From Candidatus Bathyarchaeota archaeon A05DMB-5 (lineage in GTDB: Archaea; Thermoproteota; Bathyarchaeia; Bathyarchaeales; Bathycorpusculaceae): 64,000 nucleotides of DNA. Positions 1 to 64,000 of the stretch are shown here, one piece after another. How positions within the stretch are numbered: the first letter of the stretch is position 1; each line of letters opens with the position of its first letter. Below the pieces are notes generated by a model. That model was given only the letters and a program-made list of their open reading frames with translations. It was not told the DNA's origin and ran no database searches. The position numbers were made by a program, and so were the translations under genes. The stretch spans positions 124,001 through 188,000 of the forward strand of contig JABFQP010000001.1 in NCBI GenBank assembly GCA_019685655.1, read 5' to 3'.

Positions 1-53
1 CAATAAAGGTTAAATATTGCTTTAAATAGAAAAAGAGGCTACGAGGAGTCTTT

Positions 54-275
54 ATGGTTGATTTAGAATTAGCTGTAGCCCCAATGCACAGATTATGTAA
101 AAAGGCAGGAGCCGACCGCGTAAGCGAAGCAGCAGCAAAAGCCTTAGCCAAAGCGTTAGACGAGATTGGCGTGAAAATCGCCAAAGAAGCACTGGATTTT
201 GCAATGCATGCTGGAAGAAAAACCATAAAAGCTGAAGACATTGAAATCGCCGCCAAAAAAGTTATGGGCAAATAA
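54..275 (+). CDS. archaeal histone
   Basis: This is a 73-residue HMf-family histone, which compacts chromosomal DNA as dimers that stack into longer filaments. The whole protein is one histone fold: a short N-terminal helix with AVAPMHRL, a long central dimerisation helix around residues 20-48, and the C-terminal signature [11 protein letters not shown] near residues 52-62. No tails are present. The ATG follows GAGGAG (43-48) and a TATA-like TTTAAATA (21-28), so the gene has its own promoter. The identification is secure from sequence. Confidence 0.95.
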
Positions 276-455
276 TCTTTCATTTCCGCAATATCCCTCT
301 TCTTTTTCAAACTTTTAGAGTGCACCATTTTTTCGATGAGCGCCATCTGCTGTTCTAAAAAGATAAACGCAAAGTTGAAATAACACGGAACGATTAAACG
401 TAGAAAACCTAAAGAACCACGAAGCGACCTTTCAGTTATTGGAAGTTGATTAGTA

Positions 456-791
456 ATGGGCGGTAAGAAAAAGCTCAGCTTAAAACAGATGGAACGTACA
501 CAAGCGAAGAAGGACGAGGAAGAGAAAGAGAAGAAAGAAAAGAAAAAGGAAAAGGCAGGACCACCGAAAGAAAGAAAACCTCTCGCAATATCAGTTCCAG
601 ACGTGAAAAATGAGAAGATTGTTGGAGAATTAAAAAAGATGCCTGTCTTAACGCCTTATGCCGTGGCTACACGCTTTAACATAAGAATAAGCGTAGCGAA
701 GGATTTTCTCGAGCAACTCGAAGAAGAAGGCGTTGTGCAGCGGGTTTCGGGAAACCACACGATAAAAATATACAAGCCAGTAGCAGATTAA
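456..791 (+). CDS. rps25e: 30S ribosomal protein S25e
   Basis: This 111-residue protein is ribosomal protein S25e of the small subunit head, found in eukaryotes and part of the archaea (mainly the TACK lineage). The first 45 or so residues are a Lys/Glu-rich basic tail. Residues 50-110 form the winged-helix S25 domain, with LKKMPVLTPYAVATRFNIR and a C-terminal VVQRVSGNHTIKIY strand. No strong Shine-Dalgarno sequence precedes the ATG, so a short leader is likely. It lies 180 bases after the histone gene. Presence of S25e supports a TACK-type archaeon. Confidence 0.93.
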   Translation: MGGKKKLSLKQMERTQAKKDEEEKEKKEKKKEKAGPPKERKPLAISVPDVKNEKIVGELKKMPVLTPYAVATRFNIRISVAKDFLEQLEEEGVVQRVSGNHTIKIYKPVAD

Positions 792-848
792 CTAGCCTAT
801 AGCTTCACTTTTTATTTCATAATCCATTGTAGAGGTTCAGAACCTTAA

Positions 849-1328
849 TTGAGCTTTCCAGAGAGAATCTACACCAAAGAAGAAGTTAAAAAAGCCAAAG
901 AACTCGTTGACAAGGGACATAAACACTGCTTAACAGTCAAAGGAAGTCAGCAATTCAAACAAAAAGTCGCACAAGCACTCGAACTTATCAAAACTGCTGG
1001 TTACTATGATTTTTTCAGAACTTACATTAACAAGATAACAGAGATTGACGGTTTAACACAGTTACGCGAGTCAGAGGCTGCAATTTGGGCAAATAAGTAT
1101 GCAGTCGAAAACACAGTAGACGCTGCCAGTCTTTTCATACAGAAAGCTAATCACATGAAAGAGTATCTTGAGGGCAAACTATACTATGGAGGAACCGCAG
1201 AAAAGCGCTCTGTTGAAAAACGCATTAAATTTCTCAAAGTTTTGAAACAAAAAACACAGAAAAACGAGATAAAAGAAGAATGCGAGAGACTCCTAAAATT
1301 CTGGAGCGAAAGCTCTCTAGTTTACTAG
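849..1328 (+). CDS. conserved-looking helical protein of unknown function
   Basis: I do not recognise this 159-residue protein. It starts at a TTG, 57 bases after S25e on the same strand, and may be co-transcribed with it. It appears almost wholly alpha-helical and rich in Lys and Glu, with several aromatic residues (TAGYYDFFRTYINK near residue 50, KLYYGG near 115) and no signal peptide or membrane segment. Its end overlaps the 3' end of the convergent cyclophilin-like gene by 12 bases. Codon use matches the neighbours, so I take it as a real gene. No function is assigned. Confidence 0.7.
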   Translation: MSFPERIYTKEEVKKAKELVDKGHKHCLTVKGSQQFKQKVAQALELIKTAGYYDFFRTYINKITEIDGLTQLRESEAAIWANKYAVENTVDAASLFIQKANHMKEYLEGKLYYGGTAEKRSVEKRIKFLKVLKQKTQKNEIKEECERLLKFWSESSLVY

Positions 1329-1706
1329 AAGCTCAACTCTGATTTTTGTTCCACTTTTTACTTGTTCAAAAATTTCCAAGTTTTTAATGACTTTTCCCAA
1401 CACATTTACTGGACTATAAGGTTGCGAAGTTCCAAAAAATATGCATACGGCGCTTCCCATAGGCCAGAATGCTATTGTTCCCTTTTCCACTGTACCTTTG
1501 GCTTTTTCTTCTCCCATTTTGATTGGTGTTTCGAAGTACACTTCTTCTTTCCATAAGGCTGCTCTGCCTTCTATTGGAAGTTTCCTTACTATCATGTCTA
1601 CTGTTCTTGGCGCTAGAAAACGTACGAGTTCACCCTCTGCCTCTCCAAGTTCTTCAATTACGAACTTTATTTTTACGCGTGAAATTTCTGCTGTTTCACC
1701 GCTCAT
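1317..1706 (-). CDS. cyclophilin-like fold protein (TM1367/DUF369 type)
   Basis: This 129-residue protein resembles the small cyclophilin-like beta-barrel family typified by TM1367. The features seen are IKFVIEELGEAEGEL at the N-terminus, a central GTIAFWPMGSAVCIFFG strand-turn-strand, and the terminal VKSGTKIRVELL. Members keep the barrel of peptidyl-prolyl isomerases, but isomerase activity is not established for this group. The ATG overlaps the stop codon of the upstream cDPG-synthetase-like gene by 4 bases (1703-1706), which points to translational coupling. The role in that operon is unknown. Confidence 0.75.
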   Translation of the reverse strand: MSGETAEISRVKIKFVIEELGEAEGELVRFLAPRTVDMIVRKLPIEGRAALWKEEVYFETPIKMGEEKAKGTVEKGTIAFWPMGSAVCIFFGTSQPYSPVNVLGKVIKNLEIFEQVKSGTKIRVELLVN

Positions 1707-3034
1707 TTTTTACCAGTCCTTTGAATGAACTCTGTCAAAATTTGTTCTAGCGAAATTGGTCCAAGAACCTTAAGTTCGTATTTCACTCTTACGGTCGGCT
1801 TGTTTATAGTCATTACTCTTCTTAAATCAATCGGCGTGCCAATCACGACCACATCGCATGGAGTTTTGTCAATTGTTTCTTTGAGTTCTGCTATTTGCTT
1901 TCCACCGTAACCCAACGCTGGAAGAATTGCTCCTAAATGCGCATATTTCTTGTAGGCTTCTTTTATTGAACCCACCGCGTATGGTTTCGGGTCAACGAGT
2001 TCGGCTGCTCCAAGTTTCTGCGCTATGATTGCGGCTGCTCCATAAGGCATGTTGCCATGAGTCAACGTCGGACCATCTTCCACCGCCAAAGCCTTTTTTC
2101 CTTTGATTAACTCAGGCTTGTCGGCTGTTATAGGCGAAGCCGCATCTAAAATGACAGCTCGCGGATTAACCATTTTGATGTTTTCCTTAACCTTCCTAAC
2201 ATTTTCCGGGTTCGCCGTGTCCACCTTGTTTATTATCACGACGTTCGCCATTCGCAGGTTAGTCTCGCCTGGGTGATAAGTAAGTTCGTGTCCTGCTCTG
2301 TGCGGGTCAGCCACGACTATGTGCAAGTCTGGTTTGTAGAAGGGTAGGTCGTTGTTGCCGCCGTCCCAAACTATGACGTCTGCTTCTTGTTCCGCCTCGT
2401 GTAGTATTTTTTCGTAGTCAACCCCAGCGTAAACGATTATGCCATTGTCTATATGCGGCTCATATTCTTCTCTTTCCTCAATTGTGCATTCATGTTTATC
2501 CAAATCTTCGTAGGAAGCGAAACGTTGGCAAACTTGTTTTCTCAAATCGCCATAGGGCATTGGATGTCTGATTGCCACAACTCTTAAGCCCATATTCTTC
2601 AAAATCTTTGCAGCTTGCCGTGAAGTTTGGCTTTTTCCAGAGCCTGTTCTCACAGCGCCCACGGAAACCACGGGAACTTTGGACTTTACCATTGTAGTTT
2701 TAGGTCCCATCAGTCGGAAGTCTGCGCCGCTCGCCAGCGCAATCGACGCTTTGTGCATGACATACTCGTGTGACACATCACTGTAAGCAAAAACAACTTG
2801 GTCAACATCATATTTCCTCACTAGCTCGGGAAGCTTCTCTTCTGGGTAAATGGGTATTCCGTTAGGATAGTTTGGTCCGGCAAGCTCTGCAGGGTATATT
2901 CTGCCTTCTATGCCTGGAATCTGCGTGGCTGTGAAAGCCACAACTTCGTAGGCGCTGTTGTTTCTGAAGTAGACGTTGAAGTTGTGGAAGTCTCTGCCAG
3001 CCGCGCCCATTATAATAACTTTGATTTTTTGCAT
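1703..3034 (-). CDS. cyclic 2,3-diphosphoglycerate synthetase-like P-loop NTPase
   Basis: This 443-residue protein belongs to the cDPGS-like NTPase family. In some thermophilic methanogens the family makes cyclic 2,3-diphosphoglycerate, a thermoprotective solute; in most other archaea the substrate is not known. An N-terminal Rossmann-like domain begins IKVIIMGAAGRDFHNFN. The P-loop GAVRTGSGKSQTSR lies near residue 130, followed by a Walker-B-like DVIVWDGGNND and the GTPase-style NKVD near 275. GAGGAAT precedes the ATG. The downstream cyclophilin-like gene overlaps by 4 bases. The family is clear; the solute role is inferred only. Confidence 0.8.
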   Translation of the reverse strand: MQKIKVIIMGAAGRDFHNFNVYFRNNSAYEVVAFTATQIPGIEGRIYPAELAGPNYPNGIPIYPEEKLPELVRKYDVDQVVFAYSDVSHEYVMHKASIALASGADFRLMGPKTTMVKSKVPVVSVGAVRTGSGKSQTSRQAAKILKNMGLRVVAIRHPMPYGDLRKQVCQRFASYEDLDKHECTIEEREEYEPHIDNGIIVYAGVDYEKILHEAEQEADVIVWDGGNNDLPFYKPDLHIVVADPHRAGHELTYHPGETNLRMANVVIINKVDTANPENVRKVKENIKMVNPRAVILDAASPITADKPELIKGKKALAVEDGPTLTHGNMPYGAAAIIAQKLGAAELVDPKPYAVGSIKEAYKKYAHLGAILPALGYGGKQIAELKETIDKTPCDVVVIGTPIDLRRVMTINKPTVRVKYELKVLGPISLEQILTEFIQRTGKK

Positions 3035-3112
3035 ATACTATTCCTCGTAAAACCCCAGATGGAGGGGGTTCACTACTATCTTATCATTCCATATAAACCT
3101 TAACTTGGCAAA

Positions 3113-4216
3113 CTAGCCTAATAGATGTAGAACTGTGGTTGCTATGAAGTCAATTTGCTCTTTTGTGACGCCCGGGTGAACTGGTAATGAGAACACTTGG
3201 TTTGCGGCTTTTTCTGTTTCTGGAAGTCGGTATTTTCCGAGCCTGCGATAGTAAGGCATGAGGTGTATTGGGTTCATGTAACAAACTATTGCACCTATTC
3301 CTTTTTGCTTCAGCTCTTCAACAATCTTGTCTCTCTGTTTTCGTTTCGCGTTTTTCATTCTTACAGTGTAAAGATACCAGCTGTGCTTGTACCCTTCTGG
3401 CTCTTTCGGCAACTGTAACTTCTTTGATTTTTTCAGTTTTTCCGTTAGTCGCCGTGCGTTCTCTCTTCTCTGCGCCACAAACTTCGGCAGTTTCTTGAGT
3501 TGAACGCAGCCTATGGCAGCTTCTATTTCTGGCATGTGATAATTGTGCCCAAGCATGAGCGATTGATACTTTTCTTTTTCTCCATGACTCCGCATATACC
3601 GTAACGTTTCTGCAATCTCGTCATTGTTAGTAGTCACCATACCGCCTTCTCCGGTTGTCATGTTCTTGCTTGCGTAGAAACTCCAACATGCAGCGTCAGC
3701 GAAGGCGCCTGGCGGTTTTCCCTTGTAGCTTGCGCCGTGGGCTTGGGCTGCGTCTTCAATAATCTTTAACCCGTGCTTGTCTGCAATTTCTCTTATTGGT
3801 TTCATGTTGGCTGGCAAACCGTAGAGGTCCACGGGCATTATTGCCTTTGTATTTTTTGTTATGGCTTTTTCAATTTTCTCTGGAGAAATATTGTAGGTTT
3901 CTGGGTCAATGTCGACGAAAACTGGTTTTGCTCCGGTGATTACTATGGCTTCTGCGGTGGCGACAAAGGTGAAGCTGGGCAGAATAACTTCGTCCCCACG
4001 TTTTATGCCTACTGCGGCGAGTGTTGAATGCAAAGCGCCTGTGCCTGTGTTCATGGCTATTGCGTGTTTTGCTTTCATGAAGGCGGCAAAGTTTTTTTCA
4101 AATTGTGTGACCATTGGACCCGCGCCGAGCCCATGCGTTAGTATGCCGCTTTTTAGAACTTTTACGACGGCTTTAATTTCTTCTTCTCCGATTTGTGGAG
4201 CATTGATTGGAATCAT
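3113..4216 (-). CDS. DegT/DnrJ/EryC1/StrS-family sugar aminotransferase
   Basis: This 367-residue PLP enzyme transfers an amino group, usually from glutamate, to a keto position on a nucleotide-linked sugar. Family marks are the N-terminal INAPQIGEEEIKAVVKVLKSG, HAIAMNTGTGALH for phosphate binding, EDAAQAHGASY, and the PLP lysine in SFYASKNMTTGEGG. The C-terminal half has the usual MPEIEAAIGCVQLKKLP. The window also carries a nucleotide-sugar operon (32.8-37.6 kb) and wecB (61 kb). They may feed one surface-glycan pathway, but the genes are not linked, so the exact sugar is unknown. Confidence 0.9.
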   Translation of the reverse strand: MIPINAPQIGEEEIKAVVKVLKSGILTHGLGAGPMVTQFEKNFAAFMKAKHAIAMNTGTGALHSTLAAVGIKRGDEVILPSFTFVATAEAIVITGAKPVFVDIDPETYNISPEKIEKAITKNTKAIMPVDLYGLPANMKPIREIADKHGLKIIEDAAQAHGASYKGKPPGAFADAACWSFYASKNMTTGEGGMVTTNNDEIAETLRYMRSHGEKEKYQSLMLGHNYHMPEIEAAIGCVQLKKLPKFVAQRRENARRLTEKLKKSKKLQLPKEPEGYKHSWYLYTVRMKNAKRKQRDKIVEELKQKGIGAIVCYMNPIHLMPYYRRLGKYRLPETEKAANQVFSLPVHPGVTKEQIDFIATTVLHLLG

Positions 4217-4297
4217 AAAGTTCGCCTTTTAAATAGTAAGTGTTCTATTCTAATAACTTCTGCGTTTTATTCGGAAATCGAACAAAAAATAAGGGTT

Positions 4298-4939
4298 TTA
4301 AAAAGTTTGGAAATTGCCGTTTAGGTTTTTGACTCTGTTTAGGAATTCAGCCATTTCTTTTTCTACTTCTTCTTTTCGTTTTGTTAGAAACTCTAGCTCT
4401 TCCGCTATTTCTTTTAGCCATTCTTTAATGGCGAAATTGCATTCTTGCCAGGTCATTTTCGCAAGATATTCAGAAACATCTTTAGCGGCTTTTTTTCCTA
4501 ATTGGTCGAGTGGATAGTTGATTTGCTGGAATTTTGAGAAAGGAAAAAAGTGTCTAGTTGACCGCGGTTTCATTAGGCGCCCGGTGAGTCCTGCTGAAAT
4601 GACTTCTTCAATAGGGATTTGTCCGTCTGAATTGCATATATAACGGTGAATGCGTCTTTTTCCAACGCGGATTTCTGGATTGTTACAAGCGTCAACAAGT
4701 ATTACTGGTATGCGCGTGTAGCCTAAGCTTTTAAGCGCAAGCCATCGATGCATCCCATCCAGAATAACATGCGTCTTTTCGTCAGCGATTATTGGATATT
4801 TCAGTACACCGTCTTTTAGAATTTCTTGTTTAAGCAATTCCAGATAGATTGGCGAACCTTTCTCGTGAGGTTTCAACTCGTCAATGGGCAATAAAGCAAT
4901 TTTCAAATTTGATTTTTCTGTTAAGACGGCGTGTGTCAC
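4298..4939 (-). CDS. serK: SerK-like free L-serine kinase (ParB/Srx fold)
   Basis: This 213-residue protein has the ParB/sulfiredoxin fold used by the Thermococcus ADP-dependent serine kinase SerK and by SbnI, which convert free L-serine to O-phospho-L-serine. Seen here: LPIDELKPHEKG with the glutamate at the position of the SerK catalytic base, then VILDGMHRWLALKSLG, and a second-half KPRSTRHFFPF like the SerK phosphate-binding region. A 40-residue charged coiled-coil tail follows. Its ATG overlaps the trpB2 stop by 4 bases. TrpB2 enzymes use O-phosphoserine, so product supply to the neighbour is a strong inference. A DNA-binding ParB role is less likely because no HTH follows the ParB core. 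Confidence 0.7.
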   Translation of the reverse strand: MTHAVLTEKSNLKIALLPIDELKPHEKGSPIYLELLKQEILKDGVLKYPIIADEKTHVILDGMHRWLALKSLGYTRIPVILVDACNNPEIRVGKRRIHRYICNSDGQIPIEEVISAGLTGRLMKPRSTRHFFPFSKFQQINYPLDQLGKKAAKDVSEYLAKMTWQECNFAIKEWLKEIAEELEFLTKRKEEVEKEMAEFLNRVKNLNGNFQTF

Positions 4940-6309
4940 TTGCTTTTCCGTCCTTGCGATAGTTGAATTTGCGGCACTTCAATTTTTTCTGGTTCATAAT
5001 CTACGAGTTTTCCAGCGAGGAATTGTTCATACGCTGAAAGGTCCAGTAAGCCGTGTCCGCTGTAGTTCATTGCGATGATTTTCTTTTCGCCTGTTTGCTT
5101 GCATTTTAAGGCTTCGTCCACCACATATTTTAGGCTGTGAGCGGTTTCTGGAGCTATAATTAAGCCTTCTGTTTGGGCTAGTAGTTTGGCAGCTTGGAAA
5201 ATCTCTGTTTGATTGTAGGCGTAGGAGCGCATATACCCCTTATGGATTAGGTAGGATATTGACGGCGCCATTCCATGATATCTTAAACCGCCAGCATGAA
5301 TAGGTGGACAAGCATAACTGTGTCCTAAAGTTAACATCTTAAGGAGCGGCGTCATTTCTGCTGTGTCGCCGAAATCGTATGTGTATGTGCCTTTGGTTGT
5401 GTGTGGAACCGCCTTTGATTCACATGCAACGAATTCCGTGTTTGTTTTGCCTTTAAGTCTGTCCATCATGAATGGAAAGCAGAAACCTGCGAAGTTGGAG
5501 CCGCCGCCTATGCAACCGCAAACCACATCTGGGTATACGCCTATTTGTTCGAATTGTTTTTTGGCTTCTAATCCTATTATGGTTTGGTGCATGAGAACGT
5601 GATTCAGCACTGAACCCAGCGAATAGCGTGTGTCGTCGTGAGTGACTGTGTCTTCGATTGCTTCGCTGATGGCTATGCCAAGCGTTCCGGGATGGTTTGG
5701 GTTTTCTTGGAGGAGTTTTTTACCGAAGTTTGTTTGGTCGCTTGGTGATGGAAACATTTCTGCTCCATAAAGTTGCGCGATTATTCTTCGTCCTGGTTTT
5801 TGCTGATAACTTGCGCGTACCATGTATATGCGGCACTGTAAATCGAAAATTATACAAGACAAAGCCAAAGCGGTGCCCCATTGTCCGGCGCCGGTTTCGG
5901 TTACTAAGCGTTTGATTCCTTGTTTTTTGTTGTAGTATGCCTGCGCAAGGGCGGTGTTGGTTTTGTGGCTGCCTGTGGGGCTGAAGTTTTCGCATTTGAA
6001 GTATATTTGTGCTGGAGTTTTCAAGTAGTTTTCAAGTCTTTTGGCTCTGTATAGGGGTGTTGGGCGTGGTAGTCTAAGGTATGCTTCGAGCACTTCTTCC
6101 GGTATTTTTATGTGGCGTTCTGTTGAGACTTCTTGGAGTATTAGTTCTTTTGCGAATATTCTTTCGAGCAGTTGTGGGCTTATGGGTTTCATTGTTGTTG
6201 GGTCTAGTGGTGGAGACAAGGGTTCGGGGAGGTCGGCTTGTATGTTGTACCATGATGTTGGGATTTCGTCGGGGTTTAGTTGAGTGAAATGTTCGTTTTT
6301 TTGTGTCAT
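4936..6309 (-). CDS. trpB2: tryptophan synthase beta chain, TrpB2 type
   Basis: This 457-residue PLP enzyme condenses indole with a serine derivative to make tryptophan. It is the long TrpB2 form rather than TrpB1: there is an extra N-terminal segment (IPTSWYNIQADLPEPLSPPL) before the catalytic core. The PLP lysine lies in SPTGSHKTNTA, followed by ETGAGQWGTALA and the phosphate-binding CIGGGSNFAGF. Published work shows that TrpB2 enzymes prefer O-phospho-L-serine and act without TrpA. The overlapping serK-like gene fits that. AGGTGA (6317-6322) sets the ATG. No other trp gene is visible in the window. The divergent TrpY-like gene shares its promoter region. Confidence 0.93.
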   Translation of the reverse strand: MTQKNEHFTQLNPDEIPTSWYNIQADLPEPLSPPLDPTTMKPISPQLLERIFAKELILQEVSTERHIKIPEEVLEAYLRLPRPTPLYRAKRLENYLKTPAQIYFKCENFSPTGSHKTNTALAQAYYNKKQGIKRLVTETGAGQWGTALALSCIIFDLQCRIYMVRASYQQKPGRRIIAQLYGAEMFPSPSDQTNFGKKLLQENPNHPGTLGIAISEAIEDTVTHDDTRYSLGSVLNHVLMHQTIIGLEAKKQFEQIGVYPDVVCGCIGGGSNFAGFCFPFMMDRLKGKTNTEFVACESKAVPHTTKGTYTYDFGDTAEMTPLLKMLTLGHSYACPPIHAGGLRYHGMAPSISYLIHKGYMRSYAYNQTEIFQAAKLLAQTEGLIIAPETAHSLKYVVDEALKCKQTGEKKIIAMNYSGHGLLDLSAYEQFLAGKLVDYEPEKIEVPQIQLSQGRKSK

Positions 6310-6420
6310 TTATTTTTCACCTATGAACATTTTAGTACGTTTATGCACATTAGTAAACATTTGATTACACGAACATATTTATACTTTATTCCGCAAAAAT
6401 GTACATGAAGGCACCGCAAA
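6310..6420. promoter_or_regulatory. divergent trpB2 / trpY-like promoter with phased operator array
   Basis: This short divergent region holds six-base boxes at exact 10-bp steps: TGAACA (6324), AGTACG (6334), TGCACA (6344), TAAACA (6354) and ATTACA (6364). A perfect TGTACA lies at 6400-6405, and the A/T element around 6375-6386 can serve as a TATA box in both directions. For trpB2 the predicted start of transcription falls near 6353, inside the array. For the regulator gene the TGTACA lies about at the start of transcription. Known TrpY of Methanothermobacter binds TRP boxes with consensus TGTACA and controls its own gene, the trp operon and trpB2. Confidence 0.7.
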
Positions 6421-6924
6421 ATGTGGAACAACATCAAAAAATACCTAGAAGACTACCCAGAACGACTAAAAGTAGCACGCGTCTTGGTAGAGAACGGATT
6501 AAGTGTAAAAAACGGAAAAATCTATCTAAACGAAATCCAAATTCCGCCAGTGCGTATAGCACGCGTCGCGGGAGTAGACAGGCGCACAGTAACCGAAACA
6601 CTGAACGCCATAAACGCAAACCGCGAACTTCGACTAATATTTGAAGGCTTAAGGTCTGCGGGACATTCACTGAAGGAAATTGCTAAACACCTAAACCTTG
6701 GAGTTGTCGAAATAACACCTGTCGACGCGCGAATACCGGGCATACTTGCAAATTCAGCCATGACTCTAGCAAAAAGCGGATTAAGCATTAGACAAGCAAT
6801 TGTAGATGACCCGGAACTGTCGCCTGAACCAAAACTGACTCTAATTGCTGAAAGGAAAATTCCAGGAGAGCTAATTCCAGAACTTTTAAAGATACACGGT
6901 ATTGCTAAGGTATCTGTATATTAA
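6421..6924 (+). CDS. TrpY-like transcription regulator (HTH plus ACT-like domain)
   Basis: This 167-residue protein resembles COG2150 regulators of amino-acid metabolism. An N-terminal helix-turn-helix region (residues 1-62) includes ARVLVENGLSVKNGKIYL and RIARVAGVDRRTVTETLNAI. The C-terminal part (about 95-167) reads like an ACT-type ligand domain, with GILANSAMTLAKSGLSIRQAI and GELIPELLKIHGIAKVSVY. TrpY of Methanothermobacter is a protein of this kind that senses tryptophan. Divergent placement from trpB2-serK with TGTACA-like boxes between them supports the same role. The ligand here is unproven. Confidence 0.75.
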   Translation: MWNNIKKYLEDYPERLKVARVLVENGLSVKNGKIYLNEIQIPPVRIARVAGVDRRTVTETLNAINANRELRLIFEGLRSAGHSLKEIAKHLNLGVVEITPVDARIPGILANSAMTLAKSGLSIRQAIVDDPELSPEPKLTLIAERKIPGELIPELLKIHGIAKVSVY

Positions 6925-7003
6925 CATTCAAACTTTGTCTTTTATACCGCTAGGAATAATAAAGAGCTGAAGATTCGATAAAATAATCTACCGGTGTACG
7001 AAT

Positions 7004-9007
7004 ATGCCTAAGATAGGCGTTTATGTATGCCACTGCGGTTTAAACATTGCCGGCGTTGTTGATGTAGCGAAGGTTGTTGAATACGCTAAAAGCTTACCGG
7101 ATGTTGTAGTTGCAAAAAATTATACTTACATGTGCTCTCAACCTGGACAACGCATGATTCAAGAGGATATCAAGACTCAAGGTCTTAATAGAATTGTTAT
7201 TGCTACTTGTTCACCGAGGATGCATGAGGAAACCTTTCGGAGAGCAGTTGCAGAAGCAAGATTGAATCCCTACTTGCTTGAAATTGTCAATTTGCGCGAG
7301 CACGTTTCTTGGGCCCATAGCGACGAACCAGAGAAAGCAACTGAAAAAGCCAAAGACCTCGTGCGGATGGGTGTGGCACGCGCAAGGCTTTTGGAGCCTT
7401 TGGAAAAAATGAAAGTTAGTGTTGAAAAGAGTGTTTTGGTGGTGGGCGGTGGCATCGCGGGTATTCAATCAGCGCTTGACATGGCTGATGCTGGCTTGAG
7501 GGTTTATCTTGTGGAGAAAACTCCGAGTATTGGCGGTCGCATGGCGCAGTTGGATAAGACTTTCCCAACTCTTGATTGTAGCGCGTGTATTTTGACGCCT
7601 AAGATGGTTGATGTTGCTAAGCATCCAAATATAGTGTTGTTGACGAATTCCGAGGTCACGTTTGTTAAAGGTTTTGTTGGCAATTATGAAGTTATAATTG
7701 TCAAGAAGCCTCGTTATGTCGATGAGAAAGCATGTGTGGGTTGTGAACTTTGCACAAAAGTTTGCCCTGTTAAAATTCCTGATGAATTCAACGAAGGCTT
7801 AAGTGAAACTCGAGCAATTCAAATCTATTCGCCTTATGCTGTACCGAAAGTTGCCATTATCAACCCGAAGCATTGCTTGCGATTGCGATTTGATAAGGAT
7901 GTTTGCGGAAAATGTGTACAAGTGTGCGAAGCTAAAGCCATAAAGTTTGATCAGCAATCGGAAACTATACAGCTTAAAGTAGGCGGCATAGTAATAGCAG
8001 TTGGCTCTGAAGTTTTTGATGCTTCTGAAATGGCTGAGTTAGGTTATGGACGCTGTAAAAACGTAATATCAAACATTGAATTTGAGAGGCTTGTCAACGC
8101 GTCTGGACCAACTGGAGGAAAGATTGTTTGCCCAAGTGATGGTAAAACGCCTAAAACTGTAGTCTTTGTTCAGTGTGTTGGTTCTCGTGACAAACGTTTT
8201 CATGAATATTGTTGCCGGGTAGGATGCATGGCGACCCTTAAGCAGGCGATTTTGACGCGAGAACATTTGGGCAGGGATGTTAACATTTACGTTTGTTTTA
8301 ATGACATGCGGGCTTTCGGTAAGGGATATGACGAATTTTATAGGCGAGCGAGAGATTTGGACATTAACTTTGTTGCTGGTTTGCCGTCAGACATACGATA
8401 TGATTCGAATGGTGCATTGCACTTTGATGTTTATGATAAGGGAACGAATAAACTCTTGGAACTACGTCCAGATTTGGTTGTTCTGGCTAATGGACTTGTT
8501 CCAAACAAAGACCTTGAAAAAATAGGCGAACTATTCCATGTCTCACGCAGCGCTGACGGTTTCTTGTTGGAAGCGCACCCAAAACTGCGTCCTTTGGAAA
8601 GCGCTGTTAGCGGAATATTCTTGGCAGGTGCATGTCAAGGCCCAAAAGATATTCCGGACACAGTAGCACAAGCAAGTGGTGTGGCAGCGAAAGTTATTGA
8701 TTTGCTGGCCAGTGGGGAGATTGAGCTTGAACCATTGAAGGCTGTTGTTGACGAGGACATGTGTAGTGGCTGCCGCATTTGCGAATCGGTTTGCCCATTT
8801 CTTGCAGTTGAAATTAAAACTGAAAAGGTAGGTGACAAAGAAAAACTTAAGGCTGAAGTTGTTGAAGCTATGTGCCAAGGTTGCGGCTTGTGCGTAGCCG
8901 CTTGTCCAACAAGTGCCATTAAAATGAGACATTACACGGATGAGCAAGTTTTGGCGCAGATTCAAGCGGCTTGTGCTGAAAAGAAAGCGAAAGAAGGAGG
9001 CGATTAA
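7004..9007 (+). CDS. hdrA: heterodisulfide reductase subunit A (flavin, Fe-S)
   Basis: HdrA is the FAD subunit of HdrABC, where electron pairs are bifurcated between a low-potential ferredoxin and a disulfide or similar acceptor. The 667 residues show, in order: YVCHCGLNIAG; the FAD dinucleotide fold VVGGGIAGIQSALDMA near 147; the cysteine region LDCSACILTPKM; an inserted ferredoxin pair (CVGCELCTKVCP and CGKCVQVCE) between about 245 and 310; and two C-terminal 4Fe-4S motifs (CSGCRICESVCP, CQGCGLCVAACP). No MvhD or FrhB domain is fused, so the electron donor is not encoded next door. The subunit looks intact. It starts an hdrA-hdrC-hdrB operon. Confidence 0.95.
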   Translation: MPKIGVYVCHCGLNIAGVVDVAKVVEYAKSLPDVVVAKNYTYMCSQPGQRMIQEDIKTQGLNRIVIATCSPRMHEETFRRAVAEARLNPYLLEIVNLREHVSWAHSDEPEKATEKAKDLVRMGVARARLLEPLEKMKVSVEKSVLVVGGGIAGIQSALDMADAGLRVYLVEKTPSIGGRMAQLDKTFPTLDCSACILTPKMVDVAKHPNIVLLTNSEVTFVKGFVGNYEVIIVKKPRYVDEKACVGCELCTKVCPVKIPDEFNEGLSETRAIQIYSPYAVPKVAIINPKHCLRLRFDKDVCGKCVQVCEAKAIKFDQQSETIQLKVGGIVIAVGSEVFDASEMAELGYGRCKNVISNIEFERLVNASGPTGGKIVCPSDGKTPKTVVFVQCVGSRDKRFHEYCCRVGCMATLKQAILTREHLGRDVNIYVCFNDMRAFGKGYDEFYRRARDLDINFVAGLPSDIRYDSNGALHFDVYDKGTNKLLELRPDLVVLANGLVPNKDLEKIGELFHVSRSADGFLLEAHPKLRPLESAVSGIFLAGACQGPKDIPDTVAQASGVAAKVIDLLASGEIELEPLKAVVDEDMCSGCRICESVCPFLAVEIKTEKVGDKEKLKAEVVEAMCQGCGLCVAACPTSAIKMRHYTDEQVLAQIQAACAEKKAKEGGD

Positions 9008-9008
9008 G

Positions 9009-9518
9009 TTGAGCTTGACTGATTTGATGTCTATGGCTAAGCCGAATTTAGAGTCACGAGAAAAAATTCTTCACAAGCTTAGTGGACGAGAGCTTGTCAA
9101 CTGTTTCCAATGCATAAAATGTACGAGTGGCTGCACGGCACTGAAGCTTTTAGAGTTGAAGCCTCACGAGATAATTAAGCTTTTCAATTTGGGTTTTGTT
9201 GATGAGTTAGCATCTTCTGACATCATTTGGACTTGCGCCACTTGCTTGAAATGTTTGCAGCGGTGCCCGCAGAGAGCTTCGCCTTATCATGTGATTATGG
9301 CTTTGCGTAATTTAGCAGTCGAGCGTGAAGCTAAAGTGCCAGAGGGTTATTTGAAGGCTGTCTCGCGGATTCTTGAGACCGGGTTGGCTGAGGGTGTTCA
9401 AGATGTGGTTTCGCGGAAAATGGAAGTTTTTAATCGTGAAAATCTGAAGCTGCCCAAAATAGCGTATCCTAAGGAAAGTTTTCAAGCAGCGTTTATGAAA
9501 GCGATGGAGGAGCGATAA
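9009..9518 (+). CDS. hdrC: heterodisulfide reductase subunit C (4Fe-4S)
   Basis: HdrC carries two 4Fe-4S clusters that pass electrons from HdrA to HdrB. The TTG at 9009 is chosen because GGAGG (8996-9000) stands just upstream and the hdrA stop is one base away; an ATG further upstream would overlap hdrA by 68 bases. The 169-residue product has CFQCIKCTSGCTALKLL and CATCLKCLQRCPQRASP, the two CxxCxxC-x(n)-C clusters, and a helical C-terminal half. Gene order A-C-B with gaps of 1 and 2 bases means a tightly coupled operon. Confidence 0.93.
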   Translation: MSLTDLMSMAKPNLESREKILHKLSGRELVNCFQCIKCTSGCTALKLLELKPHEIIKLFNLGFVDELASSDIIWTCATCLKCLQRCPQRASPYHVIMALRNLAVEREAKVPEGYLKAVSRILETGLAEGVQDVVSRKMEVFNRENLKLPKIAYPKESFQAAFMKAMEER

Positions 9519-9520
9519 AG

Positions 9521-10396
9521 TTGAAAGTCGTCGTTTTTTGGGGCTGCAGAATACTAACAAGCCAGTTTGCCTATGAAATGTCTGTTCGAGAGACATTTCC
9601 TAAGCTTGATGTGGAACTTGTGGATTTAAGCGAAACTAATTGTTGTGGAGACCCAGTTAAGAGCATGAATGATTTTGCAGCCAATTATTTAGCAGCACGG
9701 ATTTTAGCCTTGGCAAATAACACCGGCTTGGAACATTTACTTGTTCCATGTAATCGCTGCCACTTTGTCATTTCAGAAGCAAAAAATATCATGGCAAAAA
9801 ATGATGACGTTAGTAAAAAAGTTGGCGAACTTTTGAAGGAAGAAGGCTTAATTTACAATCCTGACATTAAGATTTGGCACACAATTGATTTTCTTCATGA
9901 TTTGATTGGTTTGAAAAGCATTAAGAAAGCCGTAAGGAAACCGCTTAAGGATTTGAAGTTGGCGACGCATGTAGGTTGCCAAATTATTCGTTACAGTGAG
10001 TTGGGAAGAGTGGATGATGCAGAGAATCCGCAAAAACTTGATGAACTAGTAAATGAATTAGGAGCAAAATCCATAGACTATGCAGAGAAACTGGATTGTT
10101 GTGGCGCTAATTTGATGCACAGCCATGTTGATTCTGCACTTTCACTGGCGGGCACCAAACTTGCTTCAGTTCAAAGTTATGATGTGGATGGATTAGTTGT
10201 TTCTTGCCCCGATTGTGGTTTGATGTTTGATTTTAAACAGAAGGATGCTGCAACTACGGCTGGTGTAAAGCTTGAATTGCCAGTGGTTTATTATACGCAA
10301 CTACTTGGACTAGCGCTGGGCGTTGAGCAAGAAAAAATTGGTTTGCACCTTAACCAAAGCCCAATAGATAAACTTCTTTCGAAAGTTTCGGCTTAA
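9521..10396 (+). CDS. hdrB: heterodisulfide reductase subunit B (CCG domains)
   Basis: HdrB holds the two noncubane 4Fe-4S clusters that reduce the disulfide. Both CCG motifs are complete in this 291-residue protein: WGCR...NCCGDPV...CNRC in the first half and HVGCQ...DCCGANL...CPDC in the second. An active disulfide-cleaving subunit is therefore expected, although the physiological acceptor need not be CoM-S-S-CoB because no methanogenesis genes are seen. The start is a TTG two bases after hdrC, preceded by GGAGG inside hdrC. An acyl-CoA dehydrogenase gene follows after 59 bases. Confidence 0.93.
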   Translation: MKVVVFWGCRILTSQFAYEMSVRETFPKLDVELVDLSETNCCGDPVKSMNDFAANYLAARILALANNTGLEHLLVPCNRCHFVISEAKNIMAKNDDVSKKVGELLKEEGLIYNPDIKIWHTIDFLHDLIGLKSIKKAVRKPLKDLKLATHVGCQIIRYSELGRVDDAENPQKLDELVNELGAKSIDYAEKLDCCGANLMHSHVDSALSLAGTKLASVQSYDVDGLVVSCPDCGLMFDFKQKDAATTAGVKLELPVVYYTQLLGLALGVEQEKIGLHLNQSPIDKLLSKVSA

Positions 10397-10455
10397 TCCG
10401 CTAACAACTTTTATATCACTTGATTCCAGAGTTTATGCTTAAAAAGGTGAAACAT

Positions 10456-11673
10456 ATGGTAGATTTTAGCTTTACAGAAGAGCAAAACCTTTTCCGCAGT
10501 GCTCTACGTGAATGGTGCCAGAAGAATCTGCCCCTTGAGAAAATTCGTGAAATGGACACTAAAGGCGAAATTCCTAAGGAAATTTTGAAGAGTATGGCTG
10601 ATATGGGCTTGCTTATTATGACTGCTCCACAGGAACATGGCGGCACCGGCGCCGACTGGGTTACTGCTTGTATAGCTGCTGAGGAACTTGGTTACGCTGA
10701 CGTAAGCATTGCATTACCGGTTCTTTGGCTTGTTGAGTCTTCATGGGGCTTTGTTGTTGACCGCTACTGCACAGAGGAAGTGCGAGAGGCTGTTATTCGC
10801 AAAGCCTTTAGAGGCGACGCATTCATTGGCATTGCTTCCACGGAAAGCGGCGGAGGCTCGGATGTTGCTGCTTTCAAATCAACAGCTCGAAGAGAAGGCG
10901 ACGTTTGGGTTCTTAATGGCGAGAAAATGTACATCAGTGGTACGGAAGAAGCCAAGAAGCTCGGAGGCGGATACTTTGTTATTGCGCGTACTTCTCCTGC
11001 ACCGCCAGATGCTATGCACCGAGGAATGACGGGTTTCTATCTGCCTATGGATGCACCGGGTGTTGAGATTAACAAGCGTTTCGAGGACATGGGGCGGATG
11101 GCGATTTCCACAGGCGGTTTCATGATGAAGGATGTGCGGATACCTGACTCGTACCGAATCGGCGAGGTTGACAAAGGTTTCTATTTGACCATGGAAGGTT
11201 TCGATAACGCACGAATTTTAATCGCTGCCGTTTGTGTTGGTGCGGCCCAGCGAGCACTAGAAATTGGCATAGATTACATCAAAGAGCGACGAGCATTCGG
11301 TAGACCAATTGGCAAATTTGAAGGAATACAATTCGAACTGGCAGATGATTGGGCTCAACTTGAAGCTTTAAGGTCACTGGTTTATCGCACAGCATGGATG
11401 AACGATAAAAAATACACGGAAGGCACATTTTCACCTTTAGAGGTCAGCCGCATGATTGCTGCTTGCAAGCTTATCGCGCCACATTTCGCGTTTGATGTGT
11501 ATAAGCATGTGATGATTTGGTTGGGCGCTTATGGCTACACAAAAGAATGCCCGTTAGAGATGGGACTACGTGGAATAATGAGCTATTGCGTAGGAGCTGA
11601 AGGCGCAAGCAACATTCAAAGAATAGTCATAGCAAGAGAACTGTTAGGAAAAGAATACATACCATACAAATAG
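10456..11673 (+). CDS. acyl-CoA dehydrogenase
   Basis: This 405-residue FAD enzyme oxidises acyl-CoA to enoyl-CoA and gives its electrons to ETF. The three ACAD domains are visible: an all-helical N-terminus (FSFTEEQNLFRSALREW), a middle beta domain with GIASTESGGGSD and WVLNGEKMYISG, and a helical C-terminus with ERRAFGRPIGKFEG. The catalytic base is likely the glutamate in GAEGASNIQR. ATG 10456 is chosen because AGGTGA (10445-10450) precedes it, with TTTTATATC (10409-10417) as TATA box. It sits between hdrACB and the convergent etfBA, the likely electron acceptor. Chain-length preference cannot be read. Confidence 0.92.
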   Translation: MVDFSFTEEQNLFRSALREWCQKNLPLEKIREMDTKGEIPKEILKSMADMGLLIMTAPQEHGGTGADWVTACIAAEELGYADVSIALPVLWLVESSWGFVVDRYCTEEVREAVIRKAFRGDAFIGIASTESGGGSDVAAFKSTARREGDVWVLNGEKMYISGTEEAKKLGGGYFVIARTSPAPPDAMHRGMTGFYLPMDAPGVEINKRFEDMGRMAISTGGFMMKDVRIPDSYRIGEVDKGFYLTMEGFDNARILIAAVCVGAAQRALEIGIDYIKERRAFGRPIGKFEGIQFELADDWAQLEALRSLVYRTAWMNDKKYTEGTFSPLEVSRMIAACKLIAPHFAFDVYKHVMIWLGAYGYTKECPLEMGLRGIMSYCVGAEGASNIQRIVIARELLGKEYIPYK

Positions 11674-11771
11674 GCACTAACTTCTTTATGCCGATTTTTT
11701 CTTTTAACATCTAAATAATCAACCAAAAGTTCAACGTATTTATAAGGGGGGGCTATACCTTTTCTGAGCAC

Positions 11772-12743
11772 CTATTGCAGTTGTTTCTTTAAGGCTTCTT
11801 TCAATGCAGGCAATATCTCATACAAGTTGCCAACTACACCGTAATCCGCCACTTCAAAAATCGGCGCATTTTCATCCTTATTAACCGCCACAATAACCTT
11901 CGCATCCCTAATCCCAGCAACATGCTGAATCACACCAGAAATCCCACATGCAATGTATAATTTCGGCTTAACCTTATGCCCAGACAAACCAACCCACTCC
12001 GTAAACCATTTCCTGTCCTCAGCCAAAGGACGCGTGTTCCCCACAACTCCACCCAAAACATTCGCCAACTCTTCCAACAACACCTTATCCTCCTTCTTCT
12101 CCAAACCACGCCCACAACTCACAATCACATCCGCATCCTCAAGCCTAACACTACTCATTTCCAAAGGCTTAACATCAACCACCTCAACCTTTGACCCTTC
12201 GACTTTTACATCCAACCTAACCAGTTGACCATCCCGCTCTTTCGGCTCTGGCTTCTCAAACACCCGCGAAGGAACCGTAACAATACATGGCTTAACTTTA
12301 AATGCAATTCTTGCAATAGCATTCCCGCCATAGGTTATCCTTTCACCAATCAACCTCCCTTGCTCATCCAAATTCAAACCATTACAATCAGGAGCAACAC
12401 CAACATCAAGCCGAGTTGCCAACCTCGCAGCAAGCGCCTTCCCATTCCGCGTCGAACCCACCATAACAATCTCAGGCTTGTAACTAACAACCAAGTTATG
12501 CAAAACACTAAGATACGACTCTAAACCAAAACGTTCCAACATTTGATTGTCTACAAGATAAACCTTGTCCGCTCCATGCCTTATCAACTCATCAGCTCTG
12601 CCTTGCACATTAAAACCAACAAGAACCGCTGCTACCTCTGACTGACGCTTATCTGCAATCTCACGTGCTTTCCTAAGCATCTCCAACATCAAATCTTGCA
12701 TCTCAGAGAAAACCCAAACACCTTTAAACTCACTCATGCCCAT
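11772..12743 (-). CDS. etfA: electron transfer flavoprotein alpha subunit
   Basis: EtfA binds the FAD of the heterodimer that takes electrons from acyl-CoA dehydrogenases. The C-terminal FAD domain is typical: VGNTRPLAEDRKW, GLSGHKVKPKLYIACGISG, and AVNKDENAPIFEVADYGVVG. The ATG at 12743 follows GGAGAAGGTGA at the end of etfB and lies one base after the etfB stop, so I prefer it over an ATG at 12761 that would overlap etfB. The product has 323 residues. Whether this ETF bifurcates, which needs a second FAD in EtfB, is not decided by the motifs I can read. Confidence 0.93.
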   Translation of the reverse strand: MGMSEFKGVWVFSEMQDLMLEMLRKAREIADKRQSEVAAVLVGFNVQGRADELIRHGADKVYLVDNQMLERFGLESYLSVLHNLVVSYKPEIVMVGSTRNGKALAARLATRLDVGVAPDCNGLNLDEQGRLIGERITYGGNAIARIAFKVKPCIVTVPSRVFEKPEPKERDGQLVRLDVKVEGSKVEVVDVKPLEMSSVRLEDADVIVSCGRGLEKKEDKVLLEELANVLGGVVGNTRPLAEDRKWFTEWVGLSGHKVKPKLYIACGISGVIQHVAGIRDAKVIVAVNKDENAPIFEVADYGVVGNLYEILPALKEALKKQLQ

Positions 12744-12744
12744 T

Positions 12745-13557
12745 TCACCTTCTCCCAACAATACCTTCTTGAATCAGCGCCTTCGCAAGCTTCTCCGCAA
12801 TTTCTTGCACACTCTCACCCGTAATCTTAATTTTCTTACGCTCTGTTTTAGGCGCCAAAACTTCAACAACATCAATCTTCGCAGTAAATTTCTCTGCTTG
12901 CAAGCCTAAATCTGCAACCACCCACGAGACAATCTCTTTTTTAGACGCTTTCATAATCATCATCAACGAAGGAATTCGTGGCTGATTAATTTCACGCGTG
13001 ACGGAAACAACCGCCGGCAACTTCACCTTAACAGTTTCAACCGCATTCTCAAGCATTCTTTCAGCAACAACTACCTCACCCTCAACAGACAATTTCCTCA
13101 CATAACCTACCTGCGGCAAACCAAGCAACTCTGCCAGCCGCGCACCTACAAGCCCAGAAAAACTATCCAAACTAGTTTCTCCACACAGAATTAAATCAAA
13201 CCCGCCAATCTTCTTTATGGCACCAGCCAAAACATAAGCAGTACCAAATGTGTCAATATTCTTAAAACTTACATCATTAACAACATACGCCTTATCTGCA
13301 CCCATTGCAAGTGCTTCCCGCAAAATAGCCTTCACATCTTCTGCAGTTACAGTCACAGTGAAAATTTCAACACTACCGCCAAACTTCTCCTTAATCCGTA
13401 TAGCTTCCTCCAAAGCATTCTTATCAAAATCACTCATTTTCTTAGGTGCCCCCGCAACCAACAACTGCCTAGTTGCAGGGTCAACCTTCAACTGTGAAAC
13501 GTCAACTGCTTGTTTTAAGCAAACAATTATCCTCTTCAACTTAACCCTATCCCCCAA
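12745..13557 (-). CDS. etfB: electron transfer flavoprotein beta subunit
   Basis: EtfB pairs with EtfA to form the electron carrier. Typical features are the N-terminal IIVCLKQAVDVSQLKVDP, EALAMGADKAYVV, ILCGETSLDSFSG, and the partner-docking region REINQPRIPSLMMIMKASKK, equivalent to the recognition loop that contacts acyl-CoA dehydrogenases. The TTG at 13557 gives 270 residues. A second TTG at 13539, about ten bases after a GGGGGA stretch, is an equally possible start. The etfBA operon converges on the hdrACB and acyl-CoA dehydrogenase genes. Confidence 0.93.
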   Translation of the reverse strand: MGDRVKLKRIIVCLKQAVDVSQLKVDPATRQLLVAGAPKKMSDFDKNALEEAIRIKEKFGGSVEIFTVTVTAEDVKAILREALAMGADKAYVVNDVSFKNIDTFGTAYVLAGAIKKIGGFDLILCGETSLDSFSGLVGARLAELLGLPQVGYVRKLSVEGEVVVAERMLENAVETVKVKLPAVVSVTREINQPRIPSLMMIMKASKKEIVSWVVADLGLQAEKFTAKIDVVEVLAPKTERKKIKITGESVQEIAEKLAKALIQEGIVGRR

Positions 13558-13674
13558 CTTTTACTTGGGAAAATACATGCTTAACACGATAAATATTAAA
13601 AGTTTCGCCGTACAATGCGGTTTTTAAAGTTAAATACGCGTCTTTTTCTTCAATAAAGCAAAGAGAGAACCCGC

Positions 13675-14784
13675 ATGGAATACGAAGTGAAATGTTCAAC
13701 ATGCAATTGGTCCTCACCCAACATATTCAACAACAAATGTCCAAACTGCAGCCAACCACTAAACATTCAGCTCAAACTAAAATTTGAAACTAAAAAAATA
13801 CATGAAGAAAACCGAAGTCTATGGCGATACACGGAATTCTTTCCCTACATAAAAAAGGAAGACATTATAACTTTAGGCGAAGGATGGACACCACTAACCA
13901 AACTGTCAGACAATGTCCATGTAAAAATGGAAAGTCTAAACCCAACAGGCTCATTCAAAGACAGAGGTTCCACAGTGCTAATTTCTGCACTACATAAACA
14001 GATAAAGAAAAGGAAAGGCTACATAGCCGAAGATTCCTCAGGCAACGCAGGCGCATCCATAGCAGCATACGCAACACGTGCAAACTTAAAAGCAAAAATC
14101 TATGTCCCAGAAAACGTTGCTGGACCAAAATTCAACCAAATCCAATTCTACAACGCGGAAGTCACCAAAGTAAAAGGAAACAGAAACAAAGTAGCTGAAG
14201 AAGCCCAAAAACCTAAGAAGGGAAAATTCTATGTTGGACATATACTGCATCCCTTGTTTAGGGATGGCATAAGAAGTCTCGCCTACGAAATAGCTGAACA
14301 GTTAGATTGGCAAGCTCCAGAACGCGTTTATCTGCCAGTTTCCGCCGGAACATTACTTTTAGGTGTCATAAACGGGTTCAAACATTTAGAAGAATCCAAC
14401 ATAATAGAGAAAACACCAAAAATAATCGCTTGCCAAACCCAGCAAGTTTCACCGCTATATCACCACTTTAAGGATTTACGGTATACTCCACCAGAAAAAG
14501 TAACATCAATCGCAGATGCATTAGTAAGCACAAACCCTCCACTACTAGAACTTATGATAAAAAGTTTAAAAGAGACAAACAGCGACGCAATAATAGTCAG
14601 TGAAAAGGAAATTTTAGAAGCCTTCAAAGAACTAGCCAAACTGGGCTTCTTTGTAGAACCAAGCTCAGCCGTTGCCTACGCAGCCTACAAAAAACAACTC
14701 AACAATAAAGAAACAACAAAAAACGAAAAAACAGTAATAATCCTAACAGGAACCGGACTAAAAACAACACTCAAACCAAACTAA
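13675..14784 (+). CDS. threonine-synthase-like PLP enzyme
   Basis: This 369-residue fold-type II PLP enzyme is closest to threonine synthase, which turns O-phosphohomoserine into threonine. An N-terminal zinc-ribbon-like motif (CSTCNWSS...CPNCSQP, residues 8-28) is common in archaeal ThrC. The PLP lysine is in NPTGSFKDRGST, with EDSSGNAGASIAAYA next and PVSAGTLLLG for the phosphate. It is preceded by its own promoter region and diverges from etfB. A different beta-replacing activity, such as cysteate synthase, cannot be excluded from motifs alone. Confidence 0.82.
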   Translation: MEYEVKCSTCNWSSPNIFNNKCPNCSQPLNIQLKLKFETKKIHEENRSLWRYTEFFPYIKKEDIITLGEGWTPLTKLSDNVHVKMESLNPTGSFKDRGSTVLISALHKQIKKRKGYIAEDSSGNAGASIAAYATRANLKAKIYVPENVAGPKFNQIQFYNAEVTKVKGNRNKVAEEAQKPKKGKFYVGHILHPLFRDGIRSLAYEIAEQLDWQAPERVYLPVSAGTLLLGVINGFKHLEESNIIEKTPKIIACQTQQVSPLYHHFKDLRYTPPEKVTSIADALVSTNPPLLELMIKSLKETNSDAIIVSEKEILEAFKELAKLGFFVEPSSAVAYAAYKKQLNNKETTKNEKTVIILTGTGLKTTLKPN

Positions 14785-14899
14785 CCAGTTCTCCCAAAAT
14801 GTGTCATCGCAAAATCCAAATTCCCGCTTAAACCTTAGAAAAACTTATATTGTAATGCTGTTACTCATTTGAGACGCACTAAAGGAGGTTTGAATTGAT

Positions 14900-16558
14900 T
14901 TGTCATCACCCGCTCAAGCAGGCGGTGTGCCAGTTTTAGTATTAAGAGAAGGCTCAAGCAGAAGTAGAGGAAAAGAAGCACAGCACACAAACATTATGGC
15001 CGCAAAAATAGTGGCTGAAACAGTAAAAAGCGCCCTTGGACCGAAAGGAATGGACAAAATGCTTGTGGACAGTTTTGGCGATGTAACAATAACCAGTGAT
15101 GGACGCACAATCCTTGATGAAATGGACATTCAACACCCAGCAGCAAAAATGATGGTAGAAGTTGCAAAAACCCAAGACAACGAAGCAGGAGATGGCACAA
15201 CAACCGCCGTGATACTTGCAGGCGAATTGCTTGGCAAGGCAGAAGAACTCATTGGAAAAAATATTCACCCAACAATAATAATTGACGGATACAAGAAAGC
15301 CTCTGAAAAAGCATTGGAAGTTTTAGAGAAAATCGCCATACCCGCAGAATCCAACACGCAAGAATACTTGAAAAAAGCCGCAATGACATCGATGGCAAGC
15401 AAACTAGTAGCCGAACACAAAGAATACCTCGCTGATTTAGCGGTCAAAGCAATACTTGCAGTTGCAGAAAAAGAAAACGGAAAATACAAAGCAGATGTGG
15501 ACGACGTTAAAGTGGAAAAGAAACCTGGTGAGTCGCTAAAAGACACCAAACTCATTCAAGGCATCGTCCTAGACAAGGAAGTCGTTCACTCTGGAATGCC
15601 GAAACGTGTAGAAAAAGCCAAAATAGCGTTGCTTGATACGCCATTAGAGATTGAAAAAACAGAATTCGACGCCAAAATCAACATCGAAAGCCCAGAACAA
15701 ATGGAAGCTTTCCTAAAACAAGAAGAAGAAATGCTACGAGACATGGTTGAAAAAATAGCCGCAATAGGCGCAAACGTAGTGCTATGCGAGAAAGGCATAG
15801 ACGACATGGCACAACACTTCCTAGCCCGAAAAGGAATACTAACAGTAAGACGAATCAAAAAATCAGACATGGAAAAACTCGCAAAAGCCACAGGCGGAAA
15901 AATAATCACCAACATGGACGACATGAGCGCAGAAGACCTAGGCTACGCAAACCTCGTCGAAGAACGCAAAATCGGCGACGACAAAATGACTTTCGTAGAA
16001 GGATGCAAACACCCACGCGCCGTCACCATACTCATAAGAGGCGGAACAGAACGCATAGTAGACGAAGCCGAACGCTCATTACACGACGCCTTATGCGTAG
16101 TCAGAGACGTAGTTGAAGAACCAAAAATAGTAGCTGGAGGTGGCGCACCGGAACTTGAAGTTTCACGCATGCTTAAGAAATACGCTGAAACTCTGCCAGG
16201 AAGAGAACAACTCGCCGTAAAAAGCTTCGCAGAAGCACTGGAAGCCATCCCAATAACGCTGACAGAAAACGCGGGATTAGACCCAATCGACATACTTTCT
16301 GAGCTGAGAGCAAAACACGAAAAAGGCGAAAAATGGAACGGAATCGAAGTTCACTCAGGAAAAGTCCAAGACATGACCGAGGCTGGAGTTTTTGAACCAC
16401 TATCCGTCAAAAAACAAATAATCAAATCAGCCACAGAAGCAGCCTCAATGATACTAAAAATCGACGACGTCATCGCCGCAGGAAAAATGAAAACCCCACC
16501 AACACCACCCGGTGGTGGACCTCCCGGCGCTGGATACCCAGGTGCTGGAGAGTATTAG
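14900..16558 (+). CDS. thermosome subunit (group II chaperonin)
   Basis: This 552-residue subunit forms the ATP-driven double-ring folding chamber. Group II signatures are seen: [45 protein letters not shown], the ATPase motif [11 protein letters not shown], and [13 protein letters not shown]. The C-terminus ends in a Gly/Pro-rich tail ([15 protein letters not shown]) projecting into the ring. The TTG at 14900 follows AGGAGG (14883-14888). It is the only thermosome gene in the window. The rpo6 gene follows after 27 bases. Confidence 0.95.
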
Positions 16559-16585
16559 AAAACGTCAAGAAAAGAGAAGAAAATT

Positions 16586-16822
16586 TTGATAGGTCCTCCA
16601 AAGCTTACGCGTTTCGAGAAAGCACGGATAGTTGGAGCTAGGGCTCTGCAAATATCAATGGGCGCACCCATACTCATTGACGTATCGGAAGGCTTTTCAA
16701 GTCTAATAGACATTGCGTTAAAGGAACTTGAGGCAGGAATTCTGCCTATGACTATTAGACGGACATTGCCTGATGGAACTTATCAAGATATTCCGTTAAA
16801 GTGGCTTCTCGAAGAAAAATAA
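16586..16822 (+). CDS. rpo6: RNA polymerase subunit Rpo6 (RpoK)
   Basis: Rpo6 (omega/Rpb6 equivalent) stabilises the RNA polymerase clamp and core. The 78-residue protein has the family core LTRFEKARIVGARALQISMGAPILID, here spanning residues 7-32, and the C-terminal GILPMTIRRTLPDG. The start is a TTG, 27 bases after the thermosome gene, so the two may share a transcript. The gene ends 36 bases before a convergent gene in a T-rich spacer. Confidence 0.93.
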   Translation: MIGPPKLTRFEKARIVGARALQISMGAPILIDVSEGFSSLIDIALKELEAGILPMTIRRTLPDGTYQDIPLKWLLEEK

Positions 16823-16858
16823 AAATCAATAATCATTACTTTTTCTACTTTGACTTTT

Positions 16859-17323
16859 TCAAGTTTTTTTTGCCGTATCTAATGTGTTTCTTATTCTTGC
16901 CCAGTGTGCGCCTTGCCAGTAGATTTTTTCGCATTTTGGACATTCCCAGAACTCATTGTAGTTGGAGAACGTGTTTTTTTCTATTTTATTGATTACTTTT
17001 TCTTTAGGGATTGGTTTTACTCGAGTGTTGCATTTTGGACATCTGGATTTTTCCATGTTTATTTCTAGTTCTATTTTGAATCGTCTTGCGAGAAATGCTA
17101 GTCTTTCTGCTTCTGTTGTTCCTTCCAAGTAAAAGGCATCAAGTCCCTTCGCTATGGCTTGTTGATAAAGCTCCAAATCTCTTGTAAGCAGAATCCTCCG
17201 TTCTTTTTTGGCTATTGTTATTAGTTTGGCATCATCAAGTTTGTTTGAATATTTTACGTTATGCCCTAACATTCGAAGCCAACGCGTCAACTTTCCAAGC
17301 ATACCATCAACAATAAATTTCAC
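16859..17323 (-). CDS. Mut7-C PIN-like ribonuclease domain protein with zinc ribbon
   Basis: This 154-residue protein matches the Mut7-C family. The N-terminal part is a PIN-like RNase fold with FIVDGMLGKLTRWLRMLGHNV, DDAKLI and ILLTRDLEL, holding the expected acidic residues. The C-terminal part is a zinc ribbon (CPKCNTR near 100 and CPKCEKIYWQGAHW near 130). Family members are predicted RNases with no fixed substrate. It lies three bases after dihydroorotase in the same direction and is probably co-transcribed with it, with no obvious shared pathway. Confidence 0.85.
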   Translation of the reverse strand: MKFIVDGMLGKLTRWLRMLGHNVKYSNKLDDAKLITIAKKERRILLTRDLELYQQAIAKGLDAFYLEGTTEAERLAFLARRFKIELEINMEKSRCPKCNTRVKPIPKEKVINKIEKNTFSNYNEFWECPKCEKIYWQGAHWARIRNTLDTAKKT

Positions 17324-17326
17324 AGT

Positions 17327-18667
17327 TTATTCTCTCCTGATGATTTGCCCACTTCCCGGTTTTGCTACGATTTCTTCGTCTTCCATTATTAATTGACCGT
17401 TAACAAATGTTTTAACGGGTTTTCCTTCTACTGTCCACTTGTCGAAGGGGGAATATTTTGCTTTTGAATGAAACTTTGACGCGTCAATTCTATACTTTTT
17501 ATTTAAATCTATAACTGTTAAATCAGCACTATAGCCCTCTTTTAAATAGCCTTTATTTGGTAACTTGAAGACTTCAGCAGGTTTTTCAGCCATCAAACTC
17601 ACAATGTCAGCTATTGATAGTCTTCCGCGGTTGACTTCAGTAAGCATTAACGGAAGCGTTGTCTCTAATCCTGGTACACCAACCTTAACATCCCAAACGG
17701 TTTTCGCTTTTTTCTCCTCTAATGCGTGAGGCGCGTGGTCTGAGGCGATAATGTCAATCCAGCCGTTTTTGATTCCGTCCCAGAGAGCAGTGAGATGATG
17801 TTTTTCTCGTATAGGCGGCATCGTTAATGCTAAAGTCCCGATTTGTTTTAGCTCGTCTGAAGAGATAAGTAGGTGATGCGGTGTTGCTTCGCAAGTTATT
17901 GGCGTTCCCTTTTTCTTTTCATCAACAATAACCTTCAATCCATCTTCCGTGCTTACGTGACAGAAATGAATGTGTGCCCCAATTTGTTTGGTGATGTTCA
18001 ATATGCGTTTTACTGCTTTTGCTTCAACACTTTCGGAATGCGCCTTGAGAAACGCATGAATGTCGTTGCAGTTGGCACGTTTAAATTTATGTTCAGCTTC
18101 TTTCAAGCTTGACCTGTCTTCTGCATGGACAGCTATTGGAACTTTCATTTCAGCAGCAATTTTAAAAGCCTCCAGAAGAGCGCTATCATCATCAATGTTC
18201 AATCCACCGACTTGCTCAGCCATAAAAAGTTTGAAAGCCACAGCGCCCTCAGTAACAATCTTTTCTATCTCACTATTCTTTTTCGGAAATTCAGAATAAA
18301 AGCCAACATTAACCAATATTTTCTTTTCAGCCTTTTTCATTCGATTCTTCAAAGCCTCAACACTCATTGTAACGGGGTTGTTGTTAGGCATGTCCAAAAC
18401 TGTTGCTATTCCGCCAGCTACAGCCGCTGCGGTTCCACTGTAGAAATCTTCTTTGTAGGCTTTTCCTTCGTCTCGAAGATGCACGTGAACATCTATTAGG
18501 CCAGGCAAAACAAGAAGATTCTTCAAATCAATTTTTGTTTCTGCCTTGGGCATGTTGGCTTCTTTGCCTATTTTTAAAATTTTTCCCTCGTTTATTGCAA
18601 AACTGCAGTCCACTAGTTTTTTGCCTACATAAGCTTTTGCATTGCATAGGACTAGGTCAACGCTCAA
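17327..18667 (-). CDS. pyrC: dihydroorotase
   Basis: This 446-residue amidohydrolase closes carbamoyl-aspartate to dihydroorotate in pyrimidine synthesis. Metal-binding motifs are HVHLRDEGKAYKEDF near residue 60, AVHAEDRS near 178, HFCHVST near 233 and ASDHAPH near 308, all in the type I arrangement. A C-terminal beta segment (ADLTVIDLNKKYRID) completes the composite barrel. Allantoinase is a close relative, but with no purine-degradation neighbours dihydroorotase is the better call. The start at 18667 lies 52 bases from the CBS gene cluster on the same strand. Confidence 0.9.
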   Translation of the reverse strand: MSVDLVLCNAKAYVGKKLVDCSFAINEGKILKIGKEANMPKAETKIDLKNLLVLPGLIDVHVHLRDEGKAYKEDFYSGTAAAVAGGIATVLDMPNNNPVTMSVEALKNRMKKAEKKILVNVGFYSEFPKKNSEIEKIVTEGAVAFKLFMAEQVGGLNIDDDSALLEAFKIAAEMKVPIAVHAEDRSSLKEAEHKFKRANCNDIHAFLKAHSESVEAKAVKRILNITKQIGAHIHFCHVSTEDGLKVIVDEKKKGTPITCEATPHHLLISSDELKQIGTLALTMPPIREKHHLTALWDGIKNGWIDIIASDHAPHALEEKKAKTVWDVKVGVPGLETTLPLMLTEVNRGRLSIADIVSLMAEKPAEVFKLPNKGYLKEGYSADLTVIDLNKKYRIDASKFHSKAKYSPFDKWTVEGKPVKTFVNGQLIMEDEEIVAKPGSGQIIRRE

Positions 18668-18719
18668 GTTGATTACTCTCTTCTCTAAATTAAGCAGAAT
18701 TGTGTGATAAGAGTTTGCT

Positions 18720-19628
18720 CTACTCTATTATTTTGAAAAAGTCTCTTTCTGTTATTATGCCGACAATTTTATCATTAACAACGACTGGTACAGCGCCTAT
18801 ATCTTTATCTCTCATTATTTTTGCAGCTTGACCAACATCGGCGTTTGGGCTTATGGTTGCAACGTTTTTTGTTGCTATTTTAAACGCTGGAGTGTTCAAA
18901 ACTTGCACTATTGTTCCTGAACGCAAATAAGTGAATACTTCGCCGGAACCGAAAAATCGTATAATATCCATAGTTGTTATAATACCTACTACTTTGCCGC
19001 CGGAAATTATGGGAAGCCTTCTGAAGCCTTGAGTAATCACGGTTTTTTCCACTTCAAAGATTGTTGTTGTTGGTAATGCCGTCACTACTTTTTCTGACAT
19101 CAATTGAGAAACTTTTATGTCGCTTATTCTGTCGGCAAACATGTTGGCAATGTCCCGCTCTGTGATTATTGCCCTTACATGATTTTCTTCGTCAACAACT
19201 GGCAAACCGCCCAAATTTTTCTCCGTCATTAACGCTATAGCTTCACTTATTTTTGCAGAAGTTTTGATTGAAACAACATTTTTTGTCATAATGAGTCTTA
19301 TTGGCTCGTTTATAGCTTTGAAAATGTTCCCGCCATATTTTTGCTGGATTATCTCGAATTTTTTTCCTCCGCCCAAGTAATCTATTATGTCTGTGGCGGT
19401 TGCTATTCCTTCAAGCGTTTTTGTTCCCGGATTAGCGATTGGTATTCGGCGGAATCCTTCTTTAGCCATCATTCGAACTGCATCATAAATTGGAGTGGTC
19501 GGAGCCATTGAGACAACAGGGCTTTTTGCAATATGCAGGATTTCTCCTGCGCGTTTTTTTGAGGGGTGAGTTTTTAATGAAACAGGGCCTTTTCCCCGTA
19601 ATGTTCGTCGGAAACTTTCTCTACTCAA
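18720..19628 (-). CDS. CBS-domain protein with four CBS motifs
   Basis: This 302-residue protein consists of four CBS motifs, that is two Bateman modules, which usually bind adenine nucleotides or SAM as energy or metabolite sensors. The repeats begin at SPVVSMAPTTPIYDAV, TKNVVSIKTSAKISEA, SEKVVTALPTTTIFEV and TKNVATISPNADVGQA. No catalytic or DNA-binding domain is attached; the first 30 basic residues may be a short tail. It is the last of three adjacent CBS genes transcribed in the same direction, 12 bases after the second. Confidence 0.88.
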   Translation of the reverse strand: MSRESFRRTLRGKGPVSLKTHPSKKRAGEILHIAKSPVVSMAPTTPIYDAVRMMAKEGFRRIPIANPGTKTLEGIATATDIIDYLGGGKKFEIIQQKYGGNIFKAINEPIRLIMTKNVVSIKTSAKISEAIALMTEKNLGGLPVVDEENHVRAIITERDIANMFADRISDIKVSQLMSEKVVTALPTTTIFEVEKTVITQGFRRLPIISGGKVVGIITTMDIIRFFGSGEVFTYLRSGTIVQVLNTPAFKIATKNVATISPNADVGQAAKIMRDKDIGAVPVVVNDKIVGIITERDFFKIIE

Positions 19629-19640
19629 TTGATTTTCCTC

Positions 19641-20441
19641 TCATTTCACAATTAATCTGGCAACATCTTCTCGGTCAACTATCCCAACTAGCTTGCCATT
19701 TTCATCTACAACTGGAACTCTTCCTATATCTTTTGAAACCATTAACTTAGCAACTCTGATGACTTTTATTGAAGGTTTAACAGCTATCACTTGGGTTTTC
19801 ATTATGTTAGAAACTTTTGTAGAAGCAAGGAAACGTCCCTTTTTAGATTCAAAAGTTGGCAATAACGCGCCACTTTGGAGAAGGTCTTTTTGTGTGACGA
19901 TGCCTACAAGTTTATCTTTTTTGACAACCGGAAGCCCAGCAAGAGATTTCGTCTGCATCAAACGCCAAATGTTGTCCACTTCGTCTTCTGGTGTACATGT
20001 TACAATTTTTTCGGACATTATTTCTGAAACTGACTTAGAAAGCTTTTCTGGACTTGTTTTGATTATGGCGTCGATGAAATTTTCTAAACCTAGAACTCCT
20101 TTGTAGATTCTTTCTTGATGAGAATTTACTATAGGTATATTCCATTCATCTTGCTTAATCATTTCTTTAACAGCCAAAAAAGCGTCTTCATCAACTGTTG
20201 CAGTATATTTAGGGTTTGTCATTATACCTTTTACTCTTATAGGCGAAACAGAAGAGGAAATAACCATAACATTGCCACGCGAAACTACGCCTAAAAGCTT
20301 TTTATGTCCATCAGTTACTGGAAGAATTCTTAACGCAAAATCGCGTATTATCGCACGGGCTTTAGTGGCAAGTTCATCATCATAAATTGACGGGTGCTTC
20401 TCATTCATAATTTCTTTAACACGCAAGCAACCGCCTCTCAT
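19641..20441 (-). CDS. CBS-domain protein with four CBS motifs
   Basis: This 266-residue protein has four CBS motifs and nothing else: VKEIMNEKHPSIYDDE, VKGIMTNPKYTATVDE, VSEIMSEKIVTCTPED and VSNIMKTQVIAVKPS. Its ATG overlaps the stop of the upstream CBS gene by 4 bases, so the products are made together and probably interact. The two four-CBS proteins differ enough in sequence to be old paralogs rather than a recent copy. The ligand and target are unknown. Confidence 0.88.
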   Translation of the reverse strand: MRGGCLRVKEIMNEKHPSIYDDELATKARAIIRDFALRILPVTDGHKKLLGVVSRGNVMVISSSVSPIRVKGIMTNPKYTATVDEDAFLAVKEMIKQDEWNIPIVNSHQERIYKGVLGLENFIDAIIKTSPEKLSKSVSEIMSEKIVTCTPEDEVDNIWRLMQTKSLAGLPVVKKDKLVGIVTQKDLLQSGALLPTFESKKGRFLASTKVSNIMKTQVIAVKPSIKVIRVAKLMVSKDIGRVPVVDENGKLVGIVDREDVARLIVK

Positions 20442-21073
20442 TCCTCACTTTCTACTTCAACCCTGCAGTCCTCACAAAGAAATTCGCCGTTAAATTCTTG
20501 CAAGTCATCTGACCAACCTCCACATCGGTCGCAGTATCCGCTGAGAGGCGCGCTTTCTTCTTCCGCTTCTTGAGCCCTGTTTTCGCCTTCTATAAGCGCT
20601 TTTTCTTGGATTGTTTCTATGAGTTCTGGCATGACGGCCAAGACGTCTTTGCTGGAGACTAGCCCAATCAGTTGTCCTTTATACATGACTCCTAATCTTC
20701 TGATGTTCAGTCGATTCATTCTTTTTGCTGCTTCGCTTATTGTTTCGTCTGGTTCTATGGTGATTAGTGGCGTGGTCATAACATCTTTAGCCTTTATTAG
20801 CTCTGGCTTAACATTTTTGGCTACTACTCTTGTGACGAGATCTCTTTCTGTGATTATCCCCAGTGGTTTTCCTTGTTTGCTTGTCACTATTATGCAGCCT
20901 AAACCGTGTTTGTCTATGAGCTCTGCAACCTTGTTCGTTGGTGCGTTTTCTTCGATGGTTACTACTGGGCTGCTCATGACATCTTTAACTAGCATTTTGG
21001 AAGACCTTAATCCTATGTCTGACATTGACTTATCCACACTGGTAACATTTGCCTTGACGGGCTTTAACTTCAA
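20438..21073 (-). CDS. CBS-domain pair with C-terminal zinc ribbon
   Basis: This 211-residue protein has two CBS motifs (VKDVMSSPVVTIEENA, AKDVMTTPLITIEPDE) followed by an acidic linker and a zinc ribbon (CDRCGGWSDDL and EFLCEDCRVE, residues about 180-205). CBS-plus-zinc-ribbon proteins are common in archaea and may link a nucleotide signal to nucleic acid or protein binding. It is first in the three-gene CBS operon. The start is at the far end of a 130-base intergenic region shared with the divergent DUF4438 gene. Confidence 0.88.
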   Translation of the reverse strand: MKLKPVKANVTSVDKSMSDIGLRSSKMLVKDVMSSPVVTIEENAPTNKVAELIDKHGLGCIIVTSKQGKPLGIITERDLVTRVVAKNVKPELIKAKDVMTTPLITIEPDETISEAAKRMNRLNIRRLGVMYKGQLIGLVSSKDVLAVMPELIETIQEKALIEGENRAQEAEEESAPLSGYCDRCGGWSDDLQEFNGEFLCEDCRVEVESEE

Positions 21074-21203
21074 TCAAGTCAAGATAGGAATCCAGAATTT
21101 AAGATTTGTCATGTTTCAAGTCGCTACAGTGATTATTCAAGTGAAGTTTTATTAGCAACTGTTGGCTAATGCAGTTAGTCTTAAAAATGGAGACGAATAA
21201 AGA

Positions 21204-22094
21204 TTGTTAAGAATAAACATAGACAAATTAGTAAAAATCTCAGTTGTAGGCGAAGTTGTTAGTCCAGTCTTTGGAAGAAGCATATATGACATTTCAGCAG
21301 AAGGCGTTCCAATGGTTCTTCCAGGCGTCGGCGGCATCACCTATAACGTGCGCGTAGGTGACCCAGCGTGCGGTTGGGAAGCAGACCACGTTGAGCCTGG
21401 CGTAAGTATAGAGAATAAAGAGAATGACCCACGTTTTGGGCAAGGCGCAAACGCGGCTTTAAATGTGCTTTCTTGTGTTGGAAACGAGGCGGTGGTGGTT
21501 TCTGGCGATGTAAAAGGCGCAAAGGGAGTTGTAACTGGAAAACATGGGGGTATAGAACATGTGCTGGTTGACTTTCCACCAGAAACTCTTGAGAAACTCA
21601 TGCTTGGAGACAAAGTGCTTGTGAAAGCTTTCGGCGTAGGCTTAAAACTTCTGGATTTTCCAGAGATCAAAGTTATGAACATGGATCCGCGTTTCCTTGA
21701 ATCTTTGAATTGCGAGACCAGAGATGGTAAACTGGAGGTTCCTGTGGCGCATGTTGTTCCTGCGTCGATTATGGGGTCTGGTTTGGGTGCGAATCAGACA
21801 TATTCTGGAGATTATGATATTCAACTTTTTGATGAAAGTACTAGAAAGGAATTTGGACTTGATGATTTGAGGCTTGGTGATTTGGTGGCTATTTTAGATG
21901 CTGACCATTCATTTGGGCGGATTTATCGTAAAGGCGCTGTTTCTGTTGGCATAGTTGTGCACACGAATTGCGTGACATCTGGTCATGGACCTGGAGTCAC
22001 AACGCTTTTCACGTCTTCTACTGGAAGAATTGTTCCGAAGATTGATGCTAAGGCGAACATTGCTTCGCTTCTGAAGTTAAGGACAGATATATAA
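21204..22094 (+). CDS. DUF4438 family protein
   Basis: This 296-residue protein resembles the DUF4438 family, whose function is not established. It is rich in glycine-containing turns: GVGGITYNVRVGDPACGWEADHVEPG near 45, GKHGGIEHVLVDFP near 110 and HTNCVTSGHGPGVTTLFTSS near 255. The last segment looks like a metal- or ligand-binding loop. No signal peptide is present. The TTG start at 21204 lies downstream of an A/T-rich promoter region. A role with S26e, 51 bases downstream, is not implied by the sequence. Confidence 0.8.
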   Translation: MLRINIDKLVKISVVGEVVSPVFGRSIYDISAEGVPMVLPGVGGITYNVRVGDPACGWEADHVEPGVSIENKENDPRFGQGANAALNVLSCVGNEAVVVSGDVKGAKGVVTGKHGGIEHVLVDFPPETLEKLMLGDKVLVKAFGVGLKLLDFPEIKVMNMDPRFLESLNCETRDGKLEVPVAHVVPASIMGSGLGANQTYSGDYDIQLFDESTRKEFGLDDLRLGDLVAILDADHSFGRIYRKGAVSVGIVVHTNCVTSGHGPGVTTLFTSSTGRIVPKIDAKANIASLLKLRTDI

Positions 22095-22145
22095 AGCAGA
22101 TTTGACATGTTTCATGCAGAGAAAAAACGTGAGGAGTTGTAAAGG

Positions 22146-22436
22146 TTGCCGTTTAAACGGAAAAGCCGTGGAAGGTCTAAAGGCGGTAAAGGCAGTAGTG
22201 GCACTGTTCAATGTGCTATGTGTGGGCAGCAGGTGCCTCGGGACAAAGCTAAAAAGGTTACTCGTAGGAGTTCGCTTGTTGATGCGCAATTAGCTCGGGA
22301 ACTTCGTCAGAAGGGTACTTATATGGGTTCTTGGATTGACACGAAGTATTATTGTGTTTCTTGCGCTGTGCATCGTGGTATTGTTAAGGTTAGGGCTCGT
22401 GACGAGAGGCGTATGCGTCCGAGAAGACGGTTTTAG
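22146..22436 (+). CDS. rps26e: 30S ribosomal protein S26e
   Basis: This 96-residue protein is S26e, a small-subunit protein near the mRNA exit, found in eukaryotes and some TACK archaea. It has the zinc-binding pair CAMCGQQVPRDKA and YYCVSCAVHRGIVKVR with basic ends (PFKRKSRGRSKGG, MRPRRRF). The TTG start follows GAGGAG in the leader. Its presence is one of the stronger taxonomic hints in the window. It ends three bases before the convergent archaetidylinositol phosphate synthase gene. Confidence 0.93.
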   Translation: MPFKRKSRGRSKGGKGSSGTVQCAMCGQQVPRDKAKKVTRRSSLVDAQLARELRQKGTYMGSWIDTKYYCVSCAVHRGIVKVRARDERRMRPRRRF

Positions 22437-22439
22437 CGT

Positions 22440-23051
22440 TTAATTTGTTTCTTTTTTCTTTAGTTTTTTGTAGGCGTATATGCTTCTTTGTATGACTGTT
22501 AGATTTGTGAGTATTGCGAGTAGGATTATGCTTGTGTTTATGATGGTTGTTGGTTGCCAGAAGAAAGCGATTAGTGTTGCGATGGCTATTATGAGTATGC
22601 GTTCTGCTCTTTCTGCTAAGCCTATTGTTTCCATTTTTATTCCTGCGGCTTCTGCTCTTGCGCGAGAGTAACTTACGAGTAGAGAGCCAACTAAAGCTAT
22701 TAATCCCCATAAGGCATCACATAAGCCACCAACAACTATGCCCATGTATACAGCAGCATCAGCATATCTATCTAATAAGGAGTCTAGAAAACCTCCAAAA
22801 ATTGTTGTTTGCTGGTATAGTCTTGCTATTACGCCATCTAGTGCGTCGCAGAAGCCAGAAGCCAGAAGCAATAGTGTTGCGAGCAATAGGTAAGCGGGGT
22901 TGTTTTGCCACATTGCGTATGTTGCAGCAGAAAGAAACGCCAAGATTATGCCAATGGCGCTCACAGTGTTGGGCGTCAATCCTATCTTGTGGGCTGCTTT
23001 TGCTTCTGCGGTGAGTATTTGTTGAATTTTCTGCTTAAGTTTTGTCAGCAT
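22440..23051 (-). CDS. CDP-alcohol phosphatidyltransferase (archaetidylinositol phosphate synthase-like)
   Basis: This 203-residue integral membrane enzyme joins a CDP-archaeol to an alcohol phosphate to form a polar lipid head group. The family motif DG-x2-AR-x8-G-x3-D-x3-D is complete in CDALDGVIARLYQ...GGFLDSLLDRYAD near residue 70-95. Around it are about five hydrophobic segments (for example LLLATLLLLASGF and LIALVGSLLVSY). The length and motif fit archaetidylinositol phosphate synthase, the usual archaeal member; archaetidylglycerol or serine activities use the same motif. Confidence 0.85.
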   Translation of the reverse strand: MLTKLKQKIQQILTAEAKAAHKIGLTPNTVSAIGIILAFLSAATYAMWQNNPAYLLLATLLLLASGFCDALDGVIARLYQQTTIFGGFLDSLLDRYADAAVYMGIVVGGLCDALWGLIALVGSLLVSYSRARAEAAGIKMETIGLAERAERILIIAIATLIAFFWQPTTIINTSIILLAILTNLTVIQRSIYAYKKLKKKETN

Positions 23052-23124
23052 CTGCAGCGGTTTTCCTCAAGCAATTTTTATTTATTAGTTGGTATTGTAA
23101 TGTAGGGTTTAAAGGTGTTTATGT

Positions 23125-23418
23125 ATGATTGATGTTTCGTCTTTGAAGGTTGATGGTAAAGCGTGTTTGGGTTTGCGTGTGGATTTGCCGGGTTCGCCGC
23201 CTTTGCTTTTGATTGTTGCTGAGAAGGGTTTTGTGATGTGTGGTTTTCTTAATATGGAGGCTGCGGAAAGGTTGGGAGTGGTTGCTGCGATGGTTAGTGG
23301 AGTGAAAACGTTTGAGGATGTGTTGAATGCGCAGGTTAAAGCGGCTACGTTGAAAGCGAAAAGTCTTGGCGTAGAAGCTGGGATGAAGGGTTCTGATGCT
23401 TTGAAATGTATGTTTTGA
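23125..23418 (+). CDS. DUF1805 family protein
   Basis: This 97-residue protein matches the DUF1805 (YunC-like) family, with GKACLGLRVDLPGSPPLLLIVAEKG split around residue 25 and GFLNMEAAERLGVVAAMVSGV near 52. The function is not known. It stands alone, 73 bases from the divergent lipid synthase gene. About 23 bases after its stop is a run of seven Cs followed by TTATATATA; the same pattern occurs downstream of etfA. It is the last gene before the tRNA-Leu-associated island. Confidence 0.8.
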   Translation: MIDVSSLKVDGKACLGLRVDLPGSPPLLLIVAEKGFVMCGFLNMEAAERLGVVAAMVSGVKTFEDVLNAQVKAATLKAKSLGVEAGMKGSDALKCMF

Positions 23419-23907
23419 AGAGTCTTGCTCTGTGGTGTTGACCCCCCCTTATATATAGATTGGGCTTATGGTTCAATTGTTTGTGCGATTGAGTAGAACG
23501 TAGCTATACTTTAGTAATAATTGCGCGATACTAGCAAGTCCCGTTTCCATAAATTATTTCTCTGGTTATTATGTGACAAAAATAATTCTTTATTAGTTTT
23601 GCACCATAACTTGAAAACTAAAAAAGAGAGGGTTCGTTGAAAAGTGTGGGGGGTGGGATTTACGCACAAATTTACCAGTAAAAAAACACCGCTGAAGAAT
23701 CTAGGATTTTTAATTAGACGTTGCTAACAAAAAGAATGAAACGCTGCGTCAAAGTTTCAATTAAAGAGTTTAAAATAACATGACTATATGGTGAAAGCTG
23801 TCTGAGGAGGTTTCTGGAAAAAGGGCTTTTCCGCTAAAAATGGGAAACAATGCAGCCACAACCGTAATAAGCTGACCAGTAGAACTTCAAAGGCGAGTTG
23901 CAGTTAC
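23419..23907. other. 489-base intergenic stretch spanning the island left edge
   Basis: No convincing gene is seen here. The first half (23419-23643) is ordinary A/T-rich chromosome with a C7 run (23442-23448) and a TATATATA. At 23644 the tRNA-like core repeat begins and marks the left end of the integrated cassette array. From 23684 to 23907 is a leader for the DUF4258 gene, with a TATA-like TTTAAAATAA near 23770 and a six-pair hairpin (23816-23832, GGAAAA/TTTTCC). Whether the roughly 110-base leader is a functional RNA cannot be told. Confidence 0.6.
23644..23683 (+). repeat. attL-like repeat: tRNA-Leu core plus P' arm
   Basis: Bases 23644-23661 match the 3' end of tRNA-Leu (28178-28195) with one change (GTGT for GTGC). 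The next 22 bases are identical to 27132-27153 and contain the near-palindrome TTACCAGTAA (23672-23681). The match to the middle copy is 39 of 40 bases and stops sharply on both sides, as expected for a recombination junction. Confidence 0.8.
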
Positions 23908-24180
23908 ATGAAATATACAAAACACGCAAAAACTAGAGCAGCTGGAAGGGGTATAACTGAGGACATGATTTTGGAGGCAATATTGCAGCCGTCCCAGACA
24001 TATTATGACTTAAGCACGGGAACAACAATCGTCTTCAAGAAGCTTGATGAGAAGCATCTTTTAGTGGCATATTCTAGAGAGGATAAGGAAATCAAAATTG
24101 TGACAACGTTTATAACATCAGACGCCCAAGAAATAATTGGCAGAAAACTGGAAAGCAGAACATGGGTGAGGATTAAGTGA
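23908..24180 (+). CDS. DUF4258 protein, probable toxin of a TA pair
   Basis: This 90-residue protein fits DUF4258, a small group often placed among RelE/BrnT-like toxins. It begins YTKHAKTRAAGRGITEDMI, with the HAKxR motif typical of the family, and has strands FKKLDEKHLLVAYSRED and IKIVTTFITSD. It overlaps the next gene by 4 bases (GTGA). No clear Shine-Dalgarno sequence precedes the ATG. The toxin role is inferred from family and from the coupled DUF2283 gene. Confidence 0.75.
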   Translation: MKYTKHAKTRAAGRGITEDMILEAILQPSQTYYDLSTGTTIVFKKLDEKHLLVAYSREDKEIKIVTTFITSDAQEIIGRKLESRTWVRIK

Positions 24181-24398
24181 AAGTGGAATATGACAGAGAA
24201 TCCGACATATTATACATAAAGTTTAAAGAGTCGGAAATAGCGGACACCAAAATATTAAGTGAAGACGCCTATGTAGACCTAGACAAAGACGGAAACCTCG
24301 TTGGCATAGAAATATGGAAAGCCTCCCAAAACGCCATACTCCCAATATCCAAGGACATAGCCGAAAAACTAAAACTAATTTTAGAAAGCCCAGCCTAA
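24177..24398 (+). CDS. DUF2283 protein, probable antitoxin partner
   Basis: This 73-residue protein is a clear DUF2283 member: KVEYDRESDILYIKF, an acidic middle (DAYVDLDKDGNLVGIEIWKAS) and a short helical tail. It starts at a GTG that overlaps the stop of the DUF4258 gene. DUF2283 genes commonly sit beside DUF4258 genes in archaea and bacteria and are suspected antitoxins, though this is not well tested. Toxin-first order differs from most TA operons. Confidence 0.8.
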   Translation: MKVEYDRESDILYIKFKESEIADTKILSEDAYVDLDKDGNLVGIEIWKASQNAILPISKDIAEKLKLILESPA

Positions 24399-24561
24399 AA
24401 CAAAATTAAACAAGCCTCCAACTAAAACATCGCTTTTCAAACTTTCCCCTAGGACACCAAAACACGCTTTTCAACGCTAAACACTAACTCCTTAGACTTT
24501 TGATTTCTGTTAATATCTCTTAATGGAAAATGGAGGAGGGCTTTAATGAAGTTTTGGAGTG

Positions 24562-26795
24562 TTAAAGCTTAGTGTTATGCCCTTTTTTCTTGATTTTGTT
24601 TGTGAAGATTATGGCTATTGTAAGGAGAACATTAAGTAGCAGCAGTATTAGTGCGGGTGAGAACTCTGGGATTATAATTATTTGGTGTTCTGAGTGGGTG
24701 TAGTTGACGTATATATATGTGTCTGCTGTATCTGTCCAGTTTCTGAAGAGGCATGGTTGACCATTTAATAGAACGGTGTAGTTGCCTTGCCATAATTCTT
24801 GCACAATAATGTTTGGCACAGTTATTCTACAGAAGCCACATGCAGACTCTCCAGTGACATTGAAACTTATCATTTTCTGGTCTATGTTGAGTTCGAAGTT
24901 TGAGACTGTTGAATTGCTTATTATATCAATTTTTTGCGCTGTTCCGTCCCATGTTCCAGCGTCAAAAATGTTGATTGGACCCATAAGTGGATATCTGTCA
25001 ATGTTGTCCACATCAATTATGTATTGTGTGTCGCTGATGCTGTCGTAATCAGCGTCAACTCCTACATGGTCGCTCCAATAGTTTCCGCCAGAAGGATAGC
25101 CGTTGTCCCATGTGCACGGCGATGCGTATGTGCTTATCAAGTTTGTGTTGTTTATGAAGTTGTTATGGTAAATCGTGTTGTTTTCTGATTCGCTGAGGTA
25201 TATGCTCTCAGTGTTGTTTACTATGTTGTTTTCGCATATAGTGTTGTTGTTTGAAGACCAAAGGATGATGCCATACTCATTGCTCGTTATGTTGTTTTTA
25301 CATATGATGTTGTCTGAGGAGGAGGTAAGGTCAATCGCATAATAGCTGTTAGTTATGTTATTTGCATAAATGGTGCATTCAGACGTGTCGATATCAATGC
25401 AAGTATCGATTGCTGAAATGTTATTTTCACTAATAACGATGCTTGAATGTGATGCCCTAATTCCATAATTATTGCCTCTAATTTCATTATTTGATGTTGT
25501 GCAATTTGTAGAGTAGTAAATCTCTATTCCATCTTCATCATTGTCTTCCAACGTGTTTCCGCTAATCATGTTATTCGTGGAATTTGTAATGTAAACTCCA
25601 TAATTGTTTCTTTGAATAATGTTTCCAATTATAGTGTTGTTTGAACAGTTGTATAGGTATATCCCGTCACAGTTGCTTGTCAAATTGTTATTTTTGATTC
25701 TCGTGTTATTTGTGTAGGCTAGCAGAATCCCATCGCTGCTTTTAGTGCGGTTCAATCCTTCAATGATGATGTTTGTCGAGTTTATTAGGGCAAGATAACC
25801 AATTTCTGGATGCGTTGTCGCGTTAATAGTTAAGTGGTGCTGGTTGATTAGGTAGTATACTGGTTTGCCGTCTATAAGATTTGAAGTGTCAATTGAATGC
25901 AGATACTCATCTAATTCTTCTCCCCAAATGCCAATTCCGCCGTAAAGATTGTCATTAAACAGATTACTATACATCGAGATGTTTATGCACCTGTCAAGGA
26001 ATACAACCCAATGGTGTTTCATCACATTGTTTTGGTAAATTCTCGTGTTATTACATCGTTCAAGGCTTATGCCATGGTAACTTTCTGTTACGTTGTTCCC
26101 GTAAATTTGGCTGTCTGCTGAACTGTACATGAGGATACTGTTACCATAAGATGTGGGATCCATATTTTTGAAATGCTGTTTTCAGAAATTGTAGTGTTAT
26201 ACGCGTTTGTTAGTTCTATGCCAGCATAAGTGTTTCCCGTGATGTTATTCCCAGAAATAGTGTCGCTAAAAGAAAACACAAAGTAAAAGCCTGTGTGGCC
26301 TCCTGTCATATAGTTTCCAGAAATTATAGTTTCATAAGTGTTGTAGCCCCAAATGTTATCCATTGTGTTATTAAGAGCGCTTTTCAAGATTGTGATGCTA
26401 GTCGTCTCGTTCAATTTGATGCCGTAATAAAAGTCTTTAACCGTCACATTTGCAATCGTAACATTACTCAAGCTGTAAAGGGAAATTCCAACGGATTTAT
26501 ATTCTTCTTTGCCTTGAACTGCAAAGCCATTTCCGTCAAGCACTATGTTGTCTCTCTCTATGACGATTGCGCTTGTGTAGCTTGGAACGTTTCCGACAAT
26601 GTTGTCTGTCAACGTGTAAGTCACATTATTCACTGTTGATATGGGCGCACCTGAAGGTTCTATGCTTCCGTTAGCCCTTATGTAAATGGTTTGACTCCAA
26701 ACGTAATCAGGCTTAACTGGGTGAATGTTAAACGCTATTGTTAAAGTGCTTACAAATAGCAGAAACAACATTAATCCAGAAACTGTTTTCTTCAT
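24562..26795 (-). pseudogene. frameshifted secreted right-handed beta-helix (NosD/CASH-type) surface protein with PEF-CTERM-like tail
   Basis: Two overlapping reading frames form one protein of about 745 residues. The first (26795-26088) begins with a signal peptide (MKKTVSGLMLFLLFVSTLTIAF) cut short here and has Asn-rich beta-helix repeats. Near 26165-26169 a run of five Ts on the + strand (As in the gene) appears one base short: adding one A changes SISKIWIP into SISKNMDPTSYGN, which continues in the second frame. Repeats such as NNTIIGNIIQRNNYGVYI follow. The C-terminus is IPEFSPALILLLL plus a basic end, a PEF-CTERM-like sorting signal. AGGTGA (26802-26807) precedes the ATG. It could be a real mutation, a phase-variable tract or an assembly error. 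Confidence 0.75.
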
Positions 26796-27224
26796 TTTAT
26801 TTCACCTAGCAATATTTTTCATGTTTAACATTTAAAATTTTGTGGAAACGCCCTCTATTGTTGAAATATATTAATTGAACGTTTATTGATGTGCGGATGT
26901 ATGTTATTGGCTATACTCCATCATCTATAAATACGTGGATAGAACGAGGCTATTCGTGATCTGTTTTCCTTTAGTCATCGTTAACTGAACATAAATTCAA
27001 GCGATTGCAAAGATTTTTACTAGTAATTTTATGCTGAAATATTAGCCCCCACCAACAATGCCTTAAATCTAGCTTATTTTGCTAAAATACGCTTAAATAA
27101 TGCTTCTTTTCAAGTGCGGGGGGTGGGATTTACGCACAAATTTACCAGTAAAAGTTCTTATTAGTTTGAGGAAAAATATCGAAAAATTTGGGGTGCAATG
27201 TTGTATGTGATTTATCTTCAGTTT
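26796..27224. other. 429-base intergenic stretch with surface-gene promoter and island junction
   Basis: The left part holds the promoter of the surface-protein gene, with ATTTAAAATTTT near 26830-26841 on the minus strand. From 27015 to 27153 lies the hybrid junction between the two cassettes. The remainder to 27224 is A/T-rich spacer after the antitoxin-like gene. I see no gene in it. Confidence 0.6.
27015..27153 (+). repeat. hybrid junction repeat: A arm, tRNA-Leu core, P' arm
   Basis: Bases 27015-27131 align without gaps to 28079-28195, about 87 percent identical by my count. Bases 27114-27153 align with 23644-23683 at 39 of 40. The overlap (27114-27131) is the 18-base core, equal to the 3' end of tRNA-Leu. 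TTACTAGTAA (27017-27026) and TTACCAGTAA (27142-27151) flank the core. This is the layout of a circle junction (attP) re-created between two tandem integrations. Confidence 0.8.
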
Positions 27225-27431
27225 TTATATTTTTTCTTCTTTTTTCAACTGCCTAATCTCTTTTTCAATTTGCTCGATTGTTAGTGTTTCTGTAGCTCTT
27301 CTAAGCTCCACTACAGAATCGCCATATTTACGTCTAATTTCACTAAGGAATTTTATAGCCCTTTTTGCTCCAAGTTCTTTTACGAGCGCCTCAAAAGGCA
27401 CTTCCACCGTTGCTATCTGAGTCTCGGTCAT
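27225..27431 (-). CDS. small antitoxin-like protein
   Basis: This protein of about 68 residues (MTETQIATVEVPFEALVKEL at the N-terminus) has a beta strand followed by charged helices, as in many VapB-type antitoxins, and ends in a Lys/Glu-rich tail. GGTGA stands five bases before ATG 27431, four bases after the PIN gene stop; another in-frame ATG at 27443 would overlap it. I assign antitoxin from size and pairing only; no named DNA-binding fold is certain. Confidence 0.65.
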   Translation of the reverse strand: MTETQIATVEVPFEALVKELGAKRAIKFLSEIRRKYGDSVVELRRATETLTIEQIEKEIRQLKKEEKI

Positions 27432-27435
27432 TTTT

Positions 27436-27906
27436 TCACCCATGCTTTTCTTCTAAATAATTAATGGGATTTCTTACTTTTAACCTATATCCCTCTTCAG
27501 CTGCAAGTTCCTCGATACAGCGGCTCTTTTGCAGAATTTCATCGTCGCACGTCAAAAACCAGTCAGCCTTTCCTATACAAGCAGAAGAAACGTGTAATGC
27601 ATCTAAAGGATTTAAGCCACATTTAGCAGAGAATCTTCTCGCTAAAGAAATTACCTGCTTAACACTAGTTACATTTACCGAAGCTAGAGTTCTTTCAAAA
27701 CCCCTTACATCTTTTCTCTTTAATGGATCTAGAATTTTCTCGATCTCAAATTTTACATAATCAGAACTTACGATAATTATTTTACCACGCAAAGAGGCAT
27801 CGGCAATTTCAATAAAAGCATTCGCTTCCATTCGAATTCGCTTGTCACCTTGATCGTCAAAGGGTCTGCAATACACGTTTGTATCCAAGTAAATTCGCTC
27901 AACCAA
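27436..27906 (-). CDS. PIN-domain protein, probable VapC-type RNase toxin
   Basis: This 156-residue PIN-domain protein is probably a Mg-dependent RNase that cuts tRNA or rRNA. Conserved acidic positions are visible: IYLDTNVYCRPF at the N-terminus, the central glutamate near IEKILDP, PLDALHVSSA and FLTCDDEIL. The start is a TTG at 27906 with a TATA-like TATTTTAAAAGG upstream on the minus strand. The toxin gene precedes its partner, the reverse of most vapBC operons. Confidence 0.82.
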   Translation of the reverse strand: MVERIYLDTNVYCRPFDDQGDKRIRMEANAFIEIADASLRGKIIIVSSDYVKFEIEKILDPLKRKDVRGFERTLASVNVTSVKQVISLARRFSAKCGLNPLDALHVSSACIGKADWFLTCDDEILQKSRCIEELAAEEGYRLKVRNPINYLEEKHG

Positions 27907-28078
27907 TTTAACTCACAAGCAGTTATTAATTGCCGAACACCTTTTAAAATATGCACTACTTCACAAGTTTTGAAGACAAATAGAAAGAAACTAACAAATT
28001 TATTGTCATCAATTCTTTCTTTGAAAACTATGACAGACTCGATACTAACGTCTTCTAGCTATTGCAACTATGGGCACA

Positions 28079-28195
28079 TTTTACTAGTAATTTTATGCTG
28101 AAATTTCAGCCCCCACCGATAACGCCTTAAATTTGGTTTATTTTGTTAAAATAAGCTTTTATAAGGCTGCTTTTCAAGTGCGGGGGGTGGGATTT
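28079..28195 (+). repeat. attR-like repeat next to tRNA-Leu
   Basis: These 117 bases pair gap-free with 27015-27131. The last 18 (28178-28195) are the functional tRNA-Leu 3' end plus a few flanking bases. TTACTAGTAA (28081-28090) and the perfect palindrome CTGAAATTTCAG (28098-28109) lie in the arm; the first is kept in both copies, the second is altered in the other copy. Confidence 0.8.
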
Positions 28196-28263
28196 GAACC
28201 CACGAACCCCTATGGGATAGGCGCCTCAGGCCTACGCCTTTGGCCATGCTTGGCAACCCCCGC
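28179..28263 (-). tRNA. tRNA-Leu (anticodon GAG)
   Basis: The minus strand folds as a class II tRNA: acceptor GCGGGGG pairs with CCCCCGC, the anticodon stem TAGGC/GCCTA holds the loop CTGAGGC with GAG as anticodon, a long variable arm TCCC-ATA-GGGG follows, and the T arm is GTGGG-TTCAAAT-CCCAC. The discriminator is A, as for leucine, and CCA is not encoded. No intron is present. The 3' end is the target copied in the cassette junctions. Confidence 0.95.
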
Positions 28264-28360
28264 GTGGAATCGTGTTCTGTTATTTACTTTTCATATTTGT
28301 TGTTTGAATTAAATCTTGCTTTAGAAAAGTCGAGTAAAAAAGGGAAAAAGCGTGGAAAGT

Positions 28361-28804
28361 TTAGGTTAAGCGAAAGTCTTCCTTTATCGTCGTCAACACA
28401 ACATGCGTGTTTGTTCTTTCCACGTAGGGTATTGCCAGAAGCCTCTTCGTGAACTTACTCAGCTCTTCTCTGTTCTTGAACTTTGCAATTATGACCGCAT
28501 CTATCAAGCCTGTCACGTCATACACGCAACAAACATTCGGCAAACGCGCAATTTCATTTTCCACCTCCAAAAGCCTACCCTTCGAAACAGTTATTTCGCT
28601 CACAACTGTTAATTCATACCCGAGTCTTTCATGGTCAAGCAGTGCCGAATAGCCCTTTATTATTCCTTCTTTTTCCATCCGTTTTATCCGAGACAAGACA
28701 GTGCCTATAGAAATGTCGCACTGATTAGCTATCTGCCGCGACGAAAGCCGTGCATCAGAAGTTAACGCCTTCAATATTTTAACATCTGTTTCATCCAAGC
28801 CCAT
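28361..28804 (-). CDS. Lrp/AsnC-family transcription regulator
   Basis: This regulator of about 147 residues has the N-terminal winged HTH of the family (LDETDVKILKALTSDARLSSRQIANQCDISIGTVLSRIKRM, here residues 2-42) and a C-terminal RAM ligand domain (GYELTVVSEITVSKGRLLEVENEI onward). ATG 28804 is preferred over the upstream GTG because AGGTGA (28811-28816) is then correctly spaced. It diverges from glnA with TGCAT boxes between them, so it likely controls glnA and itself. Confidence 0.92.
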   Translation of the reverse strand: MGLDETDVKILKALTSDARLSSRQIANQCDISIGTVLSRIKRMEKEGIIKGYSALLDHERLGYELTVVSEITVSKGRLLEVENEIARLPNVCCVYDVTGLIDAVIIAKFKNREELSKFTKRLLAIPYVERTNTHVVLTTIKEDFRLT

Positions 28805-28810
28805 AACCAC

Positions 28811-28941
28811 TCACCTTTCACTGCATATTTGTCTAATCTAATGCATGGTATATTTAACATTTATGCATATTTTTTCCAATAAACCTTTTATACGTAAAGA
28901 AATAATTCCATCCGCTGTAAATCTGATTAGGAAGGGGCAGC
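28811..28941. promoter_or_regulatory. divergent lrp / glnA promoter with TGCAT boxes
   Basis: Three TGCAT cores lie at 28822, 28842 and 28864, roughly two helical turns apart; two of them are part of the palindrome ATGCAT. A TATA-like TTTTATACG (28886-28894) serves glnA, and TTAAATATACC on the minus strand (near 28848-28858) serves the regulator. Lrp-type proteins bind such repeated sites along one DNA face. Binding by the neighbouring protein is inferred. Confidence 0.55.
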
Positions 28942-30318
28942 ATGGAATACACACAAAACATTGATACATACCTAAAACTAATAAAAAGCGCAGACTACAT
29001 TCTCTTACATTTCACAGACCTACTCGGCTACTTAAAAGGCAGAACCATCCCAGCAGAAGAAGCAGAAAACGCCCTAAAAGAAGGCGTCGGCTTCGACGGC
29101 TCCTCCATAATAGGCGGAGTCAGCATAGAAGAAAGCGACATGATAATGAAACCAGACCCATCCACATTCACAGTTTGCCCATACTACTTCTACGACAAAG
29201 GCGTTGCAAGCTTCATCTGCCACGTGCACAAACCCAACGGCGAACACTTAGAAAGCGACCCAAGACACATCTGCAAACAAACCATACAAAAAACATTAAA
29301 AGAAAGATACGCGCCAACAGCCGCAGCCGAACTAGAATTCTACCTAGTCCAAAAAAACACGGAAGGCGAAGTTTACCCAGTTGAAAACCACCTCATAGAC
29401 AAACAAAGATACTTCGACATAGCGCCTGGACGAGACATAACAGAAACTTATCGAATGGACTTGTCCAACGCCCTATTCGCCATGGGAATCACCGTTGAAA
29501 GACAACACCACGAAGCCGGCTCAGCACAAAACGAAATAACATTCAGATACTCAGACCCGCAAACCACTTCAGACAACATCATGCGCTACAAGTTTGCAGC
29601 AAAAGCAGTAGCAGACAAAAAATACGGTTGGACAGCAACATTCATGCCAAAACCATGGCACGGCAAACCCGGCAATGGCATGCACGTGCACCTAGGACTA
29701 CGCAACCCAAAAAATGGAGAAAACCTATTCTACGACCCGAAAGGCTACGCGCATCTTTCGCAGAAATGCCGATATTTCATTGGCGGTTTACTAGAGCATG
29801 CCCGAGCACTCTGCGCGATTGTTGCGCCAACAGTTAACAGTTACAAGAGACTTGTGCCCGGCTACGAAGCCCCAGTGTATGTGGCGTGGAGCAAGAGAAA
29901 CCGCTCTGCACTGATAAGAGTGCCAGAATATTTTCCTGGAAAAGAAAGAGAAGCAAGAATAGAGTTCAGATGCCCAGACCCGCTTTGCAATCCGTACTTG
30001 GCTTATGCAGTGATTTTTGAAGCAGGATTAGATGGCATAAGAAAAAAGGTTGACGCCGGCGAACCTGTGGACGCTAATGTTTATCACTTAACAGAAGCAG
30101 AACGCAAGAAGTTAGGCATCCAAACTTTGCCAACTTCGCTCAAAGAAGCCATAGAAGAATGGAACTGCGACGACATCTGCAAACAAGCCTTAGGCAAGGA
30201 AACCGCGGAAAAATACATGGAGCTTAAAATGCAAGAGTGGAAAGAATACGAGACACATCAGCCTAACGACAAGAACCAAGTAACCAGTTGGGAACTGCAA
30301 AAATATCTCTACGCATAA
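28942..30318 (+). CDS. glnA: glutamine synthetase, type I
   Basis: This 458-residue enzyme joins ammonia and glutamate using ATP. Motifs seen are GFDGSSIIGG near residue 50, AAELEFYLV, HHEAGSAQNEI near 192, the ATP-binding GNGMHVHLGL near 245, and PGYEAPVYVAWSKRNRSALIRVP broken around residue 310. The ATG follows AGGAAGGGG. Nearby nitrogen genes include the Lrp regulator and, at 51-57 kb, two glutamate dehydrogenases and a glutamate-synthase-like gene. Confidence 0.95.
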   Translation: MEYTQNIDTYLKLIKSADYILLHFTDLLGYLKGRTIPAEEAENALKEGVGFDGSSIIGGVSIEESDMIMKPDPSTFTVCPYYFYDKGVASFICHVHKPNGEHLESDPRHICKQTIQKTLKERYAPTAAAELEFYLVQKNTEGEVYPVENHLIDKQRYFDIAPGRDITETYRMDLSNALFAMGITVERQHHEAGSAQNEITFRYSDPQTTSDNIMRYKFAAKAVADKKYGWTATFMPKPWHGKPGNGMHVHLGLRNPKNGENLFYDPKGYAHLSQKCRYFIGGLLEHARALCAIVAPTVNSYKRLVPGYEAPVYVAWSKRNRSALIRVPEYFPGKEREARIEFRCPDPLCNPYLAYAVIFEAGLDGIRKKVDAGEPVDANVYHLTEAERKKLGIQTLPTSLKEAIEEWNCDDICKQALGKETAEKYMELKMQEWKEYETHQPNDKNQVTSWELQKYLYA

Positions 30319-30384
30319 AAATAACATGCTTAAATACTTGCGTCCACACGGAGCAATAATTCCACAGCAAGAGAAAGATAAACA

Positions 30385-31929
30385 ATGAAATACGACACAA
30401 TACTCGTACTTGATTTCGGCGGGCAATACTGCCACCTCATAGGAAGACGAATAAGAGAACATGGAGTCTACTCGGAAATCGTCGCCCACGACATAAAACC
30501 AGAAGAAATTGAGCTGCTAAAAGAAAAGTTCAACGTGAAAGGACTCATTTTTTCAGGCGGACCAGCAAGCGTTTACGAACCAAACGCTCCAAAACCCAAC
30601 CAGCACATTCTCGACGTAGGACTACCAATTCTGGGATTATGTTATGGGCACCAACTTATCGCTCAGATGGTTGGAGGAAACGTTGAGCCCGCAAAGGAAA
30701 GAGAGTATGGAATAGCATACGTAACCATTAACAAACCAGTAGGCGTTTTGACGGGGTTAAACGCAAAAGAGAAAGTGTGGATGAGCCACGGCGACACCGT
30801 CTTCTCAATTCCCACAGACTATGAAGTGTTAGCACACACAGAAAACTGTCCAGTCGCAGCGTTCAGACACAAGAAAAAGCCAATTTATGGTTTGCAGTGG
30901 CACCCGGAAGTCGTGCACACAGAAAAAGGAACCAAAATGCTCCAAAACTTCATCTTCGAAGTTTGCAAATGTGAAGCAAACTGGAAAATGGGAGACATAA
31001 TAGAAAAAATGATAACAGAAATAAAGGCGCAAGTTGGCGAAGGGAAAGCCATAATAGCCCTAAGCGGAGGCATAGACTCCAGCGTCGCCACAGCCCTAGC
31101 AGCAAAAGCCATAGGCAACAGACTCACAGCAGTATTCGTCGACCACGGATTCATGCGCGAAAATGAACCAGAATTCGTGAAAAACGTTTTCCAAAAATTC
31201 AAACTAAACCTCATAATCGCAGATGCACAAAAACGATTTTTAAAGAAACTCGAAGGAATCACAGACCCAGAAAAGAAACGCAAAACCATCGGCGAAGAAT
31301 TCATCCGCGTCTTCGAGGAAATCGCTGAAAAAACAGGCGCTGACTACTTAATCCAAGGAACCATATACCCAGACAGAATTGAATCTGGATTCAGAAAATT
31401 CTCAGACAAAATAAAAACACACCACAACGTGGCTGGTTTACCAATAAAAATCAAATTCAAAAAAATCATTGAACCACTACGCGACCTATACAAAGACGAA
31501 GTTCGAAGAGTCGCCAAAATGCTTGGACTACCGAAAGAGATAGTTTTCAGACAACCGTTTCCAGGTCCGGGACTCGCAGTCAGAATAATTGGCGAATTAA
31601 CCCCAGAGAAAGTTAGAATAGCCAAAAAAGCAGACAAAATTGTACGCGAAGAAATTGAGAAGAGCGGACTGGAAGAAAACTTGTGGCAGTACTTCGCCGT
31701 TTTAACAGACACCAAAGCTACAGGCGTGAAAGGCGACGCAAGAGCCTACGGTTACGTTGTCGCAGTCCGTATTGTAGAAAGCCGCGAAGCAATGACGGCT
31801 AGTTTCGCAAAAATCCCGTACGAGGTGCTAGAGAAAATCTCGACAAGAATTACAAATGAAATATCAGAAGTTACGCGCGTTGTCTATGACGTAACGCATA
31901 AACCGCCGGCAACGATTGAATGGGAATAA
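30385..31929 (+). CDS. guaA: GMP synthase, fused two-domain form
   Basis: This 514-residue enzyme aminates XMP to GMP. The class I glutaminase domain has LCYGHQLIAQMVGG (nucleophilic Cys) and LQWHPEVVHT. The ATP pyrophosphatase domain has ALSGGIDSSVATALAAKA near residue 227 and VDHGFMRENE. The C-terminal dimerisation domain ends in DVTHKPPATIEWE. Many archaea encode the two halves as separate proteins; here they are one chain, as in bacteria. The gene follows glnA by 66 bases. Confidence 0.95.
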   Translation: MKYDTILVLDFGGQYCHLIGRRIREHGVYSEIVAHDIKPEEIELLKEKFNVKGLIFSGGPASVYEPNAPKPNQHILDVGLPILGLCYGHQLIAQMVGGNVEPAKEREYGIAYVTINKPVGVLTGLNAKEKVWMSHGDTVFSIPTDYEVLAHTENCPVAAFRHKKKPIYGLQWHPEVVHTEKGTKMLQNFIFEVCKCEANWKMGDIIEKMITEIKAQVGEGKAIIALSGGIDSSVATALAAKAIGNRLTAVFVDHGFMRENEPEFVKNVFQKFKLNLIIADAQKRFLKKLEGITDPEKKRKTIGEEFIRVFEEIAEKTGADYLIQGTIYPDRIESGFRKFSDKIKTHHNVAGLPIKIKFKKIIEPLRDLYKDEVRRVAKMLGLPKEIVFRQPFPGPGLAVRIIGELTPEKVRIAKKADKIVREEIEKSGLEENLWQYFAVLTDTKATGVKGDARAYGYVVAVRIVESREAMTASFAKIPYEVLEKISTRITNEISEVTRVVYDVTHKPPATIEWE

Positions 31930-31944
31930 AAGAAGAATTGAACT

Positions 31945-32718
31945 TTAAGCCTTAGGCTTTTGCATTAAATCCTCAATCTTCGTGTTTTTAAGCAATTTTA
32001 CATGCTTGACTAGTTCGCCGACCACAACCTCAAAAACCCTTTTTCCCTTCTTTGCAGAAGCCGTTTTTGAAACGCCAAAAACCCCAGAGCTTGTATAATC
32101 CGCAGTGCCCAGAGGAAGCGTCACGCCTTCTGTTTGTGTTTTGTGCTTGCGCGTTTCCTCATCAACGGCCTTTTTCATGTTGACCATTTGTGGATGCAAA
32201 GCCAAATTTACCGAAGTTTCTTCCGCTCCAGCGTGTCCTCTTTCTTCCGGTTTGAAGATGTCTGGCAAAAGTTTGCTCGCTGCGGGCCACCACTGAAAGA
32301 CTGAGATGAAAATTCCTTTTTCGCGCATTTCTCGAGCCAGTTCAGCAAGAGCGTGAAGGTTGCCGCCGTGTCCATTTACTATTACAATTTTCTTTACGCC
32401 ATAATAATTCAGTGCGAGACATGCTTCTTTCACGTAGTTTTTGAATGTTTTAGGCGAGATGAAAATGGTTCCACAGAATTGTTTGTGATGTGAACTAACG
32501 CCGAAAGGAACAACTTGCAAACATAAAACGCCAGTGCGTCTGGCGGTTTCTTCGGCTATCGCCTTAGCGATTAGATGGTCTGTTCCAAGGGGGTTTTGAG
32601 GACCATGCTGCTCGTTGGAGCCGACGGGTAAAATGGCGATATCGTTTTTAGCGAAGTATTTTTTGGCTTCAGCCCAGCTCATCTCATGCAACAAAACCTT
32701 CAACTGTTTCACCTTCAC
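31945..32718 (-). CDS. creatininase-family amidohydrolase
   Basis: This 257-residue protein belongs to the creatininase family of metal amidohydrolases. Metal ligands lie in LPVGSNEQHGPQNPLGTDH near residue 31, VNGHGGNLHAL near 113 and RGHAGAEETS near 158. In archaea one member, ArfB, removes the formyl group from an early riboflavin/F420 precursor, and others act in cofactor maturation; I cannot tell which applies. The GTG start lies 49 bases from the divergent sugar operon. Confidence 0.8.
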   Translation of the reverse strand: MKVKQLKVLLHEMSWAEAKKYFAKNDIAILPVGSNEQHGPQNPLGTDHLIAKAIAEETARRTGVLCLQVVPFGVSSHHKQFCGTIFISPKTFKNYVKEACLALNYYGVKKIVIVNGHGGNLHALAELAREMREKGIFISVFQWWPAASKLLPDIFKPEERGHAGAEETSVNLALHPQMVNMKKAVDEETRKHKTQTEGVTLPLGTADYTSSGVFGVSKTASAKKGKRVFEVVVGELVKHVKLLKNTKIEDLMQKPKA

Positions 32719-32767
32719 GAAATCGCTTATATTAAGAGGTTAATGATATAAAATTTGCATTGAAACG
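32719..32767. promoter_or_regulatory. compact divergent promoter, creatininase / sugar operon
   Basis: Only 49 bases separate the two start codons. A TATA-like GATATAAAAT (32744-32753) points rightward and would start transcription almost at the GTG at 32768, so the operon's first message is probably leaderless. On the minus strand TTAATATAAG (32728-32737) can serve the creatininase gene. Confidence 0.5.
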
Positions 32768-33865
32768 GTGAACGAGTTGAAGGCTTTGATTCTTGCTGGA
32801 GGCTTCGGCACAAGGTTGAGACCGCTTAGTTGCACAAGACCTAAGATTCTATTTCCAATAGTCAACAAGCCGTTACTAGAATGGACTTTTGAAAGGCTGG
32901 CCAATAATGAAATAGACGAAGTCGTATTGGCGGTCAGTTACCAAACAGAAACTTTCATTAAACTTTCGCGAGTTCCGAAACATGGAATACACATTACCTA
33001 TTCTCGAGACCCTTTAAGAAAACCGCTAGGCACAGGCGGACCAATAAAAAAGGCTCAAAAACTAATTGGTTACGACACGTCTTTTTTGGTTATAAACGGA
33101 GACATTTTTGCCGATGTAAACTATACTGAATTATTGAAGAGACATAAAGAAAAGTGTGCCTTAGCGACGATTGCTCTTCACAAAGTCGAAGACCCAAGCA
33201 GATTTGGAGTAGCTGAGCTAGCAAAGGATGGTCGCATAAAGAGGTTTGTTGAGAAACCCAAACGCAAAAAGGCTCCATCTGATTTGATAAATGCTGGAGT
33301 GTACGCCTTCAACCCAGAAATCTTCGAGTATATCCCCAAAGGAAGAAAAGTGTCTCTTGAACGCGAAGTTTTTCCAAAACTCGCTGAAAAAGGCATGCTT
33401 TACGGATATGTTTTTGATGGTTTATGGACGGATATAGGCAAACCGGAAGACTATTTGGAAACTAACAAGACTCTGCTGTCTTCGATTGCAAAGCAACAAA
33501 AGTTGAAGACTAAAAGCAACGTAGAGATAAGAAGTCCCGTGGCTTTCGACAAGGGAGTTTCAGTAGGAGAAAAGGCAGTTATTGGTCCTTTTTCAGTTTT
33601 AGGACGAAACGTTAATGTCGGCAAAAGTGCTCAGATACGAGAATCTGTGATTTTTCCAAACACAGTAATATCTGATTTTTCAACAATAAACAACGCGATA
33701 ATCGGCGAAAACGCGATTATAGGAGAAAACGTTAAAATCGAAAAAGGATGCGTAATAGGAGACCACGCAAAAATAAAAGACAATGTGTCACTTGCAAGCG
33801 GAGTATGGGTGTGCCCCGCAAAGGAAGTTTCAGAAAGCGTATTAACGCCAAAGTGCATCGCTTAG
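32768..33865 (+). CDS. sugar-1-phosphate nucleotidyltransferase with left-handed beta-helix domain
   Basis: This 365-residue enzyme makes NDP-sugars. The nucleotidyltransferase domain begins LILAGGFGTRLRPLSCTRPK and has FLVINGDIFADVN and LINAGVYAFNPEIF. From about residue 245 come hexapeptide repeats (GVSVGEKAVIGPF, NAIIGENAIIGENVKIE), a left-handed helix as in archaeal GlmU-like or mannose-1-phosphate guanylyltransferases. The next gene is a GlmM-like mutase, so UDP-GlcNAc or GDP-mannose synthesis is likely. It is first in a four-gene operon. Confidence 0.87.
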   Translation: MNELKALILAGGFGTRLRPLSCTRPKILFPIVNKPLLEWTFERLANNEIDEVVLAVSYQTETFIKLSRVPKHGIHITYSRDPLRKPLGTGGPIKKAQKLIGYDTSFLVINGDIFADVNYTELLKRHKEKCALATIALHKVEDPSRFGVAELAKDGRIKRFVEKPKRKKAPSDLINAGVYAFNPEIFEYIPKGRKVSLEREVFPKLAEKGMLYGYVFDGLWTDIGKPEDYLETNKTLLSSIAKQQKLKTKSNVEIRSPVAFDKGVSVGEKAVIGPFSVLGRNVNVGKSAQIRESVIFPNTVISDFSTINNAIIGENAIIGENVKIEKGCVIGDHAKIKDNVSLASGVWVCPAKEVSESVLTPKCIA

Positions 33866-33884
33866 AAAGGAGAACCCAAAAATT

Positions 33885-35261
33885 ATGCAAAGCTCGAAAC
33901 GTTTGTTTGGAACAAACGGAATTCGTGGATTAGCCAACAAGGAGTTAACTCCGGAAGTTGCGATTAAAATTGGATGCGCAATAGGCACTTTCTTTAAACG
34001 AGGAACGCTCATAGTTGGATATGATGCGAGAACAAGCAGTCCAATGCTTTCAAAGGCAGTTATCTCTGGATTAAACGCAACCGGATGCGACGTGCTTTTC
34101 GCTGGGATGGCGCCTACACCTGCATTACAATACGCGGTCAAAACAAAAAGAACGGATGGCGCTGTAATAATAACTGCTTCGCATAACCCACCAGAATATA
34201 ATGGGATAAAAGTTGTTTGGAATGATGGAATCGAACTTTCTCGCGAACAAGAAATAAAAATTGAAAAAATATTCTTCCAAGATAAAATACGCTATGTAGA
34301 GTGGAACAATCTAGGTGAAACACACGAACTGCCGGGAATAATTGACGAGTACATAGAAGCCGTAAAGGCGCATGTTGACGTTGCAAAAATAGCGAAAAAA
34401 CATTATCACATCGTTGTTGACGCGGCAAACAGCGTTGGCAATCTAGCCGCGCCAAAACTACTTCGAGACTTAGGATGCAAAATCACAACATTAAACGGAA
34501 ACATTGATGGAACCTTCCCTGGAAGATTACCGGAACCTCGCCTAGAAAACCTCAATGATTTAGCTTTAACCGTGAAAGCCGTAGGCGCAGACTTAGGCGT
34601 AGCCTATGATGGAGACGCCGACCGTTCGGTTTTTGTTGATGAAAAAGGGGAAATTTACTGGGGAGACAAAACCTTCGCATTAATAGAAAAATATTTCTTA
34701 CAGGATAATCCAGGCGAAAAGATTGTCACGCCAGTAAGTTCTTCAACCTTGATTAAGGACGTAGCTGACGCTTACGGCGGAGAACTGGTGTGGACTAAAG
34801 TGGGAAGTGTCACAGTCGCACAGACCATGAAAAAGTTGAAAGCAAAACTTGGCGGAGAAGAAAACGGCGGAGTCTTTTATGGACCGCACCAATCAGTCAG
34901 AGACGGTGCGATGACAACAGCCCTAATTTTAGATATTATGGCAAGGACAAACGAAAAACTTTCAAAGCTTCTGGAAGATTTGCCAAAATATTTTATAGAA
35001 AAAGGCAAAGCGGAATGCCCTGAAACGCTTAAAGAGGCGGTTCTGAAAAAGTTGACAGCGCAAGTAAAAGGATTGAAAATAAGCACTATTGACGGCGTCA
35101 AAATATGGTTTGAAGACAAAAGCTCTATTTTGGTCCGCCCCAGTGGAACAGAGCCAATTTATCGGTTGTATGCAGAAGCCAAAACAGAGAAGAAAGCGCT
35201 GGAACTTGTCCGCGAGTACACATTAAAACTGGAAAAGATAATTAAGAGTTTGAAGAGTTAA
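33885..35261 (+). CDS. glmM: phosphoglucosamine / phosphomanno-mutase family
   Basis: This 458-residue mutase moves phosphate between C6 and C1 of a hexose or hexosamine. The phosphoserine loop is TASHNPPEYNGIKV near residue 97, the metal-binding loop is YDGDADRSVFVDEKG near 243, and the C-terminal phosphate-binding loop is VRPSGTEPIYRLYAE near 418. AAGGAGA precedes the ATG, 19 bases after the nucleotidyltransferase gene. The glucosamine assignment is by archaeal GlmM likeness; mannose or glucose specificity is possible. Confidence 0.85.
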   Translation: MQSSKRLFGTNGIRGLANKELTPEVAIKIGCAIGTFFKRGTLIVGYDARTSSPMLSKAVISGLNATGCDVLFAGMAPTPALQYAVKTKRTDGAVIITASHNPPEYNGIKVVWNDGIELSREQEIKIEKIFFQDKIRYVEWNNLGETHELPGIIDEYIEAVKAHVDVAKIAKKHYHIVVDAANSVGNLAAPKLLRDLGCKITTLNGNIDGTFPGRLPEPRLENLNDLALTVKAVGADLGVAYDGDADRSVFVDEKGEIYWGDKTFALIEKYFLQDNPGEKIVTPVSSSTLIKDVADAYGGELVWTKVGSVTVAQTMKKLKAKLGGEENGGVFYGPHQSVRDGAMTTALILDIMARTNEKLSKLLEDLPKYFIEKGKAECPETLKEAVLKKLTAQVKGLKISTIDGVKIWFEDKSSILVRPSGTEPIYRLYAEAKTEKKALELVREYTLKLEKIIKSLKS

Positions 35262-35299
35262 AACTGCCCTTCACACTAACCATTAAGAGGCTACTTGAA

Positions 35300-36679
35300 A
35301 TGTCACCAACAATACTAAACATAAGACCAGAAGAAATCGACACACCAGAAAAACGCAGAAACTATACAATCAGTATAATAGGCTGCCGAGAAACCGGCAT
35401 ACTCCATGCCTACCTTTTCGCTGAAGCAGGATTCAAAGTCATATGCGCAGATACAGACCAAACAATAGTAAATGCAATAACAAAAGGAAAAATTCCTTTT
35501 CTAAAACGTGAAAATGAGCTTAAACTGAAAAGTTACATAAAAACAGGGTTGTTAAACGCCATAAATGACATACGTACAGCCGCTTCCAAAAGCGATGTTG
35601 CGGTCATAACCCCTTCCGTGAAAATTGATGAAAAGAAAAAACCCAATTATTCAGAAATTGAAAGCATCTGCAAACAAGTTGGATTAGGTCTTCACCATGG
35701 CGCCTTAATAATTATCGTAAGCACCACAGGAGTAGGCGTTATAGAAGGGCTAATTAAAGAAACCTTGGAAAACACTTCGGGACTTAAAGTCGGAACTGAT
35801 TTCGGCTTAGCCTACAGTCCAATTCAAATATTTGAAGGACAAACATTAGAAAAATTGGCGAATCATAAGCGAATTGTAGCAGCAACGGACAAGGACAGCT
35901 TAAATGCCACATCAATAATCCTTGAGAAAGTTTCAAAGAATGGAGTGAGAAAAGTGCAGAACATAAAAGTAGCAGAAGCAACAGCGCTCCTTGAAATAGT
36001 ACACCGCGATGTTAATGTAGCACTTGTTAATGAGTTGGCTATTCTCTGCGAAAAATTAGGCATAGATGCTATCGAAGTCTGCAAACTTGCAAATATTAGC
36101 GATAACACAACTATTCCTTTCCCACAGTTCACTCAAGAAGAGACACAAGAAAAACCGCATCTTTTATTGGAAGATGCAGAGAACCTCGATGTAAAACTTC
36201 GCCTATCCACAATTGCCAGAGACATAAATGACGAAATGATTAAACACGCAATTAACTTGACTAAGAACGCTTTGAAAACATGCGGAAAAACACTAAGACG
36301 AGCACGAATTTCTCTGTTCGGAATTTCACAACTACAAAATACGAGAGGAAACCCAAAAAGAATAGTAAAAGAACTCGCAGAAATGCTGGAAGCTAGAGGC
36401 GCCAGAGTCAACCTTTGCGACCCATACTTTTCAAGAGAAGAATTATCTGATATACACCACGCTTTTAGCAGAAACTTATTCGAAGCAGCAGAAGGCGCTG
36501 ATTGCATACTAATACTCACGGGACACGAGCAGCTCAAACGCTTAAACTTAAAAAAACTGAAAGTTTTAATGAAAATGCCAGCGGCAATCATCGATTTTGA
36601 AGGAATTATTGAACCTGACAAAATTGAAAAGGAAGGCTTCATATACCGTGGTCTAGGAAGAGGAGTGTGGACAAAGTGA
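35300..36679 (+). CDS. nucleotide-sugar dehydrogenase family protein lacking the catalytic cysteine
   Basis: This 459-residue protein is related to UDP-glucose/GDP-mannose/UDP-ManNAc dehydrogenases: IIGCRETGILHAYLFAEAGFKVI at the N-terminus, a central helix HRDVNVALVNELAILCEKLGID, and a C-terminal domain with GARVNLCDPYFS. Three usual features are missing. The dinucleotide loop reads GCRETG instead of GxGxxG, the lysine before the RDVN helix is absent, and no GGHC-type cysteine segment exists where FPQFTQEETQEKPH occurs. The frame is intact, so it is probably a diverged, non-dehydrogenase paralog rather than a pseudogene. Confidence 0.75.
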   Translation: MSPTILNIRPEEIDTPEKRRNYTISIIGCRETGILHAYLFAEAGFKVICADTDQTIVNAITKGKIPFLKRENELKLKSYIKTGLLNAINDIRTAASKSDVAVITPSVKIDEKKKPNYSEIESICKQVGLGLHHGALIIIVSTTGVGVIEGLIKETLENTSGLKVGTDFGLAYSPIQIFEGQTLEKLANHKRIVAATDKDSLNATSIILEKVSKNGVRKVQNIKVAEATALLEIVHRDVNVALVNELAILCEKLGIDAIEVCKLANISDNTTIPFPQFTQEETQEKPHLLLEDAENLDVKLRLSTIARDINDEMIKHAINLTKNALKTCGKTLRRARISLFGISQLQNTRGNPKRIVKELAEMLEARGARVNLCDPYFSREELSDIHHAFSRNLFEAAEGADCILILTGHEQLKRLNLKKLKVLMKMPAAIIDFEGIIEPDKIEKEGFIYRGLGRGVWTK

Positions 36680-37623
36680 AAAAACTAGGCGTAGCGGTGA
36701 TTGGGACAGGTTTCTGGGGAAGAAACCACGCAAGAGTATTCAAGGAATTGGAAGAAACAGAACTTTTAGCCGTCTGCGACATCGACGCTGAAAGAGCGAA
36801 GAATGTGGCTAAACAATTCGGAGTAAAACCTTACACAGACACGGGAAAACTGCTGAGAAGAGACGATGTAGAAGCAGTGAGCGTTTGCACGTGGTCGACA
36901 AGCCTTGCAAAAGAAGCCCTAAAAGCACTGAAAGCTGGAAAACACGTTTTAGTTGAGAAGCCCATGGCTGCGAACACGAAACAAGCAGAAAAACTGTTAG
37001 AAACAGCCAGAAAAGAAAGGTTGCACCTCACCGTCGGCTTTTTGATGCGATTTATTCCTGGACTACAGCACATTAGAAAGGCGGTTGAAAACAAGACACT
37101 TGGCGAAATTGTCTGTGCAACATCGAAAAGAGTTTCCCAGTGGCCAGAAAGAATAGGCGATGTTGGCGTAGTCAAAGACACAGCCATACACGACATAGAC
37201 ATAATGAGATACTTATTTAATGAAGAGCCAACAGCTGTTTACGCCAAAACCGGAAACATGAGACACAAAAAATTTGAAGACTACGCACAGATAATGCTCA
37301 CCTTCAAAAGCGGAAAAAGCGCTTTCATCGAGTCAAACTGGCTGACACCATACAAAACACGAATACTAACAGTCACCGGAAGCACAGCGATAATGAAGCT
37401 GGATTATATCACACAAGAATTAACTGTGGAAGACGTGAAAGAAACTGTGCAGCCCAGATACCCTTGGCAAGAACCACTGAAACTTGAGCTTAAGCACTTC
37501 GCAAACTGTGTCATGAAAAAGGAAAAACCACTAATAACTGGAATGGACGGCTTAAGAGCCCTTCAAATCGCTGAGGCAGCGTTAAAATCCTCTGTAACAG
37601 GCAAAGCAGTAAAGCTAAGATAA
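36676..37623 (+). CDS. Gfo/Idh/MocA-family oxidoreductase
   Basis: This 315-residue NAD(P) enzyme family oxidises sugars or nucleotide sugars. The Rossmann start is LGVAVIGTGFWGRNHARVF, followed by the signature HVLVEKPMAAN near residue 90 and DTAIHDIDIMRY near 170. GTG 36676 overlaps the previous stop by 4 bases (GTGA) and is about ten bases after AGGAG; a GTG at 36667 is also possible. Together with the preceding genes it suggests a modified amino or acidic sugar for surface glycans. Confidence 0.87.
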   Translation: MKKLGVAVIGTGFWGRNHARVFKELEETELLAVCDIDAERAKNVAKQFGVKPYTDTGKLLRRDDVEAVSVCTWSTSLAKEALKALKAGKHVLVEKPMAANTKQAEKLLETARKERLHLTVGFLMRFIPGLQHIRKAVENKTLGEIVCATSKRVSQWPERIGDVGVVKDTAIHDIDIMRYLFNEEPTAVYAKTGNMRHKKFEDYAQIMLTFKSGKSAFIESNWLTPYKTRILTVTGSTAIMKLDYITQELTVEDVKETVQPRYPWQEPLKLELKHFANCVMKKEKPLITGMDGLRALQIAEAALKSSVTGKAVKLR

Positions 37624-37649
37624 AATATGATTGAAAGTTGCGTTTCGTC

Positions 37650-37907
37650 CTAACTTTTCAGGTTGAAAGGCTTACCTTCACGCTGAACCTTTTCTGGAAC
37701 CTTTTCCTTCCACTTTTTCAAGAATGGCAAATCTTCATTTTCTTTTCGCAATTCATCAGGTAACATTTCTGGAATCTCGTCGCGTATCGGATACCATCTT
37801 AAACATTTAGGACAAACAATTAAACCTTCAACTATCTCGTCCTTTTCCTCAAACACGTGCAACTCCAGCGGGTGATGCTTGTCAATTGGGCAAGCCAGTA
37901 TTTCCAT
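37650..37907 (-). CDS. Trm112-like zinc-ribbon protein
   Basis: This 85-residue protein resembles Trm112, the small activator that binds and stabilises several methyltransferases for tRNA, rRNA and release factor. It starts MEILACPIDKHHPLEL and has GLIVCPKCLRWYPIRDEIPEMLP, giving the zinc ligands of the family. The C-terminal 30 residues are charged. A Trm5-type methyltransferase gene lies 0.4 kb away on the same strand, though Trm5 is not a known Trm112 client. Confidence 0.8.
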   Translation of the reverse strand: MEILACPIDKHHPLELHVFEEKDEIVEGLIVCPKCLRWYPIRDEIPEMLPDELRKENEDLPFLKKWKEKVPEKVQREGKPFNLKS

Positions 37908-37971
37908 CAGTTTCTTTTTGATTTTCTGTCCCTCCAGACCGTATTTTCGCCTTCAAACTTATAAAACATTT

Positions 37972-38268
37972 TTAGGCTTCTCTAAAACTAAATCCTTTTT
38001 CAATAATTTCCTTCCACATATTCAAAGCTTCAGTAGTATAAACTGCTTCTTTTCCATAATGCAGCTGACATGGAAACTCCTTGCATAGAAAACAAGATTT
38101 CACGTTCTTCTCTTTCGCGCACTCCCAAAAGGCGCATCCTCTTTGAGACTCTCTAACTTTTCTTAATTGTCCATTAACCCAACTGCATCCGAAACATCTT
38201 TTTTCCTTACGTCTATAAACAGGACAATATTCGCAGTATATGCCACACATGCCAGCTTCAGTATTCAA
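37972..38268 (-). CDS. Cys-rich DUF3795-like protein
   Basis: This 98-residue protein has nine cysteines in the pattern of DUF3795: CGIYCEYCPVYRRKEKRCFGC, CAFWECA and CFLCKEFPCQL. A metal or Fe-S site is probable. Function is unknown; such proteins are widespread in anaerobic archaea and bacteria. It lies between the Trm112-like and Trm5 genes on the same strand. Confidence 0.75.
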   Translation of the reverse strand: MNTEAGMCGIYCEYCPVYRRKEKRCFGCSWVNGQLRKVRESQRGCAFWECAKEKNVKSCFLCKEFPCQLHYGKEAVYTTEALNMWKEIIEKGFSFREA

Positions 38269-38313
38269 CTACCTCACCAATAATCAACGCTAAGACAACA
38301 TGCATAAATGCTT

Positions 38314-39177
38314 TCATATTTGCGGGGCTATCTTAATATCTAAAACTGTTTGATACCAGTTTGGACCTGTAGTTCTGACAACTCGACCAGACGGAATTTC
38401 AAAGACAACGCTGAGGCTTCCAAGTTTTTCTGCAATTTTTGCCTTGACTTTTTCAATTGGATTCTCATTTTTCTTGGCATGCTCAAAATAGTAAAAATGT
38501 ATCCAACCGCCAGTTTTCTTTAAAGCCAACAAGGCATAAGGCAGATACCCCAACGCTTTTTCCGGCAGCGGCATCAAAACTCTATCTGCAATGTGGCATA
38601 GCCTTGTTTCAATAACTTCTTTTGCATCACCTTGTAAGGGGATGACTTTTCCATAAACTCCATTCAACCTGATATTTTCTTTCAAATACTGAATTGCTGC
38701 ACGGTTAACATCAATCGAATAGACTTTTTGAGCGTTCGAATCCTTGGCAATGATTATAGAGAAACAACCAACTCCGCCGAACATGTTAACCACTACTTCA
38801 CCATTTTCAACCAATCTTGCAATACGCATCCTCTCGAAGAAAAGCCGAGGCGAAAAATAACATTTCTCAACATCGACAGAAAACAAACATGCTGATTCTC
38901 TGTGAACTGTCGCAGTCTTTTTTTCGCCCGCAACATGTCCCAGTTTTCGAAGCCTAAAATCTCCCGTAACTGGACTTGTTTGTGCTAAAACAGTTTTGAC
39001 ATTTTTATGCACTGCCATGATAGCTTCAGCTATAGTTTTACAGAACATTCTCGCGTCTTTTGAAACTCGTATAATCGCTATGTCTCCTACGATATCATAG
39101 GAATTACAAACAAATTGTAACTCGCTAGGAGAGAGAACTTCTGCCAAAAGCGTTCTTAATTTTTTCTTCAAGGACAA
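38314..39177 (-). CDS. trm5: tRNA (guanine37-N1)-methyltransferase, Trm5 type
   Basis: This 287-residue SAM enzyme methylates G37 of tRNA, the first step to wyosine-type bases. The N-terminal region has YDIVGDIAIIRV; then come FSVDVEKCYFSPRLFFERMRIA (residues about 103-124, a Trm5/TYW2 hallmark) and the SAM motifs VVNMFGGVGCFSIIIAK and SIDVNRAAIQYLKENIRLNG. ADRVLMPLPEKAL occupies the substrate loop. TYW2-type aminocarboxypropyl transfer is the main alternative. Taw1, a later step enzyme, is encoded 4 kb away. Confidence 0.85.
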   Translation of the reverse strand: MSLKKKLRTLLAEVLSPSELQFVCNSYDIVGDIAIIRVSKDARMFCKTIAEAIMAVHKNVKTVLAQTSPVTGDFRLRKLGHVAGEKKTATVHRESACLFSVDVEKCYFSPRLFFERMRIARLVENGEVVVNMFGGVGCFSIIIAKDSNAQKVYSIDVNRAAIQYLKENIRLNGVYGKVIPLQGDAKEVIETRLCHIADRVLMPLPEKALGYLPYALLALKKTGGWIHFYYFEHAKKNENPIEKVKAKIAEKLGSLSVVFEIPSGRVVRTTGPNWYQTVLDIKIAPQI

Positions 39178-39254
39178 ACGCTCCTGTCATTAATGAAAGC
39201 AACCGGAAACATTTAAAAGCAGACATGTTTCCTTTGTAAGAAGAGGACACAGCC

Positions 39255-39422
39255 ATGGAAAAGACGACAACTGGAATAGTTTACGAATGTGTAAGATGCG
39301 GAGCAAAAGTTCCTTCTGAAGAATTGGAACTCCGCGGTGGAGAAATTAAATGCATCGTCTGCGGTTACAGAATTCTGAAAAAAGTGAAACCGCCTGTAGT
39401 TAAACGTGTCCCCGCCAAGTAA
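39255..39422 (+). CDS. rpo12: RNA polymerase subunit Rpo12 (RpoP)
   Basis: A 55-residue zinc-ribbon protein starts at ATG 39255 and matches Rpo12/Rpb12, a small subunit needed for open-complex formation. It has YECVRCGAKVPSEELELRGG and IKCIVCGYRILKK, giving the CxxC pairs and the arginine-rich region typical of the subunit. It is too short for many gene finders. The divergent trm5 gene lies 77 bases upstream; AGAGGA stands ten or so bases before the ATG. Confidence 0.92.
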   Translation: MEKTTTGIVYECVRCGAKVPSEELELRGGEIKCIVCGYRILKKVKPPVVKRVPAK

Positions 39423-39490
39423 AATTTGAGAAGACAAGCTACTTAATTAATGAAAAAAGGGTTGTTTCAAGGAACCACTGAAACTTGTTG

Positions 39491-39796
39491 CTAAAAGATT
39501 TCTTTTTCTCCAATCTTACGAAGAGCTCTTCCACGAAGCTTTATTGTTGGACCAACGACTTCTTCAGGTTGTTTTTCAACAGTTTTTCTTTTCACAGTCT
39601 CTCCACAGACTCCTCTGGGCAGCAGTCGTCTTTTTATGCAAATGGCGTATGTGCAGTTTGCAACATTACACATTTCTTCGGTCCATCTGCACCATACACC
39701 GTCTCGTCTATAGACTGCAGCGTTTTTTGCGCACTTAAAGGAATTACATGTTGGAGAACAAGCCTTCACTTGAGCCAACACATGCACGACCTTCAA
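39491..39796 (-). CDS. Cys-rich protein of unknown function
   Basis: I do not recognise this protein of about 101 residues. Its first 65 residues carry ten cysteines: CSPTCNSFKC, WCRWTEEMC, NCTYAIC and GVC. A basic C-terminal tail follows (KLRGRALRKIGEKE). The even spacing with conserved-looking WCRW and KRRLLP suggests a folded metal- or Fe-S-binding domain rather than random sequence. TTG 39796 is the longest start; a downstream GTG is possible. Opposite-strand frames here look like shadows. Confidence 0.6.
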   Translation of the reverse strand: MKVVHVLAQVKACSPTCNSFKCAKNAAVYRRDGVWCRWTEEMCNVANCTYAICIKRRLLPRGVCGETVKRKTVEKQPEEVVGPTIKLRGRALRKIGEKEIF

Positions 39797-39896
39797 CCAT
39801 TTATTTTAATAAAACTCTTGTATTGATACTGCTTCTTCCTTGATAAATACTCACTTGACTTTTGATATAAACCTTTTTCCCTCAGACTCCTTATTT

Positions 39897-42002
39897 TCAC
39901 TCTGGCTTTTCGTTTTCTTGAGAAGTCTTACGGCGTTTTCTGCGGTAAACCTCTATTGCAAGAAGGAAAACCACAACTAATATGATTATTATCGCGGTTA
40001 TCAAATGAATTGTTTCAATAAGCAACCCAGCTAACACGACGTATTTTCCTATTTTTATTTCAATCGTTGTGGAACCTTCAATAATGTAATTTCCTCCGGC
40101 ATAAGGTTGCGTTTGGTCGGCTAAGTAGACTGTTATTTGGATGCTTCCACCAACAATGTTGCTGAAGAGTGCGGCACCATTGGCTTGCGTGCGATAGGAG
40201 CGTTCAGACATGCCTTCTCGTTGCAATATTACAAGTGCGTTAGGAATGGGTTGTCCAAAGTAATCTACGACTTTAACAGTAACATCTAAACCATACAGAC
40301 TACAGCTGATTGACACGTTCGTATTCTCGAAAAGAACAACAACAGTCTCGTTCAGTTTTATGCCGTTTTCTTCATAAACTTCTACAGTGTAATTGCCAAA
40401 AACAGCGTCGAAAACAACTATTCCTTCAGGATTCGTTTTGCCCTCATAGAATATTCCACCCATTAAATCGCGAATTCTCACTGTGACATTGTTGATTGGT
40501 TGGTTGTCTGCGTTTGGGTTTGTAACGTTTATCTGCAAAGTTTTCGTGGAGCAAGTTATGTTTATGTCAAACCAAGCTATTGCATTCGCATTTACAAACA
40601 AATTAGGGATGGTTGTTTCGTTGAACGCCACACCATAGCGGGAAACATTGAAAGCATATGTAACATTAGGCAATAAAGAGTGGAATACGGCTATTCCAGT
40701 AAGGTTGGTGGTCGCCGTCAAGTTTTCAGGTGAAAGGAACAAACCAGCTTCTGGAACCCTCACTTCAACGTTACCAACAAAGGCTTTCACTAAAATTCTA
40801 AGGTTGGTAAGGTTGCATGCAAAATTTAACGATACAGCCTCGGAGATGTTTAGCCAATGTTCGCCAACTTTTTGGTCTCTGTAATACGCCTCGCCCGTAT
40901 AGTTTCCAATCTCAAGCTCAACACGTACTAAACCATCAGAATTACTTGTTGCGTTTACCACAGATAAAGTGTTTTCGTAAATTCTAAGCGTTACATTCCG
41001 AACTGGTTCACCCGCACGATTTCTTGTGGTAACATTGATTTCAAAACCAGGAACTGTAAAGCTTTGGGTGTCGGGTGGGTTCTTTGTTGTGTTCCCGAAA
41101 GTTGAGGTGATGTTAAGAGTGTAAGTGCCTATTGTAGCATTGTCAGGAACTGTCCAGTTTGCGTAGATTATGCCTTCGCTTGTGGCGTTTGTGCTGTCTG
41201 AGTGAAGCGTTGTTCCTCCCAAGCTTATTGTTATTGTAACATTTTCTTCTGCTTTGTAACCTAATGCCTTAATGTCAACCACATCGAATCGGTGGTATTG
41301 GGTAGCGTTTGTTAGACCTACAAAAAAGGTTGCTGAGGCTAGTGTGCTGTTAAAGAAGACTTTGTAGTTGCCAGTGTAGTTGGTGTTAGCGTTGGGGCTT
41401 TCACTTACAAACTCGTTCGGGAAAGAAACTGTTGCGTTTCCATTTCCTTTATTGGAAGTTGCAATGCTAAGCATTTTAGTGTAAGAAGCATTTGTGGGTG
41501 TCTGAACCGTGATGTTCGCAACGTAAGATGTGCTTGCGTCTCCACCAATTACGGTCGCGTTGATTGTCGCGGAGTCTCCTTCTTGTCTCTGCAGTGGCTC
41601 TTCAACAGGCGCTATCTCCAGAAAGTAAGACGTTAACACTGTAAATGTTGAAGTGTAATTCTCTCCAGCGCTATCATCAAGAAGCGTTACATTGTGGCTG
41701 CCCGCAAACGTGTTTGGAACACTAAATGTCGCGTTTACTAAGTATCCTTCTGCTTTTCCACTTGCAACGGTGTCTTCGTCAAACTTGATAGTGAATGTTC
41801 CGTTTGCGGTTGTTATGGTGCCGTTTAATTGAACAGAGGCTCCAATTTTTGCTGAAGAAGGATCTAAAGAGGCGATTGCCGTTACAGCTTTCGCCCTTGG
41901 CACAAAATAGAAGAAGGTTCCTGTTAAAGAGAGAATAAGCATTAAAACTATTAGAGATTTAGCCTTTCTAACCCAAGATTGCATCAAACATTTTTCCCTC
42001 AT
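39897..42002 (-). CDS. secreted, membrane-anchored multi-domain Ig-like surface protein
   Basis: This 701-residue protein has an N-terminal signal segment (LIVLMLILSLTGTFFYFVPRA), a long Asn/Thr-rich exterior of repeated beta domains, and one C-terminal membrane helix (LITAIIIILVVVFLLAIEVY) followed by RRKRRK. The exterior begins with an Ig-like domain (SLDPSSAKIGASVQLNG) and later has carboxypeptidase-regulatory-like units with VRNVTLRIYENT, PINNVTVRIRD and PIPNALVILQREG. Dozens of NxS/T sites point to heavy N-glycosylation. Likely a cell-surface or S-layer-associated protein; no enzyme domain is seen. Confidence 0.85.
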   Translation of the reverse strand: MREKCLMQSWVRKAKSLIVLMLILSLTGTFFYFVPRAKAVTAIASLDPSSAKIGASVQLNGTITTANGTFTIKFDEDTVASGKAEGYLVNATFSVPNTFAGSHNVTLLDDSAGENYTSTFTVLTSYFLEIAPVEEPLQRQEGDSATINATVIGGDASTSYVANITVQTPTNASYTKMLSIATSNKGNGNATVSFPNEFVSESPNANTNYTGNYKVFFNSTLASATFFVGLTNATQYHRFDVVDIKALGYKAEENVTITISLGGTTLHSDSTNATSEGIIYANWTVPDNATIGTYTLNITSTFGNTTKNPPDTQSFTVPGFEINVTTRNRAGEPVRNVTLRIYENTLSVVNATSNSDGLVRVELEIGNYTGEAYYRDQKVGEHWLNISEAVSLNFACNLTNLRILVKAFVGNVEVRVPEAGLFLSPENLTATTNLTGIAVFHSLLPNVTYAFNVSRYGVAFNETTIPNLFVNANAIAWFDINITCSTKTLQINVTNPNADNQPINNVTVRIRDLMGGIFYEGKTNPEGIVVFDAVFGNYTVEVYEENGIKLNETVVVLFENTNVSISCSLYGLDVTVKVVDYFGQPIPNALVILQREGMSERSYRTQANGAALFSNIVGGSIQITVYLADQTQPYAGGNYIIEGSTTIEIKIGKYVVLAGLLIETIHLITAIIIILVVVFLLAIEVYRRKRRKTSQENEKPE

Positions 42003-42133
42003 ACGTTCCGTTTGAATTTGTGAACACTTCTAATACTGTGAACATTTTAAACTTTACCTTTTTACCAGCAAGGTTTAAACAGAAAACTAAATGTATGCAC
42101 AAGCAATATTGACTTAATTCCGAGGGAAACAGA

Positions 42134-43312
42134 GTGATTGATGACCTATTGAATCTAGTCCAAAAACATGAGGAATGGCGAGGAAAACAATGCCTCAACC
42201 TCATACCTTCAGAAAATATTATGAGCCCCGCTGTACGTAAACTGCTTTCTTCAGAACTTGGACATCGATACACTGCAAGAGACCGCTTCTACATGGGCAC
42301 ACGCTACCTAGATGAAATCGAACAGTACGGGGAAGAAATCGCAAAAAAAGTGTTCAGAGCGGAAACTGCAGATTTGCGCCCGCTTTCAGGACACATTGCT
42401 GATTTGATTTTTTTGGCTAATTTCACGAAGCGTGACGATACGTTAATGTGTATTTCTCCAGAAAACGGTGGATACCCTGGAATGTGGAACGATGCTCTAG
42501 CGGGACTGTTAAGCCTCAAAACTGTGCCCTTTCCTTTCTCTAAGGCTGACATGAACATACAAGTTGAAGAAGCAAAGGAAACCATAAAACGCGTTAAGCC
42601 TAGAGTGGTGATTTTCGGTGCAAGCCTAATCACTTTTCCACAGCCGGTAAAAGATTTGGCACAAGTCACCAAGGAAAATGGCGCGTGCATAGGGTTTGAT
42701 GGCTCCCATGTTTTAGGGCTTATCGCTGGCGGTCAATTTCAAGATCCACTAAGAGAAGGTGCCCACGCCCTTTTCGGTTCCACACACAAAAGCTTCTTTG
42801 GACCTCAAGGAGGAATAATCTTAGCAGACAAAGAACACGGTGAGATTCTTAAAGGGAAAGTGTATCCTGGTTTTGTAGACAATGCCCACTGGAACCGCAT
42901 TGCAGCGTTAACTTTGGCGTTGATGGAGATGGAAAAATTTGGAAAGGCTTACGCAAAGCAAGTGGTTCGCAACTCGCAAGCTTTGGCGAAAGCCTTGTTT
43001 GATCATGGTTTTCCTGTTATCTGCAGTCATTTGGGATTCACTAAATCGCATCAGATAATATTGGATTATGGAAGTTACGAGCATGGAAGAGTTATCGCAG
43101 AAAAACTTCAGCTTGCAAACATTATTACTGACTGCGTTATAAGAATTGGCACTTGCGAAGTCACGAGACGCGGAATGAAAGAGCAAGAAATGTTACAAAT
43201 TGCTGAATTGATTAAGAGAACAATCATTGACAAGGAACAGCCAGAAAAAATCAGAAAAGATGTTGCAAAACTTTGTGCGGAATTTCAAAAGATTGAATAC
43301 TGCTTTGATTAG
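42134..43312 (+). CDS. glyA: serine hydroxymethyltransferase family protein
   Basis: This 392-residue PLP enzyme matches the SHMT family, which interconverts serine and glycine with a tetrahydropterin carrier. Features are LNLIPSENIMSPAVRKLLSSELGHRYT (residues about 21-47), DGSHVLGLIAGGQF for PLP, and the Schiff-base lysine in FGSTHKSFFGPQGG. The sequence is shorter and more diverged than bacterial GlyA, as usual in archaea. The start is a GTG. It diverges from the surface-protein gene and is followed by taw1. Confidence 0.82.
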   Translation: MIDDLLNLVQKHEEWRGKQCLNLIPSENIMSPAVRKLLSSELGHRYTARDRFYMGTRYLDEIEQYGEEIAKKVFRAETADLRPLSGHIADLIFLANFTKRDDTLMCISPENGGYPGMWNDALAGLLSLKTVPFPFSKADMNIQVEEAKETIKRVKPRVVIFGASLITFPQPVKDLAQVTKENGACIGFDGSHVLGLIAGGQFQDPLREGAHALFGSTHKSFFGPQGGIILADKEHGEILKGKVYPGFVDNAHWNRIAALTLALMEMEKFGKAYAKQVVRNSQALAKALFDHGFPVICSHLGFTKSHQIILDYGSYEHGRVIAEKLQLANIITDCVIRIGTCEVTRRGMKEQEMLQIAELIKRTIIDKEQPEKIRKDVAKLCAEFQKIEYCFD

Positions 43313-43375
43313 TGAACTGTTTTTATCTATCCTCTCATAATTTCATATTTCTATGGCACATAGTAGCATAAAAAA

Positions 43376-44347
43376 GTGATAAACTTGGAAACCTTAGTTC
43401 CCTCAGCGCTCATACAAGCCATGAAAAAACAGAAATACCACTTTGTCGGTCGCCACTCAGCCGTCAAAAGATGCAGATGGCTCTACGAAACACTAGCCCA
43501 CGACAGACCATGCTACAAACAAAAATTCTACGGCATAAAAACACATCAATGCATACAAATGACGCCAGCAGCTTTTTTCTGCACCCAGCAATGCCTCTTT
43601 TGCTGGAGAGCCCAAACGGGCGATTTACAAATTACATGGAACGAAATGAAACTACCGCCATGGGATTTCCCAGAAGAAATTGTTGATGGAAGCATCAAGG
43701 CGCAACTTAAAATTTTAAGCGGATACAAGGGCAATCCAAAAACTAACAAACGTAAATTCATGGAAGCCCTAACTCCAAAACATGCCGCAATAAGCTTGAC
43801 TGGAGAGCCAACCCTCTACGGCAACATCGGAGAACTAGTCAAGGCTTTTCATAGAAGAGGATTCACCACTTTTCTTGTTTCTAACGGAACTGTACCTTCA
43901 GCCTTAGCAAAATTAAGCGAAGAGCCGACACAGCTTTACATTTCTGTTTGCGCTCCAGATAAAGAATCATTCAAAAATGTTTGCCGTCCACAGATTCCAA
44001 AAGCATGGGAAAAAGTGAACGAGACATTAGCGCTTCTGCCCAGTTTCAAATGTCTCACCGTAATTCGGATAACGTCGGTGCGTGGTTTAAACATGAAAAA
44101 CATTGAAGGCTACGCTAAACTCGTTGCGAAGGCTAATCCAACTTATATTGAACCGAAAGCTTACATGCATGTGGGATTTTCTAGGCTTCGGTTAGGCTAT
44201 GAAAATATGCCAAGTTTAGCGGAAATAATGGAGTTTGGAAAGCAATTAGCAGCGGAAACTGGATACTTAATAATTGATAAATCCGCAGAGAGCAGAGTTT
44301 TATTATTGAGTAGAATTGAGAAGCCTATAAGATTTAATGACGACTAA
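43376..44347 (+). CDS. taw1: 4-demethylwyosine synthase (radical SAM)
   Basis: Taw1/TYW1 builds the tricyclic wyosine core on tRNA-Phe from m1G37 and pyruvate. The 323-residue protein has the radical SAM cluster CTQQCLFCWRAQ near residue 64, SLTGEPTLYGNIGELV near 140, FLVSNGTVPSAL near 165, and an upstream cysteine-containing segment CRWLYETLAHDRPCYKQKFYG (shown from residue 33) that fits the second Fe-S cluster. The start is a GTG. With Trm5 at 38.3 kb it supplies two wyosine steps. Confidence 0.92.
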   Translation: MINLETLVPSALIQAMKKQKYHFVGRHSAVKRCRWLYETLAHDRPCYKQKFYGIKTHQCIQMTPAAFFCTQQCLFCWRAQTGDLQITWNEMKLPPWDFPEEIVDGSIKAQLKILSGYKGNPKTNKRKFMEALTPKHAAISLTGEPTLYGNIGELVKAFHRRGFTTFLVSNGTVPSALAKLSEEPTQLYISVCAPDKESFKNVCRPQIPKAWEKVNETLALLPSFKCLTVIRITSVRGLNMKNIEGYAKLVAKANPTYIEPKAYMHVGFSRLRLGYENMPSLAEIMEFGKQLAAETGYLIIDKSAESRVLLLSRIEKPIRFNDD

Positions 44348-44490
44348 AATTTGTTGCATGTGATTCAGAAATTTTAAGTATTTCGCAAGACAACTTGCTT
44401 CTTTGCGAATGTTATGATAAAAAAGCTTAAATACTATTGCCTATACAATTGGTTTCTTAAACCAAAAATTAAATCAAGGTGTGAACAAGA

Positions 44491-44688
44491 ATGGTTAACG
44501 AAGGAAGAGGACGACTTTTCAGAAGAAAAGACGGAAAATTCCTAATATACCTACCAAAAGACCTCGCAGAAGACAGCATGTTCCCATTCAAAGGTTCAGA
44601 CTCCATATTCGTCAAAATAAGCTTCAAACTAGGAGACAACAAACTGCTAGTGGAGAAATGGAAGGAACCTCCACCACAACCACAGTAA
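44491..44688 (+). CDS. small conserved-looking protein of unknown function
   Basis: I do not recognise this 65-residue protein. It reads MVNEGRGRLFRRKDGKFLIY, then LPKDLAEDSMFPF and a strand-like SIFVKISFKLGDNKLLVEKW with a Pro-rich end. The pattern is like a small beta-barrel of the AbrB/SpoVT size, but I do not claim it. A TATA-like GCTTAAATAC (44424-44433) and an AGGTGTGAA leader support expression, and T7 follows at 44726-44732. Confidence 0.6.
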   Translation: MVNEGRGRLFRRKDGKFLIYLPKDLAEDSMFPFKGSDSIFVKISFKLGDNKLLVEKWKEPPPQPQ

Positions 44689-44799
44689 GAAAAATCAAAA
44701 AGTTACACACTGGGCTCTTTCCCCATTTTTTTCTTACATTCACACATAATAAAACACTTATCTATTTTCCCTCATTTAACTAGAAACGGTGCTTATCAC

Positions 44800-45441
44800 G
44801 TGCCATCCTTAAGAAACATCTTGCGCGAAATAAGAAAGGAATTGAGAGAAAAAGAGAATATACGAGAAAACGCTCAAAAGAACATGCGAAAAGTAACAAG
44901 CCTTTCCAAACAAGCAATACTTCTGATTCACCAGAAAAAATTAGAAGAAGCAAAGAGACGCATCCAAGAAGCAAGAGAAAACCTTGCGGACCTTAACACG
45001 TTGTCAGCCAAGTATCCAGAGATAATTTATGGTGGCTTATTTGACTCTGCATTACAAGAGTATTCAGAAGCAAACATATTTCTAAGTTTAGTAGAAAACG
45101 AAACATTTGTAACGCCAGAAGAAGTGAACGTGCCTTCAGTTGATTATGTTCTTGGATTAGCAGATGTCATCGGCGAGTACAGACGTTTAGCTTTAGATGC
45201 TCTACGCGAAGGCGATGTAGCAGAAGGAGAAAAATGCTTACAGATGATGGACCACATTTACGTTGAGCTTATGTCCATGGACGAAGCGTACATGCTTGTT
45301 CCCGGCCTAAGAAGAAAATGCGATGTCGCAAGAAAAATTATTGAAACCACTCGCGGAGATATAACACAGGAAATGCGAAGAAAATCTTTGGAAGAATACT
45401 TGAAGCGCTTTGAAAAATCACAGAGAAAAAAAGAAGTCTAA
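44800..45441 (+). CDS. translin-family protein
   Basis: This 213-residue all-helical protein resembles translin/TRAX, which form octameric barrels acting on small RNAs or tRNA fragments. Seen are LREIRKELREKENIRENAQ, repeated helices, YGGLFDSALQEYSEANIF near 72 and the C-terminal VPGLRRKCDVARKIIETTRGDIT (residues about 166-188), a family hallmark. TRAX-type catalytic acids cannot be placed with certainty. The start is a GTG. The endonuclease V gene follows after 13 bases. Confidence 0.82.
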   Translation: MPSLRNILREIRKELREKENIRENAQKNMRKVTSLSKQAILLIHQKKLEEAKRRIQEARENLADLNTLSAKYPEIIYGGLFDSALQEYSEANIFLSLVENETFVTPEEVNVPSVDYVLGLADVIGEYRRLALDALREGDVAEGEKCLQMMDHIYVELMSMDEAYMLVPGLRRKCDVARKIIETTRGDITQEMRRKSLEEYLKRFEKSQRKKEV

Positions 45442-45454
45442 AAAAGTTACCTAA

Positions 45455-46129
45455 ATGGGTGATACGGGCATAAAACCTAAATTTTCGGTTGAAAAAGCTC
45501 ATAAAGCACAGTTACTCTTGTCACAGCACATCATATTTGAGGACAAACTTCCTAGGAAAATTCGTTTTGTTGCTGGTGTCGATATTGCTTATGTCAATGG
45601 GATGTCAATTGGTGCTGCAGCAGTGCTGGATTATGATTCTCTTCGACTCGTAGAATCACAAGTGGTCTTTTGCAAAACAAGTTTTCCATACATGCCCACA
45701 CTTCTTTCTTTCAGAGAGATTCCGCCGGCTGTTTTAAGCGTAAGACAGTTGAGTATTCAGCCTGACACTTATCTTGTTGACGGCCAAGGCTTTGCACATC
45801 CATATCGCTGCGGATTTGCAAGCCATTTGGGTCTCGTGATAAGGAAGCCAACCGTGGGTGTTGCAAAGAGCAGACTTTTCGGAGAAGTTAACAGCGCAAA
45901 AATTGAAAAGGATGTTACTTTTTTAAGGCATCAAAATGAAGTTGTTGGCGCTGTTGTTACAACAAAGCGGGGATGCAAGCCTGTCTATGTTAGTGTTGGG
46001 CATATGGTTTCCTTAGAAACTGCCATAAAAATTGTTAAACACTGTACGCGTAACCATCGCCTTCCAGAGCCAATCTTGAAAGCGCATGAAATAGCGACGA
46101 GGGAAAAACGAAAAATCCATATCGCATGA
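45455..46129 (+). CDS. nfi: endonuclease V
   Basis: This 224-residue nuclease cuts DNA one base past deaminated bases such as inosine. Family motifs are FVAGVDIAYVNG (first catalytic Asp), SFREIPPAVLSV, YLVDGQGFAHPYRCGFASHLG (residues about 108-128, second Asp and His) and TVGVAKSRLFG. The stop overlaps the ATG of the HD-domain gene by 4 bases. The arrangement translin, endonuclease V, HD protein looks like one operon. Confidence 0.93.
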   Translation: MGDTGIKPKFSVEKAHKAQLLLSQHIIFEDKLPRKIRFVAGVDIAYVNGMSIGAAAVLDYDSLRLVESQVVFCKTSFPYMPTLLSFREIPPAVLSVRQLSIQPDTYLVDGQGFAHPYRCGFASHLGLVIRKPTVGVAKSRLFGEVNSAKIEKDVTFLRHQNEVVGAVVTTKRGCKPVYVSVGHMVSLETAIKIVKHCTRNHRLPEPILKAHEIATREKRKIHIA

Positions 46130-46866
46130 GCAACAACAAAGGAACAGTGATGTTAGAATTGCTTCACTCAAAACTTGCAGTTTTAACGAAAAAGATTCGC
46201 GACAAGAAACTTCGAGAAAAAGTTATTGAATTGTTGGAAAATCCATCATTCGAAATAAACAAGAAAAAATATCCAAGCTTGCCTTTGGACGCGTCACCTG
46301 GTGGACTTTCACATCATCATTGCTATCCTGGTGGTTACATAGAACATGTCGTTTCCACAGCAAATTTTGCATTGGCAATTTGTGATTCTATTGAAAAGGT
46401 TTATCATGGAAAGGTAAACCGTGATTTGGTTCTGGCTGGAGTTTTGTTGCATGACATTTTCAAGCCCGCCACGTACACTGTGAATGAGAATGGGAGTTAT
46501 GGCTCTACGCGTTTAGCTGATTACATGGACCATTTGTCGCTTGTGATTTCTGAACTTGTTCGAAGAGATTTTCCCTTAGAGCTGGTTCATGTGGTGTCTG
46601 CACATCATGGTGATTATGGTCCAATAAGACCGCACACTGTCGAAGCGTTGGTTTGTCATTTGGCGGATTTAATGGATTCACGATTGAACGGTGAAATTTT
46701 AAATGCAGCAGCTTATTTAACGAGGAAAAGTGTCGGCGAAGAACTGCGAGGATTGACTTCGAAGGAAGCCTTCGACATAATCAATTCGAAGGTTGTCGAA
46801 GGTTGGGAAGGCGTGGCAAAGAGTGTGGAGAAGATAAAACGAAAGAGGAAAACTCGCAAAACTTAA
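46126..46866 (+). CDS. HD-domain phosphohydrolase (MptB-like)
   Basis: This 246-residue protein is an HD-superfamily metal phosphohydrolase. Ligands are seen in SHHHCYPGGYIEHV near residue 63, LLHDIFKPA near 108, YMDHLSLV near 133 and SAHHGDYGP near 160. The HHxxYPGGYxEHV pattern resembles archaeal MptB, which opens 7,8-dihydroneopterin 2',3'-cyclic phosphate in tetrahydropterin synthesis. Other nucleotide substrates are possible. The start overlaps endonuclease V by 4 bases. Confidence 0.75.
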   Translation: MSNNKGTVMLELLHSKLAVLTKKIRDKKLREKVIELLENPSFEINKKKYPSLPLDASPGGLSHHHCYPGGYIEHVVSTANFALAICDSIEKVYHGKVNRDLVLAGVLLHDIFKPATYTVNENGSYGSTRLADYMDHLSLVISELVRRDFPLELVHVVSAHHGDYGPIRPHTVEALVCHLADLMDSRLNGEILNAAAYLTRKSVGEELRGLTSKEAFDIINSKVVEGWEGVAKSVEKIKRKRKTRKT

Positions 46867-46909
46867 TAGTTGTTTTCGTGTGAAGATTTGAAAAAGGTGA
46901 TTATTAGGA

Positions 46910-47236
46910 ATGGAAATTTCATTTGAAGAATTTCAAAAACTGGATTTACGCATTGGAAAAATTGTTGAGGCAAACCAAATTTCCGGCTCGCGCAATTTGA
47001 TAAGGATGATTGTGGATTTTGGAACGGAAAAGCGACAAGCGGTTGCTGGGCTCCTACAATGGTATAAGCCTGAAGAGTTGGTCGGCAAAAAATATGCGTT
47101 TATACTGAACCTTCAAAGGCGAAAGTTCATGGGCATCGAATCTCAATGTATGATTTTAGCTGCAGAAGACAACAAAGGCAATGTTGTAGCGTTACAGCCA
47201 GAAAAGGACATTGCGGAAGGAAGCAAAATACACTAG
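46910..47236 (+). CDS. tRNA-binding-domain protein (MetRS beta-like)
   Basis: This 108-residue protein is a free-standing EMAPII/Trbp111-like OB fold, as found at the C-terminus of methionyl-tRNA synthetase. It contains FQKLDLRIGKIVEAN, RQAVAGLLQWYKPEELVGK and MGIESQCMILAAED. In archaea such proteins bind tRNA nonspecifically or assist MetRS. ATG 46910 follows AAAAAGGTGATT. It converges with rfcL. Confidence 0.9.
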   Translation: MEISFEEFQKLDLRIGKIVEANQISGSRNLIRMIVDFGTEKRQAVAGLLQWYKPEELVGKKYAFILNLQRRKFMGIESQCMILAAEDNKGNVVALQPEKDIAEGSKIH

Positions 47237-47245
47237 AAAAGGAAT

Positions 47246-48505
47246 TCAGCTTAACAGTTTTGTTATAACCTCAGCTTTTTCCTTGCTGCCGACAAGGCTT
47301 TCAATCATTTCCTGGTCCAAGTCAAGCCATTTGGCGAGACCAGCAGCCATCTCTGGGTTGTTTTTGAAGATTATTCGAAGATAAGGGATAACTTCTTTTG
47401 TGGCTCTAACGGCTGAAATGTGGCATTTACGCTTAATCTTATATCCAATGGTTATCTGCGTGGCACGTTCAGCCTTAGACCGCGACAACATTTGTATGCG
47501 TTCAGGAAACTTGAACGGTATCCACCCGTGAACTTTAGTGTTCTGCCTAGCCATAGCCACGCCTGCAGTCAGATAGTCAATCACGTAGCGCATGAAACTC
47601 CAGTCTTGTGTTAGTCGGATTCTGCCGCGGTATACGTCTGCCATTGAAAGGGCATCCATAGCCTTTGCCAAATCATGCGGGTCTGTTAAATGCGCTGGAG
47701 CGTTTTCGTATATCCACTCGAAAAGCATATCCACGTCAACGTCAGCCATGTCTGCCGCTTGTTTAGCGCCAACGCAAGTTTTCCCATAAAGTATCATTCT
47801 CAAAACATTGAAAATCGTGTCTTGTCTATCGCGGTAGCCGAGCCAAGAAACATCCTCGTAAGTTAATCGTTTCTTGCCTTGAGCCAACGCCTGAAGATCG
47901 TTAACTGCAGAACGAACATCACCTTCTGAACGTTGCGCAATAAATTTTAAAACATTTTCGTCAGCTTGGATTCCCTCAAGTGAGCATATGCGTTTCAAAT
48001 GTTTTACAACTTCACCGACTGGTGGCTTCTTAAACTCTATTAGAAGACAGAAAACGCGAAGATTCGTAAAGCGTGAGTCATAGACGTTATTAGCAATGAG
48101 AACAATTGGACACTGAGCGGTTTTTACAATGTCAGTTATAGCTTTCACTCCGCCCTTGTCTGCTGTGCCTGTTAACCCGTCTAACTCGTCAAGCAAAACA
48201 ATTCTTTTTCCGCCGAACAATGACCCAAACTGGGAGGCTAAGCCAGCAAACCGTTTGACAGCGTCTTCTGTTCGATAATCACTTGCGTTTTTCTCCACCA
48301 GTTCCATTTTGAAATCATTCGCAAAAGCCTCAACCGTAACGGTCTTTCCAACGCCTGGCGGTCCATAAAGAAAAGCAGCGCGTTTTTTAGGAACACCCTT
48401 CTCCCAAGATTTTACCCATTCAACAAATTTTTCAATTGCCTCTCTGTTTCCAACAACTTCCGCTAAGGATTTCGGTTTATACTTAAGGGTCCAAGTTGTA
48501 TACAC
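47246..48505 (-). CDS. rfcL: replication factor C large subunit
   Basis: RFC-L, with RFC-S, opens the PCNA clamp and loads it on DNA. This protein of about 419 residues has TWTLKYKPKSLAEVVGN at the start, the Walker A GPPGVGKTVTVEAFA near 47, the Walker B LLDELDGLT near 105, and sensor LIANNVYDSR. A helical C-terminal region follows with no PCNA-binding extension that I can identify. GTG 48505 is preferred over 48517 because AGGTG lies nine bases upstream. It follows rfcS closely. Confidence 0.93.
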   Translation of the reverse strand: MYTTWTLKYKPKSLAEVVGNREAIEKFVEWVKSWEKGVPKKRAAFLYGPPGVGKTVTVEAFANDFKMELVEKNASDYRTEDAVKRFAGLASQFGSLFGGKRIVLLDELDGLTGTADKGGVKAITDIVKTAQCPIVLIANNVYDSRFTNLRVFCLLIEFKKPPVGEVVKHLKRICSLEGIQADENVLKFIAQRSEGDVRSAVNDLQALAQGKKRLTYEDVSWLGYRDRQDTIFNVLRMILYGKTCVGAKQAADMADVDVDMLFEWIYENAPAHLTDPHDLAKAMDALSMADVYRGRIRLTQDWSFMRYVIDYLTAGVAMARQNTKVHGWIPFKFPERIQMLSRSKAERATQITIGYKIKRKCHISAVRATKEVIPYLRIIFKNNPEMAAGLAKWLDLDQEMIESLVGSKEKAEVITKLLS

Positions 48506-48521
48506 GAGAAACTGCACCTGC

Positions 48522-49493
48522 TTAGCTCTTCTTACCTATTTCGGAGCCTGCTTCAACAAGCCTAGCCAACAAAGCGCTCAACTGAACCTCTTCATCAGCA
48601 CCCTCAACAAGTCTGTAATCTATTTCGCCGACAATGGCAGCCAATTTTATTTTCCACGGCTCCGGAATTTCTACTCGGAAAATTTCCGTGTGGATTTGCC
48701 GGATTATGTCACTTCCTGCTACGCCATACTTCTGAATCATATCGCGCAATTGTTTTCTTGCTTCCAGAAAATCGCCGTTAATGGCGGTTTCAATCATCTT
48801 TTGAACATCAGCGGGGTTGGCTCTTCCAGCAATGGAGTACACAACTTTTTGGTCTACGGGTTTGTTTAGTGAAGCTGCCGCTTGCAGAGTGTTTATCGCT
48901 TTTCTTAAGTCTCCGCCGCAAACTTCAAAAATTGCGTCTAATCCTTCCTTTAGGAGTTTGACGTTTTCTTTTTCTGCAATACACTTCAGATACTTGTCTT
49001 GTTCTTCTCTAGGTAAGAAAGTGAAGCGAAAAGGTGCACAGCGGGATTGAATGGGCTCTATTATTTTTCCACTGTAATTTGCGCATAAGATGAAACGGCA
49101 TGTTTCTGTGTAACGCTCCATCGTCCGCCTTAACGCTTGCTGAGCATCTGCAGTCATATTGTCTGACTCGTCTAAAATCATGATTTTGAAAGGAATTTCT
49201 CCGATAGACCGGGCTCTTGCAAACGTTTTTACAGTTTCTCTAACAACGTTTATGCCTCTCTCATCGCTTGCATTCAGCTCCATAAGATGCTCTCTGTAAG
49301 CATCGCCGTAAAGGTCTCTTGCTAAACAAAGTGCAGCCGTTGTTTTCCCAGTGCCCGGTGGACCAGCAAAGATGCAGTGTGGCACGTTTCGTGATTTAAC
49401 GAAGCTTTTCAGCCGCTCAACTATTTCTTTTTGGTCAACCATGTCGTCTAGTGTTTTTGGTCGGTACTTTTCAGCCCACATTTCAAAGCTCAT
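48522..49493 (-). CDS. rfcS: replication factor C small subunit
   Basis: RFC-S makes up the other four subunits of the clamp loader. The protein of about 323 residues has MWAEKYRPKTLDDMVDQKEI, the Walker A FAGPPGTGKTTAALCLA, the Walker B MILDESDNMT and the arginine-finger SRC motif PIQSRCAPFRF. ATG 49493 follows GAGGC. The gene is upstream of rfcL with a short gap, the standard archaeal pair. Confidence 0.95.
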   Translation of the reverse strand: MSFEMWAEKYRPKTLDDMVDQKEIVERLKSFVKSRNVPHCIFAGPPGTGKTTAALCLARDLYGDAYREHLMELNASDERGINVVRETVKTFARARSIGEIPFKIMILDESDNMTADAQQALRRTMERYTETCRFILCANYSGKIIEPIQSRCAPFRFTFLPREEQDKYLKCIAEKENVKLLKEGLDAIFEVCGGDLRKAINTLQAAASLNKPVDQKVVYSIAGRANPADVQKMIETAINGDFLEARKQLRDMIQKYGVAGSDIIRQIHTEIFRVEIPEPWKIKLAAIVGEIDYRLVEGADEEVQLSALLARLVEAGSEIGKKS

Positions 49494-49586
49494 GAACAAC
49501 GCCTCTATCCATAACTATTAACCATTTTTTAATTAATATGCTGTTCTAGTAAAGACGTTTACGAAATTCGAAAGTACGCCCGTTTT

Positions 49587-51536
49587 TTAATGTGTTTTCT
49601 CTTCTTTCTCAAGAAAGCCCGTTAGGAAAATGGCGTACTCGCATGGATGCTCATTCTGTAGCAGAGATTTTATGATCTTTATTTTGCCTTTTTTGCCATG
49701 GCTCACTCTGGAAATGACGTAATCCAGCGTTTTTTTGCGTACTGTACAAAGCCAAGTTTTCTGCTGGTTTTTAACCAGCTTGTAATATGGACATGTTTTA
49801 TATTTGAGTGTAAAGCCGCCTTCAAAGTATTCTATTTCAACTTCTATGCCTAACTCTCTGTACATGTCGCTTAGTCTGTCGCCCACTTCTCTGATAGTCC
49901 ACGGGTAATCTTCCGGAAACATCTCATCTAATTGTTCCTTCTCAAGTGCAAAGGCTTCTTCCACCGTTTTGCATGAGGTCATCTCATCAACAAGCGTCTG
50001 CATTATTCTCTTTCTTGGCACGGGCTCCAGAACTGGTTTTTCAAGCAGTTTCAGTTTGAAGCTGAGGAGATTTTGGAACACTGTTGTGGAAATGTCGTAT
50101 CCAAGTTCTCTAAACATGGACTCGATAAGCATCCGCTGACTGTTCATTATTAAAGGTTCAACTCTTTTGAATATCATGGTGAAGTGCTCGTCGTCTACAA
50201 AGCGCACTTCCGCATCTGGTTGAGTCGCGTTGATACTTTTAAGGATAAAATTCTGTGACAATCTTCTGATTTTTTCTTGGTCGTTTCTTGCAAGCATGCG
50301 AATAGCATTTGCGATGCGAACACCAGTAGCGCGGTATATTTCATCAAATTTCTGTCTATCAGTCTCGTAAACTTTGGACGCAAAAGAGTTAAAGAGTTCG
50401 CGAGGAACCGGAACCACATCCAAGAATTGTTTGCCAATAGTTTGGAAGAGGCTTAGTTCAGCCAGTTGGTCGAGGAGGCTTTGGTCTTCTGCGCCTACGT
50501 ATTTTACTGTCATGTTCACTGTTGTGTGTTCAATTGAGTAGTTTACAAGTTTCCATCCGCGCGTCGCGAGCATGACAGAAAAGGCTGCGACTGATATGCG
50601 CGTCACTGGAATTGCTGTCACTTGAAAAACTAGTTCTAACGTGTTTTCTTCTTTTTCCGCTAATACCTTTGCTTGCCTAAACCAGTTCATTTTAACACAC
50701 GCGGAAAGCAGTCCCTTCACAAAATCTTTAGGCTCTTTAGGAAGCTCATCCGCACCTAAAGCAATCCGCACATCCTCTATGAAAGAACCTAGGTCTGTGA
50801 CTGGTTCTTCCAGATGCTTTTCAGCCCAACTCATGAAGGCAGGTCCAACCAACATCAGGTTATTTTTGAACAATCCCGGCGTTACATTTGACAATCTTTT
50901 TTCAATTTGCTGGTCAAGAAACTCGCCAAACTCTCTTTTTCGCAGAGGATAAACTTCGGAACGAATCATTTTAATGACTATGTCTTCCCCCATCATGCGA
51001 AGGTCAAAAGGGACGCCTATGCCTTCAAGAATAGTTGCAATTTGAAACGCCACTATTTCGGGCAGACGTTTGAACGCTTTTGGTCGCAGTATAGCAATAC
51101 TGTCTATCTCACTGTAGGATGGAATGTCAAACATCCGCGTTAAATTCCTAATTTCTTCAAGAACCGAGACGAACTCTTTGAAGTTGGATGGAGTTTTCCA
51201 CGCAACCGATCCCTTCAAAATTTCAATAATATTTTTTGCTTCCGCTTTCTGTTCCTTTATGAGAGCTTCAATGGTTTTGTCTCCAACAGCAACATCAAGC
51301 AAGCTGTCTAAAGTTTTCCTACCAACAGATGTTAAGTCAAGAGCTTCTCTAAGATTTGTCTGCTCACTCATCCTTGCCTTTATCGCGCAATCGTCGCATG
51401 AACCAACCTTATCAACTCTCAAAAGGGTTTCTACTGCTTTTTCGAGAACACGACTTTTTGTTCCATACGTTTTTGCTAGTTCTTCGAGTGCTTCGTTGGT
51501 TTTTCTAGTTATGGTGGTGTGAAGATGCACGGACAT
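49587..51536 (-). CDS. large ribbon-helix-helix protein with cysteine clusters, probable sensor-regulator
   Basis: This 649-residue protein has an N-terminal ribbon-helix-helix-like DNA-binding segment (VHLHTTITRKTNEALEELAK, then YGTKSRVLEKAVETLL) and a CDDC pair near residue 48. The long middle is helical with at least one repeated alpha/beta unit (MFRELGYDIS near 485 and MYRELGIEVE near 560). The C-terminus has CPYYKLV, then C-x14-C and C-x34-C spacing (WLCTVRK, HPCEYAIFL), like metal or Fe-S sites in several archaeal regulators. I know no named family for the whole. Phased TGTNCA boxes precede it. Confidence 0.7.
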   Translation of the reverse strand: MSVHLHTTITRKTNEALEELAKTYGTKSRVLEKAVETLLRVDKVGSCDDCAIKARMSEQTNLREALDLTSVGRKTLDSLLDVAVGDKTIEALIKEQKAEAKNIIEILKGSVAWKTPSNFKEFVSVLEEIRNLTRMFDIPSYSEIDSIAILRPKAFKRLPEIVAFQIATILEGIGVPFDLRMMGEDIVIKMIRSEVYPLRKREFGEFLDQQIEKRLSNVTPGLFKNNLMLVGPAFMSWAEKHLEEPVTDLGSFIEDVRIALGADELPKEPKDFVKGLLSACVKMNWFRQAKVLAEKEENTLELVFQVTAIPVTRISVAAFSVMLATRGWKLVNYSIEHTTVNMTVKYVGAEDQSLLDQLAELSLFQTIGKQFLDVVPVPRELFNSFASKVYETDRQKFDEIYRATGVRIANAIRMLARNDQEKIRRLSQNFILKSINATQPDAEVRFVDDEHFTMIFKRVEPLIMNSQRMLIESMFRELGYDISTTVFQNLLSFKLKLLEKPVLEPVPRKRIMQTLVDEMTSCKTVEEAFALEKEQLDEMFPEDYPWTIREVGDRLSDMYRELGIEVEIEYFEGGFTLKYKTCPYYKLVKNQQKTWLCTVRKKTLDYVISRVSHGKKGKIKIIKSLLQNEHPCEYAIFLTGFLEKEEKTH

Positions 51537-51633
51537 GATTTGTCACATGATTATCGTTTTATCGGTTGCTTTTAAATATGTTCACAAAAATCAATAAATG
51601 TACATCAATAAACACAGAAAAAAGAAGGATAGT
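51537..51633. promoter_or_regulatory. promoter of the ribbon-helix-helix gene with phased boxes
   Basis: TGTTCA (51579-51584), TGTACA (51599-51604) and TAAACA (51609-51614) lie at offsets of 20 and 10 bases, on one face of the helix. On the minus strand ATATTTAAAAGC (about 51569-51580) is the likely TATA box, so the boxes overlap it and extend upstream of it. The upstream gdh gene ends at 51634, so this region also contains its 3' end. Confidence 0.6.
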
Positions 51634-53403
51634 TTAGCTGGACATGATTGGTGAAACTGCTTTTCCCTTGCGCGCCATCATGGCATCAGCGACTCTCTTG
51701 ACGGCTAACATGTAAGCTGCTGTCCGCATGTTCACACTATGTTGCGTTGACATTTTTAGAACATCGTTGAACGCTTTGGTTATAGTATCCTTAAGTTTAG
51801 CGCGCACTTCTTCTTCTGTCCAGTAGTAATTCATTTGGTTTTGCACTTGCTCAAAATAGCTGACAATGACGCCGCCCGAATTTGCTAGAATGTCTGGAAT
51901 GACGAAAATTCCTTTCTTGTATAGGATTTCGTCTGCTTCGGGTGTTACTGGTCCGTTTGCGCCTTCTGCCACTATCTTCGCTTTAATTTTGTTTGCGTTC
52001 TTTTCGGTTATCTGGTTCTCCAAAGCCGCGGGAACAAGTATGTCACATTCCATTTCCAACAATTGCTCATTTGTTATGAGTTGGCTGCCCGGGTAATCAA
52101 CCACAGAACCTGTCTTGTCCTTGTGCTCTAACACTTTCACCGGGTCTAAGCCTTGCGGATTGTATATGCCGCCTTTAGAGTCTGAAACTGCTATGATTTT
52201 GCATCCGATTTCATGGAGCAATCGTGCTGCGTGATAGCCAACGTTTCCGTAGCCTTGCACCGCCACCGTCGCACCTTTCAAGTTTATGCCTAAATGTTTT
52301 GCTGCCTCCATAACCGTGTACATTACGCCTCTTGATGTAGCCTCGTTTCTTCCAAGCGAACCACCAACATTAACTGGCTTACCAGTCACCACGCCAAAAA
52401 CAGGATAGCCTACAATTTCGCTGTATTCGTCCATTATCCACGCCATCATTTCTGCGGTTGTGTAAACGTCTGGTGCAGGAACGTCGGTGAAGGGTCCTAT
52501 GAACTTGGAGATGGCACGTGCGTATCCTCTTGTTAGGCGTTCTAGTTCCGCCTTCGACATCTCCTTAGGATTGCATCTTATCCCGCCTTTTCCGCCACCA
52601 AGTGGTAGTCCAGTAACGGCTGTTTTCCAAGTCATCCAAGCAGCTAAGGCTGTAACTTCGTCTAGTGTTAGGTCAGGGTGGTATCGTATGCCGCCCTTAG
52701 TTGGTCCTAAAGCATCGTTATACTGTACACGATAACCCGTGAAAACGCGGACGCTGCCGTCATCCATGACTACAGGAATGTTAACGATGAAAGCACGCAT
52801 CGGATGCTTCAATATTTCGTGTATGCCAGGGTCTAGGTTCAGTTTTTGAGCCGCAATGTCTAATTGTTTAAGGGCGGCTTCGTAAGGGTTTGGCACAACA
52901 ACAGGAGGCGCTAACGTCTCGATGTTAATGAACACAGCTGTTTGAAGTTTTTCTACCAAAGTCTTAAGAAGTTCACGTGCTACTTCCCCGTTACCACCAC
53001 CGTTGCTTCCATAGAACCAATGATAAGCTTCGGCCAAAGCATCTGGGCGATTTGACAGAAAAGACCCGGCAGGCGCCATTTTAGGAGATTCAGAGAAGTA
53101 ATCAATCAAAACACGCAACATGTTCAATTCGTCTCTCGACAAAGGCAGTAATTTCTTTAGCGGCTCAGGTGCTTTAACATGAACATACTCAGCTTCGTTG
53201 ATTTTTTTCTGGAGGCCTTCAAAGACTTTCCAAGCGTCTTCTGATGGGATACCGAAGTTTTCAGAGTATGTGGTTACAAGAGCGTAGTGGGCTGTTGTAT
53301 AGCTTTCAATTTTAGCTGTAAGTTCTGGTTTTTCAGCGAAAAAATCAGCCATAAGCTTTAGCATTCCTAGTTCTCGCGCTGAAAGTTCTACTAAATTCAA
53401 CAT
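51634..53403 (-). CDS. gdhA: glutamate dehydrogenase with duplicated N-terminal extension
   Basis: This protein of 589 residues is about 170 longer than usual GDH. The catalytic part starts near residue 169 ([15 protein letters not shown]) and has [26 protein letters not shown], the NAD(P) fold [13 protein letters not shown] and [16 protein letters not shown]. Before it are two similar units of about 80 residues, beginning [20 protein letters not shown] and [23 protein letters not shown] 53403 is chosen because GGAGG (CCTCC at 53415-53419) precedes it. TGTACA-type boxes stand upstream. A second GDH without the extension is at 56.1 kb. Confidence 0.92.
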
Positions 53404-53552
53404 TTCACTTAATTCCTCCGGAAGCACAGTAAGACTAATGTTCAACTATAGAAATATTATGTCCATTATGTACACGCGTGTACAACATCATTAACGCAAA
53501 CCGAAACGCAACATAACATTTTTAACCACGCCAGAGAATTCAAAACGCGAGC
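53404..53552. promoter_or_regulatory. divergent gdh / KaiC-like promoter with TGTACA palindrome
   Basis: The perfect 16-base palindrome TGTACACGCGTGTACA (53469-53484) consists of two TGTACA boxes 10 bases apart. A TGTTCA at 53439-53444 lies exactly three turns away, in the predicted gdh core promoter or leader. On the plus strand a TATA-like CATTTTTAACC (53515-53525) serves the KaiC-like gene. Confidence 0.65.
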
Positions 53553-54305
53553 GTGCAACCAATGCAAAATGAACAAAAAAGTTTCTACTCAACCGGCATA
53601 AAAAGCCTTGACCGACTCTTAGGCGGCGGCTTAATACTAGGCGAAAACGTTCTTTGGGAGATAGAGTCTGGAACATTCGCCAAAGAATTCCTCTACTCAT
53701 TCATAAAACAAGGCATAATTGAAGGAAATCAGGTAATCTACTTAGACTTCATTTATCCTCCACAAGCGTTAATGTTACAACTTGCTCAATTAACCAAAAC
53801 ATTACCAGACGGATGGGAAAAGAGATTATTAGTGCTCGACTGTTTCTCAGAAGCAGCAGGGCAAGGTGAACTCATTTTCAGCGACTTTTACGACAAAGCA
53901 CCCACATGGATGAGAAAAGTCCCAAGCTCAAAAGACCCAGATAGATTCCACCACTTTTTTGGAAGAATAGAGAGAGAATTCGTAACGCCGGGCACGCGAC
54001 TTGTTTTCAACAGTTTGTCCCTCATGGAACACAACTGGGGAAGAGATGCTGTAAAAACTTTTTTTGGACACGTTTGCCCAGCATTATATGCATACCAAAC
54101 TTTGGCTTATTGGACAATGGCCAAAAACGCGCATCCAAAGGAGTTTTGCGCAATGATTGAACACATGACGCAGGTTGTTATTGATTTGTCAAAAAATGGC
54201 GACAAAAACTTCATCAAGATAAGGAAGGCAGGCGGAAGATATGACGCCCAGACTTATCAGCAACGCGAATATATCGTCAAAGGACTCCAAATAGATATTC
54301 TTTAA
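53553..54305 (+). CDS. KaiC/RecA-superfamily protein with degenerate P-loop
   Basis: This 250-residue protein has the KaiC-like opening STGIKSLDRLLGGGLILGENVLW, shown here around residues 13-35, and later strands VIYLDFIYPP and RLLVLDCFSE. The Walker A site, normally GxxGxGKT, reads EIESGTFAKEF, so the P-loop glycines and the GKT are lost and ATP hydrolysis is doubtful. The C-terminal half includes TRLVFNSLSLME and EHMTQVVIDLSKNG as in KaiC relatives. It starts at a GTG close to its predicted transcription start. It may be a non-catalytic regulator or partner. Confidence 0.78.
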   Translation: MQPMQNEQKSFYSTGIKSLDRLLGGGLILGENVLWEIESGTFAKEFLYSFIKQGIIEGNQVIYLDFIYPPQALMLQLAQLTKTLPDGWEKRLLVLDCFSEAAGQGELIFSDFYDKAPTWMRKVPSSKDPDRFHHFFGRIEREFVTPGTRLVFNSLSLMEHNWGRDAVKTFFGHVCPALYAYQTLAYWTMAKNAHPKEFCAMIEHMTQVVIDLSKNGDKNFIKIRKAGGRYDAQTYQQREYIVKGLQIDIL

Positions 54306-54439
54306 TCAGCACCGCTATAAAATTATGGTTTAATGTTCATGAATGTTCATTTTTGCGGCAGTTTAAAGCAACGCTTAAATTCTAACGCAAATATCCCTTC
54401 ATACTCCAAAAAAGTTTGCATTTGTAAAGGTGAAAGAAA
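54306..54439. promoter_or_regulatory. promoter of the glutamate-synthase-like gene with two phased TGTTCA boxes
   Basis: TGTTCA occurs at 54334-54339 and 54344-54349, 10 bases apart, followed by TTTTTGCGG. The 15 bases from 54344 match the minus strand at 6391-6405 in the trp promoter with one change. A TATA-like GCTTAAATTC (54374-54383) lies downstream of the boxes, so here they occupy an upstream, activator-like position. AAAGGTGAAAG precedes the ATG at 54440. Confidence 0.6.
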
Positions 54440-56047
54440 ATGAGTGAACGTGTACACAGAAACAGCTCTTACCTGAACGGAAAATCAACCACCGGAACAA
54501 CAACTCGTGTCAAAGACACAAGCCCAACAAGTGGAATGTGCCCAATATGCATCCGTGACTGCCCAATAATGTGCGAAATCAGCCTATCAGGTTTCAGAGG
54601 AAGAGAAGCCCTCTACCCAGAACCGGTCCAATTTGGATACAGCACCGCAGGAGCGCTCAAAGACTTCGGACTAGACTGGTCACACTTTAATATACAAGCA
54701 GGCTTGTTCGAAGCACTTGGAATAGAAGAAAACTCAGATGTCGCCCTTTTCCCAAACGTGAGCACAGAGACCAAAGTAGGAGGCATACCAATAAAAGTTC
54801 CAATATTAGCTGGCGCATTTGGCTCAACTGATGTCGCTAGACTAAACTGGGAAGGATTAGCAATAGGCACAGCACTTTCAGGCGCAATAATAATCGTTGG
54901 AGAAAACGTCTGCGGTATGGACCCCGAAGCCCAAATCACCCAAGGCAAAGTAACATATTCAAAAGAACTGAAACGCAGAGTTGACTTGTTCCGAAAGTTT
55001 TGGGATGGAAAATACGGCGATATTGCTGTGCAGACAAACGTTGAAGACCAAAGATTAGGAGTTGACGTCTATGCGATATCAAAATTGGAAGTAAACGTTA
55101 TCGAGAGAAAGTGGGGACAAGGCGCCAAAGCTATAGGAGGCGAAGTTCGTGTCAGAGACTTGGACAGAGCAATAATGCTGAAGAAACGAGGCTACGTGGT
55201 AATTCCAGACCCAGAAGACCCAACAGTACAGCAAGCATTTAAAGAAGGCGTATTCAAATCCTTCGAAAGACACAGCAGAGTAGGCATACCAAAAGAAAAG
55301 AACATGATAGAAGACATAGAATGGCTACGCAAACAAGGCGCAAAACACGTAACACTAAAAACTGGCGCATACAGACCCTCAGCAGTCGCCTACACAATGA
55401 AAATAGCCTCAGAAGCAAAAATAGACGCCGTATACTTCGACGGAGCAGGTGGCGGAACAGGCATGAGCCCGGTTCCAATGATGGATGAAATGAGCATACC
55501 AACAGTCTACCTAGAAGCAATAGTGCTCAAATGCGCACAATTATTAAAGAAGAAGGGACGCTACGTTCCAGACATAATCATGGCTGGAGGATTCATAAAC
55601 GAAACACAGATTTTCAAGGCAATAGCAATGAGCAACTTTGGAGACAGCCCATTCGTGAAAGCAGTGTTAATGGGACGCTCGCCCTTGACGGCTGTCATGA
55701 AAGCAAACTACTTCAAGCAGTTATCAGAAGAAGGCAAGCTTCCGAAAGCCTTTGCGGACAGATTTGGCAACACGCCAGAAAAGTTCTTCATCGCAGCGCC
55801 AGAATTGAAAGAAAAATACGGCGACAGATTCAAAGAAATACCGTGGGAAGCAGTGACACTTTACACCTACTTAACTGACCGCATAGGCGTAGGACTAAAG
55901 CAGCTTCTGGCAGGCAACAGAAAGTGGAAACTAGAACTTATCAACAGAAACGATTTAATGAGCTTGTCCGAACTTGCCGCACAAGTTACAGGTATACCTT
56001 TGGCGCACGAAGCAGAAAAAGACGCTGTAGAAAGAATACTGGGCTAA
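54440..56047 (+). CDS. FMN-binding glutamate synthase-like protein
   Basis: This 535-residue protein is the free-standing archaeal form of the central FMN domain of glutamate synthase. It has an N-terminal cysteine cluster (CPICIRDCPIMCEI near residue 35), ILAGAFGSTDVARLNWEG, VTLKTGAYRPSAVAY, and the FMN/phosphate region YFDGAGGGTGMSP and IIMAGGFINETQIFKAIAM. No glutaminase domain is attached, so ammonia or a separate subunit would supply nitrogen. Position between two gdh genes and the shared boxes point to glutamate metabolism. Confidence 0.87.
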   Translation: MSERVHRNSSYLNGKSTTGTTTRVKDTSPTSGMCPICIRDCPIMCEISLSGFRGREALYPEPVQFGYSTAGALKDFGLDWSHFNIQAGLFEALGIEENSDVALFPNVSTETKVGGIPIKVPILAGAFGSTDVARLNWEGLAIGTALSGAIIIVGENVCGMDPEAQITQGKVTYSKELKRRVDLFRKFWDGKYGDIAVQTNVEDQRLGVDVYAISKLEVNVIERKWGQGAKAIGGEVRVRDLDRAIMLKKRGYVVIPDPEDPTVQQAFKEGVFKSFERHSRVGIPKEKNMIEDIEWLRKQGAKHVTLKTGAYRPSAVAYTMKIASEAKIDAVYFDGAGGGTGMSPVPMMDEMSIPTVYLEAIVLKCAQLLKKKGRYVPDIIMAGGFINETQIFKAIAMSNFGDSPFVKAVLMGRSPLTAVMKANYFKQLSEEGKLPKAFADRFGNTPEKFFIAAPELKEKYGDRFKEIPWEAVTLYTYLTDRIGVGLKQLLAGNRKWKLELINRNDLMSLSELAAQVTGIPLAHEAEKDAVERILG

Positions 56048-56062
56048 CAGCATCCTCTTCTC

Positions 56063-56069
56063 TTTTTTT
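56063..56069 (+). terminator. poly-T transcription stop after the glutamate-synthase-like gene
   Basis: A run of seven Ts lies 16 bases after the stop codon, in a T/C-rich context. Archaeal termination needs little more than such a run. The call is tentative. Confidence 0.4.
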
Positions 56070-56138
56070 AGTTTTCAGTTAAATCCTTAAATTTAAGAAT
56101 AAACAAGCAGATAGAATACTGTGGAGGAGAAATGTTCT

Positions 56139-57389
56139 ATGGTGGAAACTCAATCAGCACTAAGCGTTGCATGTGAACAATTGAAAATAGCTGCAGAAAA
56201 ATTAAAACTAGACCCCGACATACATGAGATGCTCCGACACCCGAAAAGGTCACTCGTCGTCTCTATTAACATAAAGATGGATAACGGCAGCGTTTGCACT
56301 TTCCTAGGTTGTCGTGTGCAACATAACGATGCAAGAGAACCCTTCAAAGGTGGAATATGCTACCATCCAAACGTTTCTCTTGACGAAGTCACGGCATTGG
56401 CAATGTGGATGACGTGGAAATGCGCAGTTGTAGACATACCATATGGTGGCGCAAAAGGAGGAGTATGCTGTAATCCTAAGGAGATGTCGAAGGCGGAACT
56501 AGAACGCCTAACAAGGCGATATACAACCTTAATTTTGGACATAATCGGACCATACCGGGATGTGCCGGCGCCAGACGTTTACACAGATGCGCAGACAATG
56601 GCCTGGATAATGGACACTTATAGTCAATTTAAGGGCTACAGTGTTCCAGAATGCGTCACCGGCAAGCCCATAAGTGTTGGCGGTTCAGAAGGAAGGGCAG
56701 AAGCCACATCGCTTGGTGTAGTAGTCTGCGCAAGAGAAGCCGCTAAAAATTTGGGATTAAAGCTGAAAGGTGCGACGGTGGCGGTGCAAGGCTACGGAAA
56801 CGTTGGTTGGAACGCGGCAAAAATAGCCTACGACATGGGCTGCAAAATCGCAGCGGTAAGCGACTCAACTGGGGGAATTTACTGTGAGAAAGGTCTTAAC
56901 CCTTACAAGATATATGAGCATAAATTCAAAACAGGTTCAGTAACCAATTATGAAAAATGTGAGAACATAACAAATGAGGAATTACTCGAAACAAAATGCG
57001 ACATACTAATACCAGCAGCACTGGAAAATCAGATAACCGAAAAGAACGCAAACAAAATTAAAGCGAAGATAGTGGCAGAAGGCGCAAACGGACCAACAAC
57101 TCCAGATGCTGACAAGGCGCTTCATGAAAAAGGAATACTTTTGGTTCCAGACATCTTGGCTAACTCTGGCGAAGTAACAGCAAGCTACTACGAGTGGGTG
57201 CAAAACCTCACAAGAGAACATTGGGCAGTAGAAGAAGTAAATCGGAAATTAGAAGATAAAATGGTCAGAGCCTTCAATGATGTTCACAAACTGGCAAAAA
57301 AGGAAGAAAGTGACATGCGAACTGCAGCTTTGATGCTTGGTGTAGGAAGAGTTGCAGAGGCAATAAAGACACTAGGCTTATGGCCGTAA
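56139..57389 (+). CDS. gdhA: glutamate dehydrogenase, standard length
   Basis: This GDH of 416 residues lacks the N-terminal extension of its paralog. It has [39 protein letters not shown] and ANSGEVTASYYEWVQN. In the last motif the second glycine usual in GDH (NxGGV) is a glutamate, which may alter activity. ATG 56139 is chosen because GGAGGAG (56123-56129) precedes it; a GTG at 56121 would place the Shine-Dalgarno inside the gene. Bases 57030-57095 are identical to the other gdh, unlike the surrounding sequence. Confidence 0.92.
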   Translation: MVETQSALSVACEQLKIAAEKLKLDPDIHEMLRHPKRSLVVSINIKMDNGSVCTFLGCRVQHNDAREPFKGGICYHPNVSLDEVTALAMWMTWKCAVVDIPYGGAKGGVCCNPKEMSKAELERLTRRYTTLILDIIGPYRDVPAPDVYTDAQTMAWIMDTYSQFKGYSVPECVTGKPISVGGSEGRAEATSLGVVVCAREAAKNLGLKLKGATVAVQGYGNVGWNAAKIAYDMGCKIAAVSDSTGGIYCEKGLNPYKIYEHKFKTGSVTNYEKCENITNEELLETKCDILIPAALENQITEKNANKIKAKIVAEGANGPTTPDADKALHEKGILLVPDILANSGEVTASYYEWVQNLTREHWAVEEVNRKLEDKMVRAFNDVHKLAKKEESDMRTAALMLGVGRVAEAIKTLGLWP

Positions 57390-57538
57390 AAAAAGCAAAT
57401 TTCTACTTTAATTTCATTTCCACGCATCTGTTAATAATGCGCTCTGGAATTTTCTTAAACTTCTAATCTAAGTTTTTAAACTACTGCTCTTATAACTACT
57501 TCGCGCCAATAACCTCAAAAGCGGAGAAAGGATAACGA

Positions 57539-58108
57539 ATGCCCAAAACGTTGTCTACGAAAATTGAAAGTTTAGACTTTAGCTTTGAACATTCACTCAT
57601 AAAAGTCATTGCGAACAGAAACTGCCCGGAAATAAAGCTCGCAGGGCTCACTGTAGGACCTTTTGAAGAAGGAAACGAGTATGAAATTCAAAATTGGATA
57701 GCGAGCGAGCTTGAAAAAACTGGGATAGTGCGTTTTCGTGAAGAAGAACGTTTAGACGCCAATAAGCTTTACAAGATTCAATGGACAGAACGTGTCCAAA
57801 CGGCAGGACAAATCTCAAAATTGCCGGAGAATTTCTATCCAGAACTGCGAAGATACTTAGCACAGCTTAAGGCGGAAATTGCCAAAAACCCGGAGAAAAC
57901 ACGAGAGTATGAAAAAACTAGACAGTTGACACAGGACATTGTGAATGCAAGGTTAAAGAAAATTGTTTCGTTGGCGTCTTCTCCGTCCCGTACTGAGCAA
58001 ATGCTTAAGAATTTTACTGGAGAAGAAAGGTTTCTTTATGAACAACTTTACATGCGTATCCAAGAATGGAGAACGCAAATATTGGAATATAAGGTGACGG
58101 AAGAATGA
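57539..58108 (+). CDS. GINS complex subunit
   Basis: This 189-residue protein is a GINS subunit, part of the CMG replicative helicase with MCM and a Cdc45/RecJ-like protein. An N-terminal beta-rich B-type domain (IKLAGLTVGPFEEGNEYEIQNW, residues about 32-53) precedes a helical A-type domain (LPENFYPELRRYLAQL near 95 onward). This B-then-A order is that of one of the two archaeal GINS classes, but I do not decide which. The 4-base overlap with mcm (58105-58108) supports the assignment. Confidence 0.82.
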   Translation: MPKTLSTKIESLDFSFEHSLIKVIANRNCPEIKLAGLTVGPFEEGNEYEIQNWIASELEKTGIVRFREEERLDANKLYKIQWTERVQTAGQISKLPENFYPELRRYLAQLKAEIAKNPEKTREYEKTRQLTQDIVNARLKKIVSLASSPSRTEQMLKNFTGEERFLYEQLYMRIQEWRTQILEYKVTEE

Positions 58109-60153
58109 CGGAAGAATTAGAAGCGATAGACCCACAAGAGCGTTTTCAAGAATTTTTCAAGATGGAAAAATATCGCCAAGCAATATCACAGATTGCTGTG
58201 GCTGGTAAAACCTCCCTAATAGTTGATTTTGAAGACCTTGCAACTTTTGATCGGCGACTCAGCGAGGAGCTATTAGAAAAGCCAGAAGAATATATGAAAC
58301 ATGCGAGCAACGCGGCTTTCTCCCAACTTCAGATAGAAGATGCGGAGTATGCTGAAAAACTGGCAGACAAAACAGAAACAGTAACCGTAAGAATTGTCCG
58401 ACTTTGGGAGTCGACACCGCTGAGAAAACTTGGCTCAAGTCACATTGGAAAACTCGTCATGGCTGAAGGCATTGTTGTCCGTTCAACACCCGTACGCCCC
58501 ATGGTCATGAGAGCAGCCTTCAAATGCAGAAGATGCGGAAACATAACATACTTAGACCAAACTGGACAATTCCTCAGACCGCCACTTAAATGCAGAGACC
58601 CAACATGTGAAGGAAAAGGACCCTTCGACTTCATACAAGAAGAATCCACATTCATAGACTCACAAGACCTACGCCTCCAAGAAAGACCAGAAGACCTACC
58701 GCCCGGACAGCTTCCAAGAACATTACATGTTAAGCTTATAGGAAGCGAAATAGTTGACGTGGCAAGACCGGGAGACCATGTTTCCATAGTTGGAATAATT
58801 CGTGCATTCGCGCCGACGCTTCGAGGTGTAGGAAAGCTTAGAGTATTCATGTTGCATTTGGACGCTAACTCAATAGAAGTTTTAGGTAAAGAACCAGAAA
58901 CAGCGGTTCCGTCACCTGAAGAAGAGGAAAAGATTCTCGAACTTGCAAAAGACCCGTGGATACACCGAAAAATCATGAACTCGATTGCCCCTTCAATATA
59001 TGGTTATGACCACGTAAAAGAAGCAATAATGTACCTTCTCTTTGGAGGAGTACCAAAAACTCTTCCAGACATAACGGTAAGAGGTGAACTAAACGCCCTT
59101 TTCATTGGAGACCCAGGAACAGCAAAATCGCAACTATTGCAGTATGTAGCTAGAATTGCACCACGAGGATTGTACACTTCTGGACGCGGAACAACAGCCG
59201 CCGGTTTAACTGCAGCAGTAATAAGAGAAAAAGGAGGCGGAATGAGCCTCGAAGCTGGAGCACTAGTATTGGCTGACAAAGGAATCGCATGCATCGACGA
59301 AATGGACAAAATGCGTCCGGAAGATAGAGTTGCAATTCACGAGGCGATGGAGCAGCACACAGTTTCCGTTGCAAAAGGCGGAATAGTCGCGACTCTCAAC
59401 GCGAGAACCGCAATACTCGCAGCCGCCAATCCATCCTTAGGAAGATATGAACCGCACCGTACTGTGGCAGAGAACATTTCCTTGCCAGTCACAATACTTT
59501 CAAGATTCGACCTTATCTTTGTTTTGAGAGACGTGCCCGACAAAGATACAGACAGCAAAATGTCAGAACATATCCTCGAAATCCACAGAAAAGGCTTGAG
59601 CCCCGTAGAACCTCCAATACCATTAGAACTTTTGAGAAAATACATAAGCTACGCAAAAGGAATCAAGCCAACCCTAACTCCAGACGCACTAAACCGTCTC
59701 AAAGATTTCTATTTAACGATGCGTTCAGCAAGCGAAGCAGAAGGTTCGCCAGTTGCAATAACTGCGCGGCAACTTGAATCTTTAGTGCGCATAGCAGAGG
59801 CGCGAGCCCGTGCAGCTCTCAGAAAAGAAGTTACAAGTGAGGATGCAGAAGCGGCAATTAACATAATGAAGAAGTCTCTGGCGGAAGTCGGCATAGACGT
59901 GTCCTCGTACAAGTACGACATAGACATTATAATGACGGGAAAATCCAAAAGCATGAGAGACAAGCTACAAGTGATTCTTTCGACTTTGGCGGAGATGGAA
60001 AGAGAAACTGGAATGGTTGAGAAAGTAGCGCTTCTGAACGAGTTGGAAGCAAAATATAAGATTCCAAAAGGAGAAGCAGAACGCCTTACTACACAATTGT
60101 TGCGCGAAGGAACAATTTATGAGCCTAGGGAAGGTTACCTAAAAAAGACGTAG
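58105..60153 (+). CDS. mcm: MCM replicative DNA helicase
   Basis: This 682-residue AAA+ helicase unwinds DNA at forks. The N-terminal domain has the zinc finger CRRCGNITYLD...CRDPTCEGKG near residues 140-170. The ATPase domain has the Walker A GDPGTAKSQLLQYV, SGRGTTAAGLTAAV, the Walker B KGIACIDEMDKM and the arginine finger LSRFDLIFVL. A winged-helix C-terminal domain follows (KVALLNELEAKYKIPKGEAE). The length and order are standard and no intein is present. Confidence 0.96.
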   Translation: MTEELEAIDPQERFQEFFKMEKYRQAISQIAVAGKTSLIVDFEDLATFDRRLSEELLEKPEEYMKHASNAAFSQLQIEDAEYAEKLADKTETVTVRIVRLWESTPLRKLGSSHIGKLVMAEGIVVRSTPVRPMVMRAAFKCRRCGNITYLDQTGQFLRPPLKCRDPTCEGKGPFDFIQEESTFIDSQDLRLQERPEDLPPGQLPRTLHVKLIGSEIVDVARPGDHVSIVGIIRAFAPTLRGVGKLRVFMLHLDANSIEVLGKEPETAVPSPEEEEKILELAKDPWIHRKIMNSIAPSIYGYDHVKEAIMYLLFGGVPKTLPDITVRGELNALFIGDPGTAKSQLLQYVARIAPRGLYTSGRGTTAAGLTAAVIREKGGGMSLEAGALVLADKGIACIDEMDKMRPEDRVAIHEAMEQHTVSVAKGGIVATLNARTAILAAANPSLGRYEPHRTVAENISLPVTILSRFDLIFVLRDVPDKDTDSKMSEHILEIHRKGLSPVEPPIPLELLRKYISYAKGIKPTLTPDALNRLKDFYLTMRSASEAEGSPVAITARQLESLVRIAEARARAALRKEVTSEDAEAAINIMKKSLAEVGIDVSSYKYDIDIIMTGKSKSMRDKLQVILSTLAEMERETGMVEKVALLNELEAKYKIPKGEAERLTTQLLREGTIYEPREGYLKKT

Positions 60154-60201
60154 AATAAACGTTAAGGGCTTAATAGGTAATAAAAGGGAGGTTGTGCGCT
60201 G

Positions 60202-60759
60202 TCACTCGGAAGCTTCAACATTGGCTTCTTTGTAATATTGCGCGTTTGCGGTGAACACTGTTATGCCTACGGTTACACCGATGTCGCTGACTGAAACGTG
60301 GTCTGGATTAGTTACGTAGACTATCATGCTCCAGCCTGACTTCAGAATCAAGTCGTCATTGGCTTGAACAAGGTCATAGTTTACGGTTAGTGGCACTTGT
60401 TTGCCAGAAAGCGAACCGTCACTGTTTGGAGTGATGTATGGTAAATCATCGTTTATTGTATCTTGTGTTTTGTTATAATATAGAGTGTTCCAGTTGCACT
60501 CTTGACCTCTCACAGATATCTTGTCAATAACGATGTCACGACCACCAGTATTAATTATCAAGAAGGCGGTTTCAGCAAAATTTGTGCCATTATGCCACGT
60601 ATGCAGCTTGTATACTTGGAGACTTTCCTCTTGAACCCTTGTTGTAGTCACGTTAATAGCGTAAAAAGTGACAACAGTTGCGAGCAACACTGAAACAACG
60701 AGTATGATTAGTGTCGTTACTACAACGCTTAATCCTTTTTTATTCTTTAACATACGCAT
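60202..60759 (-). CDS. type IV pilin / archaellin-like secreted protein
   Basis: This 185-residue protein has a class III signal: a short basic start (RMLKNKKG) and then a hydrophobic helix (LSVVVTTLIILVVSVLLATVVTFYAI), shown here from residue 10, so a prepilin peptidase would cut after KKG. The rest is a beta-rich exterior with N-glycosylation sites (NVTTT, NGTNF, NKTQD). It is a lone gene without assembly genes nearby. Adhesive pilin or archaellum-associated subunit are both possible. Confidence 0.82.
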   Translation of the reverse strand: MRMLKNKKGLSVVVTTLIILVVSVLLATVVTFYAINVTTTRVQEESLQVYKLHTWHNGTNFAETAFLIINTGGRDIVIDKISVRGQECNWNTLYYNKTQDTINDDLPYITPNSDGSLSGKQVPLTVNYDLVQANDDLILKSGWSMIVYVTNPDHVSVSDIGVTVGITVFTANAQYYKEANVEASE

Positions 60760-60982
60760 AGCATTTATTCCTACCTGAAATGTTTGAAAAAGTAATTGAA
60801 AACGAAAAGTAATAGTATTTGTATGTCACAAAACCTAACGCAATCTAACGATTATGATTTAAGTAGTTGATTAAAATTTAGAACTTCACAAGAATATCGG
60901 AAGTAAATTCTAACGATTCAGCCTCAATTCGTGAACAAACGTTAAAAATCCAATAGCGCTAGATAGCAGTTGTGAATGTTTC

Positions 60983-62083
60983 ATGAAGCCAGTGATGGTT
61001 GTCGTTGGCACAAGACCAGAAATAATAAAAATGGCACCGGTTATCAGAGCTTTACGTAAGAACAAGATACCGTCAATTTTTGTCCATTGCGGCCAACACT
61101 ACGATTACAACATGTCTCAACAATTTATTGAAGAGCTTGAACTTCCAATGCCAGATTACGGATATAAACTAAAAGCTTACTCTCAAGGAGCGCAAACTGC
61201 ACGCATAATAGTTCACATGGAACAATTATTAAAAAAAGTGTTGCCCGCTCTGGTTTTGGTAGAAGGAGACACAAACGGAGTTTTAGCAACCGCTTTGGCG
61301 GCAGTCAAGTTGGGAATTCCGGTGGGGCATGTAGAGGCGGGATTGAGAAGTTTTGATTTGCGCATGCCCGAAGAACATAACAGACGCTTAACAGACCATG
61401 TTTCTACTTACCTGTTCGCCCCAACAAAAACAGCAGAAAACAACTTAAAAAAAGAAAACGTGTGGGGAAAAGTCTACGTCACCGGAAACACAGTGATAGA
61501 CGCGGTAGCTCAGCACTTGCCAATAGCAGAAAGAAAATCAAAAATACTGGAAACTGTCCGCTTCAAAAAATTCGCCTTAGCAACAGCCCACAGAGCAGAA
61601 AACGTAGATGACCTCAAGGTTCTCAAGAATTTTATGGAAGCCTTCGCAGAAGCACCAATACCAATAGTTTACCCGATGCACCCCCGCACAAAAAAGAGAC
61701 TACAACAGAACAAGATATACACTGAAATCAAGAAAACTGGAAATCTGCATATTCTGCCTCCACTTGGCTATCTAGACTTCTTGGTTTTAATGAAGAAATG
61801 TAAGATGATAGTGACCGATTCAGGCGGCATCCAGGAAGAAGCAACAGCGCCATCCATACGCAAACCAGTCTTGGTTATTCGCCTTTCCACCGAGAGACCA
61901 GAAGCCGTCGAAGCAGGTTTCGCCACGGTTGTTGGAGTGGAAAAGAAACAAATATTGAATGCTATTATAAAAACGTTGGAGCAACGAAAGGAACTTCCGA
62001 AAAAATCGCCTTATGGAAATGGAAATGCTGCTGAAAAAATTGTCCAAATAATCAAGGAAGAAATGAGTTTTAAATGTTTATGA
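60983..62083 (+). CDS. wecB: UDP-N-acetylglucosamine 2-epimerase
   Basis: This 366-residue enzyme converts UDP-GlcNAc to UDP-ManNAc. Marks are VVVGTRPEIIKMAPVIRAL, FVHCGQHYDYNMSQQF, LVEGDTNGVLATALAA, GHVEAGLRSFDLRMPEEHNRR and TDSGGIQEEATAP, the full family set. UDP-ManNAc would feed acidic sugars of N-glycans, in line with the sugar genes at 3.1 and 33-37 kb. Its 3' end overlaps the convergent PAC2 gene by 6 bases. Confidence 0.94.
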   Translation: MKPVMVVVGTRPEIIKMAPVIRALRKNKIPSIFVHCGQHYDYNMSQQFIEELELPMPDYGYKLKAYSQGAQTARIIVHMEQLLKKVLPALVLVEGDTNGVLATALAAVKLGIPVGHVEAGLRSFDLRMPEEHNRRLTDHVSTYLFAPTKTAENNLKKENVWGKVYVTGNTVIDAVAQHLPIAERKSKILETVRFKKFALATAHRAENVDDLKVLKNFMEAFAEAPIPIVYPMHPRTKKRLQQNKIYTEIKKTGNLHILPPLGYLDFLVLMKKCKMIVTDSGGIQEEATAPSIRKPVLVIRLSTERPEAVEAGFATVVGVEKKQILNAIIKTLEQRKELPKKSPYGNGNAAEKIVQIIKEEMSFKCL

Positions 62084-62851
62084 AATGTATGTAACTTTTT
62101 TATCTTCCTCTTTACGGGTTTCCTCTGCTTGCAAGGCTCTTTTCTCTTCTATCTTCTGCAAACGAACAACCATCTTCTCTGCTTTAGCGATTTCTTCGTC
62201 TAAACCATCTAAATTCACATCAAGGTTTAAGATTGATTTCAAAACTTCCAAAACACTTTTGGCAGCCCTTGGGTCTGGCAGGTACCCACGCGTTTCGCCT
62301 AAAAGGCAAAGAGCATCTATTTTTTTCAAACGAGCTAAGCCAAGAATCAAACCGGCAGTGCCGACTATGGGGCTTCCCATGGGGCTGAGCATGGCTTTGG
62401 CTTGTAATGCCTTGTTTAAAAGTTCTGGATTTGTTGCGGCTACGATTACTTTAGGTTTGTCTTTTACCTCGACGCGGTAACCGCCAATCGTTATTATCAA
62501 GCTTACTTTGTGCTGTTCAGCAAAGTTGAGAATGCGGTCTGAAATTTCGTATTGACCCTCAATTGTTTGTGCTTGGCTGTCGCCTGTGAAAAGTATGAGG
62601 TCGTTTTTTCCATTTTTGTTCTTCCAAAAGTGGAATGTTCCACGTAAAAGTCGAATTCCTCCTTTTTTGTTGACAAGCACGAAGTATGGAAAATGTGGAG
62701 AGTATAGGTACGCGAATTTTTCAGCCTTCAACTGTTTAATTAAATAGCGTATAGCGATTTTGCCGACAATCCCTAACCCAGGAAGCCCTTCAACCAGAAT
62801 AGGATTATTTAACTGAACCGTGACAAGTTCTTTAATGACGGTCTCTTTCAT
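62078..62851 (-). CDS. PAC2-family proteasome assembly chaperone-like protein
   Basis: This 257-residue protein fits the PAC2 family (proteasome assembly chaperone and archaeal PbaB relatives). It has LVEGLPGLGIVGKIAIRYLI near residue 18, PHFPYFVLVN, LILFTGDSQAQT, and GLILGLARLKKIDALCLLGETRGYLPDPRAAKSVLE, which I quote only in part here as a landmark at residues 167-200. The last 40 residues are charged helix. It follows nop10 in the conserved translation operon. Confidence 0.85.
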   Translation of the reverse strand: MKETVIKELVTVQLNNPILVEGLPGLGIVGKIAIRYLIKQLKAEKFAYLYSPHFPYFVLVNKKGGIRLLRGTFHFWKNKNGKNDLILFTGDSQAQTIEGQYEISDRILNFAEQHKVSLIITIGGYRVEVKDKPKVIVAATNPELLNKALQAKAMLSPMGSPIVGTAGLILGLARLKKIDALCLLGETRGYLPDPRAAKSVLEVLKSILNLDVNLDGLDEEIAKAEKMVVRLQKIEEKRALQAEETRKEEDKKVTYIS

Positions 62852-62854
62852 TTG

Positions 62855-63016
62855 TTAATCCTTCCTCTTTAAAGCCATCCTATACTTGAGGTATTTATCG
62901 TCAGGCGAGAATTTTGGCGGATGCGGTACACGAACTTTTCCACCGCAATATGGGCATCCATCACTTTTCAACGTGTATTTTCCGCATTTTTCACATTTTC
63001 TTAAGAGCCAAACCAC
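62855..63016 (-). CDS. nop10: H/ACA RNP protein Nop10
   Basis: A 53-residue protein starts at GTG 63016, overlapping the aIF2-alpha stop by one base (TAGTG). It matches Nop10, which supports pseudouridine synthase Cbf5 in H/ACA particles: LLRKCEKCGKYTLKSDGCPYCGG, here split as KCEKCGKYTL and CPYCGGKV, then PHPPKFSPDDKYLKYR. It is short enough to be missed by many gene finders. The gap to PAC2 is 3 bases. Confidence 0.92.
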   Translation of the reverse strand: MVWLLRKCEKCGKYTLKSDGCPYCGGKVRVPHPPKFSPDDKYLKYRMALKRKD

Positions 63017-63816
63017 TACTTCTCCCTTCTAAAGACGCCTTGCCCGCCAGCTTTAGAAACATTAGAGATAACATTCTGAGCAATTCTTTGCAGAACATCC
63101 TCTGCACGCTTGTAATTTTCCGCCATAACCTCAATACAGTATTTTGGTGCGGCGACAACATAAAAGCGGAGCTTTGCGTCGCGGGATTTTTCAGCCTTTT
63201 TGGCGTTTAGAAAGGCTTCTTTGATGACTTTTACTCCGTTAGGCTTCATGCAACGAAGCTCAACTACGCCTTTTACACGAACCATTGGAACACGGATTCT
63301 TTCTTTTGCAACCTCAACGAGAACATTCGCAAGGTCTTCGGGCACGCCTATTTTTGTCAAAGCTTCCGTGCTTTCCCGCAAAGCCTTTTCGAATCCCTCA
63401 TAAAGTCCGTATTCTTTTTCGATTGGCGCACCGACTTTTTCATAAATACTTTCCAGCGGTTGTCCAGTTTTTTCGGCGATGCTTCTGAGTAGGGCTTCTG
63501 CTTTTCTTTCCTTTTTCCAAGACATGATTTTCTCGATTTTTTCTCTTTTTGTAACTCTTCTAAGGGATAAATCAATGTGTCCTTTTTCTACGTCCACCCG
63601 CAAAACTTTCAAAACAACTTTCTGCCCTTCGCGGACAAAATCTCGGATATTTCTAATCCAAGAAGAAGAAACTTCAGAAATGTGAAGCAATCCTTTCTTA
63701 TCATACTCATCCAGTTTAACATAAGCGCCATAATCTGTTACAGCTTCTACCGTGGCTATCACTAAGTCGCCCACTTCAGGCCATTCTTGCTTTTTAAAGG
63801 CCATTTTAGCGTTCAT
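63016..63816 (-). CDS. translation initiation factor aIF2 alpha
   Basis: aIF2-alpha helps aIF2-gamma deliver initiator tRNA to the ribosome. The 266-residue protein has an N-terminal S1 domain (DLVIATVEAVTDYGAYVKLDEY, DLSLRRVTKREKIEKI), a helical middle domain and a C-terminal alpha/beta domain (VKGVVELRCMKPNGVKVI). The serine phosphorylation loop of the eukaryotic factor is not discernible. Its ATG overlaps the S27e stop by 3 bases. Confidence 0.95.
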   Translation of the reverse strand: MNAKMAFKKQEWPEVGDLVIATVEAVTDYGAYVKLDEYDKKGLLHISEVSSSWIRNIRDFVREGQKVVLKVLRVDVEKGHIDLSLRRVTKREKIEKIMSWKKERKAEALLRSIAEKTGQPLESIYEKVGAPIEKEYGLYEGFEKALRESTEALTKIGVPEDLANVLVEVAKERIRVPMVRVKGVVELRCMKPNGVKVIKEAFLNAKKAEKSRDAKLRFYVVAAPKYCIEVMAENYKRAEDVLQRIAQNVISNVSKAGGQGVFRREK

Positions 63817-64000
63817 CCTCTTTCAAAAACCGCGACTATCTCACCCTTGATTATTGCTTTTCCACCGGACGGTGAAGCCAATTCGGTTCCGCAGACGTTG
63901 CAGTTGACCTTGTTTACGGCATGGTTGAAAACTAGTTGTTCATTTCCACATTTTTGACATTTCACTCTCAGGAAACTGCTTCTCGGTCTTGGAATAAGTT
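63813..64000 (-). CDS. rps27e: 30S ribosomal protein S27e (partial)
   Basis: The reading frame runs off the right edge of the window; 62 or so C-terminal residues are visible. They include RVKCQKCGNEQLVFNHAV and VNCNVCGTELASPSGG, the S27e zinc finger, and end with EIVAVFERG. The order S27e, aIF2-alpha, Nop10, PAC2 is a conserved archaeal operon. Confidence 0.93.
   Translation of the reverse strand, partial: LIPRPRSSFLRVKCQKCGNEQLVFNHAVNKVNCNVCGTELASPSGGKAIIKGEIVAVFERG

Follow-up and report, generated by a model that had tools for sequence, protein, structure and literature searches.

Similar TGTNCA boxes at tryptophan and glutamate promoters of a Bathyarchaeia genome, probably read by two different regulators

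The TrpY regulator of Methanothermobacter contains a single tryptophan, Trp-2. Xie & Reeve (2005) and Karr et al. (2008) reportedly described TGTACA as the consensus of its TRP boxes, Trp-2 as its lone tryptophan and the control of trpB2 by this protein. In M. thermautotrophicus, TrpY binds TRP boxes located in overlapping divergent promoters and represses trpY and trpE, an arrangement that the source gives without box sequence; the homologue from Thermococcus is not a regulator of trp (PMC6737238). MetOD1, a domain related to the V4R sensor domains, has in common with them a conserved cluster of three cysteines (PMC5847659).

We analyzed a 64,000-nucleotide stretch of the genome of Candidatus Bathyarchaeota archaeon A05DMB-5 (positions 124,001 to 188,000 of contig JABFQP010000001.1), hereafter the window, in which an initial annotation had noticed a 15-mer shared between a glutamate synthase promoter and a trp promoter and had attributed it to one regulator with a window-wide amino-acid/nitrogen regulon. 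The placement proved right, with TGTTCATTTTTGCGG at 54344-54358 on the plus strand, TGTACATTTTTGCGG at 6391-6405 on the minus strand and one mismatch between them, and both are predicted promoter sites of amino-acid/nitrogen genes; the single regulator and its window-wide regulon are unsupported.

TrpY, trpB2 and their common promoter

The trp copy of the 15-mer lies in the following arrangement:

4936..6309, minus strand: TrpB2-type tryptophan synthase beta (TIGR01415, 672.5 bits, cut-off 518.85)
6310..6420, either strand: trpB2/trpY divergent control region, with GNACA boxes at 6325, 6345, 6371 and 6401
6391..6405, minus strand: TRP-box pair with a spacing of 10 bp, TGTACA and a degenerate TGCGGA, lying at the predicted start site of trpY
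6421..6924, plus strand: TrpY-family transcription regulator (NF053754, 183.8 bits, cut-off 180)

The TrpY gene is divergent from a trp gene, with boxes of the TGTACA type in the common promoter. TrpY is above the NF053754 cut-off in 36 of 61 relatives and was found in 37 of them; it appears to be absent from G003, G034, G005, G012 and G060, among others, as judged from draft genomes. Trp-2 is present in all 30 orthologues and is the sole tryptophan in 29 of them; a sequence search against solved structures found none of a TrpY relative. The trpY promoter of the relatives has the form GAACATATTTATACTTTATTGCACAAAAAAGTACAT, in which boxes at positions 0, 20 and 30 surround the TATA box, and GNACA pairs spaced by 10, 20 or 30 bp occur 40 times in 22 genomes, compared with 0.05 in shuffled sequences, a count that reflects constraint plus descent, as the genomes are related. 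Positions 6391-6405 correspond to the final two boxes of this promoter read backwards, the GCGG portion being a degenerate box, and the second box of the pair is TGTGC in the relatives.

Bathyarchaeia are thus predicted to have a TrpY/TRP-box system, in which TrpY (6421-6924) would bind helically phased TGTACA-like TRP boxes in the joint trpY/trpB2 promoter. Because these boxes flank the trpY TATA box and occupy the predicted start site, TrpY would repress trpY itself and, in the presence of tryptophan, trpB2 as well. The gene that follows trpB2 (4298-4939, minus strand) resembles the archaeal serine kinase SerK/SbnI (NF053625, E = 2.9e-14, far under the cut-off); since TrpB2 enzymes are reported to use O-phosphoserine, its product might supply the TrpB2 substrate.

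Glutamate genes and their boxes

The second copy of the 15-mer belongs to a compact cluster:

49587..51536, minus strand: 649-aa protein, the candidate reader of the glutamate boxes, with a predicted ribbon-helix-helix (CopG-like) N-terminus and a C-terminus resembling MetOD1/V4R
51579..51614, minus strand: boxes in the promoter of this gene, TGTTTATTGATGTACA (51614-51599) and TGAACA (51584-51579)
51634..53403, minus strand: glutamate dehydrogenase (gdh) with an N-terminal extension, start revised to a conserved ATG at 53403
53439..53484, minus strand: 46-bp gdh/KaiC-like operator, TGTACA-N4-TGTACA-N3-TGGACA-N15-TGAACA, with the same architecture in 15/15 genomes
53553..54305, plus strand: protein with a KaiC-like ATPase domain, encoded divergently from gdh and immediately 5' of gltB
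54334..54349, plus strand: doublet of boxes upstream of gltB, TGTTCA-N4-TGTTCA, at a distance of about 105 bp from its ATG
54344..54358, plus strand: reported 15-mer TGTTCATTTTTGCGG, its first 10-11 bases kept in relatives, its GCGG tail not
54440..56047, plus strand: glutamate synthase large-subunit-like protein GltB (Glu_synthase domain, PF01645)

The 649-aa protein gene, the long glutamate dehydrogenase and the KaiC-like gene are referred to below as the module; close homologues of the KaiC-like protein occur only alongside it or its remnants. A TTG at 53445 was considered as the gdh start and is ruled out by stops in relatives. The N-terminal extension, about 170 residues past the revised start, is found in module-bearing genomes only, and the window encodes a second glutamate dehydrogenase (56121-57389) without it. 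Decayed module copies are present at L070 (G035), L075 (G022), L234 (G049) and L226 (the second copy of G110), in the form of KaiC-like genes interrupted by stops and of C-terminal regulator fragments; G035 retains a perfect gdh operator even though almost nothing is left of gdh.

The operator upstream of gdh is near-invariant over its 46 bp, with the consensus TGTNCA-N4-TGTACA-N3-TGNACA-N15-TGAACA in 15/15 genomes whose dehydrogenases are about 67-98% identical; in G165 the first base is changed and in G196 one box letter. A matrix built from the operators of the other genomes gives 64.5 bits at 53439-53484, the next window position scoring -0.9, and ranks four promoters over the rest of the window: those of gdh, the ribbon-helix-helix gene (second best), gltB and trpY/trpB2. 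The glnA, thrC and short-gdh promoters of the window contain no doublet. In the promoter of the 649-aa protein gene, the TGAACA box abuts a TATA-like ATATTTAAAAG, and the box pattern is kept in most of the 8 orthologues examined. The gltB doublet is found at -102 to -108 in G001, G003, G022, G026, G035 and G058 and also precedes gltB in G005, G016 and G034.

Comparison with the relatives locates the conserved part of the 15-mer. The second TGTTCA that the initial annotation had placed upstream does start at 54334, exactly 10 bp 5' of the first, and it matters, as what is conserved is a helically phased TGTNCA doublet, that is, TGTNCA hexamers with a 10 bp period. The GCGG tail of TGTTCATTTTTGCGG varies, reading TGTTCATTTTCGGCG in a genome of the same genus and TGTTCATTTTTGAG, TGTTCATTTCAGCA or TGTTCATTTTTCAG in others; where TGTTCATTTTTGCGG shows a TGCGG tail, the same-genus genome has TTTTCGGCG.

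One regulator or two

As a match, the trp/gltB pair is within chance. Fourteen pairs of different intergenic segments of the window have a 15-mer in common with at most 1 mismatch, compared with 4-12 (mean 6.75, or about 7 pairs expected per window) under a first-order Markov null; part of the observed excess is due to genuine repeats. Across the 1.51-Mb genome, TGTWCATTTTTGCGG is found 3 times when up to 1 mismatch is allowed. One could accordingly suppose that the 15-mer arose by chance and that neither site is functional, and the doublet is indeed without genome-wide enrichment. However, both box sets stand at fixed positions in diverged relatives, and this conservation already contradicts the explanation, which we regard as highly improbable.

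TGTWCA-N4-TGTWCA, with up to one mismatch, matches the genome 32 times and the reversed control 29 times, and most matches are inside genes; by the refuting condition that the initial annotation itself had set, this counts against a broad regulon. A genome-wide amino-acid regulon is therefore rejected, which leaves a predicted local one of three promoters. Additional intergenic matches have as neighbours a mobile-type gene, EF-1alpha and an NAD(P)HX-epimerase-like gene, named by eye from their translations. The promoter region of serine hydroxymethyltransferase (gene 42134-43312) has two TGAACA boxes at 42021-42044 that are 18 bp apart, which is not the 10-bp spacing. A long near-identical repeat (GGGGGGTGGGATTTACGCACAAATTTACCAG...) occupies two intergenic regions, 23052-24561 and 26796-27435, and flanks a pair of repetitive surface-type protein genes (24562-26795). 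Among named GTDB contigs, a scan found one relative, Candidatus Bathyarchaeota isolate A05DMB-I-11.

A rival reading, in essence that of the initial annotation, is an expanded TrpY regulon, with TrpY alone controlling trpB2, trpY, gltB and gdh. The TGTACA core and the 10-bp phasing are common to both box sets, and the gdh-derived matrix gives the trp region one of the highest promoter scores in the window. The distribution of the boxes points elsewhere: in a set of 32 gltB promoters, the presence of the doublet does not depend on TrpY (7/21 with it, 3/11 without, p = 1) and tracks the gdh module or its remnants (10/12 vs 0/20, p = 1e-6), the exact-test p-values overstating independence because the genomes are related. 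Fourteen TrpY-bearing genomes have a gltB without boxes, and in the other direction the gltB doublet is kept in three genomes without detectable TrpY (G003, G034 and G005), the gdh operator being intact in these and in TrpY-less G012 and G060. TrpY is thus disfavoured as the reader of the gltB boxes, and its sole control of all four genes appears quite unlikely. The strength of the trpY boxes is alike with or without the ribbon-helix-helix gene (p = 0.48, one group having only four genomes). None of 13 trpB2 promoters from TrpY-less genomes has the doublet; trpB2 in those genomes is of a more distant type, about 50% identical.

Five further module genomes, obtained from a class-wide search after the hypothesis was formed and thus held out, have the gdh operator in 5/5 (one with the first base changed) and the doublet in 3/3 of those with a module-linked gltB. 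Two sister genomes of genus g44 differ in this respect: G197 carries the module together with the gltB doublet, and in G049 the regulator is reduced to its last 121 codons and the doublet is missing. There are exceptions: G060 carries the module without a gltB doublet, and G022 and G026 have retained the doublet with nothing more of the module than KaiC-like remnants or a partial KaiC-like gene, the regulator not being detected. The loss of the module in separate lineages points to a genuine tie between doublet and module, shared ancestry notwithstanding. Because the gltB doublet follows the gdh module and not TrpY, a single regulator is disfavoured, and these comparisons indicate that two different regulators read the trp and the glutamate boxes. 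The two box sets may be cross-bound in A05DMB-5, since the trp region, too, obtains a high score from the gdh matrix. Sequence, conservation, co-occurrence and the dissociation of the two box sets are direct observations in this analysis.

A different possibility is that a third factor encoded elsewhere, for example of the Lrp/AsnC type, reads the glutamate boxes and that the ribbon-helix-helix protein just travels with the module. Archaeal Lrp proteins respond to amino acids, Sa-Lrp to glutamine (PMC3584215), the DNA-binding domain of the candidate is assigned by fold and pattern only, and G022 and G026 have gltB boxes in its absence. Against this, gltB boxes are lost where the module is gone (0/20, and G049 as compared with G197), and boxes precede the regulator gene itself, which leaves a third factor fairly unlikely in our judgment. 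We favour as probable, with room for doubt, the reading in which TrpY recognizes the trpY/trpB2 boxes and a separate 649-aa regulator the local glutamate boxes.

A candidate glutamate regulator and its relation to known systems

The first 45 residues of the 649-aa protein are ribbon-helix-helix-like (Pfam RHH_3, 16.4 bits, under the cut-off of 21.6), and the HLHTTI strand is invariant in its orthologues. In a model of the N-terminus (pLDDT 74) this strand is not formed in the monomer; the fold matches listed for it, with weak Foldseek E-values, are all ribbon-helix-helix proteins or toxin-antitoxin chains of that kind, with CopG ranking first (best Z 5.4) and ParD and Sulfolobus ORF56 among the others. 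The full-length model is poor (pLDDT 58) and contains repeated strand-strand-helix-strand-strand units. At the C-terminus, MetOD1 (PF18546) matches with 19.2 bits, under the gathering score of 23.8, and below threshold in 6 of 8 orthologues; three cysteines (582, 597 and 632) are conserved. The sole match of the protein in a sequence search against solved structures was to a homing endonuclease, an implausible identity.

Tandem symmetric boxes at helical spacing suit cooperative dimer arrays of ribbon-helix-helix proteins. Boxes one helical turn apart, some of them at its own promoter, fit an autoregulated protein of this family, and the 649-aa protein is probably the reader of the glutamate boxes. 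We infer its operator binding from co-occurrence and from the boxes at its own promoter; DNA binding, the effector, the sign of control and the choice of this protein over another factor as reader are predictions of the two-regulator reading. At three nearby promoters, those of gdh/KaiC-like, its own gene and gltB, it would occupy the tandem TGTNCA boxes as dimers in a cooperative array, and its V4R/MetOD1-like C-terminal region may act as the sensor. Boxes that overlap the core promoters of its own gene and the KaiC-like gene, and that are near the presumed gdh start, suggest that the protein may act there as a repressor. At gltB, where the boxes are upstream of a TATA-like element, it might activate or exert control to a different degree. 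For dehydrogenase and synthase to be controlled in opposite directions would be physiologically sensible, although this is a guess. That the 649-aa protein is a nitrogen or amino-acid sensor of Bathyarchaeia that joins a V4R-like sensor and a ribbon-helix-helix DNA-binding end in a single polypeptide and sets gdh against gltB, and that its boxes resemble TRP boxes closely enough for it and TrpY to cross-regulate tryptophan and glutamate genes in this lineage, is a speculation that we consider unlikely.

Bathyarchaeia are abundant and largely uncultured, and transcription control in them is almost unknown. Two operator-regulator pairs are predicted from this analysis: TRP boxes with TrpY, outside the Euryarchaeota, and, in a compact cluster of glutamate genes, a 46-bp near-invariant operator with a candidate regulator whose architecture is unusual. 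Purified proteins would allow both predictions to be tested in vitro, with no need of a cultured host. More generally, a striking common motif can arise from two regulators with look-alike boxes. A literature search found no report of a Bathyarchaeia glutamate regulator, and the putative 649-aa ribbon-helix-helix protein encoded beside glutamate dehydrogenase is previously undescribed.

Like TrpY of M. thermautotrophicus, the protein encoded at 6421-6924 is a family member over the curated cut-off, has a single tryptophan at residue 2 and is encoded divergently from a trp gene with TGTACA-like boxes in overlapping promoters; in Bathyarchaeia, however, the divergent partner is trpB2 and not the trpE operon, and the boxes, which are predicted sites, are often degenerate (GNACA). 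The 649-aa protein may have an N-terminal strand-helix-helix fold, as predicted from models, in common with CopG and Sulfolobus ORF56, and tandem boxes at helical spacing would suit such a protein, but it differs in its large C-terminal part, with several predicted strand-strand-helix-strand-strand units and a MetOD1-like end, and in its link to glutamate metabolism. Its MetOD1-like end and three conserved cysteines are reminiscent of MetOD1/V4R, whereas the architectures described for methanogens are MetOD1 alone, REC-MetOD1 and REC-PAS-MetOD1, a ribbon-helix-helix fusion not being among them (PMC5847659).
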